NCBI RefSeq assembly: GCF_013283665.1
Contig: NZ_JABEKU010000001.1
Location: 1,426,001-1,490,000, forward strand
Direction of reading: 5' to 3'
DNA length: 64,000 nt
Source: Ensifer sesbaniae
GTDB taxonomy: Bacteria; Pseudomonadota; Alphaproteobacteria; Rhizobiales; Rhizobiaceae
Part shown: positions 1 to 64,000 of the stretch, in pieces
Layout: each line of letters opens with the position of its first letter
How positions within the stretch are numbered: the stretch's first letter is position 1
Made by a program: the position numbers and the translations under genes
Notes under the pieces: model-generated
The model's input: the letters and a program-made list of their open reading frames with translations, nothing else
Told to the model about the DNA's origin: nothing
The model's database searches: none

Positions 1-191
1 TAGACGAGCTCATTGGCGGACAGAAGCAGCTTGGCGTCTTCCGGCATGTTCGGACGCAGCGAATCGAGGCGGTCCGAAGTCTGCTGCGCCATCGCAGGCG
101 CACTCATTCCCATGGCAAGTGTCTGCAGCGCCACACCTGCGAGCAGGGTAGCGTTGATCAGCGTCATGCGTTTGCGGTTCACTACCGCCAC
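1..191 (-). CDS. lptD: LPS-assembly outer-membrane protein LptD (OstA), N-terminal fragment
   Basis: Only the first 63 codons are inside the window; the gene continues past the left edge. The reading begins with GTG at 191-189 (MAVVNRKRMT...), followed by a hydrophobic signal peptide ending near the AMAQQ cleavage site, then a segment ending in SANELVY, the usual start of the LptD periplasmic OstA domain. The GTG overlaps the lptG stop by one base (TAGTG), and an AGGAGG stands about 8 bases upstream. An in-frame ATG nine codons in is an alternative start. LptD inserts LPS into the outer leaflet and here closes an lptF-lptG-lptD run. The open frame from 198 with an ATG is a different frame and is not the gene. 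Confidence 0.85.
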   Translation of the reverse strand, partial: MAVVNRKRMTLINATLLAGVALQTLAMGMSAPAMAQQTSDRLDSLRPNMPEDAKLLLSANELV

Positions 192-1270
192 TAGCCATCC
201 TCCTGATTTAAAAGAATCGTCGAGCCCAGCGCCATCGCTACAACAACTGGCAACCAGGCTGCAACGAAAGGAGGCACAATGCCGCTGCTCCCGAATGCTT
301 TGACAAGCACGGTCACGACATAAAGCACGAAGCCTGAAAGGATGCCACCGAGAATTACGGAGCGAGATTGGTTGAACCGGCTAAATTTGAGCGACACGCA
401 GGCGGCGATCAGCGTCATGGCGACGAGAAGCAGCGGCAGCGAGAGCATCGAGTGGAATTGGGTTTCCATGGCATTGGTTGAAAAACCGAAGGAGCGGGCC
501 ACTTCGATCTTGCCGGGCAGGTCAAAAAACTGAATGGAATCAGCCTTTGCAAGACGTTCCTGAACAAACTCAGCCTTCAGATTGGTGCTGAGTTGTGCTG
601 TTTTTAGACGACGCGGCAGTTGTCCATTGCGCGTTTCCGTTACCTCGTTAAGAAGCCAGTAACCATCTTCGAGTTTCGCCGAAGCCGCATCCTGTCTCAG
701 AATGATCGAGCCCTGTGGATCGAAGTGGATGACGGTGACGTTGAGGAGCGTCGTACCGTTGTCCTGAACCGAGCGCGCGCCGATGATCGTATCGGTCCCG
801 TTGTGGATCTGTCGCAGCCACGGAATCGACCCCGCGTCGGAGGAACGCGAGGCACCCCATTCCGCCAGCAGTGCCTCCCCACGTTTCGTTCCCCACGCCG
901 CCAGCGGATTGAGCGCGATCACGGCGAGCATGCCGAAGAGGAAGGCGCCCAGCACGAACGGGCGCAGGAACTGCCAGACGGAGATACCTGCGGCGCGGGT
1001 CACGACCAGTTCATAGCGCCGGTTGAGGGAGATCAGCGCCGCCATCGCCGAAAACAGCGCCACAAACGGAATCGTCTGCTGCAGGATCAGCGGGATGCGA
1101 AGGGCGGTCATCAGCAGGGCGCCGGTGATCGAATAATGCGGCAGGTTCGCCAGGCGGCTTGCCTGCTCGCTGAAGTCGATGATGAAGATCAACGAGAAGA
1201 TGCCGACGAGAAACCAGAAAGTGGTGACGACGTAGCGGATGAAGAAGTAGCGTAAGAGCGTGCCCATCAT
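191..1270 (-). CDS. lptG: LPS export ABC transporter permease LptG
   Basis: 359-aa inner-membrane protein of the LptF/LptG (YjgP/YjgQ) family. It has paired hydrophobic segments at the N-terminus (about residues 10-100), a periplasmic beta-jellyroll-like middle, and three hydrophobic segments at the C-terminus, the usual six-helix layout. With LptF and the LptB ATPase it extracts LPS from the inner membrane and passes it to LptC/A/D. The start ATG overlaps the lptF stop (ATGA at 1270-1267), so translation is probably coupled; a second ATG follows immediately. Assignment as LptG rather than LptF rests on gene order (second of the pair, directly before lptD) and on length. Confidence 0.93.
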   Translation of the reverse strand: MMGTLLRYFFIRYVVTTFWFLVGIFSLIFIIDFSEQASRLANLPHYSITGALLMTALRIPLILQQTIPFVALFSAMAALISLNRRYELVVTRAAGISVWQFLRPFVLGAFLFGMLAVIALNPLAAWGTKRGEALLAEWGASRSSDAGSIPWLRQIHNGTDTIIGARSVQDNGTTLLNVTVIHFDPQGSIILRQDAASAKLEDGYWLLNEVTETRNGQLPRRLKTAQLSTNLKAEFVQERLAKADSIQFFDLPGKIEVARSFGFSTNAMETQFHSMLSLPLLLVAMTLIAACVSLKFSRFNQSRSVILGGILSGFVLYVVTVLVKAFGSSGIVPPFVAAWLPVVVAMALGSTILLNQEDG

Positions 1271-2436
1271 GATGGCTGCCCTCCCTCGGCGTCACGCCGC
1301 ACCAGGCGCAGGCGTACCAGGAGATCCTGCAGCTTTTCCTGCCAGGTCATCGGGATGTCGAGGCGCTTGTTGCTCACGAGCTGGTGAATGCAGAGCGCGC
1401 CGGCTGCAAGTGGCACGATGTACATCAGCGGCACGAACCAGATGGAATCCTCGGCGCTGTTGCCGGCATAGAAGGTCATCCAGCGGATGAGCAGCGCCGT
1501 TCCGAGCGCGCTCACCATGGGATGGAGGCGCGCTTCCCGGTGAGAGCGCGCGTCGCTGCTGAACACCAATGCGATCAGGCCGAACAGCAGCGGGAAGGTC
1601 CACTCCGTCAGGCGGCGGTTGATCTCGGCGGTAAAGGCAAGCGGTTTGTTCTTGTAGACCTGATCGTTCGGATCGGGATTGAGCAGTCCGGCGAGGTCCC
1701 GGTCCTTCGCCCGGATCGTCGCCTCGCGCGTCGTCTTGGTCATATCGGCAAGGTCGAAGGCATAGGAATCGAACTTGATGATCGAGACACTGCCGTCAGG
1801 CAATTTGCGTTGCACCTCGCCGTCCTTCATCACCAGCGCGGAGCTTTTTTCGTCGACCGCGCCTTCGCGGGCGTAATAGACGAGTTCGAAGGCGGGATTG
1901 CGCGAATCGGCAACGAAGATGCCCTGCAACACGCCGCCGCTTCGCCGCGCTCCGACCTGGACATAGAGGCCGTCGGCAACCTTGCGGAACGAGTTCTCCT
2001 GAACGACGGACGACAGCAGGTCGGCATTGGCGGTCGCCAGCATCTTGCGTACCGAAACACGCGAATACGGCTCGACGAAATTGTCGACGGCGAAAGACAG
2101 GACGCTCAGGCCCGCTGCCAGGTAGATGACCGGCCGGATGATGGCCATGCGCGAGCTGCCGGCGGCGTTGAGCACCGTCAGTTCCGAATCGGTGTTCATC
2201 GTGGTGAGCGTCTGGGTGACGCCGATGACCAGGGCGAAGGGCAGGATGATCGGGACGACCGAAGGCAGGATGAGCGTTGCCAGCTTGGCGAAGGCCAGAA
2301 CCGACTGGCCGCTGTCGGTGACCAGATTGACGTTGGCAAGCGCCTGCGTCGTCCACACGATGCCGAGCAATGGCAGGAGTGTCGCGAGGAACATGATCAA
2401 GGCACGCCGGAATATGTAGCGTTCGATCAGCTTCAT
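1267..2436 (-). CDS. lptF: LPS export ABC transporter permease LptF
   Basis: 389-aa inner-membrane protein of the LptF/LptG family, starting MKLIERYIFRR, typical of LptF. Three N-terminal hydrophobic segments (roughly residues 10-115) are followed by a periplasmic domain (about 120-265) and three C-terminal segments. It is the first gene of the lptF-lptG-lptD run and overlaps lptG by four bases. It is divergent from pepA, as in many proteobacteria, so the 414-bp gap at 2437-2850 should carry promoters for both. I could not identify a convincing lptF promoter by eye. The tail after the last helix is long and basic (RLRLVRRDAEGG). Confidence 0.93.
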   Translation of the reverse strand: MKLIERYIFRRALIMFLATLLPLLGIVWTTQALANVNLVTDSGQSVLAFAKLATLILPSVVPIILPFALVIGVTQTLTTMNTDSELTVLNAAGSSRMAIIRPVIYLAAGLSVLSFAVDNFVEPYSRVSVRKMLATANADLLSSVVQENSFRKVADGLYVQVGARRSGGVLQGIFVADSRNPAFELVYYAREGAVDEKSSALVMKDGEVQRKLPDGSVSIIKFDSYAFDLADMTKTTREATIRAKDRDLAGLLNPDPNDQVYKNKPLAFTAEINRRLTEWTFPLLFGLIALVFSSDARSHREARLHPMVSALGTALLIRWMTFYAGNSAEDSIWFVPLMYIVPLAAGALCIHQLVSNKRLDIPMTWQEKLQDLLVRLRLVRRDAEGGQPS

Positions 2437-2850
2437 GCCCGTGTCCGGTCCAAAATCCTGCTCATGTTTCTGTTCCGGCGGCGGCGTCGGGCCGGGTTTT
2501 GCCCGGTCCTAGCCGAAGCCTGGTTCTTGCCTGCTATTCGCGTCGCTCAAATTGTGAAGCAACAGGGATAATTTAAGGCGAAGAACCTCGGTTAACCGCA
2601 TGTAAACATCCGGGGGCATCTTGCCAAGCGGTTGAAAAGCGAGAAGGGTGCCGGCCACAGCTTTGACGGTGGCGAATGTTGCGAATATTTTCCACTGTAA
2701 CCGCCCGGTAACAGGGCGGATCGCCACAAGCCTCGCCGTGTCATCCCAACGCGTCGCGGCCACAATCACCTTGCCCTGACACCGGCTCTCGGAAGCTTCT
2801 TTCGTTGCTCCGGATGCGTGCAGAGACAAGAAAGTAGCCGGAGTTTTTCA
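2437..2850. other. Intergenic region between divergent lptF and pepA
   Basis: 414 bp with no gene I can support. It holds one good sigma70-like promoter reading toward pepA (2663-2691) and a GC-rich stretch just upstream of lptF. A minus-strand open frame here (2509-2829) has no recognisable domain and would lie across the pepA promoter. Confidence 0.6.
2663..2691 (+). promoter_or_regulatory. Sigma70-type promoter candidate for pepA-holC
   Basis: TTGACG at 2663-2668 and TATTTT at 2686-2691 are separated by exactly 17 bases. Transcription from here would give a leader of about 150 bases before the pepA ATG at 2851. Seen by eye only; no start-site data. Confidence 0.5.
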
Positions 2851-4344
2851 ATGCCGATGAAGTTCGAGTTCACCTTTGCCAAGTCCCACCGGCCGAGCGG
2901 CGGCGTCGCCGTGCTCCTCAAGACGTCGGGCGGCGGAGCTGCAGCCGGTGCCGATGTCGCCGATCCGCAAGACGTGGTGACAAAGGCGGCGAAGGTGAAG
3001 AAGTTCACTGCAAAGGCGTTCTCCAGTCTCGATATCGTTGCGCCGCATGGCTCGCCAGCAGACCGAATCATCGTGCTCGGGCTTGGAGAGGCGGATGCGC
3101 TTACGGAACACGATTGGCTGAAGGCCGGCGGCGCCGTCGCCGCGAAGCTCGGTTCAGCCGACAAGATGACCGTCTTCATCGACGCGCCCGGGATCGACGT
3201 GACCGGCAAGGCGGCCGCCGATTTCGCGCTCGGCATGGAGATGAACGCCTACAGATTCGATGGCTACAAGACCAAGAAAGCCGACGACGAGGCCAAATTC
3301 TCCGGCAAGCCGGCCAAGGTGACGATCGTCACCGGCACGGTCATCGCCGCGAAGAAGGCCTTCGCCACCGCACAGGCGGTTGCCGAAGGCGTCTTCCTGG
3401 CGCGCGACCTGGTGAACGAGCCGGCGAACGTGCTGGGCCCGGTCGAGTTTGCCGCCAAGGCAAAGGACCTGGAGAAGCTTGGCGTCGAGGTGGAGATTCT
3501 CACCGAAAAGGAGATGAAGAAACTCGGCATGGGCGCGCTGCTGGGTGTGGCGCAGGGGTCTACCCGCCCGCCGCGGCTCGTCGTCATGCAGTGGAAGGGC
3601 GGCAAGGCCAAGGACCGCCCGCTCGCCTTCGTCGGTAAGGGCGTCGTCTTCGACAGCGGTGGCATCTCGATCAAGCCGGCCGCCGGCATGGAGGAGATGA
3701 AGGGTGACATGGGCGGCGCCGCCGCCGTCATCGGCCTCATGCATGTGCTTGCCGCACGCGAAGCGAAGGTCAATGCCATCGGCATCATCGGCCTTGTGGA
3801 AAACATGCCCGACGGCAGCGCACAGCGCCCTGGCGACATCGTGACCTCGATGTCCGGCCAGACGATCGAGGTGATCAACACCGATGCCGAAGGCCGCCTC
3901 GTGCTGTGCGATGCGCTGTGGTACTGCAACGACCGCTTCAAGCCGCAGGCGATCATCGATCTCGCGACCTTGACCGGCGCCATCATGGTTGCGCTCGCAA
4001 CGCACCACGCCGGCCTATTCTCGAACGATGACCGCCTGGCCGGCCAGTTGCTCGCCGCCGGCATCGCGACGCAGGAACGCCTGTGGCGCATGCCGCTCGG
4101 CAAGGAATACGACAAGATGATCGACAGCAAGTTCGCCGATATGAAGAACACCGGCGGCCGCCACGGCGGTGCGGTAACGGCGGCGCAGTTCCTGCAGCGT
4201 TTCGTCAAGGATACGCCCTGGGCGCATCTCGATATCGCCGGCACCGCCATGGGCACGCCGACGGACGAGGTCAACCAGTCCTGGGGCTCGGGTTTCGGCG
4301 TCCGGCTGCTCGATGAATTGGTGCGGGCGAGCTACGAATCCTGA
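2851..4344 (+). CDS. pepA: Leucyl aminopeptidase (M17, PepA)
   Basis: 497-aa cytosolic dizinc aminopeptidase that removes N-terminal residues from peptides; PepA homologues can also bind DNA. The catalytic C-terminal domain shows the conserved lysine in [10 protein letters not shown] (Lys263) and the family signature NTDAEGRL at residues 343-350, which carries metal ligands. The start at 2851 ([15 protein letters not shown]) is preferred over the longer frame from 2818 because GGAG lies about 8 bases upstream and family members begin at this point. A second ATG two codons in is possible. holC follows after 41 bases, the same pepA-holC order as in enteric bacteria, so the two are probably co-transcribed. 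Confidence 0.95.
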
Positions 4345-4385
4345 CTGGCCGCGACGGACGTGACGAAAGGCGGGAAGCAATCGGT

Positions 4386-4835
4386 ATGACCGAAATCCTG
4401 TTCTATCACCTGACGGAATCGAAGCTCGAAGACGCGTTGCCGCCATTGCTCGACAAGAGCGTCGAGCGCGGCTGGCGGGTGGCTGTGCAGACGATCGACG
4501 CCGAGCGGCGCGACGCGCTCGACACGCATCTGTGGGTTTATCGCGACGAAAGCTTCCTGCCGCATGGCACGGATGCCGGCGACTTCGCTGCAGACCAGCC
4601 GATCCTGCTGGTGGCCGACGAAGGCAATGCGAATGCCGCGACGGTCCGCTTCGTCATTGACGGCGCCAGCCCGCCTGATGTTTCGACCTACGAGCGCGTC
4701 GTCTTCATGTTCGATGGCTACGACCAGGATCAGCTCGAGGGCGCGCGCGCCCATTGGAAGCGGTTGAAGGGGGAGGGGCACAACCTCACCTATTGGCAAC
4801 AGAACCGCGACGGCCGCTGGGAAAAGAAGGCTTGA
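4386..4835 (+). CDS. holC: DNA polymerase III chi subunit
   Basis: 149-aa protein of the DNA polymerase III chi family, starting MTEILFYHLTESKLEDALPPLL, the typical chi opening. Chi, usually with psi, links the clamp loader to SSB at the replication fork. The conserved core LWVYRDESFLPHG (about residues 42-54) and the FMFDGYDQDQ stretch near residue 103 are visible. It sits directly downstream of pepA and is followed by a strong symmetric hairpin that ends the transcription unit. Confidence 0.93.
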   Translation: MTEILFYHLTESKLEDALPPLLDKSVERGWRVAVQTIDAERRDALDTHLWVYRDESFLPHGTDAGDFAADQPILLVADEGNANAATVRFVIDGASPPDVSTYERVVFMFDGYDQDQLEGARAHWKRLKGEGHNLTYWQQNRDGRWEKKA

Positions 4836-4857
4836 GTTTACAACCCGTTGCGACGAA

Positions 4858-4885
4858 GAAGCCCGCGGCCGATGCCGCGGGCTTC
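4858..4885. terminator. Bidirectional terminator hairpin between holC and the convergent dehydrogenase gene
   Basis: A perfect 12-bp stem, GAAGCCCGCGGC and its complement, with a four-base CGAT loop, lies between two convergent genes. The 3' flank is only weakly T-rich on the plus strand, but the position and the strong stem fit a shared terminator. Confidence 0.75.
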
Positions 4886-4908
4886 GTGCTTCTGACGTGC
4901 TCAGAATA

Positions 4909-5835
4909 TCAATCGTGGAACGCTTCGACGAACTTGCGCTTGCCGAGCATGAAGGCGTCGGCGACGTGGCGCAGCGGCGCCAGATCGACGTCCGACTTCC
5001 CGGCTCTGACGATCTCGGCGAAGCGCCGATAGAGCATCGGGTATTCCTGTTCCGGCTCGTGATGGACAAGCTTGCCATCGATGGCGAGCTTGGCGCCGCC
5101 TTCGGACAGCACCATCTCGCCTGCCGCCGTCCGGGCGACGATGTCCCAGCTCTGCTTGCCGGTCTGGCGCCAGTCGAACTCGGCGGAAACCGGCAATTTC
5201 TTCCCATCCGTGAAGGTGATGTTGGCAGCAATCGGCGCGTCCCGATTCTCGGGGAATTCGAGCACGGCCGAGGTCACGAACAGCGGAAGCGGCAGGATGT
5301 GGGTAATGATCGAAAGTGCGTTGATGCCCGGGTCGAAGACGCCGAGACCGCCCGCGGCCCAGATCCATTCCTGATTCGGGTGCCAGTGGCGCACGTCTTC
5401 CTTCCAGATGATCTGGACATCATTGATCGTCGTTGTCGCCAGAAAGGATTTTGCCGCTTCCACGGCGGGTGCGTAGCGGGAATGCCAGCTGGCAAACAGC
5501 GACAGCCCCTTCGATGCCGCCAGCGCTTCGAGGTCCGCGACTTCGCTGAGGGTGGCGCCCGGCGGCTTTTCCAGGAACACGTGCTTGCCCGCATCGAGCG
5601 CCGTGCGGGCCGCCTCGTAGCGATACTGCGGCGGCATGCAGAGCGACACGGCCTCGATCGCAGGCACGGCTTCGAGCATCGCCTCGATCGATTTGAAATT
5701 GTCGATGCCGTCGACCGTGCCATGCCGGCTGGCCGCAGCGATCAGGTGATAGTCGCCGTTTCTGGCGATCGCCGGCAGATGTTGGTCGCGAACGATCTTG
5801 CCGACGCCGACAAGAGCAATTTTGATGGGGGCCAT
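4909..5835 (-). CDS. Gfo/Idh/MocA oxidoreductase, probable L-arabinose/D-galactose 1-dehydrogenase
   Basis: 308-aa NAD(P)-dependent oxidoreductase. The N-terminal Rossmann fold starts IKIALVGVGKIVRDQHLPAI; the family EKP motif (FLEKPPGA) lies near residue 97 and the active-site region contains WKEDVRHWHP and GGLGVFDPGINALS. From memory, the whole protein resembles the Azospirillum L-arabinose 1-dehydrogenase and rhizobial D-galactose 1-dehydrogenases, which oxidise the sugar to its lactone. The start at 5835 (MAPIKIALV) is used because the longer frame to 6090 adds residues unlike the family. No other sugar-catabolic gene is adjacent, so the substrate is inferred from resemblance only. Confidence 0.82.
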   Translation of the reverse strand: MAPIKIALVGVGKIVRDQHLPAIARNGDYHLIAAASRHGTVDGIDNFKSIEAMLEAVPAIEAVSLCMPPQYRYEAARTALDAGKHVFLEKPPGATLSEVADLEALAASKGLSLFASWHSRYAPAVEAAKSFLATTTINDVQIIWKEDVRHWHPNQEWIWAAGGLGVFDPGINALSIITHILPLPLFVTSAVLEFPENRDAPIAANITFTDGKKLPVSAEFDWRQTGKQSWDIVARTAAGEMVLSEGGAKLAIDGKLVHHEPEQEYPMLYRRFAEIVRAGKSDVDLAPLRHVADAFMLGKRKFVEAFHD

Positions 5836-6065
5836 TGGTGTTCCGCTCGATTTGTATGACTTATTGTCGGCTCTTGTAGCAGATTGCGCAAAGGGGGCAA
5901 GCGCCGCCGGTCCGCCGCCAGCATGTGCCATCAATGTCGTGGAAATCGACAGACTATCATTCCCTCTGAACGCCATCGCTCTAGCTCTACCAACGGACAC
6001 GCCGTGTCGTCTCGCCAGCGGGGGCGGGTCAACAGGGTGATCTGACCGCCGCAAGAGGAGTGAAC

Positions 6066-6908
6066 ATGCAGTTGCAAATCCGTCGTGCAAGCCGTGTCGA
6101 ACTCGACGTCATGATCGAATGGGCAGCGGGGGAAGGGTGGAATCCCGGTCTCGGCGACGCAGGCCCATTCTGGACGGCCGACCCGGACGGTTACTGGATC
6201 GCGAGTGGAGAGGAGGGGCCCATCGGAGCCATTTCACTGGTGCGATACAACCAAAGCTATGGCTTCCTCGGCTTCTTCATCACGCGACCGGACTTTCGTG
6301 GCCAGGGGATCGGCCGGCAATTGTGGCAGCAGGCGATGTCGTCCGCCGATGGGCGCATCGTCGGCCTCGACGGCGTGATCGCCCAGCAGGAGAATTATCG
6401 CCGGTCCGGCTTCGCTTACGCCCATGCGAACATCCGCTACGGCGGTGTGATCGACGTCGTCGAGCCGCCGGGTGCCGATCTCCTGGAGGTCGCGCCGATT
6501 CATATGTCGCTCCTCACCGAATATGACCGCCGTTTCGTCCCGGCCCGTCGTGAGGCCTTCCTTCGCGAATGGCTGAAGTCGAGCGATGGACGGCGCAGCG
6601 TCTTGCTGCTGCGCGATGGCGCGGTTGCGGCCTATGGGACGATTCGCGCCTGCCGTAACGGGTTCAAGATCGGGCCGCTCTTTTCCGATACGGAGACCGG
6701 CGCCGATCTGGTTTTTCGCAAGCTCGCCTCCGGCGTCAACGGCAGCGAGGTCTATCTCGACATCCCCGACCCGAATGCCTCGGCCAAGGCGCTTTGCGAT
6801 CGCTACAATCTGCGGCCGGTGTTCGAAACGGCGCGCATGTATCGCGGGCCGGACCCAGGCCTGCCGCTTGCCCGGATCTATGGCATCACCACGTTTGAGC
6901 TCGGATGA
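6066..6908 (+). CDS. GNAT-family N-acetyltransferase with C-terminal second domain
   Basis: 280-aa acetyltransferase. The N-terminal GNAT domain carries the acetyl-CoA loop RGQGIG at residues 78-83 after a beta strand GFLGFFITRPDF. The C-terminal half (about residues 150-280) resembles the second domain found in YitH-type two-domain acetyltransferases. The ATG at 6066 is chosen over the GTG at 6060 because GAGGAG ends at 6060, which leaves a normal spacing only for the ATG. It is divergent from the dehydrogenase and convergent with the ABC-F gene. Substrate unknown. Confidence 0.85.
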   Translation: MQLQIRRASRVELDVMIEWAAGEGWNPGLGDAGPFWTADPDGYWIASGEEGPIGAISLVRYNQSYGFLGFFITRPDFRGQGIGRQLWQQAMSSADGRIVGLDGVIAQQENYRRSGFAYAHANIRYGGVIDVVEPPGADLLEVAPIHMSLLTEYDRRFVPARREAFLREWLKSSDGRRSVLLLRDGAVAAYGTIRACRNGFKIGPLFSDTETGADLVFRKLASGVNGSEVYLDIPDPNASAKALCDRYNLRPVFETARMYRGPDPGLPLARIYGITTFELG

Positions 6909-6914
6909 ACGACC

Positions 6915-6937
6915 GGCCGGCCCCATGTCAGCCGGCC
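6915..6937. terminator. Hairpin at the convergent ends of the GNAT and ABC-F genes
   Basis: GGCCGGC at 6915-6921 pairs with GCCGGCC at 6931-6937 around a nine-base loop that contains the ABC-F stop codon. No T-run follows on either strand, so a terminator role is only suggested by position. Confidence 0.35.
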
Positions 6938-8817
6938 ATCGCCTCTTCGTATTCGGCGGAAAGCTCGAGCCATTGCTCTTCGGCGTGAACGAGTTTCGTT
7001 GCCGCGTCGGCGCGTTCCTTGGCCTTCTGTGCAGCTTTCGCAGGCGACTTTTCGTAGAGCGCCGGATCGGCCAGTTCCACATCAAGTGCCTGAATCAGTT
7101 TCTCCAGTTTCCCGGTCAAGGATTCGATTTCATTGATCTTCTTGCGAAGCGGTGCAAGCGAGGCGCGCTTGTCGGCATTGGCCTTGCGCTGGTCCGCCTT
7201 CGAAACGCTGTCTTCGGCGCTCGAAGGCTTGACCCTCTCGTCCTTCGCCTTGGTGCCGCCGACGATCAGGCTGCGATAATCCTCGAGGTCGCCGTCATAG
7301 CTCGCCACCGTTCCATCGCGCACCAGCCACAGCCGGTCGGCGGTCGCCTCGATCAGGTGTCGATCATGCGAGATCAGGATCACGGCACCGGAATAGTCGT
7401 TGAGCGCGGTGATCAGCGCGTTGCGGCTGTCGATGTCGAGGTGGTTGGTCGGCTCGTCGAGGATCAGGAGGTTTGGCGCATCGAAGGCGGCAAGGCCCAT
7501 CAGCAGCCGCGCCTTTTCGCCGCCGGAGAGATCCTTGGCGGGTGTTTCCATCTTTTCCGTCGCAAGCCCCATCTGCGCCACGCGCGAGCGCACCTTGGCT
7601 TCCGGCGCATCCGGCATGCGCCGACGCACATGCTCGACCGCGCTCTGGGTCGGGATGAGGTCGTCCAACTGGTGCTGAGCGAAGAAGCCGACCTTGAGGT
7701 TCGGCGCGATCTTCAATTCACCTGCTTCGGGCGCGAGGCGGCCAGAGATGAACTTGGCGAAGGTGGACTTGCCGTTGCCGTTGGAGCCAAGCAGCGCGAT
7801 GCGGTCGTCGGTGTCGATCCTGAGGTTCAGCCGCTTGAGGATCGGCTTGCCGGGCTCGTAGCCGACGGCGCCGCCGGTGACGGCGATGATCGGCGATGCT
7901 GCTTCCTTCTCTGGATCCGGGAAGGAGAAACCCTGGACATGGTCCTCGATGACGGCAGCCACGGTTCCCATGCGCTCTAGCGCCTTGATGCGGCTCTGCG
8001 CCTGGCGGGCCTTCGTCGCCTTGGCCCGGAACCGGTCGATGAAGCTCTGCAGATGCTTGCGGGCGGCGTCGTTTTTCGCCTTCGCCTTCATCTGCAATTC
8101 GTCGGCCTCGGCCTTCTGCCGCTCGAACTGATCGTAGGAGCCGCGATAGAAGGTGAGTTTCTTCTGATCGAGGTGCACGATGGCGTTGACTGCGGTGTTC
8201 AGGAGATCGCGGTCGTGGCTGATGATGATGACCGTATGCGGATAGCGGCGGACATAGTCCTCCAGCCAGAGCGTGCCCTCGAGGTCGAGGTAGTTGGTCG
8301 GCTCGTCGAGCAGCAGCAGGTCGGGCTCGGAGAAAAGCACCGCGGCCAATGCCACGCGCATCCGCCAGCCGCCAGAGAAGGACGAGGCCGGCCGCTGCTG
8401 CGCCTCGTGGTCGAAGCCGAGGCCAGCGAGGATGCTGGCCGCCCGGGACTCGGCCGAGTGGGCGCCGATATCGGCAAGCCGCGTCTGGATCTCGGCGATG
8501 CGGTGCGGGTCCGTCGCGGTTTCCGCTTCGGCGATCAGTGCCGAACGCTCCTTGTCAGCCTTGAGCACGATCTCGATCAGCGGTTCCTCGGTGCCGGGCG
8601 CTTCCTGCGCGACCTGGCCGATACGGGCATTCCTGGGCAGCGAGATGCTGCCGGCTTCGGAGGCAAAGTCGCCGGTGATGATGCGAAACAGCGTCGACTT
8701 GCCGGCACCGTTTCGGCCCACGAGCCCCGCCTTCGTGCCCGCCGGAAGCGTCACGGATGCATTTTCGATGAGGAGACGTCCCGCGATGCGGGCGGAAAGG
8801 CCGGAAATCTGGATCAT
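6928..8817 (-). CDS. ABC-F family ATPase (ribosome-associated type)
   Basis: 629-aa soluble protein with two ABC nucleotide-binding domains and no membrane segments. Domain 1 has Walker A GRNGAGKST (residues 34-42), signature SGGWRMR and Walker B followed by DEPTNYLD; domain 2 has GSNGNGKST, SGGEKARL and DEPTNHLD. A charged linker separates them, and a lysine/glutamate-rich C-terminal coiled coil (about 530-629) resembles Uup/YheS-type ABC-F proteins. Such proteins act on the ribosome during translation; some protect against antibiotics. The start MIQISGLSARIAG at 8817 is preferred because family members begin with this strand; the longer frame adds an unrelated basic stretch. Confidence 0.9.
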   Translation of the reverse strand: MIQISGLSARIAGRLLIENASVTLPAGTKAGLVGRNGAGKSTLFRIITGDFASEAGSISLPRNARIGQVAQEAPGTEEPLIEIVLKADKERSALIAEAETATDPHRIAEIQTRLADIGAHSAESRAASILAGLGFDHEAQQRPASSFSGGWRMRVALAAVLFSEPDLLLLDEPTNYLDLEGTLWLEDYVRRYPHTVIIISHDRDLLNTAVNAIVHLDQKKLTFYRGSYDQFERQKAEADELQMKAKAKNDAARKHLQSFIDRFRAKATKARQAQSRIKALERMGTVAAVIEDHVQGFSFPDPEKEAASPIIAVTGGAVGYEPGKPILKRLNLRIDTDDRIALLGSNGNGKSTFAKFISGRLAPEAGELKIAPNLKVGFFAQHQLDDLIPTQSAVEHVRRRMPDAPEAKVRSRVAQMGLATEKMETPAKDLSGGEKARLLMGLAAFDAPNLLILDEPTNHLDIDSRNALITALNDYSGAVILISHDRHLIEATADRLWLVRDGTVASYDGDLEDYRSLIVGGTKAKDERVKPSSAEDSVSKADQRKANADKRASLAPLRKKINEIESLTGKLEKLIQALDVELADPALYEKSPAKAAQKAKERADAATKLVHAEEQWLELSAEYEEAMAG

Positions 8818-9130
8818 TGCGGCCTTTTGCCCGGACTTGGCCGGGAAGGCAAGAGGCGCGGGTATGCAGCGTTTTCCTGCGGTGTCGGTCCGGGATTTCA
8901 AGAGGTCATTGTTATCGATTTTTGAACAACGCGTTCCGACAATCGATACTACACATCCTCATCGTGAGGGACCATCTCAATAGCGGAAGGGCGGGGAACG
9001 CTCTTCTGACCGCCTCGATCGACTGAACGCCATTGGCAAGGGCCCCGCGTTCCGAGGGACGACCGATCCGGCCACGGACATTTTAGATGAAACCTCGTTC
9101 GACCGAACGAGCCTCCCAGGAGTGAAGATC
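8818..9130. other. Intergenic region between the divergent ABC-F gene and exported paralogue 1
   Basis: 313 bp without a supportable gene. It holds an A/T-richer block at about 8905-8950, where a promoter for the ABC-F gene may lie, and a compact inverted repeat just before the ribosome-binding site of the exported protein (9094-9111). Confidence 0.5.
9094..9111 (+). promoter_or_regulatory. Inverted repeat in the leader of exported paralogue 1
   Basis: CTCGTTCG and its complement CGAACGAG are separated by two bases (AC). The repeat ends six bases before the AGGAG ribosome-binding site at 9118-9122. It could be an operator or an RNA hairpin near the start of translation; no regulator is identified. 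Confidence 0.4.
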
Positions 9131-9418
9131 ATGAAAACTGCAATCCAGACCGCTCTTTCCGCCGCTCTCGTTGCAACCGCCATCCTAGGTGGCGCCTCCG
9201 CTGCCTTGGCCGGCGGCAGCTACTACGAAGGCGTCAGCCCGACGCCACTCTATACCGAGCGCACGCCTGCCGTTACCGGCAAGTCGTCCTTTACCATCGG
9301 CAACTCTGAAGCCGGTTATGTCGACCGCACCAACACCGGTTCGGTGGTGAGCTACGGCGTCGCGCCGAAGAGCGTGCAGGGTGGCGAAGGCGAATATTAT
9401 CAGGGCATCTCGCGCTGA
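9131..9418 (+). CDS. Small exported protein, GGSYYEGVS family, copy 1
   Basis: 95-aa protein of unknown function. Residues 1-27 form a typical Sec signal peptide (hydrophobic core, ending ALA then GGSYYEGVS). The mature part carries GGSYYEGVSPTPLYTE at its start, DRTNTGSV in the middle and GEYYQGISR at the very end. It is polar and glycine/tyrosine-rich with no cysteine. AGGAG at 9118-9122 selects the ATG at 9131 over a GTG at 9122. A clear paralogue follows 144 bases downstream, after a terminator. I do not recognise a characterised family; a periplasmic location is inferred from the signal peptide. Confidence 0.8.
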   Translation: MKTAIQTALSAALVATAILGGASAALAGGSYYEGVSPTPLYTERTPAVTGKSSFTIGNSEAGYVDRTNTGSVVSYGVAPKSVQGGEGEYYQGISR

Positions 9419-9430
9419 CCACGATGAAGA

Positions 9431-9461
9431 GGGGGTGCGGGTTTCTGCCTGCACCCCTTTT
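9431..9461 (+). terminator. Rho-independent terminator after exported paralogue 1
   Basis: GGGGTGC (9432-9438) pairs with GCACCCC (9451-9457) and TTTT follows directly. The hairpin separates the two paralogues, so they are likely transcribed separately. Confidence 0.75.
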
Positions 9462-9562
9462 CGAGGGATTTGATTGATCACCGCCGTGATCTTATGAAGC
9501 GTCCTCCCAAGCGCCCGGACGGGGTTAGCCCCGACTGCCCATCTCCACCAGGGAACAGATTG

Positions 9563-9841
9563 ATGAAGAAGTCCATTGCCGCGATCCTCGTTGCGGCCGC
9601 CATGCTTGGCGGCGCGTCGGCCGCTGTGGCCGGCGGCAGCTACTATGAGGGCGTGAGCTCTACGCCGCTCTTTACCGGCCGTGCCGAGGCTTCCGCCGGC
9701 ATCGGCGTCTCTGCGAGCACGACCAGCCGCGGCGACTACTACGCAGGTATCGAAGACCGATCCGTCGATGCGACGGCAACCGGTGCGATCGCCAGCAGCG
9801 ACGCCAAGGCTTTTGGTCGGACCGACGAAAACAAGCAGTAA
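9563..9841 (+). CDS. Small exported protein, GGSYYEGVS family, copy 2
   Basis: 92-aa paralogue of the preceding gene. It has a signal peptide (MKKSIAAILVAAAMLGGASA) and a mature start GGSYYEGVSSTPLFTG almost identical to copy 1. It then carries GDYYAGIEDR followed by SVDATATGAI, so the YYxGI and TxTG(A/S)(I/V) blocks occur in the opposite order to copy 1. The C-terminus is charged and ends DENKQ. The start at 9563 gives the only sensible signal peptide; the longer upstream frame is proline/arginine-rich. Function unknown; it ends before a strong terminator and a MarR gene. Confidence 0.78.
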   Translation: MKKSIAAILVAAAMLGGASAAVAGGSYYEGVSSTPLFTGRAEASAGIGVSASTTSRGDYYAGIEDRSVDATATGAIASSDAKAFGRTDENKQ

Positions 9842-9862
9842 GTCACGCCAAACGGTTGACCG

Positions 9863-9905
9863 AACAGCCCGGTCCCGCCACGCGGGGCCGGGCTGTTGCG
9901 TTTTG
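9863..9905 (+). terminator. Rho-independent terminator after exported paralogue 2
   Basis: AACAGCCCGG (9863-9872) pairs perfectly with CCGGGCTGTT (9888-9897), and GCGTTTT follows. It lies between the exported protein gene and the MarR gene. Confidence 0.75.
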
Positions 9906-9930
9906 GCGTTGCCAAATGAGGTGCATTGCC

Positions 9931-10383
9931 ATGACAGAAAAAGTCGAGGTCGCCGAGCGGCTCTTCGATCTCTATCACTGCGTTCATCGCCTGGTGAACG
10001 CGTCGATGTCGGAGGAAGGCGTTTCGCTCGCGCGCAGCAAGTTCCTGTTCTATCTCAACACGCTCGGACCCCGTCGCTGTGCGGATATCGCCGCGGCGCT
10101 CGGCTTTGCAGCGAGAACCGTCACCGAAGCGATCGACGGACTGGAACGGGACGGCATGGTCGTCCGTGAAGCGGATCCGGAGGATCGCCGTGCGAAGATC
10201 ATATCGATTACCGATCGCGGCCGGCTGGCACTGGAAGCGGCGCTCCAGCCACGTCATCGCACGATCGACGAGTTGTTCTCTGCGCTCGACGACTGCGAGC
10301 GCGGCGAGCTTTTCCGCCTGCTCGGCTGTCTCCGGGAGAAGGCGACGGAGATCGACGAAAACCGCCAGCCGGTCGCCGCTTGA
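9931..10383 (+). CDS. MarR-family transcriptional regulator
   Basis: 150-aa protein with a winged helix-turn-helix. The recognition region CADIAAALGFAARTVTEAIDGLERDGMV (about residues 50-77) and the wing DPEDRRAKIISIT are typical of MarR. The ATG at 9931 (MTEKVEVAERLF) is chosen because GAGGTG lies about 8 bases upstream; an ATG at 9916 would add five residues. MarR proteins usually repress a neighbouring gene and respond to small aromatic or oxidant signals. The likely target here is not clear: the downstream gene is convergent, and a terminator separates it from the exported paralogues upstream. Confidence 0.85.
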   Translation: MTEKVEVAERLFDLYHCVHRLVNASMSEEGVSLARSKFLFYLNTLGPRRCADIAAALGFAARTVTEAIDGLERDGMVVREADPEDRRAKIISITDRGRLALEAALQPRHRTIDELFSALDDCERGELFRLLGCLREKATEIDENRQPVAA

Positions 10384-10394
10384 CGTGTGGGCAC

Positions 10395-11474
10395 CTAAGC
10401 GGCGTTCTGGCCGTAGATCTTGCCGCGGTCGCGGCCGAGTGCCGCCGAATAACGCAGGATGCCGGCGCCATCCTGCGCTGCGGACAATGCCAGTTCCGCT
10501 TGGATCAGAAGATCGGCGCTGTTCGATGCCGGCTGCGCGACGGTAATGCCCGCCGCAAGCGAGAGCGTCTCGACGGTGTGCACGCGCCCGGGGAGGGTGA
10601 CCTTCATTGCCTTTACGGATTGCAGGAGGCGCCGCGCAATGGCCTCGGCGTTCTCGGCGCTGACGTCCCGGCAGACAAAGGCGAAGTCCTGCTGGCCCAC
10701 GCGGGCGACGAAGTCGTTTTTCTTGATCGACTTGCGAAACAGCGCCGACAGCCTGGCAAGCGCTTTGGCCGCGACCGTGCCGCCATGGTGCTCGGCCATC
10801 GCACGAAGCCCTTCCACGGAGACGAGAAGCAGAGCGACCGGCTGGTCGATCCGCTCCGTTTCGAGAATGGAGTCGAGCTTCGCTGAAAGTGCAAGCCGGT
10901 TCGGCAGGCCGGTGGCGGGGTCGCGGGTGAGCGACCGACCGCTTTCGGACAGATCACCCTCCAGTTCGACGAAGCGTCGCGCGCCGTTTTCCAGAAGGTA
11001 TTGCAGAGCGCTCTCTTCGTTCATCAATCGGCCAGCCGCTTCCCGCAGCCGTGCGGCTTCGTCGGCGACCCCCGTTAGGCCGGCGACGGGATCTGCTTCA
11101 AGCCGGCCGGCGAAGTGATCGAGTTCGGCCTTGAACGCTTGTTTCTGCACCAGCGCAAGCTTGAGCTTGCTGGCCATGTCGGCGAGGGCTTCCTGCGCTT
11201 CGGCCCTCGCCCGGTCCGCGGCGAGGGAAGCGTGGGAGACGAGGTGATGCTTGAGGCCCAGCGCGTCCAGCGAGTCCTGTAGCGGGTTGTGCCCGAGCGC
11301 GCCAAGCTCCCGGGAAAGCTGGGGCAGGCGACCGGACAGTGCTTCGTAGAAAAGCTCGTAATTGCGGGGCAGGGCAGCAACCCCATGCGCGGACATTGCG
11401 TGCGCCACCTTCAGAATGATTGCTGCTTGTCTCGCCTGCGATCGGCTGGCCTCCGCTGGAACTTGCCTGGTCAT
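10395..11474 (-). CDS. GGDEF-domain protein with degenerate active-site motif
   Basis: 359-aa cytosolic protein. Residues 1-165 are alpha-helical and form a likely sensory or dimerisation region; no membrane helix is seen. Residues about 180-355 form a GGDEF fold (DPATGLPNRLAL marks its start), but the signature loop reads GQQDF at 260-264 instead of GG(D/E)EF. Diguanylate cyclase activity is therefore unlikely, and a c-di-GMP or protein-binding role is possible. The start ATG at 11474 is preferred over the TTG at 11489 because GAGGA lies 8 bases before the ATG. It is divergent from the ligase-acyltransferase fusion gene and convergent with marR. Confidence 0.82.
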   Translation of the reverse strand: MTRQVPAEASRSQARQAAIILKVAHAMSAHGVAALPRNYELFYEALSGRLPQLSRELGALGHNPLQDSLDALGLKHHLVSHASLAADRARAEAQEALADMASKLKLALVQKQAFKAELDHFAGRLEADPVAGLTGVADEAARLREAAGRLMNEESALQYLLENGARRFVELEGDLSESGRSLTRDPATGLPNRLALSAKLDSILETERIDQPVALLLVSVEGLRAMAEHHGGTVAAKALARLSALFRKSIKKNDFVARVGQQDFAFVCRDVSAENAEAIARRLLQSVKAMKVTLPGRVHTVETLSLAAGITVAQPASNSADLLIQAELALSAAQDGAGILRYSAALGRDRGKIYGQNAA

Positions 11475-11640
11475 TCTGTCGGTCCTCAATGTCAGTAGGA
11501 TGTGATGTCCGGATCGAGGAGTACTATGAGAGACTGCATTTAAGGGAGTCTGAAGATTTCGGATTCCGCTCGTTCCCGCCCGGTATGGTTGCTGAATTCC
11601 ATCTGCTCGCGGCGGGGCGCAACCGAGACTCGCATGCCAA

Positions 11641-11654
11641 CTGACAGCTGTCAG
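11641..11654. promoter_or_regulatory. Perfect 14-bp palindrome in the divergent promoter region
   Basis: CTGACAGCTGTCAG is a perfect dyad about 165 bases upstream of the GGDEF gene start and about 98 bases upstream of the fusion-gene start. It has the look of a dimeric regulator site and loosely resembles LuxR-type boxes; the regulator is not identified. Confidence 0.45.
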
Positions 11655-11751
11655 CTTGGCAAAGTTTATACTTGACGCCTTTAGTCACCAATTATATTCG
11701 GCGCTGCTAAATCGGGCATCGAAGCCCGCGGACAAACAGCGACGGTCAAGG

Positions 11752-14352
11752 ATGTCCCTCTCGTTCATTGCGGATCTGGCGAAATGGGGTGACCGTGCGG
11801 CGCTGGTCTTTTCCGGGCAACGGATCGTCACCTATCGGGAACTCGGCGAACGCGTCGCCCGCCAGGCGCTCGCCTTCGGCGGTTCACGCGGACTGGTGGT
11901 GATCGAGGCCGAGCTTTCCGAACATGCGATCATCGCTTACCTGGCGGCGCTGAGTGCGGGACATGCCGTGGCCCTGCAGGCTCCGAAGACCGGGGTGGCC
12001 CAATCCTGGGTCGATGCCTTCGAGCCCGATTACGGCTTTCGCCGCATCGATGGCCGCTGGCGCACGGAGTATCTGCGGCAAGATGGCAAGGCGCCGCATC
12101 CCGAGTTGGCGGTGATGCTCTCCACCTCCGGCACCACCGGTTGCGGCAAGGCCGTCCGCTTGTCCGGGGAAAACATCACGGCAAATGCCGCCTCCATTGC
12201 AGAATATCTCGGCCTGACGGCGGATGATCGCGGCTGCCTCATCCTGCCGCTTCACTACTCCTACGGTCTGTCGGTTCTGAACTCCCACCTGGCGGTTGGA
12301 GCAAGCCTCTATATTCCCGGTGGATCGGTCCTCGATGCCGGCTTTCTCGATGGTCTCGCCGCAAGCGGCAGCACAAACTTTGCAGGCGTGCCCTATTCCT
12401 ACGAGTTGCTGGAGAAGGTGGGTTTCCGCGAACGGCGGTTCCCGCATTTGCGCTTCATGACCGTTGCCGGCGGTCGGTTGAGCCCGGAGATCATCCGTCT
12501 CTATGACGACCACCTTCGTGCCCAAGGCGCGTCCTTCTTTGCGATGTACGGCCAGACGGAGGCCACCGCGCGCATAGCCTTTGTGCCGCCGGCGGCACTT
12601 GCCGGCAACGAGGAGAGGATCGGCATAGCCATCCCCGGCGGGCACCTCTCGATCGAGAACGAGAACGGAGCGCCGATCGAAGGCGACGGTGTCGCCGGCG
12701 AACTCGTCTATCGCGGCCCGAACGTGATGATGGGCTACGCCACATCGCGCAAAGATCTCTGCCGTGGCGCCGAGCTTACCGAACTGCGCACCGGTGACCT
12801 CGCGATGCGCCATGCCGACGGCCTGTTCCAGATCGTCGGCCGCATGAAGCGGATTTCCAAGATTGCCGGCCTCAGGATCGCCCACGATGGGCTGGAAGCG
12901 GCGCTCGAAAGGCGTGGCATCGTGGCAGCCGTCGTCGGTGACGATGCCGGCCTTCATGCTTTCTACGCCGGCAGTCGTGATGCCGAGGAGATCAGACGGT
13001 TCCTCGCGCAAGCGAGCGGGCTGACGCTCGCGCATCTCAAGGCCACGCAGCTTGCCGAAATGCCGCGGCTTTCCAGCGGCAAGGTCGACTATAACGCACT
13101 CAAAATGACGGCCCGCCAGGCGGCAGCGACCGTCGACGACGACAACGGCGGCATCGAAGAGCTTTTTGCGCAGGTCTTCTATCCGAAGAGGGTGAAGCGC
13201 TCCGACAGTTTTGTGTCGCTGGGCGGCGATTCCTTGCGTTTCGTTCAGCTCTCGATCGGTCTGGAAAAGGCGCTGGGGCAAGTTCCCGACGCCTGGGAGA
13301 CCTTGTCGATCGCCGAATTGTCGGCGCAGGAGCGCCGTGAGACCGCCACGCGACGGATCGGGATGGACCTGCTGATCCGCGCACTGGCGATTCTGCTCGT
13401 CGTCCTGCACCACGAGTTGCTTTGGCCCATCCCCGGCGGATCGGCAGCCATGGTCGTCCTCGCAGGCTTCAGCCTCGCCCGCTTCCAGATGGGGCCACTT
13501 CTGGCCGGAGATGGCCCGGCCATCCTGCGCCCGCTCGCCCAGGTGCTGGTGCCTTACTATCTGATCGTCGCTGCCTATGCGGTCACCTGGGGCGAGGTGC
13601 CCTGGGCCTCGGTCTTCCTCGTCGGCAATTTCGGTGTGGCCCTGCCGGAGGAACACGGCATGGTGCCGTATCTCTACTGGTTCATCGAAGCCTATTGCCA
13701 GATGATGCTCGTCTTTGTCGGGCTCTTCGCGATCCCGCAGTTCCGGCGCTTTGTCTCTGCAAGGCCCTTCGGTGCCGGCATGGCCCTGCTGTTTGCCGCT
13801 CTTGTCGCCAGGTTGACCCTGCCGCTCCTGTGGCCGATCGGCAATCGCCAGATCTTCACCCTGCCATGGATTTTCTATCTCGCCGTCATCGGCTGGTGCG
13901 CCGCGGTCGCCGAAACCGGCAAGCAGCGCCTGCTGCTGATGTTGTCCGGCGCCGGGGCGTTCCTGTTCTTCGGCCTATACGAGGGGGTCTGGATCGGGAC
14001 GAAGATCAAATACCTGCTGCAAATCGCCGTCCTGGCAGCGCTGCTTTATCTTACGCGCGTCAGCGTGCCGCGCTGGGCGGCGCAACTCGTCCTGCCTCTG
14101 TCGGCGGCGGGCTTCCACATCTACATCCTGCACCGCTTCGTTCCCGAGCTGCTGATGCTGCCGCTGCAACCGGCGTTGCCGCCGGTGGCGTTTTCGATCC
14201 TGTCGATCGTTGGCGGCATCGCGCTCGGCCTGGCCGCGTGGCTCGGCCAGCGTCAGCTTCTAAAGAAGCTTGCTGAGTGGCGGGAGCGCGAGCTCCGGCC
14301 GCTGCGATCGCTCGGCTTTGGGGCGCTGCGCTTTCCGCTACGCCCACTGTGA
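11752..14352 (+). CDS. Fusion: AMP-dependent ligase, acyl/peptidyl carrier domain, membrane acyltransferase
   Basis: 866-aa protein with three parts. Residues about 1-450 are an ANL-superfamily ligase: P-loop STSGTTGCGK (124-133), YGQTEA (266-271), TGD (347-349) and the A10 lysine in LSSGKVDY (Lys444). Residues about 465-530 are a carrier domain with LGGDSL, where Ser494 would bear phosphopantetheine. Residues about 535-860 are a polytopic acyltransferase-3-like domain with about ten hydrophobic segments. It starts DLLIRALAILLVVLHHELLW, where the HH matches the family's N-terminal histidine. A plausible route is that the ligase loads an acyl or amino-acyl group on its own carrier and the membrane domain transfers it to an envelope acceptor. 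Substrate and acceptor are unknown. The start is uncertain because the ribosome-binding site is weak; an upstream TTG-started frame from 11656 exists. Confidence 0.85.
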   Translation: MSLSFIADLAKWGDRAALVFSGQRIVTYRELGERVARQALAFGGSRGLVVIEAELSEHAIIAYLAALSAGHAVALQAPKTGVAQSWVDAFEPDYGFRRIDGRWRTEYLRQDGKAPHPELAVMLSTSGTTGCGKAVRLSGENITANAASIAEYLGLTADDRGCLILPLHYSYGLSVLNSHLAVGASLYIPGGSVLDAGFLDGLAASGSTNFAGVPYSYELLEKVGFRERRFPHLRFMTVAGGRLSPEIIRLYDDHLRAQGASFFAMYGQTEATARIAFVPPAALAGNEERIGIAIPGGHLSIENENGAPIEGDGVAGELVYRGPNVMMGYATSRKDLCRGAELTELRTGDLAMRHADGLFQIVGRMKRISKIAGLRIAHDGLEAALERRGIVAAVVGDDAGLHAFYAGSRDAEEIRRFLAQASGLTLAHLKATQLAEMPRLSSGKVDYNALKMTARQAAATVDDDNGGIEELFAQVFYPKRVKRSDSFVSLGGDSLRFVQLSIGLEKALGQVPDAWETLSIAELSAQERRETATRRIGMDLLIRALAILLVVLHHELLWPIPGGSAAMVVLAGFSLARFQMGPLLAGDGPAILRPLAQVLVPYYLIVAAYAVTWGEVPWASVFLVGNFGVALPEEHGMVPYLYWFIEAYCQMMLVFVGLFAIPQFRRFVSARPFGAGMALLFAALVARLTLPLLWPIGNRQIFTLPWIFYLAVIGWCAAVAETGKQRLLLMLSGAGAFLFFGLYEGVWIGTKIKYLLQIAVLAALLYLTRVSVPRWAAQLVLPLSAAGFHIYILHRFVPELLMLPLQPALPPVAFSILSIVGGIALGLAAWLGQRQLLKKLAEWRERELRPLRSLGFGALRFPLRPL

Positions 14353-14847
14353 CCCGTCAGTCCTGAGGAAGTGGGCCAGGTCCAGCGTCACGGACGGCTG
14401 GCCGAGTGCGGTCAGCGTCGCATGCGCCTGCCCACGGTGATGAGTCTGATGGTTGAAGAAGTGCCCGAGCGTCGGCGCCAGCTTCTGCGTGATAACCGTC
14501 GGGTTGGTGAGTGGCGTATAGGTGAGATCGGCGCTGAGGCGTTCCTCGCTCAAGCTGTCGATCCACGCAATGATGCGTTCGTCCTCGGCGTTGCGAGCGG
14601 TGGTGAGCGCCGGCAGATCGCCATGCAGGATCGTATCGAGCGCAGTGGGGGCATCACCCTCGCGCGTAAAGCGCTTCATCCACACCCGATCGGCGACAAG
14701 GATATGATTGAGGGTCGCCAGCAGCGAGCCGAAGAAGGCGCCGCGGTTTTCCCGCAGTTCGGCATCGGTCAATTCTGCCGCAGCGGCATAGATCAGGCGG
14801 TTCGCCCAGCGGTTATAGTCGGCGAACATGCGAAAGTGATCGAGCAT
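14338..14847 (-). CDS. DinB-family putative metal-dependent protein
   Basis: 169-aa four-helix-bundle protein of the DinB/YfiT superfamily. The likely metal triad is visible: His48 in LNHILVADRVW and His133 and His137 in NHQTHHRGQ. Members include thiol-dependent transferases and damage-inducible proteins of unknown role. The gene is convergent with the ligase-acyltransferase fusion and their 3' ends overlap by 15 bases. The start MLDHFRMFADYNRWANRL is standard for the family and is preceded by AAGGAG a few bases upstream. Confidence 0.88.
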   Translation of the reverse strand: MLDHFRMFADYNRWANRLIYAAAAELTDAELRENRGAFFGSLLATLNHILVADRVWMKRFTREGDAPTALDTILHGDLPALTTARNAEDERIIAWIDSLSEERLSADLTYTPLTNPTVITQKLAPTLGHFFNHQTHHRGQAHATLTALGQPSVTLDLAHFLRTDGSQWA

Positions 14848-14981
14848 TGGTATCTCCTTGAAGGGGCGGCGACGCTAACGCGAAACTGCATTTCTGTGGC
14901 TGATATCACTCATGAAATTTACTGATTTGATGACGCCGCCGATTTGTCGTTCAACGGGACGCCAACCGACCGGGAGTCTAT

Positions 14982-15671
14982 ATGTCGAGAAAACTCTATT
15001 CGCTTTGTGGGGCCGACAGGACGCGTCCCTTCTCGCCGCATGTGTGGAAGACGAAGATGTCGCTCGCGCACAAGGGGCTCGATTTTGACGTCGTGCCGAT
15101 CGGCTTCACCGAAATCCCCGGCATCGAGAATGGAGCTACCACGCTGGTGCCGCTGTTGCGTGACGGGGAACGGCTGGTGAAGGACAGCTTCGACATCGCC
15201 CTCTACCTCGAAGAGACCTATCCGGACCGCCCGCCGCTCTTCGCCGGTGAGGGTGCGAAGGCCACCGCCCGTTTCGTGGAGGGTTGGTCGCAGACGACGC
15301 TGCATCCCGCCATCGCCCGGATCATTATCAAGGATATTCATGATAGCCTTGATCCCGTCGATCAGGCCTATTTCCGGCAAAGCCGCGAAAAGCGCTTCGG
15401 CACGTCGCTGGAAGCGGTCGCCGAAGGCGGCCCGGCTGCCCTTGCCACGTTCGCCGAAAAGCTCGAGCCGCTTCGCCACATGCTGAAGTTTCAGGATTTC
15501 CTGGGTGGCGCGGAACCGCTTTTCGCTGATTATATCGTCTTCGGGGCATTTCAGTGGGCGCGCATCGTCTCGCCGCAAAGCCTGCTTCAGCCAGGCGATC
15601 CCGTCACCGGCTGGTTCGAACGCTGCCTCGACCTGCATGGCGGCCTCGGACGGACTGTGACGGCTGCATGA
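14982..15671 (+). CDS. Glutathione S-transferase family protein
   Basis: 229-aa soluble protein. The N-terminal thioredoxin-like domain (about residues 1-85) ends in the glutathione-binding segment LVKDSFDIALYLEETYPD, and an all-helical C-terminal domain follows. The N-terminus SRKLYSLCGADRTRPFSPHVWKTKM places Cys and Ser residues near the expected active site. The sequence is closer to beta-etherase/LigE-like GSTs than to classical alpha/mu types, judged by eye. It stands alone between dinB and ndk. Substrate unknown. Confidence 0.85.
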   Translation: MSRKLYSLCGADRTRPFSPHVWKTKMSLAHKGLDFDVVPIGFTEIPGIENGATTLVPLLRDGERLVKDSFDIALYLEETYPDRPPLFAGEGAKATARFVEGWSQTTLHPAIARIIIKDIHDSLDPVDQAYFRQSREKRFGTSLEAVAEGGPAALATFAEKLEPLRHMLKFQDFLGGAEPLFADYIVFGAFQWARIVSPQSLLQPGDPVTGWFERCLDLHGGLGRTVTAA

Positions 15672-15773
15672 AACCCGCTCGGCTCGAGCCGAATCATCGG
15701 CAGGCCCCCTTGTTTTGCGCGGGATTGGCGGCTAATGAACCGCCACTTCTCAAGAAACAAGGGATTTGAGCCA

Positions 15774-16196
15774 ATGGCTATTGAACGTACCTTCTCGATG
15801 ATCAAGCCGGACGCGACCAAGCGCAACCTTACCGGCGCCATCACCAAGATGCTCGAAGATGCCGGCCTGCGCGTAGTCGCCTCCAAGCGCGTCTGGATGA
15901 GCCGTCGCGAAGCCGAAGGCTTCTACGCCGTTCACAAGGAACGTCCGTTCTTCGGCGAACTGGTCGAGTTCATGTCCTCCGGCCCGACGGTCGTTCAGGT
16001 TCTCGAAGGCGAAAATGCAATCGCCAAGAACCGCGAAGTCATGGGCGCCACCAACCCGGCAAACGCTGCCGAAGGCACCATCCGCAAGGTTCACGCCCTG
16101 TCGATCGGCGAAAACTCGGTTCACGGTTCGGATGCCCCGGAAACTGCTGCTGAAGAAATCGCCTACTGGTTCTCGGGCACCGAGATCGTTGGCTGA
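15774..16196 (+). CDS. ndk: Nucleoside-diphosphate kinase
   Basis: 140-aa enzyme that moves the gamma phosphate from ATP to other nucleoside diphosphates through a phosphohistidine. The start [18 protein letters not shown] and the active-site region NSVHGSD (His117) are textbook Ndk. Length matches the family. The start at 15774 is preferred to the in-frame ATG at 15735 because homologues begin here and AGGGA lies upstream. It is a single-gene unit closed by a strong terminator. Confidence 0.97.
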
Positions 16197-16245
16197 TTAA
16201 AAATCTCCAGTTTGAGCCGCAACGGCTTGAATTGACTTGGATTTG

Positions 16246-16274
16246 AACCGGAGCGGAAACGCTCCGGTTTTTTC
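16246..16274 (+). terminator. Rho-independent terminator after ndk
   Basis: AACCGGAGCG and its exact complement enclose a GAAA tetraloop and are followed by TTTTTC. It overlaps the stop codon of the convergent lipoprotein gene. Confidence 0.9.
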
Positions 16275-16782
16275 ATATGGGGCATTTCGCGGTCTCGAAA
16301 TGTTCGGGAGTCTTGCCGTCGCGGAAGACTTCCGGATTCTTGTCGTAGGCGGGGCCCTCGACCAGTGCCTTGGCCGGCAGGATATCCTGGTCGATATCCG
16401 AGATGACTGTGGTCTCCAGTTTCTGCAGCGTTTCGCCGTCAGGTCCCTTCACTTCGATCGTCACCGCATAGGGTCTTTCCTTTTTCACGCAGGTCAAATC
16501 AGGACTTTCCAGCACCACCCTGTCGAGCTTTGGAAAGAGCTTGCGCGTCAGCGTGAACGGCTTGCCGCCCACCGGGTTCTCGAAGGTGGCGACGACGACG
16601 CTGCCCTCGGGCACGGGCTCTGTCTTCTGAAGCGTGATCGTGTAGACCGCGTAGGCAAGGCGGTAATTGAAGACGAACATCTTGCCCGTCAGCTTCAGCG
16701 GATCCGGTCCGGTCTCGCGCTGACAGCCGGTGGTGGCGAGTGTGATGGCAAGTGCTGCCAAGATCCCGATCATCCTTGTCAT
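16273..16782 (-). CDS. Small lipoprotein of unknown function
   Basis: 169-aa protein. A lipoprotein signal peptide leads to the lipobox TTGC with Cys20 as the acylated residue. The mature part is a beta-rich domain (TFENPVGG, TRKLFPKLDRVVLESPDL) with two further cysteines, in DLTCVKKE and at the C-terminal CPI, which may form a disulfide. I do not recognise a family. The start ATG at 16782 overlaps the stop of the upstream CGNR regulator gene (ATGA), so the two are almost certainly co-translated. Confidence 0.78.
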   Translation of the reverse strand: MTRMIGILAALAITLATTGCQRETGPDPLKLTGKMFVFNYRLAYAVYTITLQKTEPVPEGSVVVATFENPVGGKPFTLTRKLFPKLDRVVLESPDLTCVKKERPYAVTIEVKGPDGETLQKLETTVISDIDQDILPAKALVEGPAYDKNPEVFRDGKTPEHFETAKCPI

Positions 16783-17339
16783 GGGCCTGCTTCTTCCCTG
16801 TTGCGATGGTAGTGGCGCTTGGCCTTGTTGCGATTGCCGCAGACCGCCATGTCGCACCAGGTCCGGCTGCGGTTGCGGCTGCGGTCGAGAAACAGCCAGC
16901 CGCAATTCGGGCAGATCTTCAGCCGGTCGGGCTCGGGGTTGGCGGCAAGGCTGAGTGCCGAATGCGCGGTCGCGGTGTCGAGCGGAAGCGCGCCGCCGTG
17001 CGGCACGGGACCGCGCAGAACCACCGCGATCGCCTCGAGCAAGTCGGCCAGGAACTCCGGCCGGCCATTTTTCGATATCTCCGCGCGGAAGTGCCTGTCG
17101 GTCGCTTCGCGCAGCCGCAGAAGGCCCGCGCGCCGTTCAGCCGCCACGGGCAGCAGCGGACCAAAGCGGGTGTTCTCCGCCCCGAAACGGTTGGCAGCTT
17201 CCGCAAAGGTATCGATCGCTGCAACGTCGGCGAAACGGTCGATCCGGCGCTCGGGATCGAAGCGCAGGACGATGGAATTGGCCACGTCCAGCGCCAAGGC
17301 GCCGCCGGCAAAACGATGGGCTGTCCAGGTGAAGGTCAT
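16779..17339 (-). CDS. CGNR zinc-finger (ABATE-domain) transcriptional regulator
   Basis: 186-aa protein of the ABATE/CGNR family. An alpha-helical ligand-type domain (about residues 10-130) precedes a C-terminal zinc finger with Cys143 and Cys146 (CPNC) and Cys162 and Cys167 (WCDMAVCGNR); the CGNR box is at 167-170. Family members are regarded as stress-related transcription regulators, mostly from computational work. It is divergent from a LivH-type permease gene, and the 67-bp gap holds a 28-bp near-perfect palindrome that is a natural candidate for its operator. The downstream lipoprotein gene overlaps it by four bases. Confidence 0.88.
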   Translation of the reverse strand: MTFTWTAHRFAGGALALDVANSIVLRFDPERRIDRFADVAAIDTFAEAANRFGAENTRFGPLLPVAAERRAGLLRLREATDRHFRAEISKNGRPEFLADLLEAIAVVLRGPVPHGGALPLDTATAHSALSLAANPEPDRLKICPNCGWLFLDRSRNRSRTWCDMAVCGNRNKAKRHYHRNREEAGP

Positions 17340-17349
17340 ACGAAAATCC

Positions 17350-17377
17350 TAACTGGCAAAAATGATTTTACCAGTTA
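17350..17377. promoter_or_regulatory. 28-bp palindrome, candidate CGNR operator
   Basis: TAACTGG at 17350-17356 and its complement CCAGTTA at 17371-17377 flank a second pairing set, AAAA at 17358-17361 and TTTT at 17366-17369. In total 22 of 28 positions pair as a dyad. It lies 11 bases from the CGNR start and 30 bases from the permease start, so one bound dimer could control both. Confidence 0.6.
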
Positions 17378-17406
17378 TATTGATCTTGTCACGCTCCGGA
17401 TGCGCC

Positions 17407-18303
17407 ATGCTCTATTTTCTGCAGCAACTCGCCAATGCCGTCCCTGTCGCCGCGCTTTATGCGGTGCTTGCCTTTGGCTATGCCATCGCTTTCGCCGTGA
17501 CACGTCGAGCGGATCTTACCTATGGCGCGCTCTTTGCTTTCTCGGGCCAGATGTTCGTGCTGTTTGCGGATCTCGGCTGGAACCGGCTGTGGCTGGTGCT
17601 GCCGGCTGCGCTCGGCCTCGGCGCGGCTGCGGCCTTGAGTTTCGGCCTTGGCGCCGGGCTCGTCGCCGGGCGTTATGTCATGCGGCCGCTCGCCTTTTCG
17701 TCAGCCAACACCGTCGTCGTGGCCTCGCTCGGCTGCCTGCTGGTCCTGATGGAAACGGCGCGGCTCGCCTCTGAGACACGCAGCCTGTGGCTGCCGCCGT
17801 TCCTGAACGGGAACATCGTTTTCTGGGACGATCCGCGCTTTCCGGTCACGCTGACGGTCATCCAGCTCGGCAACACCGCGCTCATGGCCGCGCTCGTGGC
17901 AGCCGGGCACTGGTATCTCACGCATTCACGGGCAGGGCGGTTCTGGCGCGCGGTATCAGAGGATCGGGGTGCGGCGGCACTCTGCGGCGTCGATGCCGCG
18001 ACCGTTTACATCGTCGCCTATGGCGCGGCATCGCTGATCGCTGCCTTCTGCGGCATTCTCGCAGCGTCCTACTACGGCAACATGGATTTCGGCACGGGGC
18101 TCACTTTCGGCGTCAAGGTGCTGTTCATCGCCGCGATCGGTGGCCAGGCCTCGCCGCTCTACGCCGCACTCGGTGCCGCCGGAGTCGGCTTGCTGGAAAC
18201 GCTGTGGAGCGCCTATGGTCCGATCCTGTGGCGCGACTTTGCGATCTTCGGGTTTCTGGTGCTCGTGCTCGCGGTGACGCGCAAGGAGAAGATCATTCCC
18301 TGA
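17407..18303 (+). CDS. LivH-type branched-chain amino-acid ABC permease, orphan
   Basis: 298-aa polytopic membrane protein of the LivH/BPD_transp_2 family with about eight hydrophobic segments. The family motif region is present (RAVSEDRGAAALCGVDAATVYIVAYGAASLIAAFCGIL, then FGVKVLFIAAIGG). Normal transporters of this type also need LivM, two ATPases and a binding protein, and none is in the neighbourhood. The start at 17407 (MLYFLQQLANAVPVAALYAVLAFGYA) is standard for LivH; a longer frame from 17362 would begin inside the palindrome. It is divergent from the CGNR regulator and convergent with moaE. Substrate unknown. Confidence 0.88.
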   Translation: MLYFLQQLANAVPVAALYAVLAFGYAIAFAVTRRADLTYGALFAFSGQMFVLFADLGWNRLWLVLPAALGLGAAAALSFGLGAGLVAGRYVMRPLAFSSANTVVVASLGCLLVLMETARLASETRSLWLPPFLNGNIVFWDDPRFPVTLTVIQLGNTALMAALVAAGHWYLTHSRAGRFWRAVSEDRGAAALCGVDAATVYIVAYGAASLIAAFCGILAASYYGNMDFGTGLTFGVKVLFIAAIGGQASPLYAALGAAGVGLLETLWSAYGPILWRDFAIFGFLVLVLAVTRKEKIIP

Positions 18304-18341
18304 CTGGCGGATGGGCCACGGGTGTTCCGTGCCAGCGCGGC

Positions 18342-18809
18342 CTATTTCGTCGACCAGCGCTCCCGCGCCGTGTCGTCGGCATCCTTCGCGCTGACCCAGC
18401 CGCCGCTGGTGCCGTCGCCAAGGTGCTCCTTCTTCCAGAAGGGCGCCGAAGTCTTCAGGAAGTCCATGATGAAGTTGGCGCCGTCGAAGGCGGCCTGCCG
18501 GTGCCGCGAGGCGGTAACCACCAGCACGATGTTTTCGCCGGGCTTGACCTTGCCGTAGCGGTGGATAGCGGTCGCGGCCTGCAGCGAGAAACGCGCGGCT
18601 GCCTCGCGGCAGATGCGTTCGATTTCCGCCTCGGCCATGCCCGGATAATGTTCGAGCTCGAGGGCGGCGAGCGTGCCCGCTTCATCGCGGCAAAGCCCGG
18701 AAAAGGTGACGACGGCACCGATATCGGTCCGTCCCGCCGAGAGTTTCGCGACCTCGCCATTGAGGTCGAAGTCCTCGCGCTGAACGCGCACGGTCACCGG
18801 CGTGCGCAT
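18342..18809 (-). CDS. moaE: Molybdopterin synthase catalytic subunit
   Basis: 155-aa large subunit of molybdopterin synthase, which uses thiocarboxylated MoaD to add the dithiolene sulfurs to precursor Z. Typical motifs are GAVVTFSGLCRDE, ALELEHYPGMAE, IHRYGKVKPGE and VVTASRHRQAAF, and the C-terminal APFWKKE contains the catalytic lysines. The ATG at 18809 is used; a GTG at 18821 inside the moaD end would add four residues. It directly follows moaD and is convergent with the LivH-type gene. Confidence 0.95.
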   Translation of the reverse strand: MRTPVTVRVQREDFDLNGEVAKLSAGRTDIGAVVTFSGLCRDEAGTLAALELEHYPGMAEAEIERICREAAARFSLQAATAIHRYGKVKPGENIVLVVTASRHRQAAFDGANFIMDFLKTSAPFWKKEHLGDGTSGGWVSAKDADDTARERWSTK

Positions 18810-18813
18810 TGCC

Positions 18814-19074
18814 TCAACCACCCGTCATCGGTGGAAACAGGGCGATCTCCCGGGCGCCGGCGATCGGCTCGCGATGGTCGACATGTTCCTGGTTGATGGC
18901 CGCGCGGATGACGTTTTCATGTTCGAGCGCCGCCTCGTACTCCTCGCCGAGCGTCTTCAGATGGGTGAGGAGGTCGGCAATGGTGACGACGCCGGCGGGA
19001 ACGTCCAGCGTCTCTTCGCCCTTGCCGATGCGCTCCCGCACCCAGGAGAAATAGACGAGATTGACGGTGCTCAT
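18814..19074 (-). CDS. moaD: Molybdopterin synthase sulfur-carrier subunit
   Basis: 86-aa ubiquitin-fold protein ending in the diagnostic FPPMTGG; the terminal glycine is adenylated and thiocarboxylated by MoeB-type enzymes. The start MSTVNLVYFSWVRERIG at 19074 overlaps the pgsA stop (ATGA), which couples moaD to pgsA. moaE follows immediately. The pgsA-moaD-moaE order is common in Rhizobiaceae, from memory. Confidence 0.95.
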   Translation of the reverse strand: MSTVNLVYFSWVRERIGKGEETLDVPAGVVTIADLLTHLKTLGEEYEAALEHENVIRAAINQEHVDHREPIAGAREIALFPPMTGG

Positions 19075-19658
19075 TCGTTGACCACGTGCTTGAGGCCGGC
19101 GCGGAAATAGTCGTAGCCCGTGTAGAGCGTGATCCCGGCGGCGATCCACAGGAGCACGATACCCGCTTCCGTCGTATAGGGCAAAATCTTGTCGCCGGCG
19201 GGGCCCGCCAGCAGGAAGGCGATGGCGACCATCTGGATCGTCGTCTTCCACTTGGCGATGCGCGTCACGGGAACGCTGACCTTCAGCGCTGCCAGATATT
19301 CACGCAGGCCGGACACCAGGATTTCGCGGCAGAGGATGATGATCGCAGCCCAGATCGACCAGCCGGCAATCGTCTGATCGGCGGCGACGAGCAGCAGGAT
19401 CGACGCGACCAGGAGCTTGTCCGCAATCGGGTCGAGCATGCGGCCGATGTTCGACGTCTGATTCCAGATGCGGGCGAGATAGCCGTCGAAGAAATCGGTG
19501 ATCGATGCAACGATAAAGAGCGTGACCGCCGTCCAGCGTGCGAAATCCGAACTGTGCAGCCGACCCTCGATGAAGAAGCAGAGGACGATCAACGGCACGA
19601 TCAGGATTCGGAAATAGGTGAGTAGGTTCGGGATGCTGTAGGCGACAGGCTTGGCCAT
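19071..19658 (-). CDS. pgsA: CDP-diacylglycerol-glycerol-3-phosphate 3-phosphatidyltransferase
   Basis: 195-aa inner-membrane enzyme that makes phosphatidylglycerol-phosphate. The CDP-alcohol phosphatidyltransferase motif is complete (TDFFDGYLAR followed by GRMLDPIADK at about residues 55-85). About five hydrophobic segments are seen and the length is typical. It is the first gene of the pgsA-moaD-moaE unit. Its product, phosphatidylglycerol, is the substrate for the lysyl transferase LpiA encoded 10 kb away. Confidence 0.95.
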   Translation of the reverse strand: MAKPVAYSIPNLLTYFRILIVPLIVLCFFIEGRLHSSDFARWTAVTLFIVASITDFFDGYLARIWNQTSNIGRMLDPIADKLLVASILLLVAADQTIAGWSIWAAIIILCREILVSGLREYLAALKVSVPVTRIAKWKTTIQMVAIAFLLAGPAGDKILPYTTEAGIVLLWIAAGITLYTGYDYFRAGLKHVVNE

Positions 19659-19761
19659 GGATTCGTGTTCTCTGGTTCGTCAGGTACAGAATGACTTTGC
19701 TGGCCGGAGGTCAACAGGTCATCGTCGGCAACTGTCATATTTGCCCTATTGCATGTGAACG

Positions 19762-19783
19762 CCGGGTGAATTGTGACACCCGG
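19762..19783. terminator. Hairpin directly after uvrC
   Basis: CCGGGTG and its complement CACCCGG are separated by eight bases and begin four bases past the uvrC stop. The T-run lies on the plus-strand side, so on the uvrC strand this is a stem without a U-tract. Confidence 0.45.
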
Positions 19784-19786
19784 TTT

Positions 19787-21811
19787 TCATTTCGCAGCAT
19801 CGTCGTGGAAATGTTCATAGACCAGCCGGGCCACCGTTTCGGAGATGCCCGAGACGGCCATGAGGTCGCTGATGCCGGCGCGCGAGACGGCCTTGGCGGT
19901 GCCGAAATGCGTCAGCAGCGCACGCTTGCGCGTGGGCCCGATGCCGGCGATCTCATCGAGCGGGTTCTTGACCATCTCTTTCTTGCGGCGGGCGCGGTGC
20001 GAGCCGATGGCGAAACGGTGTGCTTCGTCGCGCAGCCGCTGGATGAAATAGAGCACAGGATCGCGCGGCGGCAGCGTGAAGCTGTCGCGGCCGAGCGCGA
20101 AGAAGCGCTCGCGTCCCGCGTCGCGGTCGACCCCCTTGGCGACGCCGATCGCCGTCACGCAATCCTCGACGTCGAGTTCTTTGAGAATGGCGCGCACGGC
20201 GGTCATCTGGCCCTGGCCGCCGTCGATGAGGATGACATCCGGCCAGGCGGGGAAGGCACCATCATCGACAGCCTCGGCGCTCCTGTCCGGCTTGCCTTCC
20301 TCCTTCAGCAGTCGCGAGAACCGCCGGGTCATCACCTCGCGCATCATGCCGAAGTCGTCGCCGGGCGTGATGTCGGTCGATTTGATGTTGAACTTGCGGT
20401 ATTGCCCTTTGACGAAGCCTTCCGGTCCCGCCACGACCATGCCGCCGACGGCATTGGTGCCCATGATGTGGGAGTTGTCGTAGATCTCGATACGGCGCGG
20501 CACGCGCTCAAGCTTGAAGGTTTCGGAGAAGACCTCGAGCAGGCGCGATTGCGAGGCGGTTTCCGCCAGCTTGCGGCCATGGGCTTCGCGCGCATTGGCA
20601 AGCGCGTGGTCGACGAGATCCTTCTTCTCGCCGCGCTGCGGCACCTGGATCGCGACCTTGTATCCGGACTTCTCGCTGAGCGCCTGGCCCAGAAGTTCCT
20701 GTTCCTCCACGGCCTCACAGAGAAGGATCTGCCGGGGGCAGGGCTTGTCGTCGTAGAACTGGGCCAGGAACTGCGAAAGCACCTCGGCCGCCGGCAGCGA
20801 CGGGTCGGCCTTCGGGAAATAGGCACGGTTGCCCCAGTTCTGCCCGGTGCGGAAGAAGAAGACCTGGATGCAGGATATGCCGCCCTCGTGGTGGATGGCA
20901 AAGACGTCCGCCTCCTCGACACCGGCGGGATTGATGCCCTGGTGGCTCTGCACGTGGCTCAGCGCCGCCAGCCGGTCGCGGTAAAGGGCCGCTCGCTCGA
21001 AGTCGAGGTTCTCCGATGCTTCGCTCATGGCGGCGGCGATGGTCGCCTTCACCGACTGGCTCTTGCCAGAGAGGAAGTCCTTGGCCTCGCGCACCAGCTC
21101 CGCATAGTCGGGATCGCTGATTTCACCGGTGCAGGGCGCCGAGCAGCGCTTGATCTGGTAGAGCAGGCAGGGCCGCGTCCGGGTCTCGAAGACGCTGTCT
21201 GTACAGGTTCTGAGCAGGAAGGCGCGCTGCAGCGAATTGATCGTGCGGCCGACCGCGCCGGCGGAGGCGAAGGGACCGAAATAGTCGCCCTTGCGGCTGC
21301 GCGCGCCGCGGTGCTTGTAGAGCGCCGGCGCGCGGCTGTCGCCCGTCACCAGAATATAGGGAAACGACTTGTCGTCGCGCAAAAGCACGTTGAAGCGCGG
21401 CCTGAGGCGCTTGATTAGGTTCGCTTCGAGAAGCAGCGCCTCGATCTCGGTGCGCGTCGTCACGAACTCCATGTTTGCCGTTTCGCGCACCATGCGCGCG
21501 ATGCGGTTGGAGTGGCCACGCCCCTGGGCATAGTTGTTGACGCGCTTCTTCAGGCTGCGCGCCTTGCCGACATAGAGAACGTCGCCGGCCTCGTTGAACA
21601 TGCGATAGACGCCGGGCCCGTTCGGCAAGAGCTTGACGAAGGCCTGGATCAGTTCCGCGCCCTTCAATCCCTCTGTCTCGACGCGATTCTCGTTCCACTC
21701 GACAGGCGTGGCGGCGCTTTCGCTTTCCGCGACCTCGATCAGATCGTCGTCGTCTTCCGCCTCGGTGCCGTCATAGAGGATGCCGCCGTCTGTCGGCACG
21801 CGTCCGTTCAT
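19787..21811 (-). CDS. uvrC: Excinuclease ABC subunit C
   Basis: 674-aa UvrC, the dual-incision nuclease of nucleotide-excision repair. A GIY-YIG domain is visible ([26 protein letters not shown], about residues 70-96). A UVR motif, the RNase H-like C-terminal nuclease ([21 protein letters not shown]) and a terminal helix-hairpin-helix ([13 protein letters not shown]) follow. An acidic N-terminal extension of about 60 residues ([15 protein letters not shown]) precedes the nuclease domain. The start overlaps the stop of the SDR gene by four bases, so the two are co-translated. Confidence 0.96.
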
Positions 21812-22572
21812 TCCACTATCTCCCTGATGTCGGGCGTTTCCCAGGCGAGGTGCTGGCCCCCGTCGAGGGCGATCATCTGTCCGGTAATCGACGGCGTGTC
21901 GAACAGGAAGCGGATCGTCCGTCCGAATTCGTCGAGCGTCGGCCCGCGTTTGAGAATCAGGGCTTCGACCTGTGCCTCAAAATCCTTCCGGTCCTGCCGC
22001 TCGTTCGGCAGCGTCGGCCCGGGGCCGATACCGTTGACGCGGATGCGCGGGGCGAGCGCCTGCGCCATCGTCCGGGTAGCCGTCCAAAGCGCCGACTTGG
22101 ACAACATATAGGAATAAAAGCGCGGATTGGGAGCCCAGACGCGCTGGTCGATCACATTGACAATGAGCCCATTGGCGTCCGGCGGAAGCAATGCAGCGAA
22201 GTCGCGCGCCAACAGGGAAGGGGCCTTCACATGCAGGGCGAAGTGCTGATCCCAGATTGCTTCGTCGAAGGTGTCGAGGCTGTCCTTCTTGAACACCGAG
22301 GCATTGTTGACGAGCAGATCCAGCGGGCCAAGTGCCTCTGCGGCGCGTGCGATCAGCGTCGAAGTCTCGGCCGTATTGGTGAGATCGGCGCGAAGCGCGA
22401 CGGCCTTCGTTTTACTTTTCGAGAGGGTCTCGGCCAGTGCTTCCGCTTCGGCAAATGAGGCGTCGGCGTGAATGGCGACCGAAAAGCCATGGGCCGCGAG
22501 GTCCTCAACTATAGCCTTGCCGATCCGCTTGGCGCCCCCGGTCACGAGGGCCGCCTTCCGTGCTTTCTTCAC
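21808..22572 (-). CDS. SDR-family oxidoreductase (pteridine-reductase-like)
   Basis: 254-aa short-chain dehydrogenase. The NADP-binding motif [11 protein letters not shown] is at residues 11-21 and NNAS at about 90-93. The catalytic Tyr-x3-Lys sits in YMLSKSAL (about residues 154-161). The TGGAKRIG start and the [13 protein letters not shown] segment are typical of the pteridine reductase/FolM-like branch, so dihydrobiopterin or dihydrofolate reduction is plausible but not proven. It sits directly upstream of uvrC and overlaps it. Confidence 0.87.
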
Positions 22573-22939
22573 CGTTTCATCCCGCTATTTCGAATCTTCG
22601 CGTCAGCGGACGAAGATATAGGCAAGAAACGTGAGCCTGAAACACTCCCTGACAGTTCCTTGCCGAAAAATTAATGGAATTGGCGTAAATTGTATTATTT
22701 TGAAGCCTTATAGTATATCTTTCGTTAATCTTGAATTATGGTTAATAAATTCCGTGTGGCGCCAAAGCAACATCAAATTTTGGGCGTGTTTGCGCCACCA
22801 AAATTTCACATTTTGGCTCTTGTGAATCCTCATTTGCTGGCCAATTTCAACTCAACCGGGCGGGTTAATTGAAAGTTGTCCGATGTTTCACTGTGGGACC
22901 CCAAGCCCAGGGAGCATCGGTACGAAAAGGAGAATATTT
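22573..22939. other. AT-rich divergent intergenic region upstream of ropB
   Basis: 367 bp, much lower in GC than the flanking genes, with no supportable coding frame. It should contain the promoters for the SDR-uvrC unit and for ropB. Two interlocking inverted repeats lie at 22756-22806. Confidence 0.55.
22756..22806. repeat. Interlocking inverted repeats upstream of ropB
   Basis: Pair 1 is GTGGCGCCAAA at 22756-22766 with TTTGCGCCAC ending at 22798 (one bulged base). Pair 2 is AAATTTTGG at 22775-22783 with CCAAAATTT at 22798-22806, both perfect. The 5' arm of pair 2 lies inside the loop of pair 1 and its 3' arm lies outside, so the two cannot form as simple nested stems. Confidence 0.45.
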
Positions 22940-23578
22940 ATGCGTACGCTCACCACCACCCTCATGGCTTCCGCTATGACCCTCATCGCCTTCCAGGCCG
23001 CCCAGGCTGCTGATGCGATCGACGAAGTTCCGGCTGCCCCGCAGGCCGAATACACCGAGCCGGCAGTGAAGAACTGGTCGGGTGCCTATGTCGGTGGTAC
23101 CGCCGATTGGCACCATGGTCAGCATGACGCGACCGGCAGCAATACGGCAGCCGGCTTCGGCGGTGGTCTCTACGGCGGCTACAACGTGCAGAGCGGTCAG
23201 ATCGTATACGGCGGTGAAGCCGATGTCGGCTACTCCGGCCAGGATTCGAGCAAGGGTAACCTGCGCATGAAGCAGGGCGTCAACGGCTCGCTGCGTGCTC
23301 GCGTCGGTGTCGATCTGAACCCGGTTCTGCTTTACGGCACCGCCGGTTTGGCCGTCGGTCAGGCCAAGGGCACCGTTGGTGGCGCTTCCGACAAGAACAC
23401 CATGGTCGGCTGGACCGCAGGTGCCGGCGCGGAAACCTTCGTCACCGACAACATCACCGCACGCGTCGAGTACCGTTACACGGACTACGGCTCGAAGGAC
23501 TTCAAGATGGGCGGCACCAACGTCTCCTCCGGCTACGACGAGCACAGCGTTCGCGTCGGTATGGGCGTGAAGTTCTGA
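22940..23578 (+). CDS. ropB: RopB/Omp25-type outer-membrane beta-barrel protein
   Basis: 212-aa exported protein. The signal peptide (residues 1-24) ends QAAQA before ADAIDEVP. The mature part is an eight-stranded-barrel type sequence with alternating aromatic strands (WSGAYVGGTADW, GGLYGGYNVQSG, LRARVGVDLNPVLLYGTAGLAVG, ARVEYRYTDYGSKDF). It ends in RVGMGVKF; the terminal phenylalanine is the BAM signature. AAGGAG seven bases before the ATG is a strong ribosome-binding site, fitting an abundant protein. It matches rhizobial RopB and Brucella Omp25/Omp31 proteins, and its place beside uvrC fits the Sinorhizobium ropB locus as I recall it. Confidence 0.9.
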   Translation: MRTLTTTLMASAMTLIAFQAAQAADAIDEVPAAPQAEYTEPAVKNWSGAYVGGTADWHHGQHDATGSNTAAGFGGGLYGGYNVQSGQIVYGGEADVGYSGQDSSKGNLRMKQGVNGSLRARVGVDLNPVLLYGTAGLAVGQAKGTVGGASDKNTMVGWTAGAGAETFVTDNITARVEYRYTDYGSKDFKMGGTNVSSGYDEHSVRVGMGVKF

Positions 23579-23597
23579 TCGGCTTCTGCCGGATCGT

Positions 23598-23625
23598 AAA
23601 AAGGCCGGGGAGACCCGGCCTTTTT
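23598..23625. terminator. Bidirectional terminator between ropB and a convergent GST gene
   Basis: AAAAAGGCCGGG and its complement CCCGGCCTTTTT enclose a GAGA loop. The A-tract and T-tract make it a good terminator on both strands. Confidence 0.92.
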
Positions 23626-23642
23626 CATGTCCCGTCTTCGTT

Positions 23643-24233
23643 TCAAGCTTTGAACTTGGAATAGTCGGGGAAGTGCTTTTCAAATTTTGCCGGCCAGTTC
23701 TTGAGCTTGGCGCGGCCCTTCTGCCATTCGCCGGCAAAGCGCAACTCGATGTAGCGCAGCATCGCCGCGAGGGCGAAATGGCCGGCATGGAGCTTGGCTC
23801 CGGTCTTCGGCAGGTTGGCGTTCAGATGGTCGAGGCTGCGTTCGACCTTTTCCCATTGCCGGTCGATCCAGGGCTGATGCACCTTTTCCGGCGGGTGAAA
23901 GCGTTTTTCGTAGACGATCGCAAGCAGGCTGTCGCAGATGCCGTCACACAGCGCTTCGAGGAGCTCGACATCGGTGCGCTTGCCGGCATTCTTCGGGTAG
24001 AGCTTGCCCTTGGTCTCCCGGTCGACGAAATGCATGATCGTACGGCTGTCATAGATTGCCCGACCATCGTTAAGGATGAGCGTCGGAATCTTGCCGAGCG
24101 GATTGTTGTCGATCAGTTCCGGCGGGTTGGCGTTGGTGTCGGTCAACACGCTTTCGGCCGAATACCCCGCATAATGTGCGGCCATGCGAACCTTGTTCGA
24201 ATAGGGCGAGGCGGGCGAGTACAGTATCTTCAT
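23643..24233 (-). CDS. Glutathione S-transferase family protein
   Basis: 196-aa protein. The N-terminal thioredoxin-like domain (MKILYSPASPYSNKVRMAAHYAG) has the serine-containing YSPASPYS loop where the active-site residue sits. The segment GKIPTLILNDGRAIYDSRTIMHFVD (about residues 47-71) is the glutathione-binding strand-turn-helix. An alpha-helical C-terminal domain follows. The start at 24233 is chosen because homologues begin MKILYS; a longer frame adds 21 unrelated residues. Substrate unknown; a second, unrelated-looking GST lies at 14982-15671. Confidence 0.87.
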   Translation of the reverse strand: MKILYSPASPYSNKVRMAAHYAGYSAESVLTDTNANPPELIDNNPLGKIPTLILNDGRAIYDSRTIMHFVDRETKGKLYPKNAGKRTDVELLEALCDGICDSLLAIVYEKRFHPPEKVHQPWIDRQWEKVERSLDHLNANLPKTGAKLHAGHFALAAMLRYIELRFAGEWQKGRAKLKNWPAKFEKHFPDYSKFKA

Positions 24234-24300
24234 CGAACGTCTTTCTTCTGGTGCGGTGCAATTCCCGGCGCTGCGCCGGGAGTCGCGTAAAAACAAATAT

Positions 24301-25017
24301 CTATGGAGCCGGAGGCAGCGAAACGCTGTCTTTCCTGCATGCCTGGCGATCGACCGCCGGGCAGGGTCGGAAATTCAGCGACTTGTCGAAGCAGACCCGA
24401 ATTTCTTCGAGCCTGTTGCCTTCGCACGTAACCGCGACCGCATCTTTTGTCATGCCAGGGTTTTTGGTGACGAGCGCGCTTTCGATTGCGTTGACGGACA
24501 AATTCATCTGCTGCCGGGGAGGTGAGAGCTCCGGGGGCAGGGCAAGTTTATTCCAGGCCGCGCGCGTGACGGCGAAATAGTCTTCCTGGCTGAGGCCGGA
24601 ACAGGTGCCGTGCTTGCGCCATTGATGGCCAATCAGCCCCATCGATGGGATCAGGTCGAGATATTGCTTGCCGAGAGAGGCGGGCACACGATCGGACTGT
24701 CGCGTCGGGCAGAAATCCGGATAGCCCTTTTCGTTCTGAGGCCAGAGGCCGTGCACGATCAGGCCGCGGTTGCTGCCGATCTCGCATTGGCTGGATTTTC
24801 CGTTGGGATCGTTGTCGCCACACCAGGTCGGCGACCAGGAGAGCGAAAGCACGTAGAAATCGAAGCCGCTGCCGACCGGTACCGCGGTGGTCGCTTTCGC
24901 GGACTGCGTTCCGGTCGCGGCCGGCGCCTTTTCGGCGTTTTGATCGCTACAGCCGACCAGGCTGGCCGCAACGAGAAGCGCCGGCAGAAGCCGGCGCGCA
25001 TCCCGGATTGCTTTCAT
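24301..25017 (-). CDS. Ribonuclease T2-family lipoprotein
   Basis: 238-aa predicted lipoprotein with lipobox LVGC (Cys23). It carries the T2 CAS-I motif GLIVHGLWPQ with catalytic His89 and the CAS-II motif GHQWRKHGTC with Lys135 and His136. The usual glutamate of CAS-II (HEW) is a glutamine here (Gln132). Eight or more cysteines (66, 78, 103, 139 and later) could form disulfides in the periplasm. T2 enzymes degrade RNA through 2',3'-cyclic intermediates and serve phosphate or nucleotide scavenging. The start at 25017 lies two bases after the upstream gene's stop, so the two genes form a unit. Confidence 0.87.
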   Translation of the reverse strand: MKAIRDARRLLPALLVAASLVGCSDQNAEKAPAATGTQSAKATTAVPVGSGFDFYVLSLSWSPTWCGDNDPNGKSSQCEIGSNRGLIVHGLWPQNEKGYPDFCPTRQSDRVPASLGKQYLDLIPSMGLIGHQWRKHGTCSGLSQEDYFAVTRAAWNKLALPPELSPPRQQMNLSVNAIESALVTKNPGMTKDAVAVTCEGNRLEEIRVCFDKSLNFRPCPAVDRQACRKDSVSLPPAP

Positions 25018-25019
25018 GG

Positions 25020-25460
25020 TTAGCGGAGCGAGGCGCAATGCGCGCCGTAGACATACCAGGGATCAAGCCCGCCGACGCAGAACTCGATGTTTCTGCCGAC
25101 GCCGGCGAAGCCCCAGGGACGTTCGATGAGATAGTAGAGCGAACGCTGCTGGCCATCCGTCATGACGGCCGTGGCAAAGCAATATTCGCGCTCGACCAGA
25201 TGCGTCTCGTCACGAAACTCATGCCGGTCTTGTCCCATATTGCGGATCTCCGCGATCGAGAGATCGGCGTGCAAGTAGTTCGCAGCCCGGTACTCGAAGC
25301 GTGAGGTGATGAAGCCAAGCACCGAGGCTTCGCTGCAAACCCCTGCGTCATACGATTGGACCTGCCCGCTACCGATATAATCGGCTGCGGATGCGCCCGG
25401 CGCCGCAGCGCCGGCGAGGGAAAGCGAGATGAGAAGCGTTGCTGCGAGCGTGCGAGTCAT
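25020..25460 (-). CDS. Small exported cysteine-containing protein, unknown function
   Basis: 146-aa protein with a clear Sec signal peptide (about residues 1-25, ending GASA before ADYIGSGQV). The mature part has four cysteines, in GVCSEA, EYCFAT, EFCVGG and AHCASL, enough for two disulfides, and aromatic-rich strands such as YYLIERPWGF and DPWYVYG. I do not recognise a characterised family. It is directly upstream of the T2 ribonuclease lipoprotein with a two-base gap, so the two are likely made together in the periplasm. A link to RNA breakdown is only a guess from this arrangement. Confidence 0.8.
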   Translation of the reverse strand: MTRTLAATLLISLSLAGAAAPGASAADYIGSGQVQSYDAGVCSEASVLGFITSRFEYRAANYLHADLSIAEIRNMGQDRHEFRDETHLVEREYCFATAVMTDGQQRSLYYLIERPWGFAGVGRNIEFCVGGLDPWYVYGAHCASLR

Positions 25461-25511
25461 GGGCGTCTCCCTATATCGTCACACGAGATTGCGGTGTGTC
25501 GCGCCCGTCCG

Positions 25512-26381
25512 TCAAGCCCCTCGGGTTGCCTGTTCTTCGCCGCGCAGCCAGAAGCAGCGTGCGGAGGCAAAGCGATCCTGTGCCAGCCGTGCTTTCAGGA
25601 ACGGCAGCAGCAGGTCGAGCTCGCCTTTCAGCGTAAAGGGTGGGTTGACGATGATGAGACCAGAGCCCGAAAGGCCGGTGGTTTCGCGGTCGCTGCGGAC
25701 CGACAGTTCGGCGCAGAGCATCTTCGGAATCTCGAGTGCCTTCAGCGCTTCGTGGAAAGCCTTGATCGGCGCGCCCTGCTTCAATGGATACCAGAGGCAA
25801 TAGATGCCGCCGGCAAAGCGCCTATAGGCGCGCGCGAGGCCATCGGCGAGGCGTTCGTATTCGCCTTCCTTTTCGAAAGGCGGATCGACGAGAATCAGCC
25901 CGCGCTTTTCCTTCGGTGGCAGGTGGGCGCCCAGCGCCAGCCAGCCGTCGAGCTCGGTGATGCGGCTCTGGAAGTCGCCGTCGAAAAGACGGTGCAGAGT
26001 CTCATAGTCGTCCGGGTGCAGTTCCATGGCCGACAACCGGTCCTGCGGCCGGAAAAGCATGCGCGCCAGCTTCGGCGAGCCGGGATAAAGCGTCAGCTCG
26101 GTGCCGGGATTGAGCGTGCGGATGGAGGAAAGATAGGGCGCAAGGATCACCGCGACCTCGGGCGGTAGATCACCGTCGAGCAGCCGGCCGATGCCGTCGC
26201 GCCATTCGCCGGTTTTCTGTGCCTCTTCGCTGGAGAGGTCGTAGAGCCCGGTGCCGGCATGGGTGTCGAGCACGCGAAACGCCTTCTCCTTCTGCTGGAG
26301 ATAGGTGACAAGCCGCGCCAGCACCGCATGTTTCAGGACGTCGGCGAAATTGCCCGCGTGGTAGATGTGCCGATAGTTCAT
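25512..26381 (-). CDS. rlmJ: 23S rRNA (adenine2030-N6)-methyltransferase RlmJ
   Basis: 289-aa methyltransferase starting MNYRHIYHAGNFADVLKH, the standard RlmJ opening. The SAM-binding motif is in DTHAGTGLYDL (about residues 39-49) and the catalytic DPPFE at about 166-170 fits N6-adenine methylation. Length fits the family. It is divergent from the molybdopterin oxidoreductase gene with an 87-bp gap. In E. coli this protein (YhiR) was first linked to uptake and use of DNA as a nutrient; the methylation role is the established one. Confidence 0.94.
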   Translation of the reverse strand: MNYRHIYHAGNFADVLKHAVLARLVTYLQQKEKAFRVLDTHAGTGLYDLSSEEAQKTGEWRDGIGRLLDGDLPPEVAVILAPYLSSIRTLNPGTELTLYPGSPKLARMLFRPQDRLSAMELHPDDYETLHRLFDGDFQSRITELDGWLALGAHLPPKEKRGLILVDPPFEKEGEYERLADGLARAYRRFAGGIYCLWYPLKQGAPIKAFHEALKALEIPKMLCAELSVRSDRETTGLSGSGLIIVNPPFTLKGELDLLLPFLKARLAQDRFASARCFWLRGEEQATRGA

Positions 26382-26468
26382 GAGCGCCGCCGATGGCCGT
26401 GATCAATTGTTTCGATGGGTCAACGATTGGCTCTTTGAGCCCGTTTGTCGATGCCATATAGAAAAGCC

Positions 26469-28586
26469 ATGAACGTTGCGACCCCTATCAGAACAGAAAA
26501 ATCGATCGGCCATTCGGTCTGTCCGCACGACTGTCCCTCCGCTTGCGCGCTGGAGGTCGACCTGACCGCCGAAGGGCGCATCGGCCGCGTGCGTGGCGCA
26601 TCCGCCAACACCTATACCGCCGGCGTGATCTGCGCCAAGGTGGCGCGCTATTCCGAGCGCATCTACCATCCGGGCCGTCTCATGGTGCCGAAGCGCCGCA
26701 GGGGGGCCAAGGGCGAGGGCAACTGGCAGGAGGTGAGCTGGGAGGCGGCGCTCGACGAGATCGCCGAGCAGTTCATCCGCGCCGAACAGAAGCACGGGGC
26801 GGAGGCCGTCTGGCCGTATTTCTATGCCGGCACCATGGGCCAGGTGCAGCGCGACTCCATCGAGCGGCTGCGCCACGCCAAGCGCTATTCCGGTTTCTTC
26901 GGCTCGATCTGCACCAACATGGCCTGGACCGGCTTTACCATGGCGACCGGCGCCTTGCGCGGCCCCGACCCGCGCGAGATGGCGAGGGCTGATTGCGTTG
27001 TGATCTGGGGGACAAACGCGGTCGCGACCCAGGTCAACGTGATGACGCACGCGGTCAAGGCCCGCAAGGACCGCGGCGCCAAGATCGTCGTCATCGACAT
27101 CTATGACAATCCGACGGTGAAGCAGGCGGACATGGGCCTGGTGCTGAAGCCCGGTACCGACGCAGCACTCGCCTGTGCGGTCATGCACATCGCCTTCCGC
27201 GACGGCTATGCCGACCGGGCCTATATGGCGGAATTCGCCGACGATCCGGCCGGGCTTGAGGCGCATCTCCAGTCGCGCGGGCCCGAATGGGCATCTGCCA
27301 TCACCGGTCTGCCGGTCGAGGAAATCGAAGCCTTCGCCAAACTGGTCGGCACGACGCCCAGAACCTATTTCCGGCTCGGCTATGGCTTCACGCGCCAGCG
27401 CAATGGCTCGGTCGCGATCCATGCTGCGGCCTCCGTGGCAACGGTTCTCGGCTCCTGGAAGCACGAGGGCGGCGGGGCCTTCCACTCCAACAACGACATC
27501 TTCAAGCTCGACAAGCGCGAGCTGGTCGGTTCGGCCTTCCACGATCCGGACGTGCGCATGCTCGACCAGTCGCAGATCGGCCGGGTGCTGACCGGTGACG
27601 CCGAGGCACTGCGCCATCGCGGCCCGGTGACGGCGATGCTGATCCAGAACACCAATCCGGTGAACGTCGCGCCGGAGCAACGGCTGGTGAAGCGCGGTTT
27701 TCTGCGCGACGACCTGTTCGTCGCCGTGCACGAGCAGTTCATGACGGACACGGCTGATGTCGCCGATATCGTTCTGCCGGCCACCATGTTCCTCGAACAT
27801 GACGATCTCTATCGCGGCGGCGGACACCAGCACATCCTGATCGGCCCGAAGGTGGTTGAGCCGCCATCGACCGTGCGCACCAACCTCTTCGTGATCGAGG
27901 AACTGGCCAAGCGCCTGGGCGTCGCCGACCATGCCGGCTTCGGCCTGACGGAGCACCAGCATATCGACCGGCTGCTTGCCAATTACGGCATCGGCTACGA
28001 GGAGATGAAGCAGGAGAAGTGGCTGGACTGTCAGCCGGCCTTCGAGGAAGCGCACTACCTCAAGGGGTTCAGCCATCCCGACGGCAAGTTCCGCTTCAGG
28101 GCGGACTGGACGGGAACGCCCGCGCCGAACCGGCCGCCGAAATCCATGGGCATTCAGGGGCCGCACGCGGCACTGCCGGATTTCCCCGACCATGTCGACC
28201 TGATCGAGGTCGCCGACGCCGAGCATCCTTTCCGCCTTGCGACTTCGCCGGCGCGCTCTTTCCTCAACTCGACCTTTGCCGAGACGCCGTCCTCGATCCA
28301 GAAGGAAGTGCGCCCGGAAGTGATGATCCATGCCGAGGACGCTGCAGCGCTCGGCATTGCCGATGGCGATGTCGTTCAGCTCGGCAACGAACGCGGAGAG
28401 GTTCGCCTGCACGCCAAGATTGGCGGCGGTACGCGCCGCGGCGTGGTGATCGCCGAGGGGCTGTGGCCGAACGGCGCCCATCTCGACGGCGAGGGGATCA
28501 ACGTTCTGACCGGTGCCGATGCGGTGGCGCCCTATGGCGGTGCCGCTTTTCACGACAACAGGGTCTGGGTAAGGCTCGCGCCCTAG
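26469..28586 (+). CDS. Molybdopterin-dependent oxidoreductase with N-terminal 4Fe-4S site
   Basis: 705-aa enzyme of the DMSO-reductase superfamily. A 4Fe-4S site is formed by Cys18, Cys22, Cys26 and Cys55 (CPHDCPSAC and GVICAK). The molybdopterin domain runs to about residue 560, and a C-terminal molydop-binding domain follows (RLATSPARSFLNSTFAETPS, then HAEDAAALGIADGDVVQLGNERGEV). No signal peptide is seen, so it is probably cytoplasmic. No iron-sulfur, cytochrome or chaperone partner is adjacent. The start is uncertain: ATG at 26469 is used, while ATG at 26451 would add six residues. Substrate unknown; moaD and moaE elsewhere in the window supply cofactor steps. Confidence 0.88.
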   Translation: MNVATPIRTEKSIGHSVCPHDCPSACALEVDLTAEGRIGRVRGASANTYTAGVICAKVARYSERIYHPGRLMVPKRRRGAKGEGNWQEVSWEAALDEIAEQFIRAEQKHGAEAVWPYFYAGTMGQVQRDSIERLRHAKRYSGFFGSICTNMAWTGFTMATGALRGPDPREMARADCVVIWGTNAVATQVNVMTHAVKARKDRGAKIVVIDIYDNPTVKQADMGLVLKPGTDAALACAVMHIAFRDGYADRAYMAEFADDPAGLEAHLQSRGPEWASAITGLPVEEIEAFAKLVGTTPRTYFRLGYGFTRQRNGSVAIHAAASVATVLGSWKHEGGGAFHSNNDIFKLDKRELVGSAFHDPDVRMLDQSQIGRVLTGDAEALRHRGPVTAMLIQNTNPVNVAPEQRLVKRGFLRDDLFVAVHEQFMTDTADVADIVLPATMFLEHDDLYRGGGHQHILIGPKVVEPPSTVRTNLFVIEELAKRLGVADHAGFGLTEHQHIDRLLANYGIGYEEMKQEKWLDCQPAFEEAHYLKGFSHPDGKFRFRADWTGTPAPNRPPKSMGIQGPHAALPDFPDHVDLIEVADAEHPFRLATSPARSFLNSTFAETPSSIQKEVRPEVMIHAEDAAALGIADGDVVQLGNERGEVRLHAKIGGGTRRGVVIAEGLWPNGAHLDGEGINVLTGADAVAPYGGAAFHDNRVWVRLAP

Positions 28587-28619
28587 ATCATCGCACGACG
28601 GTAACCTCGGAGGCCTCAT

Positions 28620-28643
28620 GCTCTAGAATCAAAGTGCTAGAGC
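28620..28643. repeat. Short inverted repeat between the molybdoenzyme gene and nudK
   Basis: GCTCTAG at 28620-28626 and CTAGAGC at 28637-28643 are perfect complements around a ten-base spacer (AATCAAAGTG). Similar CTAGAGC-flanked stems are common between rhizobial genes, and the motif also begins the mosaic element at 35381, so this is probably a fragment of that repeat family. Confidence 0.5.
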
Positions 28644-28676
28644 GGCTGGATTGCTCCCACCAACGAAGGATTTCGC

Positions 28677-29273
28677 ATGAGTATGCATCACGATCCGCGC
28701 GTCAGGATCATCGGTCGCCGAACCCTGTGGGACGGGTTCATCCATCTCGAGGAGGTAACCCTCGAACAGGACATGTCGAATGGCGTGACCGCGACGCTGA
28801 AGCGAGAGGTGCACGATCACGGCAGTGCGGCGACGATCCTGCTCGTCGACACCAGGCGCCAGAGCGTGGTGCTGGTGCGGCAACTGCGCGTTCCCGTCCT
28901 GCTGCAGGGCGGCCCGGCCTACATGATCGAGGCGGTGGCGGGGCTGCTGGATGACGATACCCCCGAAATCGCGATCGCCCGCGAGGCATTGGAAGAGACC
29001 GGCTACCATGTCGAGGGTGCCACCCATCTTTTCGATGCCTATATGAGCCCTGGCGCGATCACCGAGCGCACGAGCTTCTTCGTCGGCTGTATCGACATTA
29101 GCGAGAAACGCGGCGACGGCGGCGGGCTTGCGCATGAGGGCGAGGACATCGAAGTTCTCGAAATACCGCTCGATGAGGCCCTGGCGATGATAGCCACCGG
29201 CGAGATCTGCGACGCCAAGACGATCATGCTGCTGCAATGGGCAAGGCTCAACCGCCATGAACTTATCGGCTAA
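28677..29273 (+). CDS. nudK: Nudix hydrolase, GDP-mannose pyrophosphatase type (NudK)
   Basis: 198-aa Nudix protein. The Nudix helix region AGLLDDDTPEIAIAREALEETGY (about residues 89-111) has the NudK-style variant spacing. The downstream DAYMSPGAITE and EDIEVLEIPLDEALAMI segments match E. coli NudK closely from memory. NudK splits GDP-mannose into GMP and mannose-1-phosphate. CGAAGGA stands eight bases before the ATG. It follows the molybdoenzyme gene by 90 bases, across a short inverted repeat. Confidence 0.88.
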   Translation: MSMHHDPRVRIIGRRTLWDGFIHLEEVTLEQDMSNGVTATLKREVHDHGSAATILLVDTRRQSVVLVRQLRVPVLLQGGPAYMIEAVAGLLDDDTPEIAIAREALEETGYHVEGATHLFDAYMSPGAITERTSFFVGCIDISEKRGDGGGLAHEGEDIEVLEIPLDEALAMIATGEICDAKTIMLLQWARLNRHELIG

Positions 29274-29301
29274 ATCATTGTTTTACAAGAACATAATTTA
29301 T

Positions 29302-29328
29302 TACGGATATTTCACTTTTTGATCCGTA
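29302..29328. promoter_or_regulatory. Inverted repeat in the lpiA upstream region
   Basis: TACGGAT at 29302-29308 and ATCCGTA at 29322-29328 are perfect complements. A candidate promoter (TTTACA, 17 bases, GGATAT) ends inside the first arm, so the repeat could be an operator. No T-run follows, which argues against a nudK terminator. Confidence 0.4.
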
Positions 29329-29376
29329 TCGGCTGAGCTAAAGCGCTGATGTCTTCATCATTGACATGGGCGCCCC

Positions 29377-31986
29377 ATGACATCCTCCCTTTCGCAAAGC
29401 CCCACCGACGACGAACAGCAAGCGGAGGGAGGCTGGCTCGCCTTCCTGCGCCGCAACCGTCGCTATCTTTCGGCTGCCGGTACGCTGTTCGTAATCGCCC
29501 TGTTCGGCGTCGCGATCTTTCACCTGACATCGGAAGTGCAGTACGACGAAGTCGTGCAGGCCTTGGCGGAGACGTCCTGGACGTCGGTCGCGGCAGCGGT
29601 ATTCTGCACAGCCCTGAGCTTCCTGGCGCTGACCTTCTATGATGTCAGTGCGCTTGATTACGTCAGGCGGAAACTGCCCTATGCCGATGTGGCGCTGACG
29701 GCTGCTTGCGCCTATGCGGTCGGCAATACCGCGGGCTTTGGCGCATTGAGCGGTGGCGCAATCCGCTACCGGTCCTATTCCCGCCTCGGCGTCGAGCCGG
29801 AAAAGATTGCCCGGATCATCGCCTTTGTGACGCTCGCCTTCGGCCTCGGGCTTCTGACGGTGACCTGCCTCAGCCTGCTTGCGGTCGGCGAATATGTGGC
29901 GCCGATGACCGGGCTGGATCCCCTCCTACTGCGCCTGATCGCCGCCGCCGTCCTCGGTGGATTGTTCACCGTGTTCTTCCTTGCACGCGATGGACGCGAG
30001 GTCAGCCTCGGACGCATGACGCTGCGGCTGCCGGATTCGCGCACCGTCTCGCGCCAGTTCCTGGTGACGGCACTCGATCTCGCCGCTTCGGCGACTGTCC
30101 TCTACGTGCTCCTGCCGGTCGGCACCATCGGCTGGCCGGCCTTCCTCGCGGTCTATTCGCTCGCTGTCGGTGTCGGTGTTCTCAGCCATGTTCCCGCCGG
30201 CCTCGGCGTCTTCGAGACGATCATCATCGCGACGCTCAGTCACAACACCGATGTCGATGCCATTCTCGGCGCGCTGGTTCTCTATCGCGTGATCTATCAC
30301 GTGCTGCCTCTCGTGATCGCGATTGCCGTCGTTATCGGCATCGAGCTCCGGCAGCTTTCCGGTCATCCGGTTGCCTCGAGCGTGCGGCGCATCGGCGGCC
30401 GTATGACGCCGTTGCTGCTTGCGACGCTCGGCATCGTGCTGGCGATCATGCTGGTGCTTTCGAGCGTGACGCCGACGCCGGACGAAAACCTGGCTTTTCT
30501 GGAAAGTCTGCTGCCCTTGCCGATCGTCGAGGGCGCCCATTTCCTCGCAAGCCTGCTCGGACTGGCGCTCGTCGTTGTCTCCCGTGGTCTTGCCCTGCGC
30601 CTTGATGGCGCCTGGTGGGCGTCCATCGCGATTGCGATGGCAGCGCTTCTGCTGTCGCTCATCAAGGCGGTCGCGGTGGTGGAGGCGGGCATGCTTGCCT
30701 TCTTCCTCCTGGGATTGATTGTCAGCCGGCGCCTGTTCGCCCGTCCGGCATCGCTCTTCGGTCAGGCGCTCACCATACCGTGGCTGACGGCGCTCGGGGT
30801 TATCTGCCTGGGCGGATTGATCGTGCTGCTCTTCGTCTACCGCGATGTCGAGTACAGCCATGAACTCTGGTGGCAGTTCGAATTCTCTGCCGAGGCTCCG
30901 CGTGGGCTTCGGGCACTCCTCGGCGTGACGATCGGTTCGAGCCTGCTTGCGATCTGGAGCCTGATGCGTCCGGCAACCGGGGCAGCGGAGCCCGCCTCTG
31001 ATGATGCGATGGAGCGGGCTCTGGCGATCGTCGAGGCACAGGACATGTCCGACGCCAATCTGGTGCGCATGGGCGACAAAAGCATCCTGTTTTCCGCCGA
31101 TGGGCGCGCTTTCATCATGTACGGCCAGCGCGCCCGTTCCTGGATCGCGCTTTTTGATCCCGTCGGCCCTATCGATGCCTGGCCGGAGCTGATCTGGCAG
31201 TTCATCGAAAAGGCACGCGCCTCGGGGTGCCGGGCGGTTTTCTATCAGGTCGCTCCCGACGGCCTTGCCTACTATGCTGATGCGGGGCTGCGTGCCTTCC
31301 GGCTCGGCGAACTGGCGCGCGTCGACCTCACCCGCTTCGAAATGAAGGGCGGCAAGTGGGCAAACCTGCGCCAGCAGGTCAGCCGTGCCCAGCGTGACGG
31401 GCTCGAGTTCCAGGTCGTATCACCTGGAGAGGTCCCCGGGATCATGGATGACCTGACGGCGGTTTCCGATGCCTGGCTGGAACATCACAACGCCAAGGAA
31501 AAGGGTTTCTCGCTTGGTGCCTTCGATCCCGACTATCTGGCCCAGCAGCCGGTGGCGATCCTCACCTGCGAGGGACGCATCGTCGCCTTCGCCAACATCC
31601 TGGTGACGGGGTCCAAGGAGGAGGGGACCGTCGATCTGATGCGCTTTGCGCCGGATGCGCCGAAAGGGGCGATGGATTTCCTCTTCGCTCAGGTCATGGA
31701 ATATCTGAAGGCGGAGGGCTATCGCACCTTCAATCTCGGCATGGCGCCGCTATCGGGCATGTCGACGCGCCAGATCGCGCCGGTGTGGGATCGAGCCGGC
31801 CGCACCTTCTTCGAACACGGCGAGCGCTTCTACAACTTCAAGGGCTTGCGTGCCTTCAAGTCGAAGTTTCATCCGCAGTGGCAACCGCGCTATCTTGTCG
31901 CCAGCGGCGGCATCAATCCGATCCTCGCCTTGATGGATGCGACGTTCCTGATCGGCGGCGGCCTCAAGGGAGTGGTGAAGAAATGA
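29377..31986 (+). CDS. lpiA: Lysyl-phosphatidylglycerol synthase/flippase LpiA (MprF type)
   Basis: 869-aa bifunctional membrane protein. The N-terminal part (about residues 30-530) has many hydrophobic segments, including the MprF core YAVGNTAGFGALSGGAIRYR (about 110-129) and LSHVPAGLGVFE. The C-terminal cytosolic DUF2156 domain (about 545-860) contains KSILFSADGRAFIMYGQRARSWIALFDPVG and DLMRFAPDAPKGAMDFLF. It transfers lysine from Lys-tRNA to phosphatidylglycerol and moves the product outward, lowering envelope charge. In Rhizobium and Sinorhizobium this gene is low-pH inducible. It overlaps acvB by four bases. Confidence 0.95.
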   Translation: MTSSLSQSPTDDEQQAEGGWLAFLRRNRRYLSAAGTLFVIALFGVAIFHLTSEVQYDEVVQALAETSWTSVAAAVFCTALSFLALTFYDVSALDYVRRKLPYADVALTAACAYAVGNTAGFGALSGGAIRYRSYSRLGVEPEKIARIIAFVTLAFGLGLLTVTCLSLLAVGEYVAPMTGLDPLLLRLIAAAVLGGLFTVFFLARDGREVSLGRMTLRLPDSRTVSRQFLVTALDLAASATVLYVLLPVGTIGWPAFLAVYSLAVGVGVLSHVPAGLGVFETIIIATLSHNTDVDAILGALVLYRVIYHVLPLVIAIAVVIGIELRQLSGHPVASSVRRIGGRMTPLLLATLGIVLAIMLVLSSVTPTPDENLAFLESLLPLPIVEGAHFLASLLGLALVVVSRGLALRLDGAWWASIAIAMAALLLSLIKAVAVVEAGMLAFFLLGLIVSRRLFARPASLFGQALTIPWLTALGVICLGGLIVLLFVYRDVEYSHELWWQFEFSAEAPRGLRALLGVTIGSSLLAIWSLMRPATGAAEPASDDAMERALAIVEAQDMSDANLVRMGDKSILFSADGRAFIMYGQRARSWIALFDPVGPIDAWPELIWQFIEKARASGCRAVFYQVAPDGLAYYADAGLRAFRLGELARVDLTRFEMKGGKWANLRQQVSRAQRDGLEFQVVSPGEVPGIMDDLTAVSDAWLEHHNAKEKGFSLGAFDPDYLAQQPVAILTCEGRIVAFANILVTGSKEEGTVDLMRFAPDAPKGAMDFLFAQVMEYLKAEGYRTFNLGMAPLSGMSTRQIAPVWDRAGRTFFEHGERFYNFKGLRAFKSKFHPQWQPRYLVASGGINPILALMDATFLIGGGLKGVVKK

Positions 31987-33368
31987 TCCGTGTTGCGAAC
32001 GCTTGGAAATGCCTCGCCTCGGCAGCGCTGCTGCTTTCGTCTTCCACTCTTCCCGCTTCCGCAGACGACGCGCCGAAGAGCTACGATACCGGGATGATCC
32101 CGTCGCCGCGCATCATGTTGCCCAAGGAAAAAGCGGCCGCACTGGTGGTTCTGCTTTCGGATGCCGGTGGCTGGACGGACAAGGAGCAGGCGATCGCCGA
32201 TACGCTCACCGGCGACAAAACCGTCGTCATCGGCGTCGACCTCAATGCCTATCTCGCCTCGCTTGCCAAGGACGACGGCGATTGCATCTACATGGTCTCC
32301 GATATCGAGTCGCTCAGCCAACAGGTGCAGCGCGCAGTCGGCACCGACGCCTATCAGTTGCCCATTGTCGCGGGCGTCGGCGCGGGCGGCGCGATGGCGC
32401 TTGCAATTGCCGCCCAGACTCCGCCGGCGACGATCGGCCAGACGCTGGCCGTCGACCCGGAAGCGGGGATCGCGCTCGAGAAGCAGCTCTGCACACCGGC
32501 TGATAAAGTGCGGAAGGATGGCCGGATGGTCTATGGGCTGACCGACGGCGCCTTACCGGACCCGGTCTCCGTGGTCTTTTCTCCGGCAGCCTCCGCGGAT
32601 GGCCGGGCACATGTGGCGGCACTCATCGCGAAACATCCGGATATCGAGCAGGAAGACAGCGATGACGACGCCTTCACGGCCTTGTCCGATCACCTCACCG
32701 ATCTGATCGACAGCCAGCGCGATGCCGGCAACCCCTTTGGCCTGCCGCTGACCGTTCTCGACGCGAAGCCGACGCGCGATACGATGGCAGTGATCTACTC
32801 GGGCGACGGTGGCTGGCGCGACATCGACAAGGAGGTCGGCGACGTCCTCCAGCAGCAAGGCGTGCCCGTCGTCGGCTTCGATTCCTTGCATTATTTCTGG
32901 TCCGAGCGGGACCCGCAGGCGACTGCGGACGATCTTGCCAAGGTCATGACCTACTATCGTAAGCACTGGAACGTCCGCAATGTGCTCCTGATTGGCTATT
33001 CCTTCGGTGCCGACGTTTTGCCGCGAACCTTCAACCTGCTGCCATCAGGCGAGAAGGCCCATGTCCGCCAGGTGACGCTGATGGCGCTCTCGCACATGGT
33101 CGACTACAAGGTTTCGGTGCTCGGTTGGCTGGGCGCAGAGGGCGATGGCAAGGGCGGCGATCCGCTCGACGATATCAAGCGCATCGATCCCACGCTCGTG
33201 CAATGTATCTACGGCACGGACGAAGAGGACGATGCCTGCCCTGAATTGAAGGGTACCGGTGTCGATGTCATCGGCATCGATGGTGGCCACCACTTCGACG
33301 AGGATTATCCGGCACTGACGCGACGGGTGCTTGGTGCGCTCGATCGAAGGCTGGCGTCGGCGAAGTAA
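31983..33368 (+). CDS. acvB: Exported AcvB/VirJ-type protein
   Basis: 461-aa periplasmic protein with a signal peptide (about residues 1-27). Two related VirJ-like alpha/beta-hydrolase segments are visible. The first (about 38-220) has LSDAGGW but GVGAGG at 131-136, where the nucleophile serine should be. The second (about 255-455) has YSGDGGW at 272-278 and the nucleophile elbow GYSFGAD (Ser340), followed by DGGHHF near the C-terminus. AcvB is required for Agrobacterium virulence and has been reported as a lysyl-phosphatidylglycerol hydrolase, the opposite of LpiA. The start ATG overlaps the lpiA stop (ATGA). Confidence 0.93.
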   Translation: MIRVANAWKCLASAALLLSSSTLPASADDAPKSYDTGMIPSPRIMLPKEKAAALVVLLSDAGGWTDKEQAIADTLTGDKTVVIGVDLNAYLASLAKDDGDCIYMVSDIESLSQQVQRAVGTDAYQLPIVAGVGAGGAMALAIAAQTPPATIGQTLAVDPEAGIALEKQLCTPADKVRKDGRMVYGLTDGALPDPVSVVFSPAASADGRAHVAALIAKHPDIEQEDSDDDAFTALSDHLTDLIDSQRDAGNPFGLPLTVLDAKPTRDTMAVIYSGDGGWRDIDKEVGDVLQQQGVPVVGFDSLHYFWSERDPQATADDLAKVMTYYRKHWNVRNVLLIGYSFGADVLPRTFNLLPSGEKAHVRQVTLMALSHMVDYKVSVLGWLGAEGDGKGGDPLDDIKRIDPTLVQCIYGTDEEDDACPELKGTGVDVIGIDGGHHFDEDYPALTRRVLGALDRRLASAK

Positions 33369-33371
33369 ACT

Positions 33372-33389
33372 GCTGTCGCTCACGACAGC
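33372..33389. terminator. Hairpin between convergent acvB and purN
   Basis: GCTGTCG and its complement CGACAGC enclose a CTCA loop, three bases after the acvB stop. There is no T-run, so it is a weak terminator candidate. Confidence 0.45.
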
Positions 33390-33398
33390 CGCGGACTA

Positions 33399-34067
33399 TC
33401 ACGCCGCCGGTGAAATCAGCGTGCCCGTTGCCTCGCGAGCGCCATCGATCACCGCGCGGCCGCCTTCCATGCGCACCTTGCCCTCTGCCATCATTCGCAG
33501 CGCCATCGGATAGGTGCGGTGCTCGACGGTCAGCACCCGTGCAGCAAGGCTGTCGGACGTATCGCCGGGGAGAACCGGCACGACCGCCTGGGCGAGGATC
33601 GGGCCCTCGTCCATGCCTTCGGTGACGAAGTGCACGGTGCAGCCGGCGACCTTCATGCCGGCGTCGATCGCGCGCTGGTGCGTATGCAAGCCCGGAAACA
33701 GCGGCAGCAGCGAGGGATGGATGTTGAGAATCCGCCCTTCATGGCGCTGGATGAACGTCGCGGAGAGCAGCCGCATGTAGCCCGCCAGGCAGATGATGTC
33801 GGGCGAAAGGCGATCGAGTTCGGCAAGGATTGCCGCCTCGTGCGCGTCCTTGCTCTCGAAATCCTTGCGCTGGAAGCTCCTCGTTGGAATCCCGAGCGCC
33901 GCCGCCTTTGCGAGCCCGCCGGCATCCGCCTTGTCGGCGATGACGGCAACGATCTCGGCCGGGAAACCGGGTTCCGCCGCCGCCTTTGCGAGCGCCAGCA
34001 TGTTGGAGCCGCCGCCCGAAATGAAGACGACGACCCGCTTCTTGCCTAACGTCACATCGCTCGTCAT
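33399..34067 (-). CDS. purN: Phosphoribosylglycinamide formyltransferase
   Basis: 222-aa formyltetrahydrofolate-dependent enzyme of purine synthesis. [10 protein letters not shown] marks the substrate site. The catalytic Asn-His-Asp set is visible: [12 protein letters not shown] carries Asn and His, and the aspartate is in EGMDEGPI. The start [22 protein letters not shown] at 34067 overlaps the purM stop by four bases. The purM-purN order is the standard bacterial operon. Confidence 0.96.
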
Positions 34068-35134
34068 AGGGCGAGGCTGCCCTTGTAGATCGTGCCGGCA
34101 GCACCTTCGGCGCGCGCGACCATCCGGCCGAGGGTAAAGACGGTTTCGCCTTCGCCGGTCAGCACGGCCGAAACCTCTGCGGCCTTGTCGGCGGGAACGA
34201 CGACGATCATGCCGACGCCGCAATTGAAGGTACGCAGCATTTCATTGGCAGCAACGCCGCCGGTCTGAGCGAGCCAGGAGAACACCTTCGGCGCCTTGAT
34301 TGCATCGAGGTCGATTTCAGCCGCCAGGTGCTTCGGCAGCACGCGCGGAATGTTCTCCGGGAAGCCGCCGCCGGTGATGTGGGCGAGCGCCTTGATCGCG
34401 CCGGTCTCGCGGATTGCCTTCAGAAGCGGCTTCACATAGATGCGCGTCGGCGTCATCAACAGGTCGGCGAGCGTGCCTTCGCCGAACGGAGCAGGGGCGT
34501 CCCAGGCAAGGCCCGAGAGCGAAACGATCTTGCGTACCAGCGAATAGCCGTTGGAATGAACGCCCGACGAGGCGAGGCCGAGAATGACGTCGCCTTCGCC
34601 GATGTCGCCGGCGGGAAGCAACTGACCGCGTTCGGCGGCGCCGACGGCAAAGCCCGCAAGGTCATAGTCGCCGCCCGAATACATGCCCGGCATTTCCGCG
34701 GTCTCTCCGCCGATCAGCGCACAGCCCGCTTCCCGGCAGCCGCTGGCAATGCCGGCGACGATGGCCGCACCCTGATCCGGGTCGAGTTTGCCGGTGGCGA
34801 AGTAATCGAGGAAGAACAGCGGTTCGGCGCCCTGGACCACTAGGTCGTTGACGCACATGGCGACGAGGTCGATCCCGACGGTGTCATGCTTGTTGGCGTC
34901 GATGGCAATCTTGAGCTTGGTGCCGACGCCGTCATTGGCGGCAACCAGAACCGGGTCGGTAAAGCCCGCTGCCTTGAGATCGAAGAGGCCACCGAAGCCG
35001 CCGATCTCGCCGTCGGCACCAGGGCGCCTGGTCGAGCGCACATGCGGCTTGATCTTCTCGACCATCAGGTTACCGGCGTCGATATCCACGCCCGCGTCGC
35101 TATAGGTGAGGCCGTTCTTTCCCGACTGGCTCAT
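34064..35134 (-). CDS. purM: Phosphoribosylformylglycinamidine cyclo-ligase (AIR synthase)
   Basis: 356-aa ATP-dependent enzyme of purine synthesis. Typical motifs are [16 protein letters not shown] at the start, [33 protein letters not shown] and [11 protein letters not shown]. The start [15 protein letters not shown] at 35134 is standard; the longer frame adds 21 residues not seen in the family. It is translationally coupled to purN. Confidence 0.96.
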
Positions 35135-35504
35135 GCTCGTTCTCCAAGGCTCGTCGTGCGACAGGTAATTTGCGGATGCGATTGGCACGGCAGGCAAGGG
35201 AGTGCAAGCCGAGAGCTGTCGTCAACGGCGTTTTTTCAACATTTTGCCCATATCCCACGATGGAAGCGAGCGAGTATGGCTCCAAACCACACGCTCCCGC
35301 CCGGTTGGACTTGACCGGCGCCCGCGCCGCCCCCTATCTCCTTTGAAGGATTGTGATACGCGATCGGTGCGCGCGGCGCGCTAGAGCGGGATGAGAAGAA
35401 GTGCGTGCGGCCTTCCGTCCGCGTCCCGCTCTCACTTATGAGAAACGATCACGATGATTTTGGGCCGATCCGACCTAAAATCATCGTGATCTAAAGGGAG
35501 CGTC
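35135..35504. other. Divergent intergenic region between purM and the AI-2E-family permease gene
   Basis: 370 bp. The purM-proximal half should carry the purMN promoter; I see no clear riboswitch or other conserved structure there. The other half is filled by a 109-bp mosaic palindromic element at 35383-35491. Confidence 0.55.
35383..35491 (+). repeat. RIME-type mosaic element with two palindromes
   Basis: The first palindrome (35383-35432, 50 bp) starts AGAGCGGGA and ends TCCCGCTCT. The second (35447-35491, 45 bp) has perfect 15-base arms, GATCACGATGATTTT and AAAATCATCGTGATC. Total length (109 bp) and the two-palindrome design fit RIME1, described from rhizobia. The second stem ends two bases before the AAAGGGAG ribosome-binding site of the next gene. 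Confidence 0.75.
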
Positions 35505-36626
35505 ATGGATATCAAGGTCAGCGGTTCCGGATTGCAGCGCCAGGTCATCTTCTGGCTGCTGGTGCTTGCCGCCTTCATTGCCTTCCTCATGGTTTTCAGC
35601 TCGATCCTGCTGCCGTTCCTTGCCGGCATGGCGCTTGCCTATTTCCTCGATCCGGTCGCCGACCGGCTCGAGCGGCTCGGCCTTAGCCGGCTGATGGCAA
35701 CGGTCGTCATCCTGATCGGCTTCGTCGTCGTCTTCGTGCTTGCACTGATGATCATCATTCCCGTGATCGTCAGCCAGGCTTCGGATTTCATCGCGAACAT
35801 CCCGGGCTACGCCGCCAAGCTGCAGTTGCTCGTCAACGAAGCGCAGACACGGCTCATTCCGGATTGGCTGGCGAGCCAGATGCCGTCGCTGAAGCAAAGT
35901 TCCGGCAAGCTGCTGGAACAGGGAGCCGCCTTCCTGGGCACGCTCTTCCAGCAGATCTGGAACTCCGGCGTGGCTTTGCTCGACGTCATCTCGCTGCTCG
36001 TCGTTACCCCCGTCGTCGCCTTCTACATTCTGCTCGACTGGGACCGGATGGTCGAGAAGGTCGATAGCTGGGTGCCGCGCGACCATGTGACGACGGTGCG
36101 CCAGATCGCCCGGGACATGAACACGACGATTGCCGGTTTCGTGCGCGGGCAGGGTTCGCTCTGCGTTATTCTCGGCCTTTACTATGGCATCGGCCTGTCG
36201 CTCGTCGGTCTCAATTTCGGCCTGCTGATCGGCCTATTCGCCGGCATGATCAGTTTCATTCCCTACGTCGGGTCCCTGGTCGGCCTCGTGCTCGCCGTCG
36301 GCGTCGCCCTGGTGCAGTTCTGGCCGGATTATCTCTGGATCGGCCTCGTGCTGGCAGTCTTCTTCAGCGGCCAGTTCATGGAGGGCAACATCCTCCAGCC
36401 GAAGCTGGTGGGCAAAAGCGTCGGCCTGCATCCGGTCTGGCTGATGTTTGCCCTGCTTGCTTTCGGCGCGCTCTTCGGCTTCGTCGGTCTGCTGGTGGCG
36501 GTGCCGGCGGCAGCGGCCATCGGCGTGCTTGTCCGCTTCGGCATCCAGCGGTACCTTGATAGCGACCTCTATCACGGGCACGGCAAGGCCGTGGAAAAGA
36601 AGGCGAAGAGCGACAAGGCCGCCTGA
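35505..36626 (+). CDS. AI-2E transporter/PerM family permease
   Basis: 373-aa membrane protein of the AI-2E exporter superfamily (UPF0118). Hydrophobic segments lie at about residues 10-30, 35-55 and 65-95, and a cluster occupies the C-terminal half. The conserved GLYYGIGLSLVGLNFGLLIGLFAGMISFIPYVG and MEGNILQPKLVGKSVGLHPV are family hallmarks. Members export signals or act as Na+/H+ antiporters; the substrate here is not known. A strong RNA hairpin would end next to the ribosome-binding site. hdaA follows after 26 bases, so the two are probably co-transcribed. Confidence 0.92.
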   Translation: MDIKVSGSGLQRQVIFWLLVLAAFIAFLMVFSSILLPFLAGMALAYFLDPVADRLERLGLSRLMATVVILIGFVVVFVLALMIIIPVIVSQASDFIANIPGYAAKLQLLVNEAQTRLIPDWLASQMPSLKQSSGKLLEQGAAFLGTLFQQIWNSGVALLDVISLLVVTPVVAFYILLDWDRMVEKVDSWVPRDHVTTVRQIARDMNTTIAGFVRGQGSLCVILGLYYGIGLSLVGLNFGLLIGLFAGMISFIPYVGSLVGLVLAVGVALVQFWPDYLWIGLVLAVFFSGQFMEGNILQPKLVGKSVGLHPVWLMFALLAFGALFGFVGLLVAVPAAAAIGVLVRFGIQRYLDSDLYHGHGKAVEKKAKSDKAA

Positions 36627-36652
36627 TTTCCGACGATTGTCCCGAGTACAGC

Positions 36653-37342
36653 ATGACAAAACGCCCATTCGAACAAATACCCCTGGCCTTCGGCCACGAC
36701 CCGGCGACGGGCCGTGAGGATCTGCTCGTTTCCGACCGGCTGAGCGCGGCGATCGCCATCGTCGACCACTGGCCGGATTGGCCGTCACCGGTCGTCATCA
36801 TCGCCGGGCCGGTTGGCTCTGGCAAATCGCATCTCGCCAGCATCTGGAAGGAACGGGCAGGAGCCGAGGTAATCCATCCGCTCGCCGGCTCCGATGCCGC
36901 GCTGATTGCCGCGGAGAAGCCTGTTCTCTTCGAGGACGCCGACCGGAGCAGCTTCGACGACACCACGCTGTTTCACGTCATCAACAACGTGCGCCAGCAC
37001 GGCACCGGCCTCTTGATGACCACGCGGCTCTGGCCGATGTCCTGGCCGGTCACGCTGCCGGATCTGCGCTCGCGCCTGAAGGCGGCGACCGTCGTCGAGA
37101 TCGGGGAGCCGGATGACGAGTTGCTGACGCAGGTGCTGATCAAGCTTTTTGCAGACCGCCAACTCTTCGTCGATGAGCGGCTCGTCGGCTACATCGTCCA
37201 GCGCATGGAGCGGTCGCTGGAAGCAGCGCAGACGATCGTCGAGCGGATCGATCATCTGGCGCTCTCGCGCGGCACGAAGCTCAGCCGAACGCTCGCCTCC
37301 GAAGTTCTTGAAGAACTGGGGAATCAACGGCGGTCCGATTGA
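36653..37342 (+). CDS. hdaA: DnaA-related regulator of replication initiation (HdaA)
   Basis: 229-aa homologue of the DnaA AAA+ domain without the DNA-binding domain IV. Walker A is GPVGSGKSHLA (about residues 51-61), Walker B-like LFEDADR at about 91-97, and sensor/arginine regions follow (LPDLRSRLKAA). A QIPLAF motif at residues 8-13 fits the clamp-binding motif of Hda. HdaA promotes ATP hydrolysis by DnaA after initiation. It lies between the permease gene and ppk, an order also familiar from other Rhizobiaceae. Confidence 0.9.
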   Translation: MTKRPFEQIPLAFGHDPATGREDLLVSDRLSAAIAIVDHWPDWPSPVVIIAGPVGSGKSHLASIWKERAGAEVIHPLAGSDAALIAAEKPVLFEDADRSSFDDTTLFHVINNVRQHGTGLLMTTRLWPMSWPVTLPDLRSRLKAATVVEIGEPDDELLTQVLIKLFADRQLFVDERLVGYIVQRMERSLEAAQTIVERIDHLALSRGTKLSRTLASEVLEELGNQRRSD

Positions 37343-37400
37343 CTGTCACAGAACCGTCGTCAAACTGAGATAGCCGGTGCAACCGGAGCAATGGGATCGA

Positions 37401-39593
37401 ATGAGCATGGATAACGCGGTATCGGCGGTGAACGAAAACCAGGCTGCGGCAGAGGATGTCGATCTGCTGACCAGCCCGCAGCGCTTCATCAACCGCGAAT
37501 TCTCCTGGCTGCAGTTCAATCGTCGCGTGCTTGAAGAGACGCTGAACACGGCGCATCCGCTGCTGGAGCGCATTCGCTTTCTGTCGATCTCCGCCGCCAA
37601 CCTCGACGAGTTCTTCATGGTGCGCGTCGCGGGCCTCGAAGGGCAGGTGCGCCAGGGCCTCGCCATGCGTTCGCCCGACGGCAAGACGCCGATCGAGCAG
37701 CTCGAAGACATTCTCAAGGAAATCGACAACCTGCAGATGGAGCAGCAGGCCTCGCTCGCCGTGCTGCAGCAGTATCTCGCCAAGGAGGACATCCTAATCG
37801 TGCGTCCAGCGTCGCTTTCGGCGCAGGATAAGAGCTGGCTCGCCAACGAATTCGATCAGTCGATCTTCCCGGTGCTGACGCCGCTCTCGATCGATCCGGC
37901 CCACCCGTTCCCGTTCATTCCGAACCTCGGCTTTTCGATGGGCCTGCAGCTCGTCAGCAAGACCGGCCGCGAGCCGATGACGGCGCTCCTGCGTTTGCCG
38001 GTGGCGCTCGATCGTTTCGTCCGGCTGCCCGACGTCAAGAACGTCATCCGCTACATCACGCTCGAGGACGTCGTCAGCCAGTTCATCGACCGGTTGTTCC
38101 CCGGCTACGAGGTGAAGGGTTCCGGTACGTTCCGCATCATTCGCGACAGTGATATCGAAGTGGAGGAAGAGGCCGAGGATCTGGTGCGCTTCTTCGAGAC
38201 GGCGCTGAAGCGCCGTCGCCGCGGATCGGTGATCCGCATCGAGACCGATTCGGAGATGCCGGCATCATTGCGCCAGTTCGTCGTGCAGGAACTCGGCGTT
38301 CCGGAAAACCGCATCGCCGTTCTGCCGGGGCTGCTGGCGCTCAACACGCTCTCGGAAATCACCAAGGCGCCGCGCGATGACCTGCGCTTCGAGCCCTACA
38401 ATCCGCGCTTTCCGGAGCGGGTGCGCGAACACGCCGGCGACTGCCTTGCGGCGATCCGCGAAAAGGACATGGTCGTCCACCACCCCTATGAATCCTTCGA
38501 CGTCGTCGTGCAGTTCCTGCTGCAGGCGGCGCGCGATCCTGATGTCGTCGCCATCAAGCAGACGCTCTATCGCACGTCGAATGACAGCCCTATCGTGCGT
38601 GCGTTGATCGACGCCGCCGAGGCTGGCAAGTCGGTGACTGCTCTGGTCGAGCTCAAGGCTCGCTTCGACGAGGAAGCCAATATCCGCTGGGCGCGCGACC
38701 TGGAACGCGCCGGCGTGCAGGTCGTCTTCGGCTTCATCGAATTGAAGACCCACGCCAAGATGTCGATGGTCGTTCGGCGCGAGGAGGGCAAGCTCAGGAC
38801 CTATTGCCACCTCGGCACCGGCAACTATCACCCGGTGACGGCGAAGATCTACACGGACCTGTCGTTCTTCACCTGCAATCCGGTGATCGCCCACGACATG
38901 GCGAACATCTTCAACTTCATCACCGGCTATGGCGAGCCGGAAGCGGGCATGAAACTGGCGGTCTCACCGCACACGCTGCGCCCGCGTATTCTCAAGCACA
39001 TCGATGAAGAGATCGAGCACGCCAAGGCCGGGCGCCCGGCGGCGATCTGGATGAAGATGAACTCGCTCGTCGATCCGGAAATCATCGATGCACTCTACAA
39101 GGCGAGCCGCGCCGGCGCCGAGATCGACCTCGTGGTGCGCGGCATCTGCTGCCTGCGACCGCAGGTTCCGGGGCTCTCCGACAACATCCGCGTCAAGTCC
39201 ATCGTCGGCCGTTTCCTCGAACATTCCCGCATATTCTGCTTTGGCAACGGTCATGGGCTTCCATCGGAAAATGCCCTTGTCTATATCGGCTCGGCGGATA
39301 TGATGCCGCGCAATCTGGACCGGCGGGTCGAGACGCTCGTGCCTCTCATCAACCGGACTGTGCACGAACAGGTTCTGTCGCAGATCATGCTGGGCAATCT
39401 CATCGACAACCAGCAGAGCTACGAGATTCTTCCTGACGGCACCTCTCGCCGGATGGAAGTCGGCAAGGACGCCGAGCCTTTCAACGCACAGTACTATTTC
39501 ATGACCAATCCCAGCCTCTCCGGCCGGGGCGAGGCCTTGAAGTCCAGCGCACCGAAGCTCATCGCCGGCTGGAAGAGCGGCTGGCACAAATAA
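37401..39593 (+). CDS. ppk: Polyphosphate kinase 1
   Basis: 730-aa Ppk1, which polymerises the gamma phosphate of ATP into polyphosphate. The N-terminal domain begins [19 protein letters not shown]. The phospholipase-D-like catalytic domains carry [25 protein letters not shown] (with a catalytic-type histidine) and a second histidine-containing set near [11 protein letters not shown]. The start at 37401 ([13 protein letters not shown]) is used instead of 37377. ppx follows after 11 bases, the classic synthesis/degradation pair. Confidence 0.96.
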
Positions 39594-39604
39594 ACTGGAA
39601 TTGC

Positions 39605-41128
39605 ATGGTCGAATCTGAAGCGCAGGGGCGTCTGCCCGGCATCCGCCCGGTTTCTGTTATCGATATCGGTTCGAACTCCATTCGCCTTGTCGTCTACGAA
39701 GGCCTGAGCCGCTCGCCGGCCGTGCTGTTCAACGAAAAGGTGATGTGCGGTCTCGGCAAGGGTATCGATGCCACCGGTCGCATGGACGAAGAAAGCGTCG
39801 AGCGTGCGCTGAAGGCGCTGCATCGCTTTCACGCGCTCTCGAAGCAGGCGCGTGCGACATCGATGTACGTGCTCGCCACCGCGGCCGCGCGCGAGGCCAG
39901 CAACGGCCCGGCTTTCATCGAAAAGGCGGAGGCGATCCTTGGTCACAAGGTCCGCATCCTCACCGGCGAGGAGGAGGCCTACTATTCCGCGATGGGCATC
40001 GTCAGCGGCTATCACGATCCTGATGGCGTCGTCGGCGACCTTGGCGGCGGCTCCCTCGAACTCGTCGACGTCTCGGGCACGAAGATCGGCAAGGGCATCA
40101 CCCTGCCGCTCGGCGGCATTCGTCTGTTCGAACACAGCAACGGCTCGTTGACCAAAGCGCGCACCTGGGTGCGCAAGTTCATGAAGAACTCGGCTGTCCT
40201 GAGGACCGGAACGAGACGCACCTTCTATGCCGTCGGCGGCACCTGGCGCTCGATCGCCAAGCTGCACATGGAGATCCGGGATTATCCGCTGCACATGATG
40301 CAGGGCTACGAGATTTCCTTCGACGAGGCGATGGCGCTCCTGCCGGAGGTGATCGAGCCGAAGAACATCAAGCCCGCGGCCTATTCGACGATCTCGAAGA
40401 GCCGGCGCAGCCTTTTGCCCTTCGGGGCGATCGCCATGCAGGAAGCGCTCTCGATCATGGAGCCGGAGCGGATTTCGTTCTCCGCGCTCGGCGTGCGCGA
40501 AGGCTATCTGTTCTCGCTGCTCAACGATCACGAGCGCGCCCAGGACCCGCTGCTGACGGCGGCGAACGAAATTGCCATTCTGCGGGCCCGCTCGCCGGAA
40601 CACGCCCGCGAACTCGCGGACTGGACGGGCCGCATGGTGCCGTACTTCGGGATCGAGGAGACGGAAGAGGAAAGCCGTTATCGTCAGGCCGCCTGTCTGC
40701 TCGCCGATATCAGCTGGCGCGCGCACCCGGATTACCGCGGCCTGCAGGCGCTGAACATCATTGCTCATTCGACCTTCTCGGGGATCACCCATGCGGGCCG
40801 CGCCTATATCGCGCTTGCCAACTATTATCGCTTCGAAGGGCTGAACGACGACGGCGCCACGAACGCGCTCGCCGGCATCACCACGCCGCGCCTGCTGGAA
40901 CTGGCGAAGCTGCTCGGCGGCCTGCTGCGTGTCGCCTATCTCTTCTCGGCATCGATGCCGGGGATCGCGCGGAACCTGACGTTCCGCAAGTCGTCTCAGC
41001 CGGACGCGGATCTCGAAATCGTCGTTCCTGCCGCCTATTCGGAATTTGCCGGTGAACGGCTGGACGGGCGCCTGCAGCAACTCGGCAAGCTTACCGGCAA
41101 GCGGCTCGCTTTCCACTTCGAAAGCTGA
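39605..41128 (+). CDS. ppx: Exopolyphosphatase (Ppx/GppA family)
   Basis: 507-aa member of the actin-fold Ppx/GppA phosphatases. Phosphate 1 motif IDIGSNSIRLVVYE (about residues 20-33) and phosphate 2 motif GDLGGGSLELVD (about 143-154) are clear. The LTGEEEAYYSAMGI segment carries the catalytic glutamate region. A C-terminal HD-like helical domain follows (LADISWRAHPDYRGLQAL). It degrades polyphosphate; a GppA-type pppGpp activity cannot be excluded by eye. Directly downstream of ppk. Confidence 0.94.
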   Translation: MVESEAQGRLPGIRPVSVIDIGSNSIRLVVYEGLSRSPAVLFNEKVMCGLGKGIDATGRMDEESVERALKALHRFHALSKQARATSMYVLATAAAREASNGPAFIEKAEAILGHKVRILTGEEEAYYSAMGIVSGYHDPDGVVGDLGGGSLELVDVSGTKIGKGITLPLGGIRLFEHSNGSLTKARTWVRKFMKNSAVLRTGTRRTFYAVGGTWRSIAKLHMEIRDYPLHMMQGYEISFDEAMALLPEVIEPKNIKPAAYSTISKSRRSLLPFGAIAMQEALSIMEPERISFSALGVREGYLFSLLNDHERAQDPLLTAANEIAILRARSPEHARELADWTGRMVPYFGIEETEEESRYRQAACLLADISWRAHPDYRGLQALNIIAHSTFSGITHAGRAYIALANYYRFEGLNDDGATNALAGITTPRLLELAKLLGGLLRVAYLFSASMPGIARNLTFRKSSQPDADLEIVVPAAYSEFAGERLDGRLQQLGKLTGKRLAFHFES

Positions 41129-41169
41129 AACCTTCAAAATCCGGGTTCAAATAGAAGGGCGCGCGAGCT

Positions 41170-41276
41170 CTACAGCGCTGCGCGTCTTGTCGGACGCGCA
41201 AAGGTCGCTGTAGCAGTCTGATTTGCTGCATGTTTTTATCCTTAAATCGGCAAACGATTTAAGGAAAACAGGCAGT
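41170..41276 (+). repeat. RIME-like mosaic element between ppx and the phytase-like gene
   Basis: The outer stem pairs CTACAGCG with CGCTGTAG (41170-41213) around an inner GCGCGTC/GACGCGC. A second palindrome pairs CCTTAAATCG with CGATTTAAGG (41240-41264). The same layout recurs in the opposite orientation at 42680-42778. It separates two convergent genes and could also serve as a terminator. Confidence 0.65.
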
Positions 41277-41295
41277 GTTCGCGCGCCCTTGTCGC

Positions 41296-42666
41296 TTATT
41301 CGGCCTTCAGGAAATCGCCGACTTCGAGCAGCACGAACTCGTTGTCATCGGCCTTGTCGAGCGAGCGGCCGGCCGAGAAAGGCAGGTTGTTGTCGTTGCC
41401 GACGATGATGTGGGTCGCATCGACACGGTCGACGTTCTCGATGGTGACGAAGGGCATGTCATAGAAGCCTTCGCCTCCGCCCTGGCGCTTCTTGTTGTCC
41501 GGGTCGGCGATCTTCAGCAGGTCGATGTAGCCGATCTTGCGCACAGCCTTGCCGACATTGCTGTCGTCGAAGGCGATCTTGTAGATGCGCTTGACCTTGG
41601 AGCCTGTCGCGAAGCAGTCCGGTTTGGGGGCCTTCGGATCGGCGCAGGCCTTGTCGACCGTGCCGGCGCCGTTGTCGCGTTCGATCACCAGCGCGGTCCT
41701 GTCATCGAGCATGTTGAAATCGCCGATCGCCTCGCCGCCCTCCGCCAGCGGATAGAGCCAGCTACGGCCGGTCCAGGCTTTGCTTGCAACATCGAGTTCG
41801 ATGATGCGCAGCGCCGGGCGGCCTTCGGCCTGCTCGACCGTTTCGCTGTCCGTCCAGAGCGGGCCTTCGAGCAGGCCGTAGAGCTTGCTGCCGTCCTTGG
41901 AAAGGGCCATGCCCTCATAGCCGCCGGAGCGCTTCAGATTGAAGGCGGGCGTCCTCTTCGACGGATCGGCCTGCAGCGTCAGCGTCGGATTGTCGGGCGA
42001 CATGACCGGCTTGCCGTCGACCGTGGTCGGGATGACATCCGTCAGCTTGCCGTCGAGATCGAACTTGAGGATGTAGGGCCCGAACTCCTCACCGACCCAG
42101 AAACCATCGGCAACCGGCTGGATCGATTCGACGTCGAAGTCGGCGCCGGTGAGATAACGCTTGTCGGAGCCTTCCATGAGGATCGGGAAGGGCGCCTTCT
42201 TGTCTGGGTCGGTGAGGAACAGCGTCTTCAGCGCCTCGACCTTGCCGGCGTCCCAGTCCATCTTGATGTGGTGCAGCATCAGCATGGCATCAGTGGAGTT
42301 CAGCTTGTTGCCGAAGCCATTGTCGGAGAGGCTCCAGAAGGTGCCGTCTTCCATCACCTTGATGCCGGAGAAACCCTGCATCGGCTGGCCGTCGAAAGGC
42401 AGCGAAAAGCCCGTCGGACGAACGCCGTCCTTACCCGGGACGGTGCCGAGCGCTCCTGCGCGTTTACGGTCCGGGGTGGTGAACTTGCCCGAGGTCTTCA
42501 GATAGTCAGGGGCGTCCGAGGGGGCAGCGATGATCGTGTTCGCCGGCAGGATCGCGTGACCCTTCAGGGTTGCGGTGAAGGACTTTTCCTCGGCCGAAGC
42601 GGCCATCGTCATCAAAAGAGAAAGAGCCGCGGTGGCGAGAAGCGTTTTCGTCATGAAAGTCACCAT
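41296..42666 (-). CDS. Exported phytase-like/esterase-like beta-propeller protein
   Basis: 456-aa protein. The signal peptide spans about residues 1-25 (ends MAASA before EEKSFTATLKG). The mature part matches the phytase-like domain (PF13449 type) in layout: GFSGIKVMEDGTFWSLSDNGFGNKLNS, GEEFGPYILKFDLDGKL, SGGYEGMALSKDGSKLYGLLEGPL and NMLDDRTALVIERDNGAGT. Many family members are found in phosphate-responsive or exported enzyme sets; the real substrate is uncertain. The start at 42666 is set by AGGAGG nine bases upstream, which sits at the edge of a mosaic repeat. Confidence 0.85.
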   Translation of the reverse strand: MVTFMTKTLLATAALSLLMTMAASAEEKSFTATLKGHAILPANTIIAAPSDAPDYLKTSGKFTTPDRKRAGALGTVPGKDGVRPTGFSLPFDGQPMQGFSGIKVMEDGTFWSLSDNGFGNKLNSTDAMLMLHHIKMDWDAGKVEALKTLFLTDPDKKAPFPILMEGSDKRYLTGADFDVESIQPVADGFWVGEEFGPYILKFDLDGKLTDVIPTTVDGKPVMSPDNPTLTLQADPSKRTPAFNLKRSGGYEGMALSKDGSKLYGLLEGPLWTDSETVEQAEGRPALRIIELDVASKAWTGRSWLYPLAEGGEAIGDFNMLDDRTALVIERDNGAGTVDKACADPKAPKPDCFATGSKVKRIYKIAFDDSNVGKAVRKIGYIDLLKIADPDNKKRQGGGEGFYDMPFVTIENVDRVDATHIIVGNDNNLPFSAGRSLDKADDNEFVLLEVGDFLKAE

Positions 42667-42679
42667 GGGTTGGAGCCTC

Positions 42680-42778
42680 CTGCATGTCTCCTCGCCCTCG
42701 ATTTCAGGGCAAAGGCATGCAGCCATTCAAAGTGCTGCAGCGACCTTTGCGCGTCCGATCGGACGCGCGGCGCTGTAG
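42680..42778 (-). repeat. RIME-like mosaic element upstream of the phytase-like gene
   Basis: Opposite-orientation relative of the 41170-41276 element. The outer arms are CTGCAGCG (42735-42742) and CGCTGTAG (42771-42778). The core is a perfect 20-bp palindrome, GCGCGTCCGATCGGACGCGC (42749-42768). The second palindrome is eroded, with GCCCT at 42694 pairing AGGGC at 42706. Confidence 0.65.
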
Positions 42779-42855
42779 ACGGCAACCCGATAGGCGGCTT
42801 TGATGACGGGCGGGTGATGCTTGCTTTACAGGCCGATGAAGCTTTGGTGACAGGC

Positions 42856-43752
42856 TCAGCCGGCGACGGTGAGGCTTGACCAGCGCCCGGGCGTGATGCC
42901 GTAGGCGCGCTTGAAATGGCGGGTGAAATGCGCCTGGTCGGCGAAGCCGGTCTCGAGCGCCGCGCCCGCGAGGCTTTCGCCACTGGCGATCATCTGCCGG
43001 GCGCGCTCCAGCCGCCGCATCAAGAGATAGCGGTGCGGGCTGGTGCCGAGAACCTTGCGAAATTGCCGGGCGAGCGTGAAGCGATCAAGTCCGCTGACCA
43101 CCTCGAGCTCCTGCGATCCGACGGGCCGTTCTAGATTGGCGCGAAGGAATTCCGTTGCCTCGAGAACGGCGTGCTTGTCAGCCTTTCCCGGCTTGATGTC
43201 CTTGGTGCCGGCATGCCGGTAGAGGCCCTCGGCAATCCGCACCAGGATGTCGTCAAGCGCCAGTTCGTCAATGCCATTGTCGAGGTCCATCAAGGCTTCC
43301 CCGACTGCCTGACGCAAGGCCTCATCACCCACCACCGGCGCTGCGACGAAGGGCAGGGAGCGGCCCATTTCGTCGAGCGCCGCAAGCAACTTTTCCGGCT
43401 GCAGATACATCATCCTGTAGCGCAGCCCCAACTCCGTTCCCGCGCCGCCATCGTGGACCTCGTCCGGGTGGAGGATGATGATACTTCCGGGTTTGCTGAA
43501 GCGGCTTTCGCCCCGGTACTGAAACGTCTGAACGCCACCCAGCGTCACGCCGATCGCATAGGTGTCGTGACGGTGCGGCTCGAAGAATTTCCCGTGCAGC
43601 CGCGCTTCGATGCGCTCGATGCCTTCGACCGCCGGAGCGACGCGGATGCCGTCGCCGGGCGCGCCGCACAATCGTTCAAGATCGATCGCGGCATCCTCCG
43701 ATAATGCGTCTTCCGGCACGCCCTGTCGGGCTGAAATGGAGATGACCGTCAT
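42856..43752 (-). CDS. AraC-family transcriptional regulator
   Basis: 298-aa regulator. The N-terminal cupin-type sensing domain (about residues 40-150) contains FEPHRHDTYAIGVTLGGVQTFQYRG and a later LHPDEVHDGG. A C-terminal double helix-turn-helix (about 200-295) has ELEVVSGLDRFTLARQFRKVLGTSPHRYLLMRRLERARQMI and GFADQAHFTRHFKRAYGITPGRW. The ATG used (43752-43750) overlaps the ATG of the divergent DUF2000 gene in a single CATG; a downstream GTG at 43719 is an alternative. Its likely target is the DUF2000 gene. Confidence 0.88.
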   Translation of the reverse strand: MTVISISARQGVPEDALSEDAAIDLERLCGAPGDGIRVAPAVEGIERIEARLHGKFFEPHRHDTYAIGVTLGGVQTFQYRGESRFSKPGSIIILHPDEVHDGGAGTELGLRYRMMYLQPEKLLAALDEMGRSLPFVAAPVVGDEALRQAVGEALMDLDNGIDELALDDILVRIAEGLYRHAGTKDIKPGKADKHAVLEATEFLRANLERPVGSQELEVVSGLDRFTLARQFRKVLGTSPHRYLLMRRLERARQMIASGESLAGAALETGFADQAHFTRHFKRAYGITPGRWSSLTVAG

Positions 43753-44158
43753 GTTCGATACCAAATTTGCGATCGTATTGCGCGAGGACCTGGCAACCTG
43801 GCAGAAGCTGAACGTCACCGCCTTCCTCGCCACCGGTATTGCCGGGCAGAAGCCCGATATCATCGGTGAAGATTATCGCGACGGCGCCGGCAACGTCTAC
43901 AACGCCTTGAGCGTTCAGCCGATCATCGTACTTGCCGCAGATGGGAAGACGCTCGGCAACATTCAACGCCGTGCGATCGAGAGGGACGTACGGGCGTCGA
44001 TCTATGTCGACGCGATGTTCGCCACCGGCCACGACAGCGCCAACCGCGCGGTCTTCGCAGAGACCAGCCCGGATGATGCCGCCATTGCCGGCATCGCCAT
44101 TCATGCAGACAAGAAGCTGGTCGACAAGATCACCAAGGGCGCAAAACTGCACGGCTGA
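43751..44158 (+). CDS. DUF2000-family protein
   Basis: 135-aa soluble protein starting MFDTKFAIVLREDLATWQKLNVTAFLATGI, the typical opening of DUF2000. The fold resembles peptidyl-tRNA hydrolase 2-like proteins, but no function is established. GGAG about 9 bases upstream supports the ATG at 43751. In other bacteria this family often lies next to an AraC regulator, as here. Its 5' end overlaps that of the divergent AraC gene, so its promoter must lie inside the AraC reading frame. Confidence 0.83.
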   Translation: MFDTKFAIVLREDLATWQKLNVTAFLATGIAGQKPDIIGEDYRDGAGNVYNALSVQPIIVLAADGKTLGNIQRRAIERDVRASIYVDAMFATGHDSANRAVFAETSPDDAAIAGIAIHADKKLVDKITKGAKLHG

Positions 44159-44180
44159 TGCCGCTGCCGTCCGCCGATGA

Positions 44181-45281
44181 CTATTCCGCCGCACTGGGGG
44201 TGAGGGCAGGCGTCGAGCCTCCGACACGCAGCGCCAGCACGCCGAGCTTCTGCCCGCGTCCCTTGACGGCGTGCTCGCCGAGATCCTCGACGCGGACATA
44301 GTGCGGAAGACGCATCTTGCGGGCGAGATCGGTGGAGATCAGCACCTGGTGGCCGAGGGTCTTGCAGAAGCCTTCCAGCCGGGCAGTGGTGTTCACGGTG
44401 TCGCCGAAATAGGTGATCTTATGCCGATCGAGGCCGATTTCGGCCGCGACGATGGTGCCGCCATGAAGCGCCGCGCGCAGGCGCGGGACTTCGCCGAACT
44501 CCTTCTGCCAACGGTGCGCATCCGCATCGATGATTTCCAGAATGTCGAAGACGCAATGGATGCAGGCCGCATTGTTGGTGGCCCGGTCGAAGGGCCAGGT
44601 GATCACGGCGGCGTCGCCGACATAGTCGTCGATCGACCCGCGATAGCGCAGCACGGGGTCGGCAATCGTCGCGAACAATTTGCCGAGATATTCCTGCATC
44701 CTGAGGTCGCCGTTGCGTTCGGCATAGGAGGTCGAGCCGGCGAGGTCGATGAACAGGAAGACGCGCTCCTCCTGGATCGGTCTGCGGTAACGCCCCGTCA
44801 GGAGGCTCAGGAACACGTCGCGGCCAAGAAGTTCGCGGACCCTGAGGATGAAGACGAGCGAGCCCGAGATCGTCAGCGCATAGAGCAGCACCGTCTTGGA
44901 GGGCATCATCGCCTCCATCCAGTAGACATCGCCGAAAGCGCCGCTTGTCTGCATGATCAGACCGGCGGCCGCGTAACCGACGTCAAGAAGCACGAAGTAG
45001 ATCGCAAGCGAGGCGACGAAAAACATCGGGGTCGAGAAGGCGTGAATCCGTCGGTTGAGGCGTCTGAAAATGATGCGCCGCTCGAACGCAATGATCGGAA
45101 TGCACATGAACAGCGCATAGGTCGCGCCGATCAGCGCGCCTGTGCCATAGGCAATCCAGGCGTAGACTGCCCCGGCGGCCGCAACCACCAGGAGCAGGAG
45201 CAGTCCTTCGAAAGTGGAGAAGCGCCAACGCATGCGGAAAGCCCCGGTATCGGAAGAAGCGGCATAGGTCTCAGCCGGCAC
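44181..45281 (-). CDS. Membrane-bound class III adenylate/guanylate cyclase
   Basis: 366-aa protein. Four to five hydrophobic segments (about residues 22-165) anchor a C-terminal class III cyclase domain (about 170-350). The metal-binding aspartates are in FLFIDLAGSTSYAE and DDYVGDAAVITWPF. The transition-state Asn and Arg lie in GDTVNTTARLEG. The membrane-plus-single-catalytic-domain layout is one of the many rhizobial cyclase types. The C-terminus ends with a short region (GEHAVKGRGQKLGVLAL) seen in related cyclases. Convergent with the DUF2000 gene. Confidence 0.88.
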   Translation of the reverse strand: MPAETYAASSDTGAFRMRWRFSTFEGLLLLLVVAAAGAVYAWIAYGTGALIGATYALFMCIPIIAFERRIIFRRLNRRIHAFSTPMFFVASLAIYFVLLDVGYAAAGLIMQTSGAFGDVYWMEAMMPSKTVLLYALTISGSLVFILRVRELLGRDVFLSLLTGRYRRPIQEERVFLFIDLAGSTSYAERNGDLRMQEYLGKLFATIADPVLRYRGSIDDYVGDAAVITWPFDRATNNAACIHCVFDILEIIDADAHRWQKEFGEVPRLRAALHGGTIVAAEIGLDRHKITYFGDTVNTTARLEGFCKTLGHQVLISTDLARKMRLPHYVRVEDLGEHAVKGRGQKLGVLALRVGGSTPALTPSAAE

Positions 45282-45369
45282 GGTTTAACTGCGTCGGCTC
45301 CACGCCCTGTTACCTCGTTTGAGACGATGGTGATTCTGTTCCGCCGGGCTTTCAGCTAGAGCCGGATTC

Positions 45370-45391
45370 GGGCGGAAACTTGGCTCCGCCC
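45370..45391. terminator. Hairpin after rnd
   Basis: GGGCGGA at 45370-45376 pairs with TCCGCCC at 45385-45391, eight bases past the rnd stop on the minus strand. No T-run follows in that direction, so this is a weak terminator candidate. Confidence 0.35.
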
Positions 45392-45399
45392 TTGTAGGC

Positions 45400-46551
45400 T
45401 CAGCCGCCGAGCTCCACCGTCTCGATCTTCTTGTCGACGAAACGAAGAGCCACTTCGCCATTGATGAGCTTCAGCGCGGTTTCCCCGAAGAGCTCGCGCC
45501 GCCAGCCCTTGAGCGCGCCGACATCGGCCTTCTCGCCTTCGGCAGCGATCTTGTCGAGATCGTCGCTGTTGGCGATGATCTTCGCGGCCACGCCCTGCTT
45601 TTCGGCGATCAGCTTCAAAAGCACTTTCAGCATTTCGCCTGCGGCAGCGGCACCTTCTGGCGCATGGCTTTGACGCGGCAGTTTCGGCAGATCGGCCTTG
45701 GGGATCGCAAGCGCCTCGTTGACCGCTTCGATGACCGCAGTTCCGGCGCTGGAGCGTTCCCACCCCTTGGGGATGGTTCTGAGCCGTGCCAGCGCTTCCG
45801 CGTCCTTCGGCTGCTGCTGGGCGATCTCGTAGATGGCGTCGTCCTTCAGGATGCGGCCGCGCGGCACGTTGCGGGTGCGTGCCTCGCGTTCGCGCCAGGC
45901 GGCGACGGTCTTGAGGGTGGCGAGTTCGATCGGTTTCTTGACGCGCATCTTCAGACGCTGCCAGGCGTCGTCCGGATGCAGGTCGTAGGTGTCACGCGCC
46001 TCGAGGATCGCCATCTCCTCGGTCAGCCACAGCGAGCGCCCCTCGCGCTCCAGTTCGGCGGCCAGGTATTTGTAAATGTCGCGCAGATGCGTGACGTCGG
46101 CGAGCGCATAGTCGAGCTGCTTGTCCGTCAGCGGCCGGCGGCTCCAGTCGGTAAAGCGCGAAGACTTGTCGATCTGGGTGCCGGTGACGCGGTTGACGAG
46201 CTGGTCATAGGAGACGCTGTCGCCGAACCCGCAAACCATGGCCGCGACCTGCGTGTCGAAGATCGGATGCGGAATGAGGTTGCCGAGATGGAAAATGATC
46301 TCGATGTCCTGGCGCGCGGCGTGGAATACCTTGATGACCTCGGGATTGGCCATCAGCGCGAAGAAGGGCGAAAGATCGATGCCTTTGGCCATCGGATCGA
46401 CGATGACGGCGAGATCCGGACTCGCCATCTGGATCAGGCAGAGCTCCGGCCAGAAGGTCGTCTCGCGCAGGAATTCAGTATCGATCGTAATATAATTTGA
46501 GCGGGCCAGCTGTTGGCACGCCGCCTCAAGGTCTGCGGTTGTTTCAATCAT
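45400..46551 (-). CDS. rnd: Ribonuclease D
   Basis: 383-aa DEDD-family 3'-5' exoribonuclease for tRNA and small RNA trimming. Exo I TIDTEFLRE, Exo II HAARQDIEII and Exo III YALADVTHLRDIY are all present, with the conserved Asp and Glu residues. Two HRDC-like helical regions follow (about residues 205-285 and 300-375). The start MIETTADLEAACQQLARSNYITIDTE at 46551 matches the family; the longer frame is cysteine/histidine-rich and unrelated. It lies downstream of the multicopper oxidase gene on the same strand. Confidence 0.94.
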   Translation of the reverse strand: MIETTADLEAACQQLARSNYITIDTEFLRETTFWPELCLIQMASPDLAVIVDPMAKGIDLSPFFALMANPEVIKVFHAARQDIEIIFHLGNLIPHPIFDTQVAAMVCGFGDSVSYDQLVNRVTGTQIDKSSRFTDWSRRPLTDKQLDYALADVTHLRDIYKYLAAELEREGRSLWLTEEMAILEARDTYDLHPDDAWQRLKMRVKKPIELATLKTVAAWREREARTRNVPRGRILKDDAIYEIAQQQPKDAEALARLRTIPKGWERSSAGTAVIEAVNEALAIPKADLPKLPRQSHAPEGAAAAGEMLKVLLKLIAEKQGVAAKIIANSDDLDKIAAEGEKADVGALKGWRRELFGETALKLINGEVALRFVDKKIETVELGG

Positions 46552-46628
46552 CAGATTTAAATCACTATGGCAAAAATGCGGCTGACATTTTCGTGTAGCC
46601 CGTCGCGCCATCTGTCACAATCGAAATC

Positions 46629-48029
46629 TCAGACGATCTTGAAATAACCCGTCATGCCGGTCTTCTGGTGCTCGATGATATGGCAATGGACGACCCAGTC
46701 GCCCGGATTGTCGGCCACCAGCGCCACTTCCGCCTGTTCGTCGGGCAAAAGCAGGATCGTATCGGTCGGCGGCGGCAGGAATGTCCGCTTGTTGGAATTG
46801 AGGATACGGAAGCTTAGGCCGTGCAGATGGATCGGATGCGCGTGCGGCGTCCGGTTGGCGACCTGCAGGACATAGCTCTTGCCGAGCTTCATCTCCTCGA
46901 TCGGCGCGATCGGATCCGGCGTATCGCCTGGCCACGGCACCTTGTTGATTGCCCAGAACGTATAGCCGAGCGAGCCGCAGATCGAAGGCGCAGCCTTATG
47001 TTCGGCCGTTGCCGTCAGTTCGATCGGCACGTGGGTAGCAGTGGAAAGGTCCGCCTCGGAGATCGGATTGGCGGGCAGGGGGGCGACATCGCGGAGGTCG
47101 CGTTTCAGCGAAGAGCCGGCCGCACGGAAACGCGCGATGGTCCAAGGGTGCGATCCGCGGAAATTGCCGAGCACGGCCGTCTGGCCTTCTCCATCGGGCA
47201 TGCGCAGGACAAGATCGACGCGCTGGCCGGGGCCGAAGTCGTAGCGATCGAGCGTGAAAGGCTTGTCGACCGGATTGCCGTCGAGCGCGATCACCATCGC
47301 CTCGGCGCCATCGAGGCCGATCGTATAGATGCGCGTGACGTCGGTGGCGGCGATGCGCACGCGCACCAGCCCGCCGGCCGGCGCATCATAGGTCGGCTCC
47401 CGCTGCCAATTGGCAGTGCGCACCGTGCCGTAGGTGCCGCCACGCGCGGCGTCGCGCGGCTTGAACGGATCGATGAAGGCGCCACCTGCGCCAAGCCGCC
47501 AGTCGCGCAGATTGAGCACGATCTCGGCGTCGAACACCGGGTCCTCCGGATTCTCGACGACGATGACGCCGGTCAGGCCGGCGCCCATCTGCGTCAGGGT
47601 ATTGCAGTGCGGGTGGTACCAGAAGGTGCCGGCATCCGGCGGCGTGATGAGATAGTCGAAGCGATCGCCCGGATAGACATAGGGCTGCGTCAACTCGGGC
47701 ACGCCGTCCATGGCGTTGGCGATGCGAAGCCCGTGCCAGTGCACCGTCGTCGGCTCGTCCAGCCGGTTGAGGAGGCGTGCGGCGTAGGGCGCGCCCTTGC
47801 GCATGCGCAGGACCGGGGGCATGCCGCCGCTCTCGGCCTCTCCCAACCCATAGGTCATCACTCTCGGCGTGATGCCATCGCTGGCGATCTGCGCCTTGGT
47901 AAACTGCGCCGTCAGGATCTGCGGATCGGGTGCGGTGCCGGCGCGTGCCGCCATGCCGGCCCCGAGCGCAAAGGCGCCTCCGAGGGCGGCGGAACCTTGA
48001 AGGAAGGTGCGGCGACTGATGGCGGGCAT
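46629..48029 (-). CDS. Tat-exported multicopper oxidase
   Basis: 466-aa periplasmic oxidase. A twin-arginine signal (SRRTFLQGSAALGGAFALGAGMAARA) starts at residue 5. All four copper-ligand blocks are present: HWHGLRI, FWYHPHCNTL, PHAHPIHLHGLSF and WVVHCHIIEHQKTGM. The last contains the type-1 copper cysteine, histidine and methionine. Three cupredoxin domains fit the length. No methionine-rich insert like that of CueO is seen. Possible roles are copper tolerance or phenol/metal oxidation; no copper regulator or exporter is adjacent. Confidence 0.93.
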   Translation of the reverse strand: MPAISRRTFLQGSAALGGAFALGAGMAARAGTAPDPQILTAQFTKAQIASDGITPRVMTYGLGEAESGGMPPVLRMRKGAPYAARLLNRLDEPTTVHWHGLRIANAMDGVPELTQPYVYPGDRFDYLITPPDAGTFWYHPHCNTLTQMGAGLTGVIVVENPEDPVFDAEIVLNLRDWRLGAGGAFIDPFKPRDAARGGTYGTVRTANWQREPTYDAPAGGLVRVRIAATDVTRIYTIGLDGAEAMVIALDGNPVDKPFTLDRYDFGPGQRVDLVLRMPDGEGQTAVLGNFRGSHPWTIARFRAAGSSLKRDLRDVAPLPANPISEADLSTATHVPIELTATAEHKAAPSICGSLGYTFWAINKVPWPGDTPDPIAPIEEMKLGKSYVLQVANRTPHAHPIHLHGLSFRILNSNKRTFLPPPTDTILLLPDEQAEVALVADNPGDWVVHCHIIEHQKTGMTGYFKIV

Positions 48030-48062
48030 TCAGGCAATCTCGGCAACTGGTTAGATCACGTT

Positions 48063-48112
48063 AGAGCGGGATGCGGGCGGAAAACCGCAAACACTTTTCC
48101 TGATCCCGCTCT
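48063..48112 (-). repeat. Single-palindrome copy of the 50-bp RIME half-element
   Basis: A 50-bp palindrome bounded by AGAGCGGGAT and ATCCCGCTCT. Its reverse complement aligns base for base, without gaps, with the first palindrome at 35383-35432, with about 11 mismatches. It lies between the multicopper oxidase start and the MFS gene end. Confidence 0.7.
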
Positions 48113-48179
48113 GGCGCCGGTTCTAAACCTGATCGCTGCATTCAGCAATTATCCGGACTGCGCGCATCTTGCCGCAGGG

Positions 48180-49421
48180 TCAGCCGTCCTTGCGCCTGTG
48201 ATTGTTGCCAGCGGCGAGCTTGTTGAAGAAAGCCGAAGTGCGCAGGAGGTTGCGGAAGGGCATGGCGCGCGCTTCTGCAGGCACCGGCCCGCGCGCCGTC
48301 ATGCGCTGCAAGGTGTAGAGCATGAACAGGAAGAGGACGGCGGCCGTGTAGATGAAGAGCGCCTGAGGCCCGAAGATGTCGAGCAGAAACGACGCAAAGA
48401 GCGGCCCAATGATCGCACCGAGCGACCAGAAGAACAGCATGCCTGCCGAAACCAGTGCATGTTGGCCCTCCGCGGCATGGTCGTTGGCATGGGCCGAGCA
48501 GAGCGAATAGAGCGGCATCGCAAAGGCGCCGAAGAGGAAGATGCCGGCAAAGTTCAGCCACTCGTCGTTGCCGGCGCCGAAAGCCAGGAACAGGCCGGCC
48601 AGCAGTGAGCCGAAGGTGGCGATCAGGATGATCAGCCGGCGGTCGAGCCGGTCGGAATAGTGGCCGAGCGGATATTGCAGCACGACGCCGCCAATGATGC
48701 CGGCGCTCATGAAGGTGGCGATGGCCGTCACGGAGAGGCCGATGCCCTGGCCATAGATCGGGCCGAGCGAGCGAAAGGCGGCGTTGGTCAGGCCGACGAC
48801 GATGCAGCCGATGGTCGCGAGCGGCGAGATGTTCCAGAGCGCTTTCACATCGAATCGGATGGCTTCCGGGGCCACGGGGCTCGACCGGTCGGCGAAGGAG
48901 ATCGGGACCAGCGACAGCGTCAGAGCCATGGAGATGATGGCGAAGAGTTCGAAGCCTTCGATGCCGATTCCGGGGATGACATATTGCGCGGCGGTCACCG
49001 ATCCGAGATCGACGAGGCGGTAGACCGAAAGCGTGCGCGCCCGGTTGGCATTGGTGACGCTGGCGTTCAGCCAGCTTTCGACAGTCGCGAACAGGCAGGC
49101 AAAACAGATGCCGGCAAGCAGTCGCATCAGGAACCACATCAGCGGATTGATCACGAGCACCATGGAGATCGCCGCGGCCGATGCGATCGCAGCCATTGCC
49201 GAGAAGGTGCGGATGTGGCCGATGGCGCGCAGGATGCGCGTGACATAGACGCAGCCGAGCGCGAAGCCGATATTGTAACCGGCGCCGATCACACCGATCA
49301 GGGATGTCGAAAATCCCTCTTCCAATGCACGAAGCGAGATGAAGGTGCCCTGCAGGCCATTGCCGCCGATGAGGATGCCTGCGGTAACGAGAAGGGGGAT
49401 GAGCGGGCGAATCTGAGACAT
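48180..49421 (-). CDS. Major facilitator superfamily transporter
   Basis: 413-aa protein with about twelve hydrophobic segments. The loop 2-3 region (RILRAIGHIRTFSAM) and the symmetric loop in the second half (YPLGHYSDRLDRRLIILI) carry the MFS A-like motif. SLRALEEGFSTSLIGVIGAGYNIGFALGCV near the N-terminus resembles the YcaD/UMF2-type carriers. Substrate unknown. The C-terminal 40 residues are basic and cytosolic. Divergent from aspS. Confidence 0.87.
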   Translation of the reverse strand: MSQIRPLIPLLVTAGILIGGNGLQGTFISLRALEEGFSTSLIGVIGAGYNIGFALGCVYVTRILRAIGHIRTFSAMAAIASAAAISMVLVINPLMWFLMRLLAGICFACLFATVESWLNASVTNANRARTLSVYRLVDLGSVTAAQYVIPGIGIEGFELFAIISMALTLSLVPISFADRSSPVAPEAIRFDVKALWNISPLATIGCIVVGLTNAAFRSLGPIYGQGIGLSVTAIATFMSAGIIGGVVLQYPLGHYSDRLDRRLIILIATFGSLLAGLFLAFGAGNDEWLNFAGIFLFGAFAMPLYSLCSAHANDHAAEGQHALVSAGMLFFWSLGAIIGPLFASFLLDIFGPQALFIYTAAVLFLFMLYTLQRMTARGPVPAEARAMPFRNLLRTSAFFNKLAAGNNHRRKDG

Positions 49422-49742
49422 GGGGCAGGCGACATCCGGAAATCGGCCGCGACTCGAGGGGGCTTGCGGGCCTCAAATGTGTAGCCCCGCATTCTGCTGC
49501 CGGACAGCCCCGAATTGTGACGATTGCCATTCTTTTCGCGGCAATTCGGCAGGCTCTTGTTCGAGCACGGCCTTGGACTGGCCGTTTCCTTCGTCTACAA
49601 CGCGCCTCCATCGGGGGCGGCAGCGGTCGCGCGGCTTGACAAAGGCTGCGCATCATGCGCTTTTCCGCCCGATTTTGACCATGTTGCCCGCGCGCCGTGT
49701 CCCACGAGCCTGCGCGGCTCTTTGCAATTCCGGGATAAGACG
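49422..49742. other. Divergent intergenic region between the MFS gene and aspS
   Basis: 321 bp, no supportable gene. A TTGACA at 49636-49641 is a possible -35 for aspS, but I find no good -10 at the right distance. No tRNA-like T-box or other recognisable leader is seen. Confidence 0.5.
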
Positions 49743-51530
49743 ATGCATCGTTACCGCAGCCACACCTGTGCCGCCCTCCGCAAATCGGACGTCGGCTCCA
49801 CCGTTCGCCTCTCCGGCTGGGTCCACCGCGTCCGCGACCATGGCGGCGTGCTCTTCATCGACCTGCGCGACCATTACGGCATGACCCAGGTCGTCGCCGA
49901 TCCGGATAGCCCGGCGTTCAAGATCGCAGAGACGGTGCGCGGCGAATGGGTGATCCGTATCGATGGCGTCGTCAAGGCGCGCACCGACGATACCGTCAAC
50001 AAGGGCATGCCGACCGGCGAGATCGAGCTCTATGCCAAGGAGATCGAGGTTCTCTCGGCTGCCAAGGAACTGCCTCTGCCGGTGTTCGGCGAGCCTGAAT
50101 ACCCGGAAGACGTGCGCCTGAAGTATCGCTTCCTCGATCTGCGCCGCGATACGCTGCACAAGAACATCGTCAAGCGCACGCAGATCATTTCGTCGATGCG
50201 CCGCCACATGGGCGACGTCGGCTTCACAGAATACACGACCCCGATCCTGACCGCATCGTCGCCGGAAGGCGCGCGCGACTTCCTGGTGCCGTCGCGTATC
50301 CACCCGGGCAACTTCTACGCCCTGCCGCAGGCGCCGCAGCAGTACAAGCAGCTCCTGATGGTTGCCGGCTTCGACCGTTACTTCCAGATCGCACCGTGCT
50401 TCCGCGATGAAGACCCGCGCGCCGACCGCCTGCCCGGCGAGTTCTACCAGCTCGACCTGGAAATGAGCTTCGTCGAGCAGGAAGACGTCTGGTCGACCAT
50501 GGAGCCGGTGATCCGCGAGATCTTCGTCGAGTTCGCCGAAGGCAAGCCGGTGACCGAGAAGTTCCCGCGCATCCCCTATGACACGGCGATCCGCAAATAT
50601 GGTTCCGACAAGCCGGACCTGCGCAACCCGATCGAGATGCAGGCAGTCACCGAGCACTTCGCCGGCTCCGGCTTCAAGGTCTTCGCGAACATGATCGCGT
50701 CGAACCCGAAGATCGAAGTCTGGGCGATTCCGGCCAAGACCGGTGGCTCGCGCGCCTTCTGCGACCGCATGAACGCCTGGGCCCAGAGCCAGGGCCAGCC
50801 GGGCCTCGGCTACATCTTCTGGCGCAAGGAAGGCGAAAAGCTCGAAGGCGCCGGTCCGCTCGCCAAGAACATCGGCGAAGAGCGCACGGATGCGATCCGC
50901 ACCCAGCTCGGCCTCGACGACGGCGACGCCTGCTTCTTCGTCGCCGGCGATCCCTCGAAGTTCTACAAGTTTGCCGGCGAAGCCCGCACCCGCGCCGGCG
51001 AGGAACTCAACCTCGTCGATCGTGACCGCTACGAATTCTGCTGGATCGTCGACTTCCCGTTCTACGAATGGCTGGAAGACGAGAAGAAGATCGATTTCGC
51101 CCACAACCCCTTCTCGATGCCGCAGGGCGGGCTGGAAGCGCTCAACGGCGAAGACCCGCTGTCGATCAAGGCCTACCAGTACGACATGGTCTGCAACGGC
51201 TTCGAAATCGCCTCGGGCTCGATTCGTAACCAGCTTCCGGAAGTCATGGTCAAGGCGTTCGAACTGACCGGCAAGTCGCAGCAGGAAGTCGAAGAGCAGT
51301 TCGGCGGCCTCTACCGCGCCTTCCAATACGGCGCACCGCCGCATGGCGGTATGGCCTTCGGCATCGACCGCATCGTCATGCTCTTGGTCGGCGCCAAGAA
51401 CCTGCGCGAGATCTCGCTGTTCCCGATGAACCAGCAGGCCGTCGATCTTTTGATGGGCGCGCCGTCGGCCGCAACTCCGGCACAGCTGCGCGAGTTGGCG
51501 ATCCGTCCGATCCCGCAGAAGAAGGACTAA
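49743..51530 (+). CDS. aspS: Aspartyl-tRNA synthetase
   Basis: 595-aa class IIb synthetase. The N-terminal OB-fold anticodon-binding domain starts [35 protein letters not shown]. Class II motifs follow: motif 2 in [24 protein letters not shown] and motif 3 in [14 protein letters not shown]. The bacterial GAD insertion domain is present between them. Alphaproteobacterial enzymes of this type are usually non-discriminating and work with GatCAB to make Asn-tRNA; that is family knowledge, not visible here. The start at 49743 is the only family-like one. Confidence 0.97.
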
Positions 51531-51555
51531 GGTCCAATAGACTAACGAAATAAAG

Positions 51556-51587
51556 AAAGCCCGGCGACCGTCTCGCCGGGCTTTTTC
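51556..51587. terminator. Terminator between aspS and the convergent beta-lactamase-fold gene
   Basis: AAAGCCCGGCGA and its complement TCGCCGGGCTTT enclose a CCGTC loop and are followed by TTC. The A- and T-tracts make it usable from both sides. Confidence 0.9.
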
Positions 51588-51608
51588 GTTGTCTGCTTTG
51601 ATTTCGCT

Positions 51609-52811
51609 TCAGCGCTTGCCGTAGACCGCGTCGCGAACATCGCGCGTGAACTGGCCCCACATGCCCTCGAAGGCCGTGTTCGTCATGGCGACAACGGTGA
51701 TCTTCTCGACCGGATCGACGAACCAGTTGTGGCCGTAGGCGCCGCCCCACTGGATGGTGCCCTTCGATTGCGGCGTACCGGCGGTTGCGGGGTCGATGAG
51801 CACGGCCCAGCCATAGCCGAATCCCCAGCCGGGGCCCTGCGTCTCCGCCTGGGGACCAGTCTGGTCCTGCATCATCGTCTTCACCGTCTCTGCCGACAGG
51901 ATCGGGTCTCCGCCCTTGCGGATGGTTTCGAGGAAGGTCAACACATCCTTTGCCGTACCCGACATACCGGCGCCGCCGGAGGGGAACTGTTTGGCATCGA
52001 GGATACGCTCCGGCGAGAACGTCAGCTTGCCTTCCCCGATCTGTACCGCGACGCTGCCTTCCATGCGCTTCGGTTCGGGCGAGGCATCGAAATAGGTAGC
52101 GGTCAATCTCTCCGACGGTTCTGTCGAGAAGCCGGCGTCGGCGAGGGACAAGGGCGAGACGACAAGCTCGTCAACCGCCTTGTCGAGCGTCTTGCCGCTC
52201 GCCTTCTCTATAACGCCGCCGAGGACGTCGATCGCCACCGAATAGCGCCAGGTCTTGCCCGGTTCCGATACGAGCGGAACGCTCGCGATGCGCTTCAGGT
52301 TCTCGTCGAGCGTGATATCCGTAAGGTCGAGCCCGTCGGAAATGCCGGCCTTGGCATAGGCGCCTCCCGGCGGCTGGAAGAAGCCATATTCGAGCCCTGC
52401 CGTATGGTTGAGAAGGTGGCGGACGAGGATCGTCGCCGGCTTGCCGTCAAAGGTCGGCTTGAAGTCCGGGAGCCACTTGCTGACGGGGTCGTCAAGCGTG
52501 ATACGCCCCTGTTCGACAAGGCGCATGGCCGCCGCGGTCACGAACGGTTTCGTGACCGACGCAAAGCGGAAGATGTCGTCCTCCTTCATTGCGCGACCGG
52601 CCTCCCGGTCGGCGAGTCCGGCCGCACGCGCATAGACAAGTTCCCCATCGCGGGCGACGAGGACCACCGTGCCGACGATACGCTTGTCGGCGATGGCATG
52701 ATCGATCACCGGGTCGAGCCGTGCGCCGAGTGCAGCGTTCTGATCGTCGGCCACGGCGGGGGAGGCGACCAGTATAGCGAGCAGCGCCGCGCCTTTCAGG
52801 TGGAGACTCAT
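51609..52811 (-). CDS. Exported serine hydrolase of the beta-lactamase/PBP4-like (class C) fold
   Basis: 400-aa protein with a signal peptide (about residues 1-21, ending AVA before DDQNAALG). The S-x-x-K motif is Ser85-Val-Thr-Lys88 (FASVTKPF). The second motif is Tyr190-Ser-Val (TWRYSVAID). The third-motif region reads WGGAYGHNW near residue 367 in place of the KTG box. This pattern fits esterase or D-aminopeptidase-like relatives (EstB group) better than true AmpC enzymes. Divergent from a TetR gene with paired candidate operators between them, so it is likely TetR-controlled. Confidence 0.88.
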   Translation of the reverse strand: MSLHLKGAALLAILVASPAVADDQNAALGARLDPVIDHAIADKRIVGTVVLVARDGELVYARAAGLADREAGRAMKEDDIFRFASVTKPFVTAAAMRLVEQGRITLDDPVSKWLPDFKPTFDGKPATILVRHLLNHTAGLEYGFFQPPGGAYAKAGISDGLDLTDITLDENLKRIASVPLVSEPGKTWRYSVAIDVLGGVIEKASGKTLDKAVDELVVSPLSLADAGFSTEPSERLTATYFDASPEPKRMEGSVAVQIGEGKLTFSPERILDAKQFPSGGAGMSGTAKDVLTFLETIRKGGDPILSAETVKTMMQDQTGPQAETQGPGWGFGYGWAVLIDPATAGTPQSKGTIQWGGAYGHNWFVDPVEKITVVAMTNTAFEGMWGQFTRDVRDAVYGKR

Positions 52812-52830
52812 TGGACAAATCCTTCTATAA

Positions 52831-52842
52831 TCACAATGACCA
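52831..52842. promoter_or_regulatory. Candidate TetR operator, hydrolase-proximal copy
   Basis: TCACAATGACCA. Its complement recurs at 52879-52890 with one mismatch. It lies 20 bases upstream of the hydrolase start. Confidence 0.45.
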
Positions 52843-52843
52843 T

Positions 52844-52860
52844 TCCTGAATACGTCAGGA
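52844..52860. promoter_or_regulatory. Perfect inverted repeat midway between the TetR and hydrolase genes
   Basis: TCCTGA and TCAGGA are separated by five bases (ATACG). It could be the dimer site or part of a promoter region; it lies between the two TCACAATGA copies. Confidence 0.45.
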
Positions 52861-52877
52861 CTTGAGATAATTCTAGA

Positions 52878-53528
52878 GTGATCATTGTGAAAAATAGTGA
52901 GGCTTTGGTATCATCCTCGCGCCGTCGCGGGCGACCACGCGCCTTCGATCGTGAGGTGGCTCTGGCGGCAGCCGGGGAAACCTTCTGGCGGCTCGGCTAT
53001 GAAGGGGCGTCGATTGCCGATCTGACCGCCGCCATGGGGATTACGCCGCAGAGTCTCTATGCGGCCTTCACTTCGAAGGCCGACCTCTATCGGGAAGCGC
53101 TCGACCAGTACCGGAAAGAGGAGGGGGCTGCCGCGGGCCGAAATCTCGCCAGCGAAGGGCATGTGGTCGAGGTGATCGGCAAGATGCTGCGTGCCTCCGC
53201 CCATGAGTTCACGCGTCCAGGCAGACCGAAGGGCTGCATGATCTCAACCGCGGTATTGACCTGCGCCGTTGAGAACCAGGCGATCGCGAGGCATGTCAGG
53301 GCGCTGCGAAGCGAGACCCTGGCGCTGCTGGAGCATCGCTTCCGGCAGGGCGTTGTCGATGGGGAGTTGCGCGGCGATACGGATGTCGCGGGATTAGCGC
53401 GCTTCGTCGGCGCGATTCTTCAGGGCATGACGGTGCAGGCGCAGGACGGCGCCAGCGAAGCGGAACTCTTGCCGATCGCCGAACTGGCAATCGCCGAGGT
53501 CGCACGTCACCTGTCTGCTTCCCTCTGA
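52878..53528 (+). CDS. TetR-family transcriptional regulator
   Basis: 216-aa regulator. The N-terminal helix-turn-helix spans about residues 24-68 (ALAAAGETFWRLGYEGASIADLTAAMGITPQSLYAAFTSKADLY), the standard TetR arrangement. The C-terminal ligand domain contains GRPKGCMISTAVLTCAVENQ, typical of the group with a TetR_C AefR-like region. The start is a GTG at 52878; a second GTG at 52887 is possible and would free the operator-like sequence from coding. Divergent from the serine hydrolase gene and convergent with groEL. Confidence 0.87.
   Translation: MIIVKNSEALVSSSRRRGRPRAFDREVALAAAGETFWRLGYEGASIADLTAAMGITPQSLYAAFTSKADLYREALDQYRKEEGAAAGRNLASEGHVVEVIGKMLRASAHEFTRPGRPKGCMISTAVLTCAVENQAIARHVRALRSETLALLEHRFRQGVVDGELRGDTDVAGLARFVGAILQGMTVQAQDGASEAELLPIAELAIAEVARHLSASL
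52879..52890. promoter_or_regulatory. Candidate TetR operator, regulator-proximal copy
   Basis: TGATCATTGTGA is the near-complement of TCACAATGACCA at 52831. It overlaps the first codons of the TetR gene as called, so binding would block its own expression. Confidence 0.45.
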
Positions 53529-53544
53529 AAGACCCGAGCGACCC

Positions 53545-55182
<1,638 letters not shown>

Positions 55183-55281
55183 TCAACACCAAACACGTAC
55201 CCTCATGCTCCCGCCGCGCGTCGCGCCGGGGCAACCCTGCATGCAATCGAAAAGCTTCAGCGCGCCTCGCTGCCTGTTCGG

Positions 55282-55515
55282 CTACGTCGCGAAGTCCCGT
55301 TCCTCGTCATTGTCCGGCGTCAGAATATCGATCAATGCCGCAACCCGGCCAGCGGGCAGGTGGCGGCCTTCGCCAATCAGCGCCTCGTCGTTGTTGACCC
55401 AGGCGATGGCCTCTGCAAGTTCGCCCGCCGTCGCGCCGGTCGCCAGCAACTCGGCCATCAGCGTCTCGTCGACCGGGCCAAGGATAGCGGTAATATCCGC
55501 CTGCTTCAGTCCCAT
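55282..55515 (-). CDS. Small acidic protein of unknown function upstream of groEL
   Basis: 77-aa acidic, mostly alpha-helical protein. It starts [54 protein letters not shown] and ends DEERDFAT. It has no cysteine, no signal peptide and no membrane helix. It is not GroES-like. AGGAGG lies five bases before the ATG, a strong signal that it is a real gene. Same strand as groEL, 111 bases apart, so it may belong to the same transcript. I do not recognise a characterised family. Confidence 0.75.
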
Positions 55516-55547
55516 GGGCTCCTCCTTCCGTTTTATCGGTCAGGAAT

Positions 55548-55568
55548 GCGGGGACCTCGGATCCCCGC
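55548..55568. repeat. Inverted repeat upstream of the 77-aa gene
   Basis: GCGGGGA and TCCCCGC are perfect complements separated by seven bases, 32 bases upstream of the small gene's start. Operator, leader hairpin or terminator of the upstream unit are all possible. Confidence 0.35.
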
Positions 55569-55650
55569 CCAAAGTAAATAGGCCGGGGTCCGAAGGCATC
55601 AAGCGCTGATCATATCATGGAAGCCGAGCGGACAAAAAACCGCGGTGCCG

Positions 55651-56658
55651 TCATTCCGGCCGAAGCGCGTTGTCCAGGAAATACCATTGGTCGAGATGCG
55701 CTCGAACGATGGGCTCGATCGCGTCGTTCAGAAGCAGCATATCGTCCAGGAGGCGCGCATTTGCAGGATCTGAGGCTGGAAGCCGGATGGGCTCCAGCGC
55801 CTGGCATTCGAAGCGGAAACCATCGGTACGCAGGCCGTACCAGGGGCAGATCGTGGCACCTGTCATGCGTGCCAGGCGAACGGCAAGCGCGAGATTGCCT
55901 TCCTGATGCGGTTTGCGGTCGAAGAATGGTCCGCGGATCATGCCGCCAAAACCTTCGTCGCAGAACATGCTGACAACACCGCCGCTTTTCAGGACCTTGA
56001 GCGCCGGCCGAATCCCTTCAGCGCCCGGCGGGAGAAACCGCAAGCCGGCCCTGCTGCGGACTCGTTCGGCGATCCACGCCTTGGCCCGGCTTTTCGGGGG
56101 AACGTAGAAGGCATGAGCCTGAAGGTCGAAATGCCGCAGCGCGATCGGTCCCACTTCCCAATTGCCGAGATGGAGTCCAACAACGATGACCGGGCCCTCG
56201 TCCGCTGCCTTGCGGATGGGGGCGAGGCCGTCGGACCGGAGCCTGTTGCGGTGCCGTTGCAACCTGTTGAGGACGGAGAATTCGGTCATCAGGCGGCCCT
56301 GAGCCCGACAGTTTTCGAGAAACAGCGCCTCCTGTTCCTCGGCGTTCAGGTCGGGACGCAGATGCCGTATCGTCTCCCGGGCACGTCGCGAAGCAACCTT
56401 ATGAAAGCGCGGAACGGCGAACAGCCCGAGTGTCGCACCCAAGCGCGAGCAAGCATCCATCGGCAGCAGTTTCATGCCGAAATGAGCAAGTAGGTCGATC
56501 AGGTTCCATAGGTTGTCGGTGACCCAATAGCGCCAAAAAGCCCGCCAGCGATCGCCGCCCGCCAGTGCGTCGGCAAGCCGGGGCGCGTCTTCTTCGGTGA
56601 AGCTCCAGGCTCTGCGCCTGGCAATCGGCTCGCGCAGGGGCGATTCATCCGGCGCCAT
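55651..56658 (-). CDS. LpxL/HtrB-type lysophospholipid/lipid A acyltransferase homologue
   Basis: 335-aa protein of the bacterial lipid A acyltransferase family. The catalytic H-x4-E motif is His163 to Glu168 (HLGNWE), preceded by GPVIVVGL. A later FCDEGFGGMIRGPFFDRKPHQEGNLALAVRLARMTGA segment matches the family's substrate region. An N-terminal hydrophobic stretch (about residues 45-80) may anchor it to the inner membrane. The usual partner genes for the very-long-chain LpxXL branch (acpXL cluster) are absent. The first 14 bases overlap the end of the P450 gene upstream, so the two are co-translated. Acyl donor and acceptor are unknown. Confidence 0.85.
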   Translation of the reverse strand: MAPDESPLREPIARRRAWSFTEEDAPRLADALAGGDRWRAFWRYWVTDNLWNLIDLLAHFGMKLLPMDACSRLGATLGLFAVPRFHKVASRRARETIRHLRPDLNAEEQEALFLENCRAQGRLMTEFSVLNRLQRHRNRLRSDGLAPIRKAADEGPVIVVGLHLGNWEVGPIALRHFDLQAHAFYVPPKSRAKAWIAERVRSRAGLRFLPPGAEGIRPALKVLKSGGVVSMFCDEGFGGMIRGPFFDRKPHQEGNLALAVRLARMTGATICPWYGLRTDGFRFECQALEPIRLPASDPANARLLDDMLLLNDAIEPIVRAHLDQWYFLDNALRPE

Positions 56659-58078
56659 GCGACGTGCTCTCCCGTTTGTGAAGGGTCACGGGAAGGCCAC
56701 CCTTCGGCCGCAATGTCAAGCGGCAGATCGGTTCGACCGCATGGTGCTCTCGGACCCTGACCCGGAACTGCTGAGCGATGATCGCCAGGCACAGGATCGC
56801 TTCCGTCAGACCGAAATGCAGGCCGGGGCAGACGCGCGGGCCGCTTGCGAAGGGAATGAAGCTGTAGGGCGTCGGACGACGGCCCTCGGTGAACCGCTCC
56901 GGATGGAAATGGTGCGGGTCTTCGAAGAGGCTCGCGGTGCGGTGGAGGAGCCATGGCACGATCAGGACCAGCGAGCCCGGTTCGGCAGCGACGTCGCCGA
57001 TCATGTCCGCCTCGCGCGTCTGTCGCGCCAGGATCGGAACCGGCGGGTAGAGGCGAAGCGTTTCCTCGATGACGGCCCGGCACCATTCGAACTGCGGCAC
57101 GTCGTCGATCGTTGGCATTCGGTCGCCGCAGATCCTGGCAATCTCGTCGTGGACGGCCTTCTCGATCCAGCCCGCCTTGGAAAGCAGATACAAGGTCCAG
57201 GTCAGCGTGGCTGCTGTCGTCTCATGACCGGCCATGAAGATGGTCGCGGCCTCGTTGCGCAAGGCGACGAGGTCGAGCTTCAGCTCCGGATTTCGCTGCT
57301 GCCGCCGGATGAGCAGTTCGACCATGGAGTTGTGGTCACCGCGCCCGGCAAGATGATCCTCCACCACCTTGTCGATGGTCCCGTGGATGCGCTTGACCGA
57401 GCGGCGCAGGCTCGGGGTGCGCAGGACGGGGAGCCCGTCGTCGAAGCCGAGGAAATAGCCGATGTTGATGGAATCGACCAGCGACTGGTAACTGGTGAAG
57501 CCCTCGGTCACGGCGGTCGCACTGTCGTCGCCGAGTTGGTTGCCGAAGACGCTGCGCGCGATGATCTCGGCGGTCAGGCCCGCCATTTCGTGGAGCGCGT
57601 TGACCTCGGCCCCATCGGGCATCCGGTTCCAGCGCTCGACCAGTTCGCTGGTCGTCTTCTCCATGACGGGGCCGAAGGACGGGACCCTTTTGGCGTGGAC
57701 GATGTCCGCTACCAACGGCCGTCGTTGCTTCCACGTGTCGCCGTCGGAAATGAACAACCCGTCCCCGAGCAGGAATTCGAGTGCCCGGCGCATCTGCGGG
57801 CTCTTGCGCTCGAAGTTCTCGTGCCGCTTGACGACCACCTGCCGGATCAAGTCGGGTGAGTTGACGACGATGATCTGCCGGCCGAGAATCCGGATCTGCG
57901 AGACGGTTTCGGTATAATCGCCGGCACGCCAGATCGACAGGAAATCCGTCCGCGCCTGGAGCAGGAGCCGCAGCGGCTTACCTGGTGGACCCGAATAGTA
58001 ATCGGCGCGCACGGGGGCGAATTTCCCCTCTGCCAATTCTTCTCTAAAATTTACAGACTGCTGGAGCCAGGCGAGCAT
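56645..58078 (-). CDS. Cytochrome P450
   Basis: 477-aa soluble-type P450. The I-helix oxygen-activation motif is AGHETT (283-288), the K-helix ExxR is Glu339 to Arg342, and the heme loop is FASGPRVCPG with the thiolate Cys417. The length and sequence style resemble the CYP4/CYP102-like fatty-acid hydroxylase side of the family rather than camphor-type enzymes, by eye. No ferredoxin or reductase gene is adjacent. Its stop overlaps the start of an LpxL-type acyltransferase gene, which suggests a lipid substrate. Confidence 0.93.
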   Translation of the reverse strand: MLAWLQQSVNFREELAEGKFAPVRADYYSGPPGKPLRLLLQARTDFLSIWRAGDYTETVSQIRILGRQIIVVNSPDLIRQVVVKRHENFERKSPQMRRALEFLLGDGLFISDGDTWKQRRPLVADIVHAKRVPSFGPVMEKTTSELVERWNRMPDGAEVNALHEMAGLTAEIIARSVFGNQLGDDSATAVTEGFTSYQSLVDSINIGYFLGFDDGLPVLRTPSLRRSVKRIHGTIDKVVEDHLAGRGDHNSMVELLIRRQQRNPELKLDLVALRNEAATIFMAGHETTAATLTWTLYLLSKAGWIEKAVHDEIARICGDRMPTIDDVPQFEWCRAVIEETLRLYPPVPILARQTREADMIGDVAAEPGSLVLIVPWLLHRTASLFEDPHHFHPERFTEGRRPTPYSFIPFASGPRVCPGLHFGLTEAILCLAIIAQQFRVRVREHHAVEPICRLTLRPKGGLPVTLHKRESTSHGAG

Positions 58079-58636
58079 TTACGTCCGATCTGCCGAAATG
58101 TGAAGATGATATTCAGGCGTATACTTGTATATCGTAAATTAAGTCTGGGACGCTCCTGCTACGCCTTAGATGTACTCAAGTTCGTCAGAAGTCGGATTTT
58201 CAGTAGCGTGAGTATGGCATGCCCGATTTTGATGAAAAACGCCATCGCCCGGCCGCGAAATTTTCTTGATGCCATGAATAGCATGCTGAGAAAGTGACGA
58301 TCGCTGCAACCGATGCGCGCTCCGCCAAGAGTACCGTGCCAGCCGAAAGCATGTCTGCAAGTAAAAGCGGCCCTTGACCTGTGGAGGGCCGATGCGTGCA
58401 AAATACAAATCTGCTTCAATGAAGGTGGATTGGAGGCTTCGCGGACCGTGTGGCAAATCGGAGGCTGCGGCGATCTTTGAATTGCAACATTGTATTTGTC
58501 CTTCAACCGGCTGCGATTGAAGGAAATATGCGGTAGCCGTGGTGCCAGTGAAGTGCGCGCGCCCGTACGGGCGCGCAACGCTTGTCGTAACGTCGCTTGT
58601 TCCGAGCGCGGCTGAGGCCGGGAACTGTTGCGAGGA
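58079..58636. other. Intergenic region between the P450 gene and an exported protein gene
   Basis: 558 bp without a supportable gene. The P450-proximal part is AT-richer and should hold its promoter. The far end carries a RIME-like element (about 58500-58576). A possible 41-residue hydrophobic frame (minus strand, about 58160-58285) has no ribosome-binding site. Confidence 0.5.
58500..58576. repeat. RIME-like mosaic element
   Basis: CCTTCAA pairs with TTGAAGG (58500-58523). A perfect 20-bp palindrome, GCGCGCCCGTACGGGCGCGC, lies at 58557-58576. The arrangement mirrors the elements at 41170 and 42680, with diverged sequence. Confidence 0.55.
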
Positions 58637-59830
58637 TCAGTCGTTCGCGGTCACCTTGACGCCGAGCACCGACGGAATGGTGTTCGGTGCGCCCATGGCG
58701 GCGCCCATGATCATCGGGAACGGAACCGGCTTTTCCGGTGCCGCGCTGATCGTCAGGCTCTTCGGGCCATCGAGATAGGCGTTCACGGCGGCGGATACCT
58801 GGTTCTGCAGTTCCGGCACGTTGAGCTGCGCCATCATGATCGGTACCAGGCCCTTCAGCGACTGAGCCATCTGCTCGCCGGAAACGCCTTGCTGCGAGCC
58901 GGCATAGTCGAGTGCCTTCTTGGTGATCGAGGCATCATCGAAGCGGATTTCGGCGCTGTTGAATGTCAGCTGCTGCATCAGGCCCATCATGGCGAGGCCC
59001 ATGGCCTGGTTGGCCTCTTCCTTGTTCGGGTTGGCCTCGGCTGCCTTCATCGCCTCCTGCATCGACTTGACGAAGGCGAGCGTATAGCCCGAAAAGTCAA
59101 AGGCGAAGTTCAGCCGGCCGACATTCTTGAAGTCGAAGGCGTATTCTTCCAGGGCGACATTGCCGCTCTCGATCTCCCAGCTGCCCTTCATCGTCAGGGC
59201 GCCGTCAAGCGTGGTCAGGCCGAGCTTTTCGATTGCGTCCTTCGTCTTGGCATCCTCGACGGACGAAAGGTCCGCCTTGATGCCGGACGCCGTCGCGTCG
59301 AAGTCGAAGCCGGCATCGTTTTCCTGGCGGGCTAGGTTGGCTTCGGTGCTCTCCAGCGAGAAGACTTCCTTGCCCTTCGCACTCACGGTGATCGGCCCGG
59401 TGCTGGCGCTTTCGTAGAGGAGAATATCATTGATGGTGCCGCCGTTCGCGTTGGCGGGGATCGTCAGGCCCGAAATCAGGATATCCTTGACCGATAGGCT
59501 GCCCTCGTCCTGGCTTAGATTGACGTCGGGGAAGGATACGGTTTCTGCGTAGTATCCGCCGCCTTCGGTTTCTTCGACACCTTCGAAGGTCAGCTCGCCG
59601 ATCTTCAGCGCGTCGCCCGGCTGGCTGGCGACCTTCAGCTGCACGCCGGACACCGTCACCTTGTCGCCGTCGACTTCGGCCTTGTCGTAGGTAAAGGATG
59701 TTCCGTTCGCGTTCGTCGCCGCGTCGAGCTTCTTCATCAGGTCAGCGCCGTCGAGCGCGAAGGCCGGGCCGGCGAGCGTGAGGAGCGCGGCGCTCGCCAT
59801 CATCAGGCGGATCTTGCGCGTGTGCATCAT
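58637..59830 (-). CDS. Exported protein of unknown function
   Basis: 397-aa protein with a signal peptide (about residues 1-25, ending GPAFA before LDGADLMKK). The mature part is beta-rich with repeated patterns of the kind KVTVSGVQLKV, ISGLTIPAN and LTMKGSWEIESGNVALEEYAFDFKNVG. These recall DUF945 or AsmA-like periplasmic repeats but without certainty. Methionine-rich helices lie at about 265-300. It has no cysteine in the mature part. Two adjacent ATGs begin the gene; AAGGA lies upstream. It stands alone between a repeat element and parC. Confidence 0.75.
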   Translation of the reverse strand: MMHTRKIRLMMASAALLTLAGPAFALDGADLMKKLDAATNANGTSFTYDKAEVDGDKVTVSGVQLKVASQPGDALKIGELTFEGVEETEGGGYYAETVSFPDVNLSQDEGSLSVKDILISGLTIPANANGGTINDILLYESASTGPITVSAKGKEVFSLESTEANLARQENDAGFDFDATASGIKADLSSVEDAKTKDAIEKLGLTTLDGALTMKGSWEIESGNVALEEYAFDFKNVGRLNFAFDFSGYTLAFVKSMQEAMKAAEANPNKEEANQAMGLAMMGLMQQLTFNSAEIRFDDASITKKALDYAGSQQGVSGEQMAQSLKGLVPIMMAQLNVPELQNQVSAAVNAYLDGPKSLTISAAPEKPVPFPMIMGAAMGAPNTIPSVLGVKVTAND

Positions 59831-62532
<2,702 letters not shown>

Positions 62533-62546
62533 CCAGCAATTGCTGG
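62533..62546. repeat. Perfect 14-bp palindrome after parC
   Basis: CCAGCAATTGCTGG begins on the base after the parC stop. It could fold as a five-base stem with an AATT loop, but no T-run follows. Confidence 0.35.
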
Positions 62547-62701
62547 CCGTGCGGCAGACGAAGCGCATGGCCGGTGTCCCGTTCCGGGGCACTGAATTTG
62601 TTCGTTAAGGTATTGGAAATACAGTTGAAACCGAGCGAGATGCGGCGCTTGTAAGTGCCGCACGTATCGTGGATCACTGGCCATCCAACAGGATGGTGCC
62701 A

Positions 62702-63124
62702 ATGCCGAATGCCAACACTCTCGACGATATTCTCCTGGCGCTCGCCAGCCCGGTTCGCCGGCGGATCTTCGAGATCCTCTTTGCCGGTGAGGCGCGTGTC
62801 ACCGACATCGCCTCGGCCGTTGCGGTGCGAGGCGAAGAACTGGAGAAGCACATCGTACTCCTTGAGGCAGCGGGTCTCGTCACGCGCTTGCGGCGTCGCG
62901 AAGGCGAATCCCTAAGCGGGAATCCGGCGCCATTGAGCGAGGCGGCCACCTGGATCAACACCAATCGTGAGTTGTGGGCGATGCGCGTGCAGATGCCCGA
63001 AACCCGACTGGCATCCGCCGCACCGGAACCGGTGCCGGAACGGACGCCGATTCGCGACCGCCGTGGCGAGGCTGACCAGAAGTCGCGCCGTCCGCGGCCG
63101 ACCGGTCCTCGCCGCGACCATTGA
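62702..63124 (+). CDS. ArsR-like winged-helix protein
   Basis: 140-aa protein. Residues about 5-75 form an ArsR-type winged helix (LDDILLALASPVRRRIFEILFAGEARVTDIASAVAVRGEELEKHIVLLEAAGLVTRLRRREGE). A tail rich in proline and arginine follows (about 98-140) and is probably disordered. No metal-binding cysteines are present, so it is not a classical metal sensor. The ATG at 62702 is chosen because AGGA lies eight bases upstream; in-frame ATGs at 62693 and 62669 exist. Target unknown. Confidence 0.78.
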   Translation: MPNANTLDDILLALASPVRRRIFEILFAGEARVTDIASAVAVRGEELEKHIVLLEAAGLVTRLRRREGESLSGNPAPLSEAATWINTNRELWAMRVQMPETRLASAAPEPVPERTPIRDRRGEADQKSRRPRPTGPRRDH

Positions 63125-63134
63125 TCCGATATCG

Positions 63135-64000
63135 TTACTCGGCGCAGATCACTGCGGCTCTCAGCGCTCGGCTGCGCATCTGCCAGAGCGAATGGCCGAT
63201 GAGCGCCAGGATCAGGATCGCGCCGCCCAGCAAGGTCTGCATCGTCGGGGTTTCGGCAAAGACCAGCCAGACCCAGATCGGCGCCAGGATCGTTTCGAGC
63301 AGGTAGAACATGCCCACTTCCGGCGCGGAGAGGTAACGCGGTCCCGTCGCCAGGCAGAAGAAGGCGAGCGGGATCATCACGAGGCCGTTGAAGAAGATGT
63401 AACCGGGCTCGGCGATCGAGAAGCCCGAAGGGGGCAGCATCAGCAGAGCGACCGCTGCCGGGAAGATCGCCGTCACCAACGGTACCAGCGCCATGTCGCG
63501 CTTGCTCGCGCGGCTGATCGTGATGGCACTGGCCAGGAGAAAGGCAGAGGACGCCGCCATCGCATCGCCGAAGAGATGGCCGCTTTCCAATCCGTTCTGG
63601 ACGATCAATCCGACACCGAACACCATGACCAGCATCGTCACCAACGTGGCGTTCGATGGCCGTTCCCTCAGGAAGATCCAGGACAAGATGGCGGCAAACA
63701 TCGAGGTGAAGGCGAGGATGAAGACCACATTCGCCGTCGAGGTGTTGAAGACGGCGAGCAGGAAGGTGCAGGAATTGATGCCGTAGAACAGCCCGACGGC
63801 AAGCCCGGTCTTGCCCGGCACGAGGGAGATCTTCCGGCCGAACATGCGGTTGATCACGAACCAGGCGCCGAGCGCGACGACGAACGTCGACAGGCTGCGC
63901 ACCGCAAGCAGCGACCAGACGTCGCCACCGGCGGAGCGGATGAGCGGAATGTCGAAGGAGAGCGCGAGACCGCCGAGACCGGTGATGGCAAGGCCGCGCC
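63135..64000 (-). CDS. EamA/DMT-family transporter, 5' end outside the window
   Basis: The last 288 codons of a drug/metabolite transporter family gene; the frame stays open to the right edge (RGLAITGLGGLALSFDIPLIRSAGG precedes the GTG that begins the shorter frame). About nine hydrophobic segments and two EamA repeats are visible (SLLAVRSLSTFVVALGAWFV and YLSAPEVGMFYLLETILAPIWVWLVFAETPTMQTLLGGAILI). It is probably a ten-helix exporter; substrate unknown. Convergent with the ArsR-like gene, with a ten-base gap. Confidence 0.87.
   Translation of the reverse strand, partial: RGLAITGLGGLALSFDIPLIRSAGGDVWSLLAVRSLSTFVVALGAWFVINRMFGRKISLVPGKTGLAVGLFYGINSCTFLLAVFNTSTANVVFILAFTSMFAAILSWIFLRERPSNATLVTMLVMVFGVGLIVQNGLESGHLFGDAMAASSAFLLASAITISRASKRDMALVPLVTAIFPAAVALLMLPPSGFSIAEPGYIFFNGLVMIPLAFFCLATGPRYLSAPEVGMFYLLETILAPIWVWLVFAETPTMQTLLGGAILILALIGHSLWQMRSRALRAAVICAE

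What the first reader, a model, noticed from the sequence alone, without database searches (positions are those of the whole stretch)
11752..14352. Three-part fusion of an AMP-ligase, a carrier domain and a membrane acyltransferase
All key residues look intact: the ligase P-loop, the A10 lysine, the carrier serine in LGGDSL and the histidine pair of the acyltransferase-3-like domain. One polypeptide could activate a group, hold it on phosphopantetheine and transfer it within the membrane. There is no condensation or thioesterase domain, so it is not a normal NRPS. The product and acceptor are not known to me.
Basis: partly seen in the sequence, partly recalled or inferred. Interest (0 to 1): 0.6.

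Follow-up and report, generated by a model that had tools for sequence, protein, structure and literature searches.

The report
Iron-regulated ligase–carrier–membrane acyltransferase fusion
A single membrane protein in a Sinorhizobium-type bacterium, also found in many soil actinobacteria, joins an acid-activating enzyme, a carrier and a membrane acyltransferase; its iron-type promoter boxes and its constant pairing with a ferric-iron importer indicate that it helps bacteria obtain iron, probably by making a small iron-binding compound nobody has identified.

Summary
In detail: window 11752-14352 encodes an 866-aa protein with an A domain, a carrier domain and an acyltransferase-3 (AT3) domain, with all catalytic residues intact and conserved in about 100 homologues from Alphaproteobacteria to Actinomycetes. 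The new result is its context. In actinomycetes the gene lies beside, often in one operon with, an SfuABC/FbpABC-type ferric-iron importer. In 346 actinomycete genomes, 52 of 56 carriers also have the importer, against 38 of 290 non-carriers. About 40 of 49 actinomycete loci have an IdeR/DtxR-like iron box, nearly all directly upstream. The window gene and most rhizobial orthologues instead have a RirA operator (TGA-N9-TCA). Two unrelated iron regulators therefore converge on the same fusion. The A-domain pocket is nearly invariant: it lacks the amino-group Asp and keeps an Arg that, in VinN, holds a second carboxylate, so I predict a non-amino (hydroxy-)dicarboxylic acid substrate. Best explanation: a low-iron-induced, membrane-bound enzyme that activates such an acid and passes it through the AT3 to an extracytoplasmic acceptor, making an iron ligand or iron-handling surface group for the importer. 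The iron role is well supported; substrate, acceptor and product are inferred. I found no description of this architecture or association in the literature held.

The parts
11673..11687 (+). RirA-type iron-responsive operator (IRO box) TGACGCCTTTAGTCA = TGA-N9-TCA, 79 to 65 bases before the start codon, inside the conserved block ACTTGACGCCTTTAGTCACCAATTAT (11670-11695)
   Evidence: Footprint in genus orthologues; only exact match of the extended motif in the window; TGA-N9-TCA in 13 of 20 representative Hyphomicrobiales upstream regions against 4.9% of random 150-bp windows; consensus from PMC6386902 and PMC8822346
11752..14352 (+). A-PCP-AT3 fusion gene, 866 aa
   Evidence: ORF and domains
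11752..13101 (+). Adenylation (AMP-ligase) domain, residues 1-450; pocket residues S170 Y171 S174 S216 T237 A239 M265 A273 R274, A10 K444
   Evidence: PF00501 E 2e-41; Foldseek best matches HitB, oxalyl-CoA ligase, PltF; code table
12571..12573 (+). Arg274, GrsA position 331, equivalent by alignment to VinN Arg331 (alpha-carboxylate recognition)
   Evidence: Alignment to 3wvn; invariant in 101 of 101 homologues; VinN role in PMC7756342
13147..13326 (+). Carrier (PCP/ACP) domain, residues about 466-525, LGGDSL with Ser494 at 13231-13233
   Evidence: PF00550; Ser494 100% conserved
13348..14286 (+). Acyltransferase-3-like membrane domain, residues about 533-845; R543-X10-H554 (13378-13380, 13411-13413)
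   Evidence: PF01757 weak here and above cut-off in L070; R543 98%, H554 99%; AF2 pLDDT 92

Best explanation
An iron-starvation-induced, membrane-bound acyl-activating and acyl-transferring enzyme that works with an Fbp/Sfu-type ferric-iron ABC importer. Step 1: RirA (rhizobia) or IdeR/DtxR (actinomycetes) leaves the promoter when iron is scarce. Step 2: the A domain activates a small carboxylic acid; the pocket predicts no alpha-amino group but a second carboxylate, so a hydroxy-dicarboxylate such as malate is my first guess. Step 3: the acyl group is loaded on the fused carrier's phosphopantetheine. Step 4: the AT3 domain takes the acyl-pantetheine from the carrier instead of acyl-CoA and delivers the group to an acceptor at the outer face of the cytoplasmic membrane. 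Step 5: the product, a small diffusible or membrane-held carboxylate-type iron ligand, keeps Fe(III) available to the Fbp/Sfu binding protein. The operators and the pairing with the importer are shown by sequence evidence; that they mean iron regulation and joint function, and steps 2-4, are inferred from established family knowledge and conserved residues; step 5 is a hypothesis.
For: (a) Neighbour: unbiased ORF clustering of 93 loci found FbpA and FbpB in 16 genera each, next to the fusion and in several arrangements, with no other specific recurrent partner. (b) That FbpA is a true SfuA/YfuA ferric-binding protein (E 2e-135; NAQHE, TEN and YHYY motifs aligned with solved ferric-binding proteins). 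(c) Co-occurrence: 12 of 12 actinomycete genomes tested have the binding protein, including 8 where it is not adjacent; in 346 genomes 52 both, 4 fusion only, 38 importer only, 252 neither, Fisher p 3e-32, 43 of 52 within 8 kb. (d) IdeR/DtxR boxes directly upstream of the fusion or of its operon's first gene in about 40 of 49 actinomycete loci, also where no importer is adjacent; shuffled sequence gave 4 sites per 622 kb. (e) RirA operator upstream of the window gene and of most rhizobial orthologues. The host encodes an Rrf2-family RirA-type regulator divergent from an fbpA, and one other near-match of the motif in the genome precedes siderophore-type periplasmic binding proteins (L129/L138). 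(f) The M. smegmatis SfuABC homologue (msmeg_3633-3636) supports siderophore-independent low-iron growth (PMC6684656). (g) The pocket is almost invariant across two phyla: (S/C)YS(S/T)TA-M-A-R-K.
Against: No importer gene is adjacent in the window or in most alphaproteobacterial loci; the host's FbpA is only 29% identical to the actinomycete one. Four of 56 carrier genomes lacked the importer at the threshold used, and related genomes are not independent observations. Most near-matches of the RirA motif in the host genome are not before known iron genes. No siderophore receptor and only two EntS-like exporters were found nearby. A substrate has not been shown: VinN's shortened loop is not shared, and pocket reading is weak evidence. 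In the M. smegmatis screen only msmeg_3635 and 3636 were significant; whether that operon carries the fusion was not verified.
Confidence: 0.6

Rival explanations
1. Envelope modifier induced by low iron: like the Dlt system or O-acyltransferases, the protein decorates a glycan, lipid or peptidoglycan acceptor with the activated acyl group, altering surface charge or iron retention rather than making a free chelator.
For: AT3 proteins known so far mostly acylate extracytoplasmic glycans (PMC9558356, PMC9833829). Stand-alone A-domain relatives sit in glycan-type acyl-sugar loci (Parabacteroides L107, R. leguminosarum L108, the latter with nearly the same pocket SYSTTAMPRK). In Photobacterium the A-carrier unit is fused to an SGNH/GDSL domain instead of AT3, a fold that partners AT3 in surface acylation.
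Against: No glycan, LPS or peptidoglycan gene recurs beside the fusion; the only recurrent partner is the iron importer. The same fusion occurs in Gram-negatives and mycolic-acid actinomycetes, whose envelopes differ greatly.
Confidence: 0.25
2. The AT3 domain acts on a soluble small-molecule acceptor in the cytoplasm, as antibiotic O-acyltransferases of this family do, and the product is exported by another protein; it is a minimal siderophore synthetase rather than a trans-membrane acyl shuttle.
For: Some AT3 proteins acylate antibiotics with acyl-CoA in vitro (MdmB, Asm19; cited in PMC9833829). EntS-like exporters lie near two loci.
Against: Exporters are not a recurrent neighbour.
Confidence: 0.1
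3. Ordinary secondary-metabolism NRPS-like enzyme with no special link to iron; importer and operators are coincidental.
For: NRPS-like A-carrier proteins are common; Pfam alone says no more.
Against: Co-occurrence p 3e-32, adjacency in 16 genera, and two different iron operators in two phyla.
Confidence: 0.05

Closest known systems
SfuABC/FbpABC ferric-iron ABC importers (Serratia SfuABC; M. smegmatis msmeg_3633-3636)
   Same: The genomic partner; SfuA-like ferric-binding protein; siderophore-independent uptake shown in M. smegmatis (PMC6684656)
   Different: The described systems are transporters only; no acyl-activating membrane enzyme is described as part of them in the papers read
Acyltransferase-3 (AT3) proteins such as OafB, OatA, VanT
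   Same: R-X10-H on the first membrane helix, PF01757 in homologues, multi-helix membrane domain
   Different: N-terminal A and carrier domains on the same chain; canonical RXXR of helix 3 not conserved at a fixed place; presumed donor is acyl-carrier, not acyl-CoA
DltA/DltC/DltB D-alanylation
   Same: A domain, carrier and membrane acyltransferase working in series
   Different: Single polypeptide; AT3 instead of MBOAT; Asp for the amino group missing, so not a D-Ala-type substrate; no DltD
VinN-type beta-carboxyl-activating A domains
   Same: Arg at GrsA position 331, aromatic residue at 236, Met at 322
   Different: Asp235 replaced by Ser/Cys; the one-residue-shorter beta13-beta14 loop is not shared; fused to its carrier and to a membrane domain

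Membership tests
NRPS adenylation domain (ANL superfamily) | PF00501 fold, P-loop, A10 lysine | tested here: met
NRPS adenylation domain (ANL superfamily) | Asp235, the mark of alpha-amino-acid-activating members | tested here: not met
   Ser or Cys at 170 in 101 of 101 homologues
VinN-type beta-carboxyl-activating A domain | Arg331 for the second carboxylate | tested here: met
   Arg274 in 101 of 101
VinN-type beta-carboxyl-activating A domain | beta13-beta14 loop shorter by one residue | tested here: not met
   Alignment to 3wvn shows one extra residue
Phosphopantetheine carrier domain | GGDSL serine in PF00550 | tested here: met
   Ser494 100%; PF00550 above cut-off in L070 and L104
Phosphopantetheine carrier domain | Serine actually phosphopantetheinylated | not testable with these tools
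   Needs protein mass spectrometry
Acyltransferase-3 (PF01757) | R-X10-H motif in the first membrane helix | tested here: met
   R543 98%, H554 99%
Acyltransferase-3 (PF01757) | Profile score above the curated cut-off | tested here: inconclusive
   Window 23.3 bits for the C-terminal part (cut-off 31); homologue L070 32.4 bits
Acyltransferase-3 (PF01757) | RXXR on the cytoplasmic face of helix 3 | tested here: not met
   RXXR within 20 aa before P601 in 52 of 101, at no fixed position; absent in the window protein
Acyltransferase-3 (PF01757) | Fold match to a solved structure | tested here: inconclusive
   No PDB match with E below 0.28; one unnamed 637-aa viral model with probability 1.00, TM 0.55
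RirA regulon | IRO box TGA-N9-TCA upstream | tested here: met
RirA regulon | RirA binding and iron-dependent expression | not testable with these tools
   Needs expression or binding data
Canonical siderophore biosynthesis cluster | Dedicated chelator-forming enzymes with receptor or exporter nearby | tested here: not met
   No other biosynthetic gene recurs; only the importer does

The most novel reading that the evidence does not exclude
A previously undescribed, widespread iron-acquisition system in which one membrane protein (A-carrier-AT3) by itself makes and presents the iron ligand on the outer side of the cytoplasmic membrane for an Fbp/Sfu importer, so that 'siderophore-independent' Sfu-type uptake in part depends on a dedicated, so far unknown ligand.
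Probability: 0.35. Interest if true: 0.88.

Novelty: new variant of a known kind. Interest (0 to 1): 0.72.

Why it matters
Fbp/Sfu-type ferric importers are found in many bacteria and are called siderophore-independent; how they obtain insoluble Fe(III) in soil is unclear. A conserved acyl-activating enzyme under iron operators and tied to them in two phyla would make that question testable with one gene deletion and metabolomics. It would also be the first AT3 acyltransferase known to me fed by its own covalently attached carrier, a useful model for how AT3 proteins move acyl groups across a membrane.

Tried and rejected
DltA-like D-Ala activation: rejected, Asp235 is never present. Standard NRPS: rejected, no condensation or thioesterase domain. 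Aryl-acid (DhbE-like) A domain: considered because the 235-236-239 triplet (S/C)-Y-S recalls, from memory, the DHB code N-Y-S; not excluded, but an invariant Arg at 331 is not expected for aryl acids. Neighbouring window genes (GGDEF protein, DinB, GST, ndk, lptFG, pgsA, uvrC) as partners: rejected, they are host synteny shared with S. meliloti Ak57 and did not recur in other lineages. MFS transporters near five loci: they belong to several unrelated subfamilies, only two EntS-like. RXXR loss as proof of carrier donation: suggestive only, since R543, also thought to contact the CoA phosphate, is kept. Fur and Irr boxes in Leisingera, Marinobacterium and other non-rhizobial loci: no convincing match. 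Literature searches for the architecture, for its link to iron importers and for a RirA- or IdeR-regulated AMP-ligase found nothing. Foldseek on the membrane domain gave no PDB match.

Full report
1. What is there. Window 11752-14352 (+) is one open frame of 866 codons from an ATG. Pfam finds an AMP-binding domain (E 2e-41), a carrier domain just under its cut-off and a weak acyltransferase-3 match; the Mycolicibacterium homologue L070 passes all three cut-offs, the AT3 one when the membrane part is scanned alone. The AlphaFold model built on 75 homologues has mean pLDDT 89, the membrane part alone 92. Nearest solved structures to the front half are stand-alone acyl/aminoacyl ligases: HitB, oxalyl-CoA ligases, PltF, CytC1, MatB. 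No solved structure matches the membrane half.

2. Conservation. The fusion is in all 16 genomes searched of the host genus, in 10 of 297 sampled genomes of the order, and as a full fusion in Rhizobium, Mesorhizobium, Phyllobacterium, Leisingera, Rhodobacter, Marinobacterium, Streptomyces, Mycolicibacterium, Rhodococcus, Nocardioides, Lentzea, Arthrobacter and others. Over 102 sequences the catalytic residues hold: TSG..G and a basic residue in the P-loop, and Lys444, Ser494, Arg543 and His554 with 98-100% identity. The order of neighbours in the window (lptFG, pepA, holC, ABC-F, fusion, DinB, GST, ndk, moaE, pgsA, uvrC) equals that of S. meliloti Ak57, so the window is from a Sinorhizobium/Ensifer-type genome and the local neighbours are host synteny, not a cluster.

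3. Neighbourhood elsewhere. In 93 loci, an unbiased clustering of all ORFs gave one specific recurrent partner: the binding protein and permease of a ferric ABC importer, each in 16 genera, upstream in one operon (mycobacteria, Lentzea, Propionibacteriales), divergent (Streptomyces, Phytohabitans, R. giardinii), downstream (Rhodococcus, some Nocardioides) or convergent (Agromyces). In Mycolicibacterium crocinum the importer's ATPase and the fusion overlap by four bases. The binding protein is SfuA/YfuA-like with E 2e-135. Where it is not adjacent it is elsewhere in the genome: 12 of 12 genomes tested have it. In one common sample of 346 actinomycete genomes: both 52, fusion only 4, importer only 38, neither 252 (Fisher p 3e-32, odds ratio 86), 43 of the 52 within 8 kb; 37 of 43 genomes with the close SfuA clade have the fusion. 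Relatedness inflates the p-value, but the varied gene orders argue for repeated association.

4. Iron operators. Scanning actinomycete loci for the IdeR/DtxR consensus found sites of at least 14 of 19 matches in about 40 of 49 loci, nearly all directly upstream of the fusion or of its operon's first gene, including Arthrobacter, Pseudarthrobacter, Pedococcus, Phycicoccus, Cryobacterium and Lolliginicoccus, where no importer is adjacent; shuffles gave 4 sites per 622 kb (the consensus itself is from my own knowledge). In the window the start codon is preceded at -79 by TGACGCCTTTAGTCA, the RirA operator form 5'-TGA-N9-TCA-3' (consensus from PMC6386902 and PMC8822346). It is conserved through the genus and, with diverged flanks, in R. 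etli-type orthologues. Thirteen of 20 representative Hyphomicrobiales upstream regions have it within 150 bp, against 4.9% of random windows from the same loci (the representatives are not fully independent). The TTGAC half also resembles a -35 box; the GTCA half, in the spacer, is what makes an operator. The host genome encodes an Rrf2-family regulator with RirA-like cysteines next to an fbpA gene, and one of the other genomic near-matches lies before two siderophore-type periplasmic binding proteins; most other near-matches do not precede known iron genes.

5. Chemistry. Mapped on GrsA, the pocket reads (S/C)-Y-S-(S/T)-T-A-M-A-R-K and hardly varies. The amino-group Asp235 is always Ser or Cys; small or aliphatic residues there go with hydroxy or keto acids (PMC11253843). 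Arg at position 331 aligns with VinN Arg331, which contacts the alpha-carboxylate of 3-methylaspartate while the beta-carboxylate is activated (PMC7756342, PMC12186527). I infer a dicarboxylic acid without an amino group, possibly with a hydroxyl, such as malate; the free alpha-hydroxycarboxylate left after beta-activation would be a classical Fe(III) ligand (general knowledge). VinN's shortened loop is not shared, so this is a guess at about one in three. Nearly the same pocket in a stand-alone ligase of R. leguminosarum sits in a locus with a PglD-like acetyltransferase and a carrier, near a siderophore receptor.

6. The membrane part. R-X10-H is kept; [quoted passage not shown] A carrier-bound pantetheine has no 3'-phosphate, so loss of part of that site fits donation by the fused carrier; but Arg543, modelled to contact the same phosphate, remains. 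In Photobacterium sanctipauli the AT3 domain is replaced by a GDSL/SGNH domain, the fold that also partners AT3 in surface acylation.

7. Function. The strongest claim is involvement in iron acquisition (my estimate 0.8): two phyla, two unrelated iron repressors, one importer type. The importer's M. smegmatis homologue is required for low-iron growth when both siderophores are missing (PMC6684656). Whether that strain's operon (described as msmeg_3630-3636) ends with the fusion, as in related mycobacteria here, I could not check by name; if it does, its absence from the hit list would fit either a dispensable role or rescue by neighbours in a pooled library. The next claim, acyl transfer from carrier to an outer acceptor, follows from domain functions and is untested. 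The product is unknown.

8. Known or new. Two papers on AT3 proteins list fusions with SGNH and alanine-racemase domains; the passages retrieved do not mention A-carrier fusions. Searches of the open literature found no description, though subscription papers were not covered. I rate it a new variant of a known kind, with a real chance that it is a new kind of iron-ligand system.

Noticed in passing
L075 10001-12658 (Photobacterium sanctipauli): Homologue in which the A-carrier part is fused to a membrane-anchored GDSL/SGNH hydrolase-like domain instead of AT3.
   Followed up: partly
L108 7228-15106 (Rhizobium leguminosarum pRLb2): Stand-alone ligase with nearly the same pocket (SYSTTAMPRK), beside a carrier, PglD-like/hexapeptide proteins, split transketolase and LuxE/LuxC-like genes, next to a TonB siderophore receptor and an iron-siderophore ABC transporter.
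   Followed up: partly
L107 8671-16293 (Parabacteroides distasonis plasmid): Related ligase in a polysaccharide locus with two carrier proteins, two SDRs and a ketoacyl-ACP synthase III; pocket TMSSTGTARK keeps the Arg.
   Followed up: no
L138 1684-4059 (host genome C2 about 1749 kb): RirA-like motif between a methyltransferase gene and two tandem siderophore-type periplasmic binding proteins.
   Followed up: partly
L101 and L026 (Pararhizobium sp. A13, Rhizobium giardinii): The rhizobial lineage with a divergent FbpABC beside the fusion also carries Cys170, the actinomycete-type pocket residue.
   Followed up: no
Rhodococcus fascians D188 plasmid, hit H60: A 37% identical homologue lies on the linear plasmid NZ_CP015237; its neighbourhood was not opened.
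   Followed up: no
window 16273-16905 (-): Coding-like ORF with no Pfam match, at the place of a hypothetical protein in S. meliloti Ak57.
   Followed up: no
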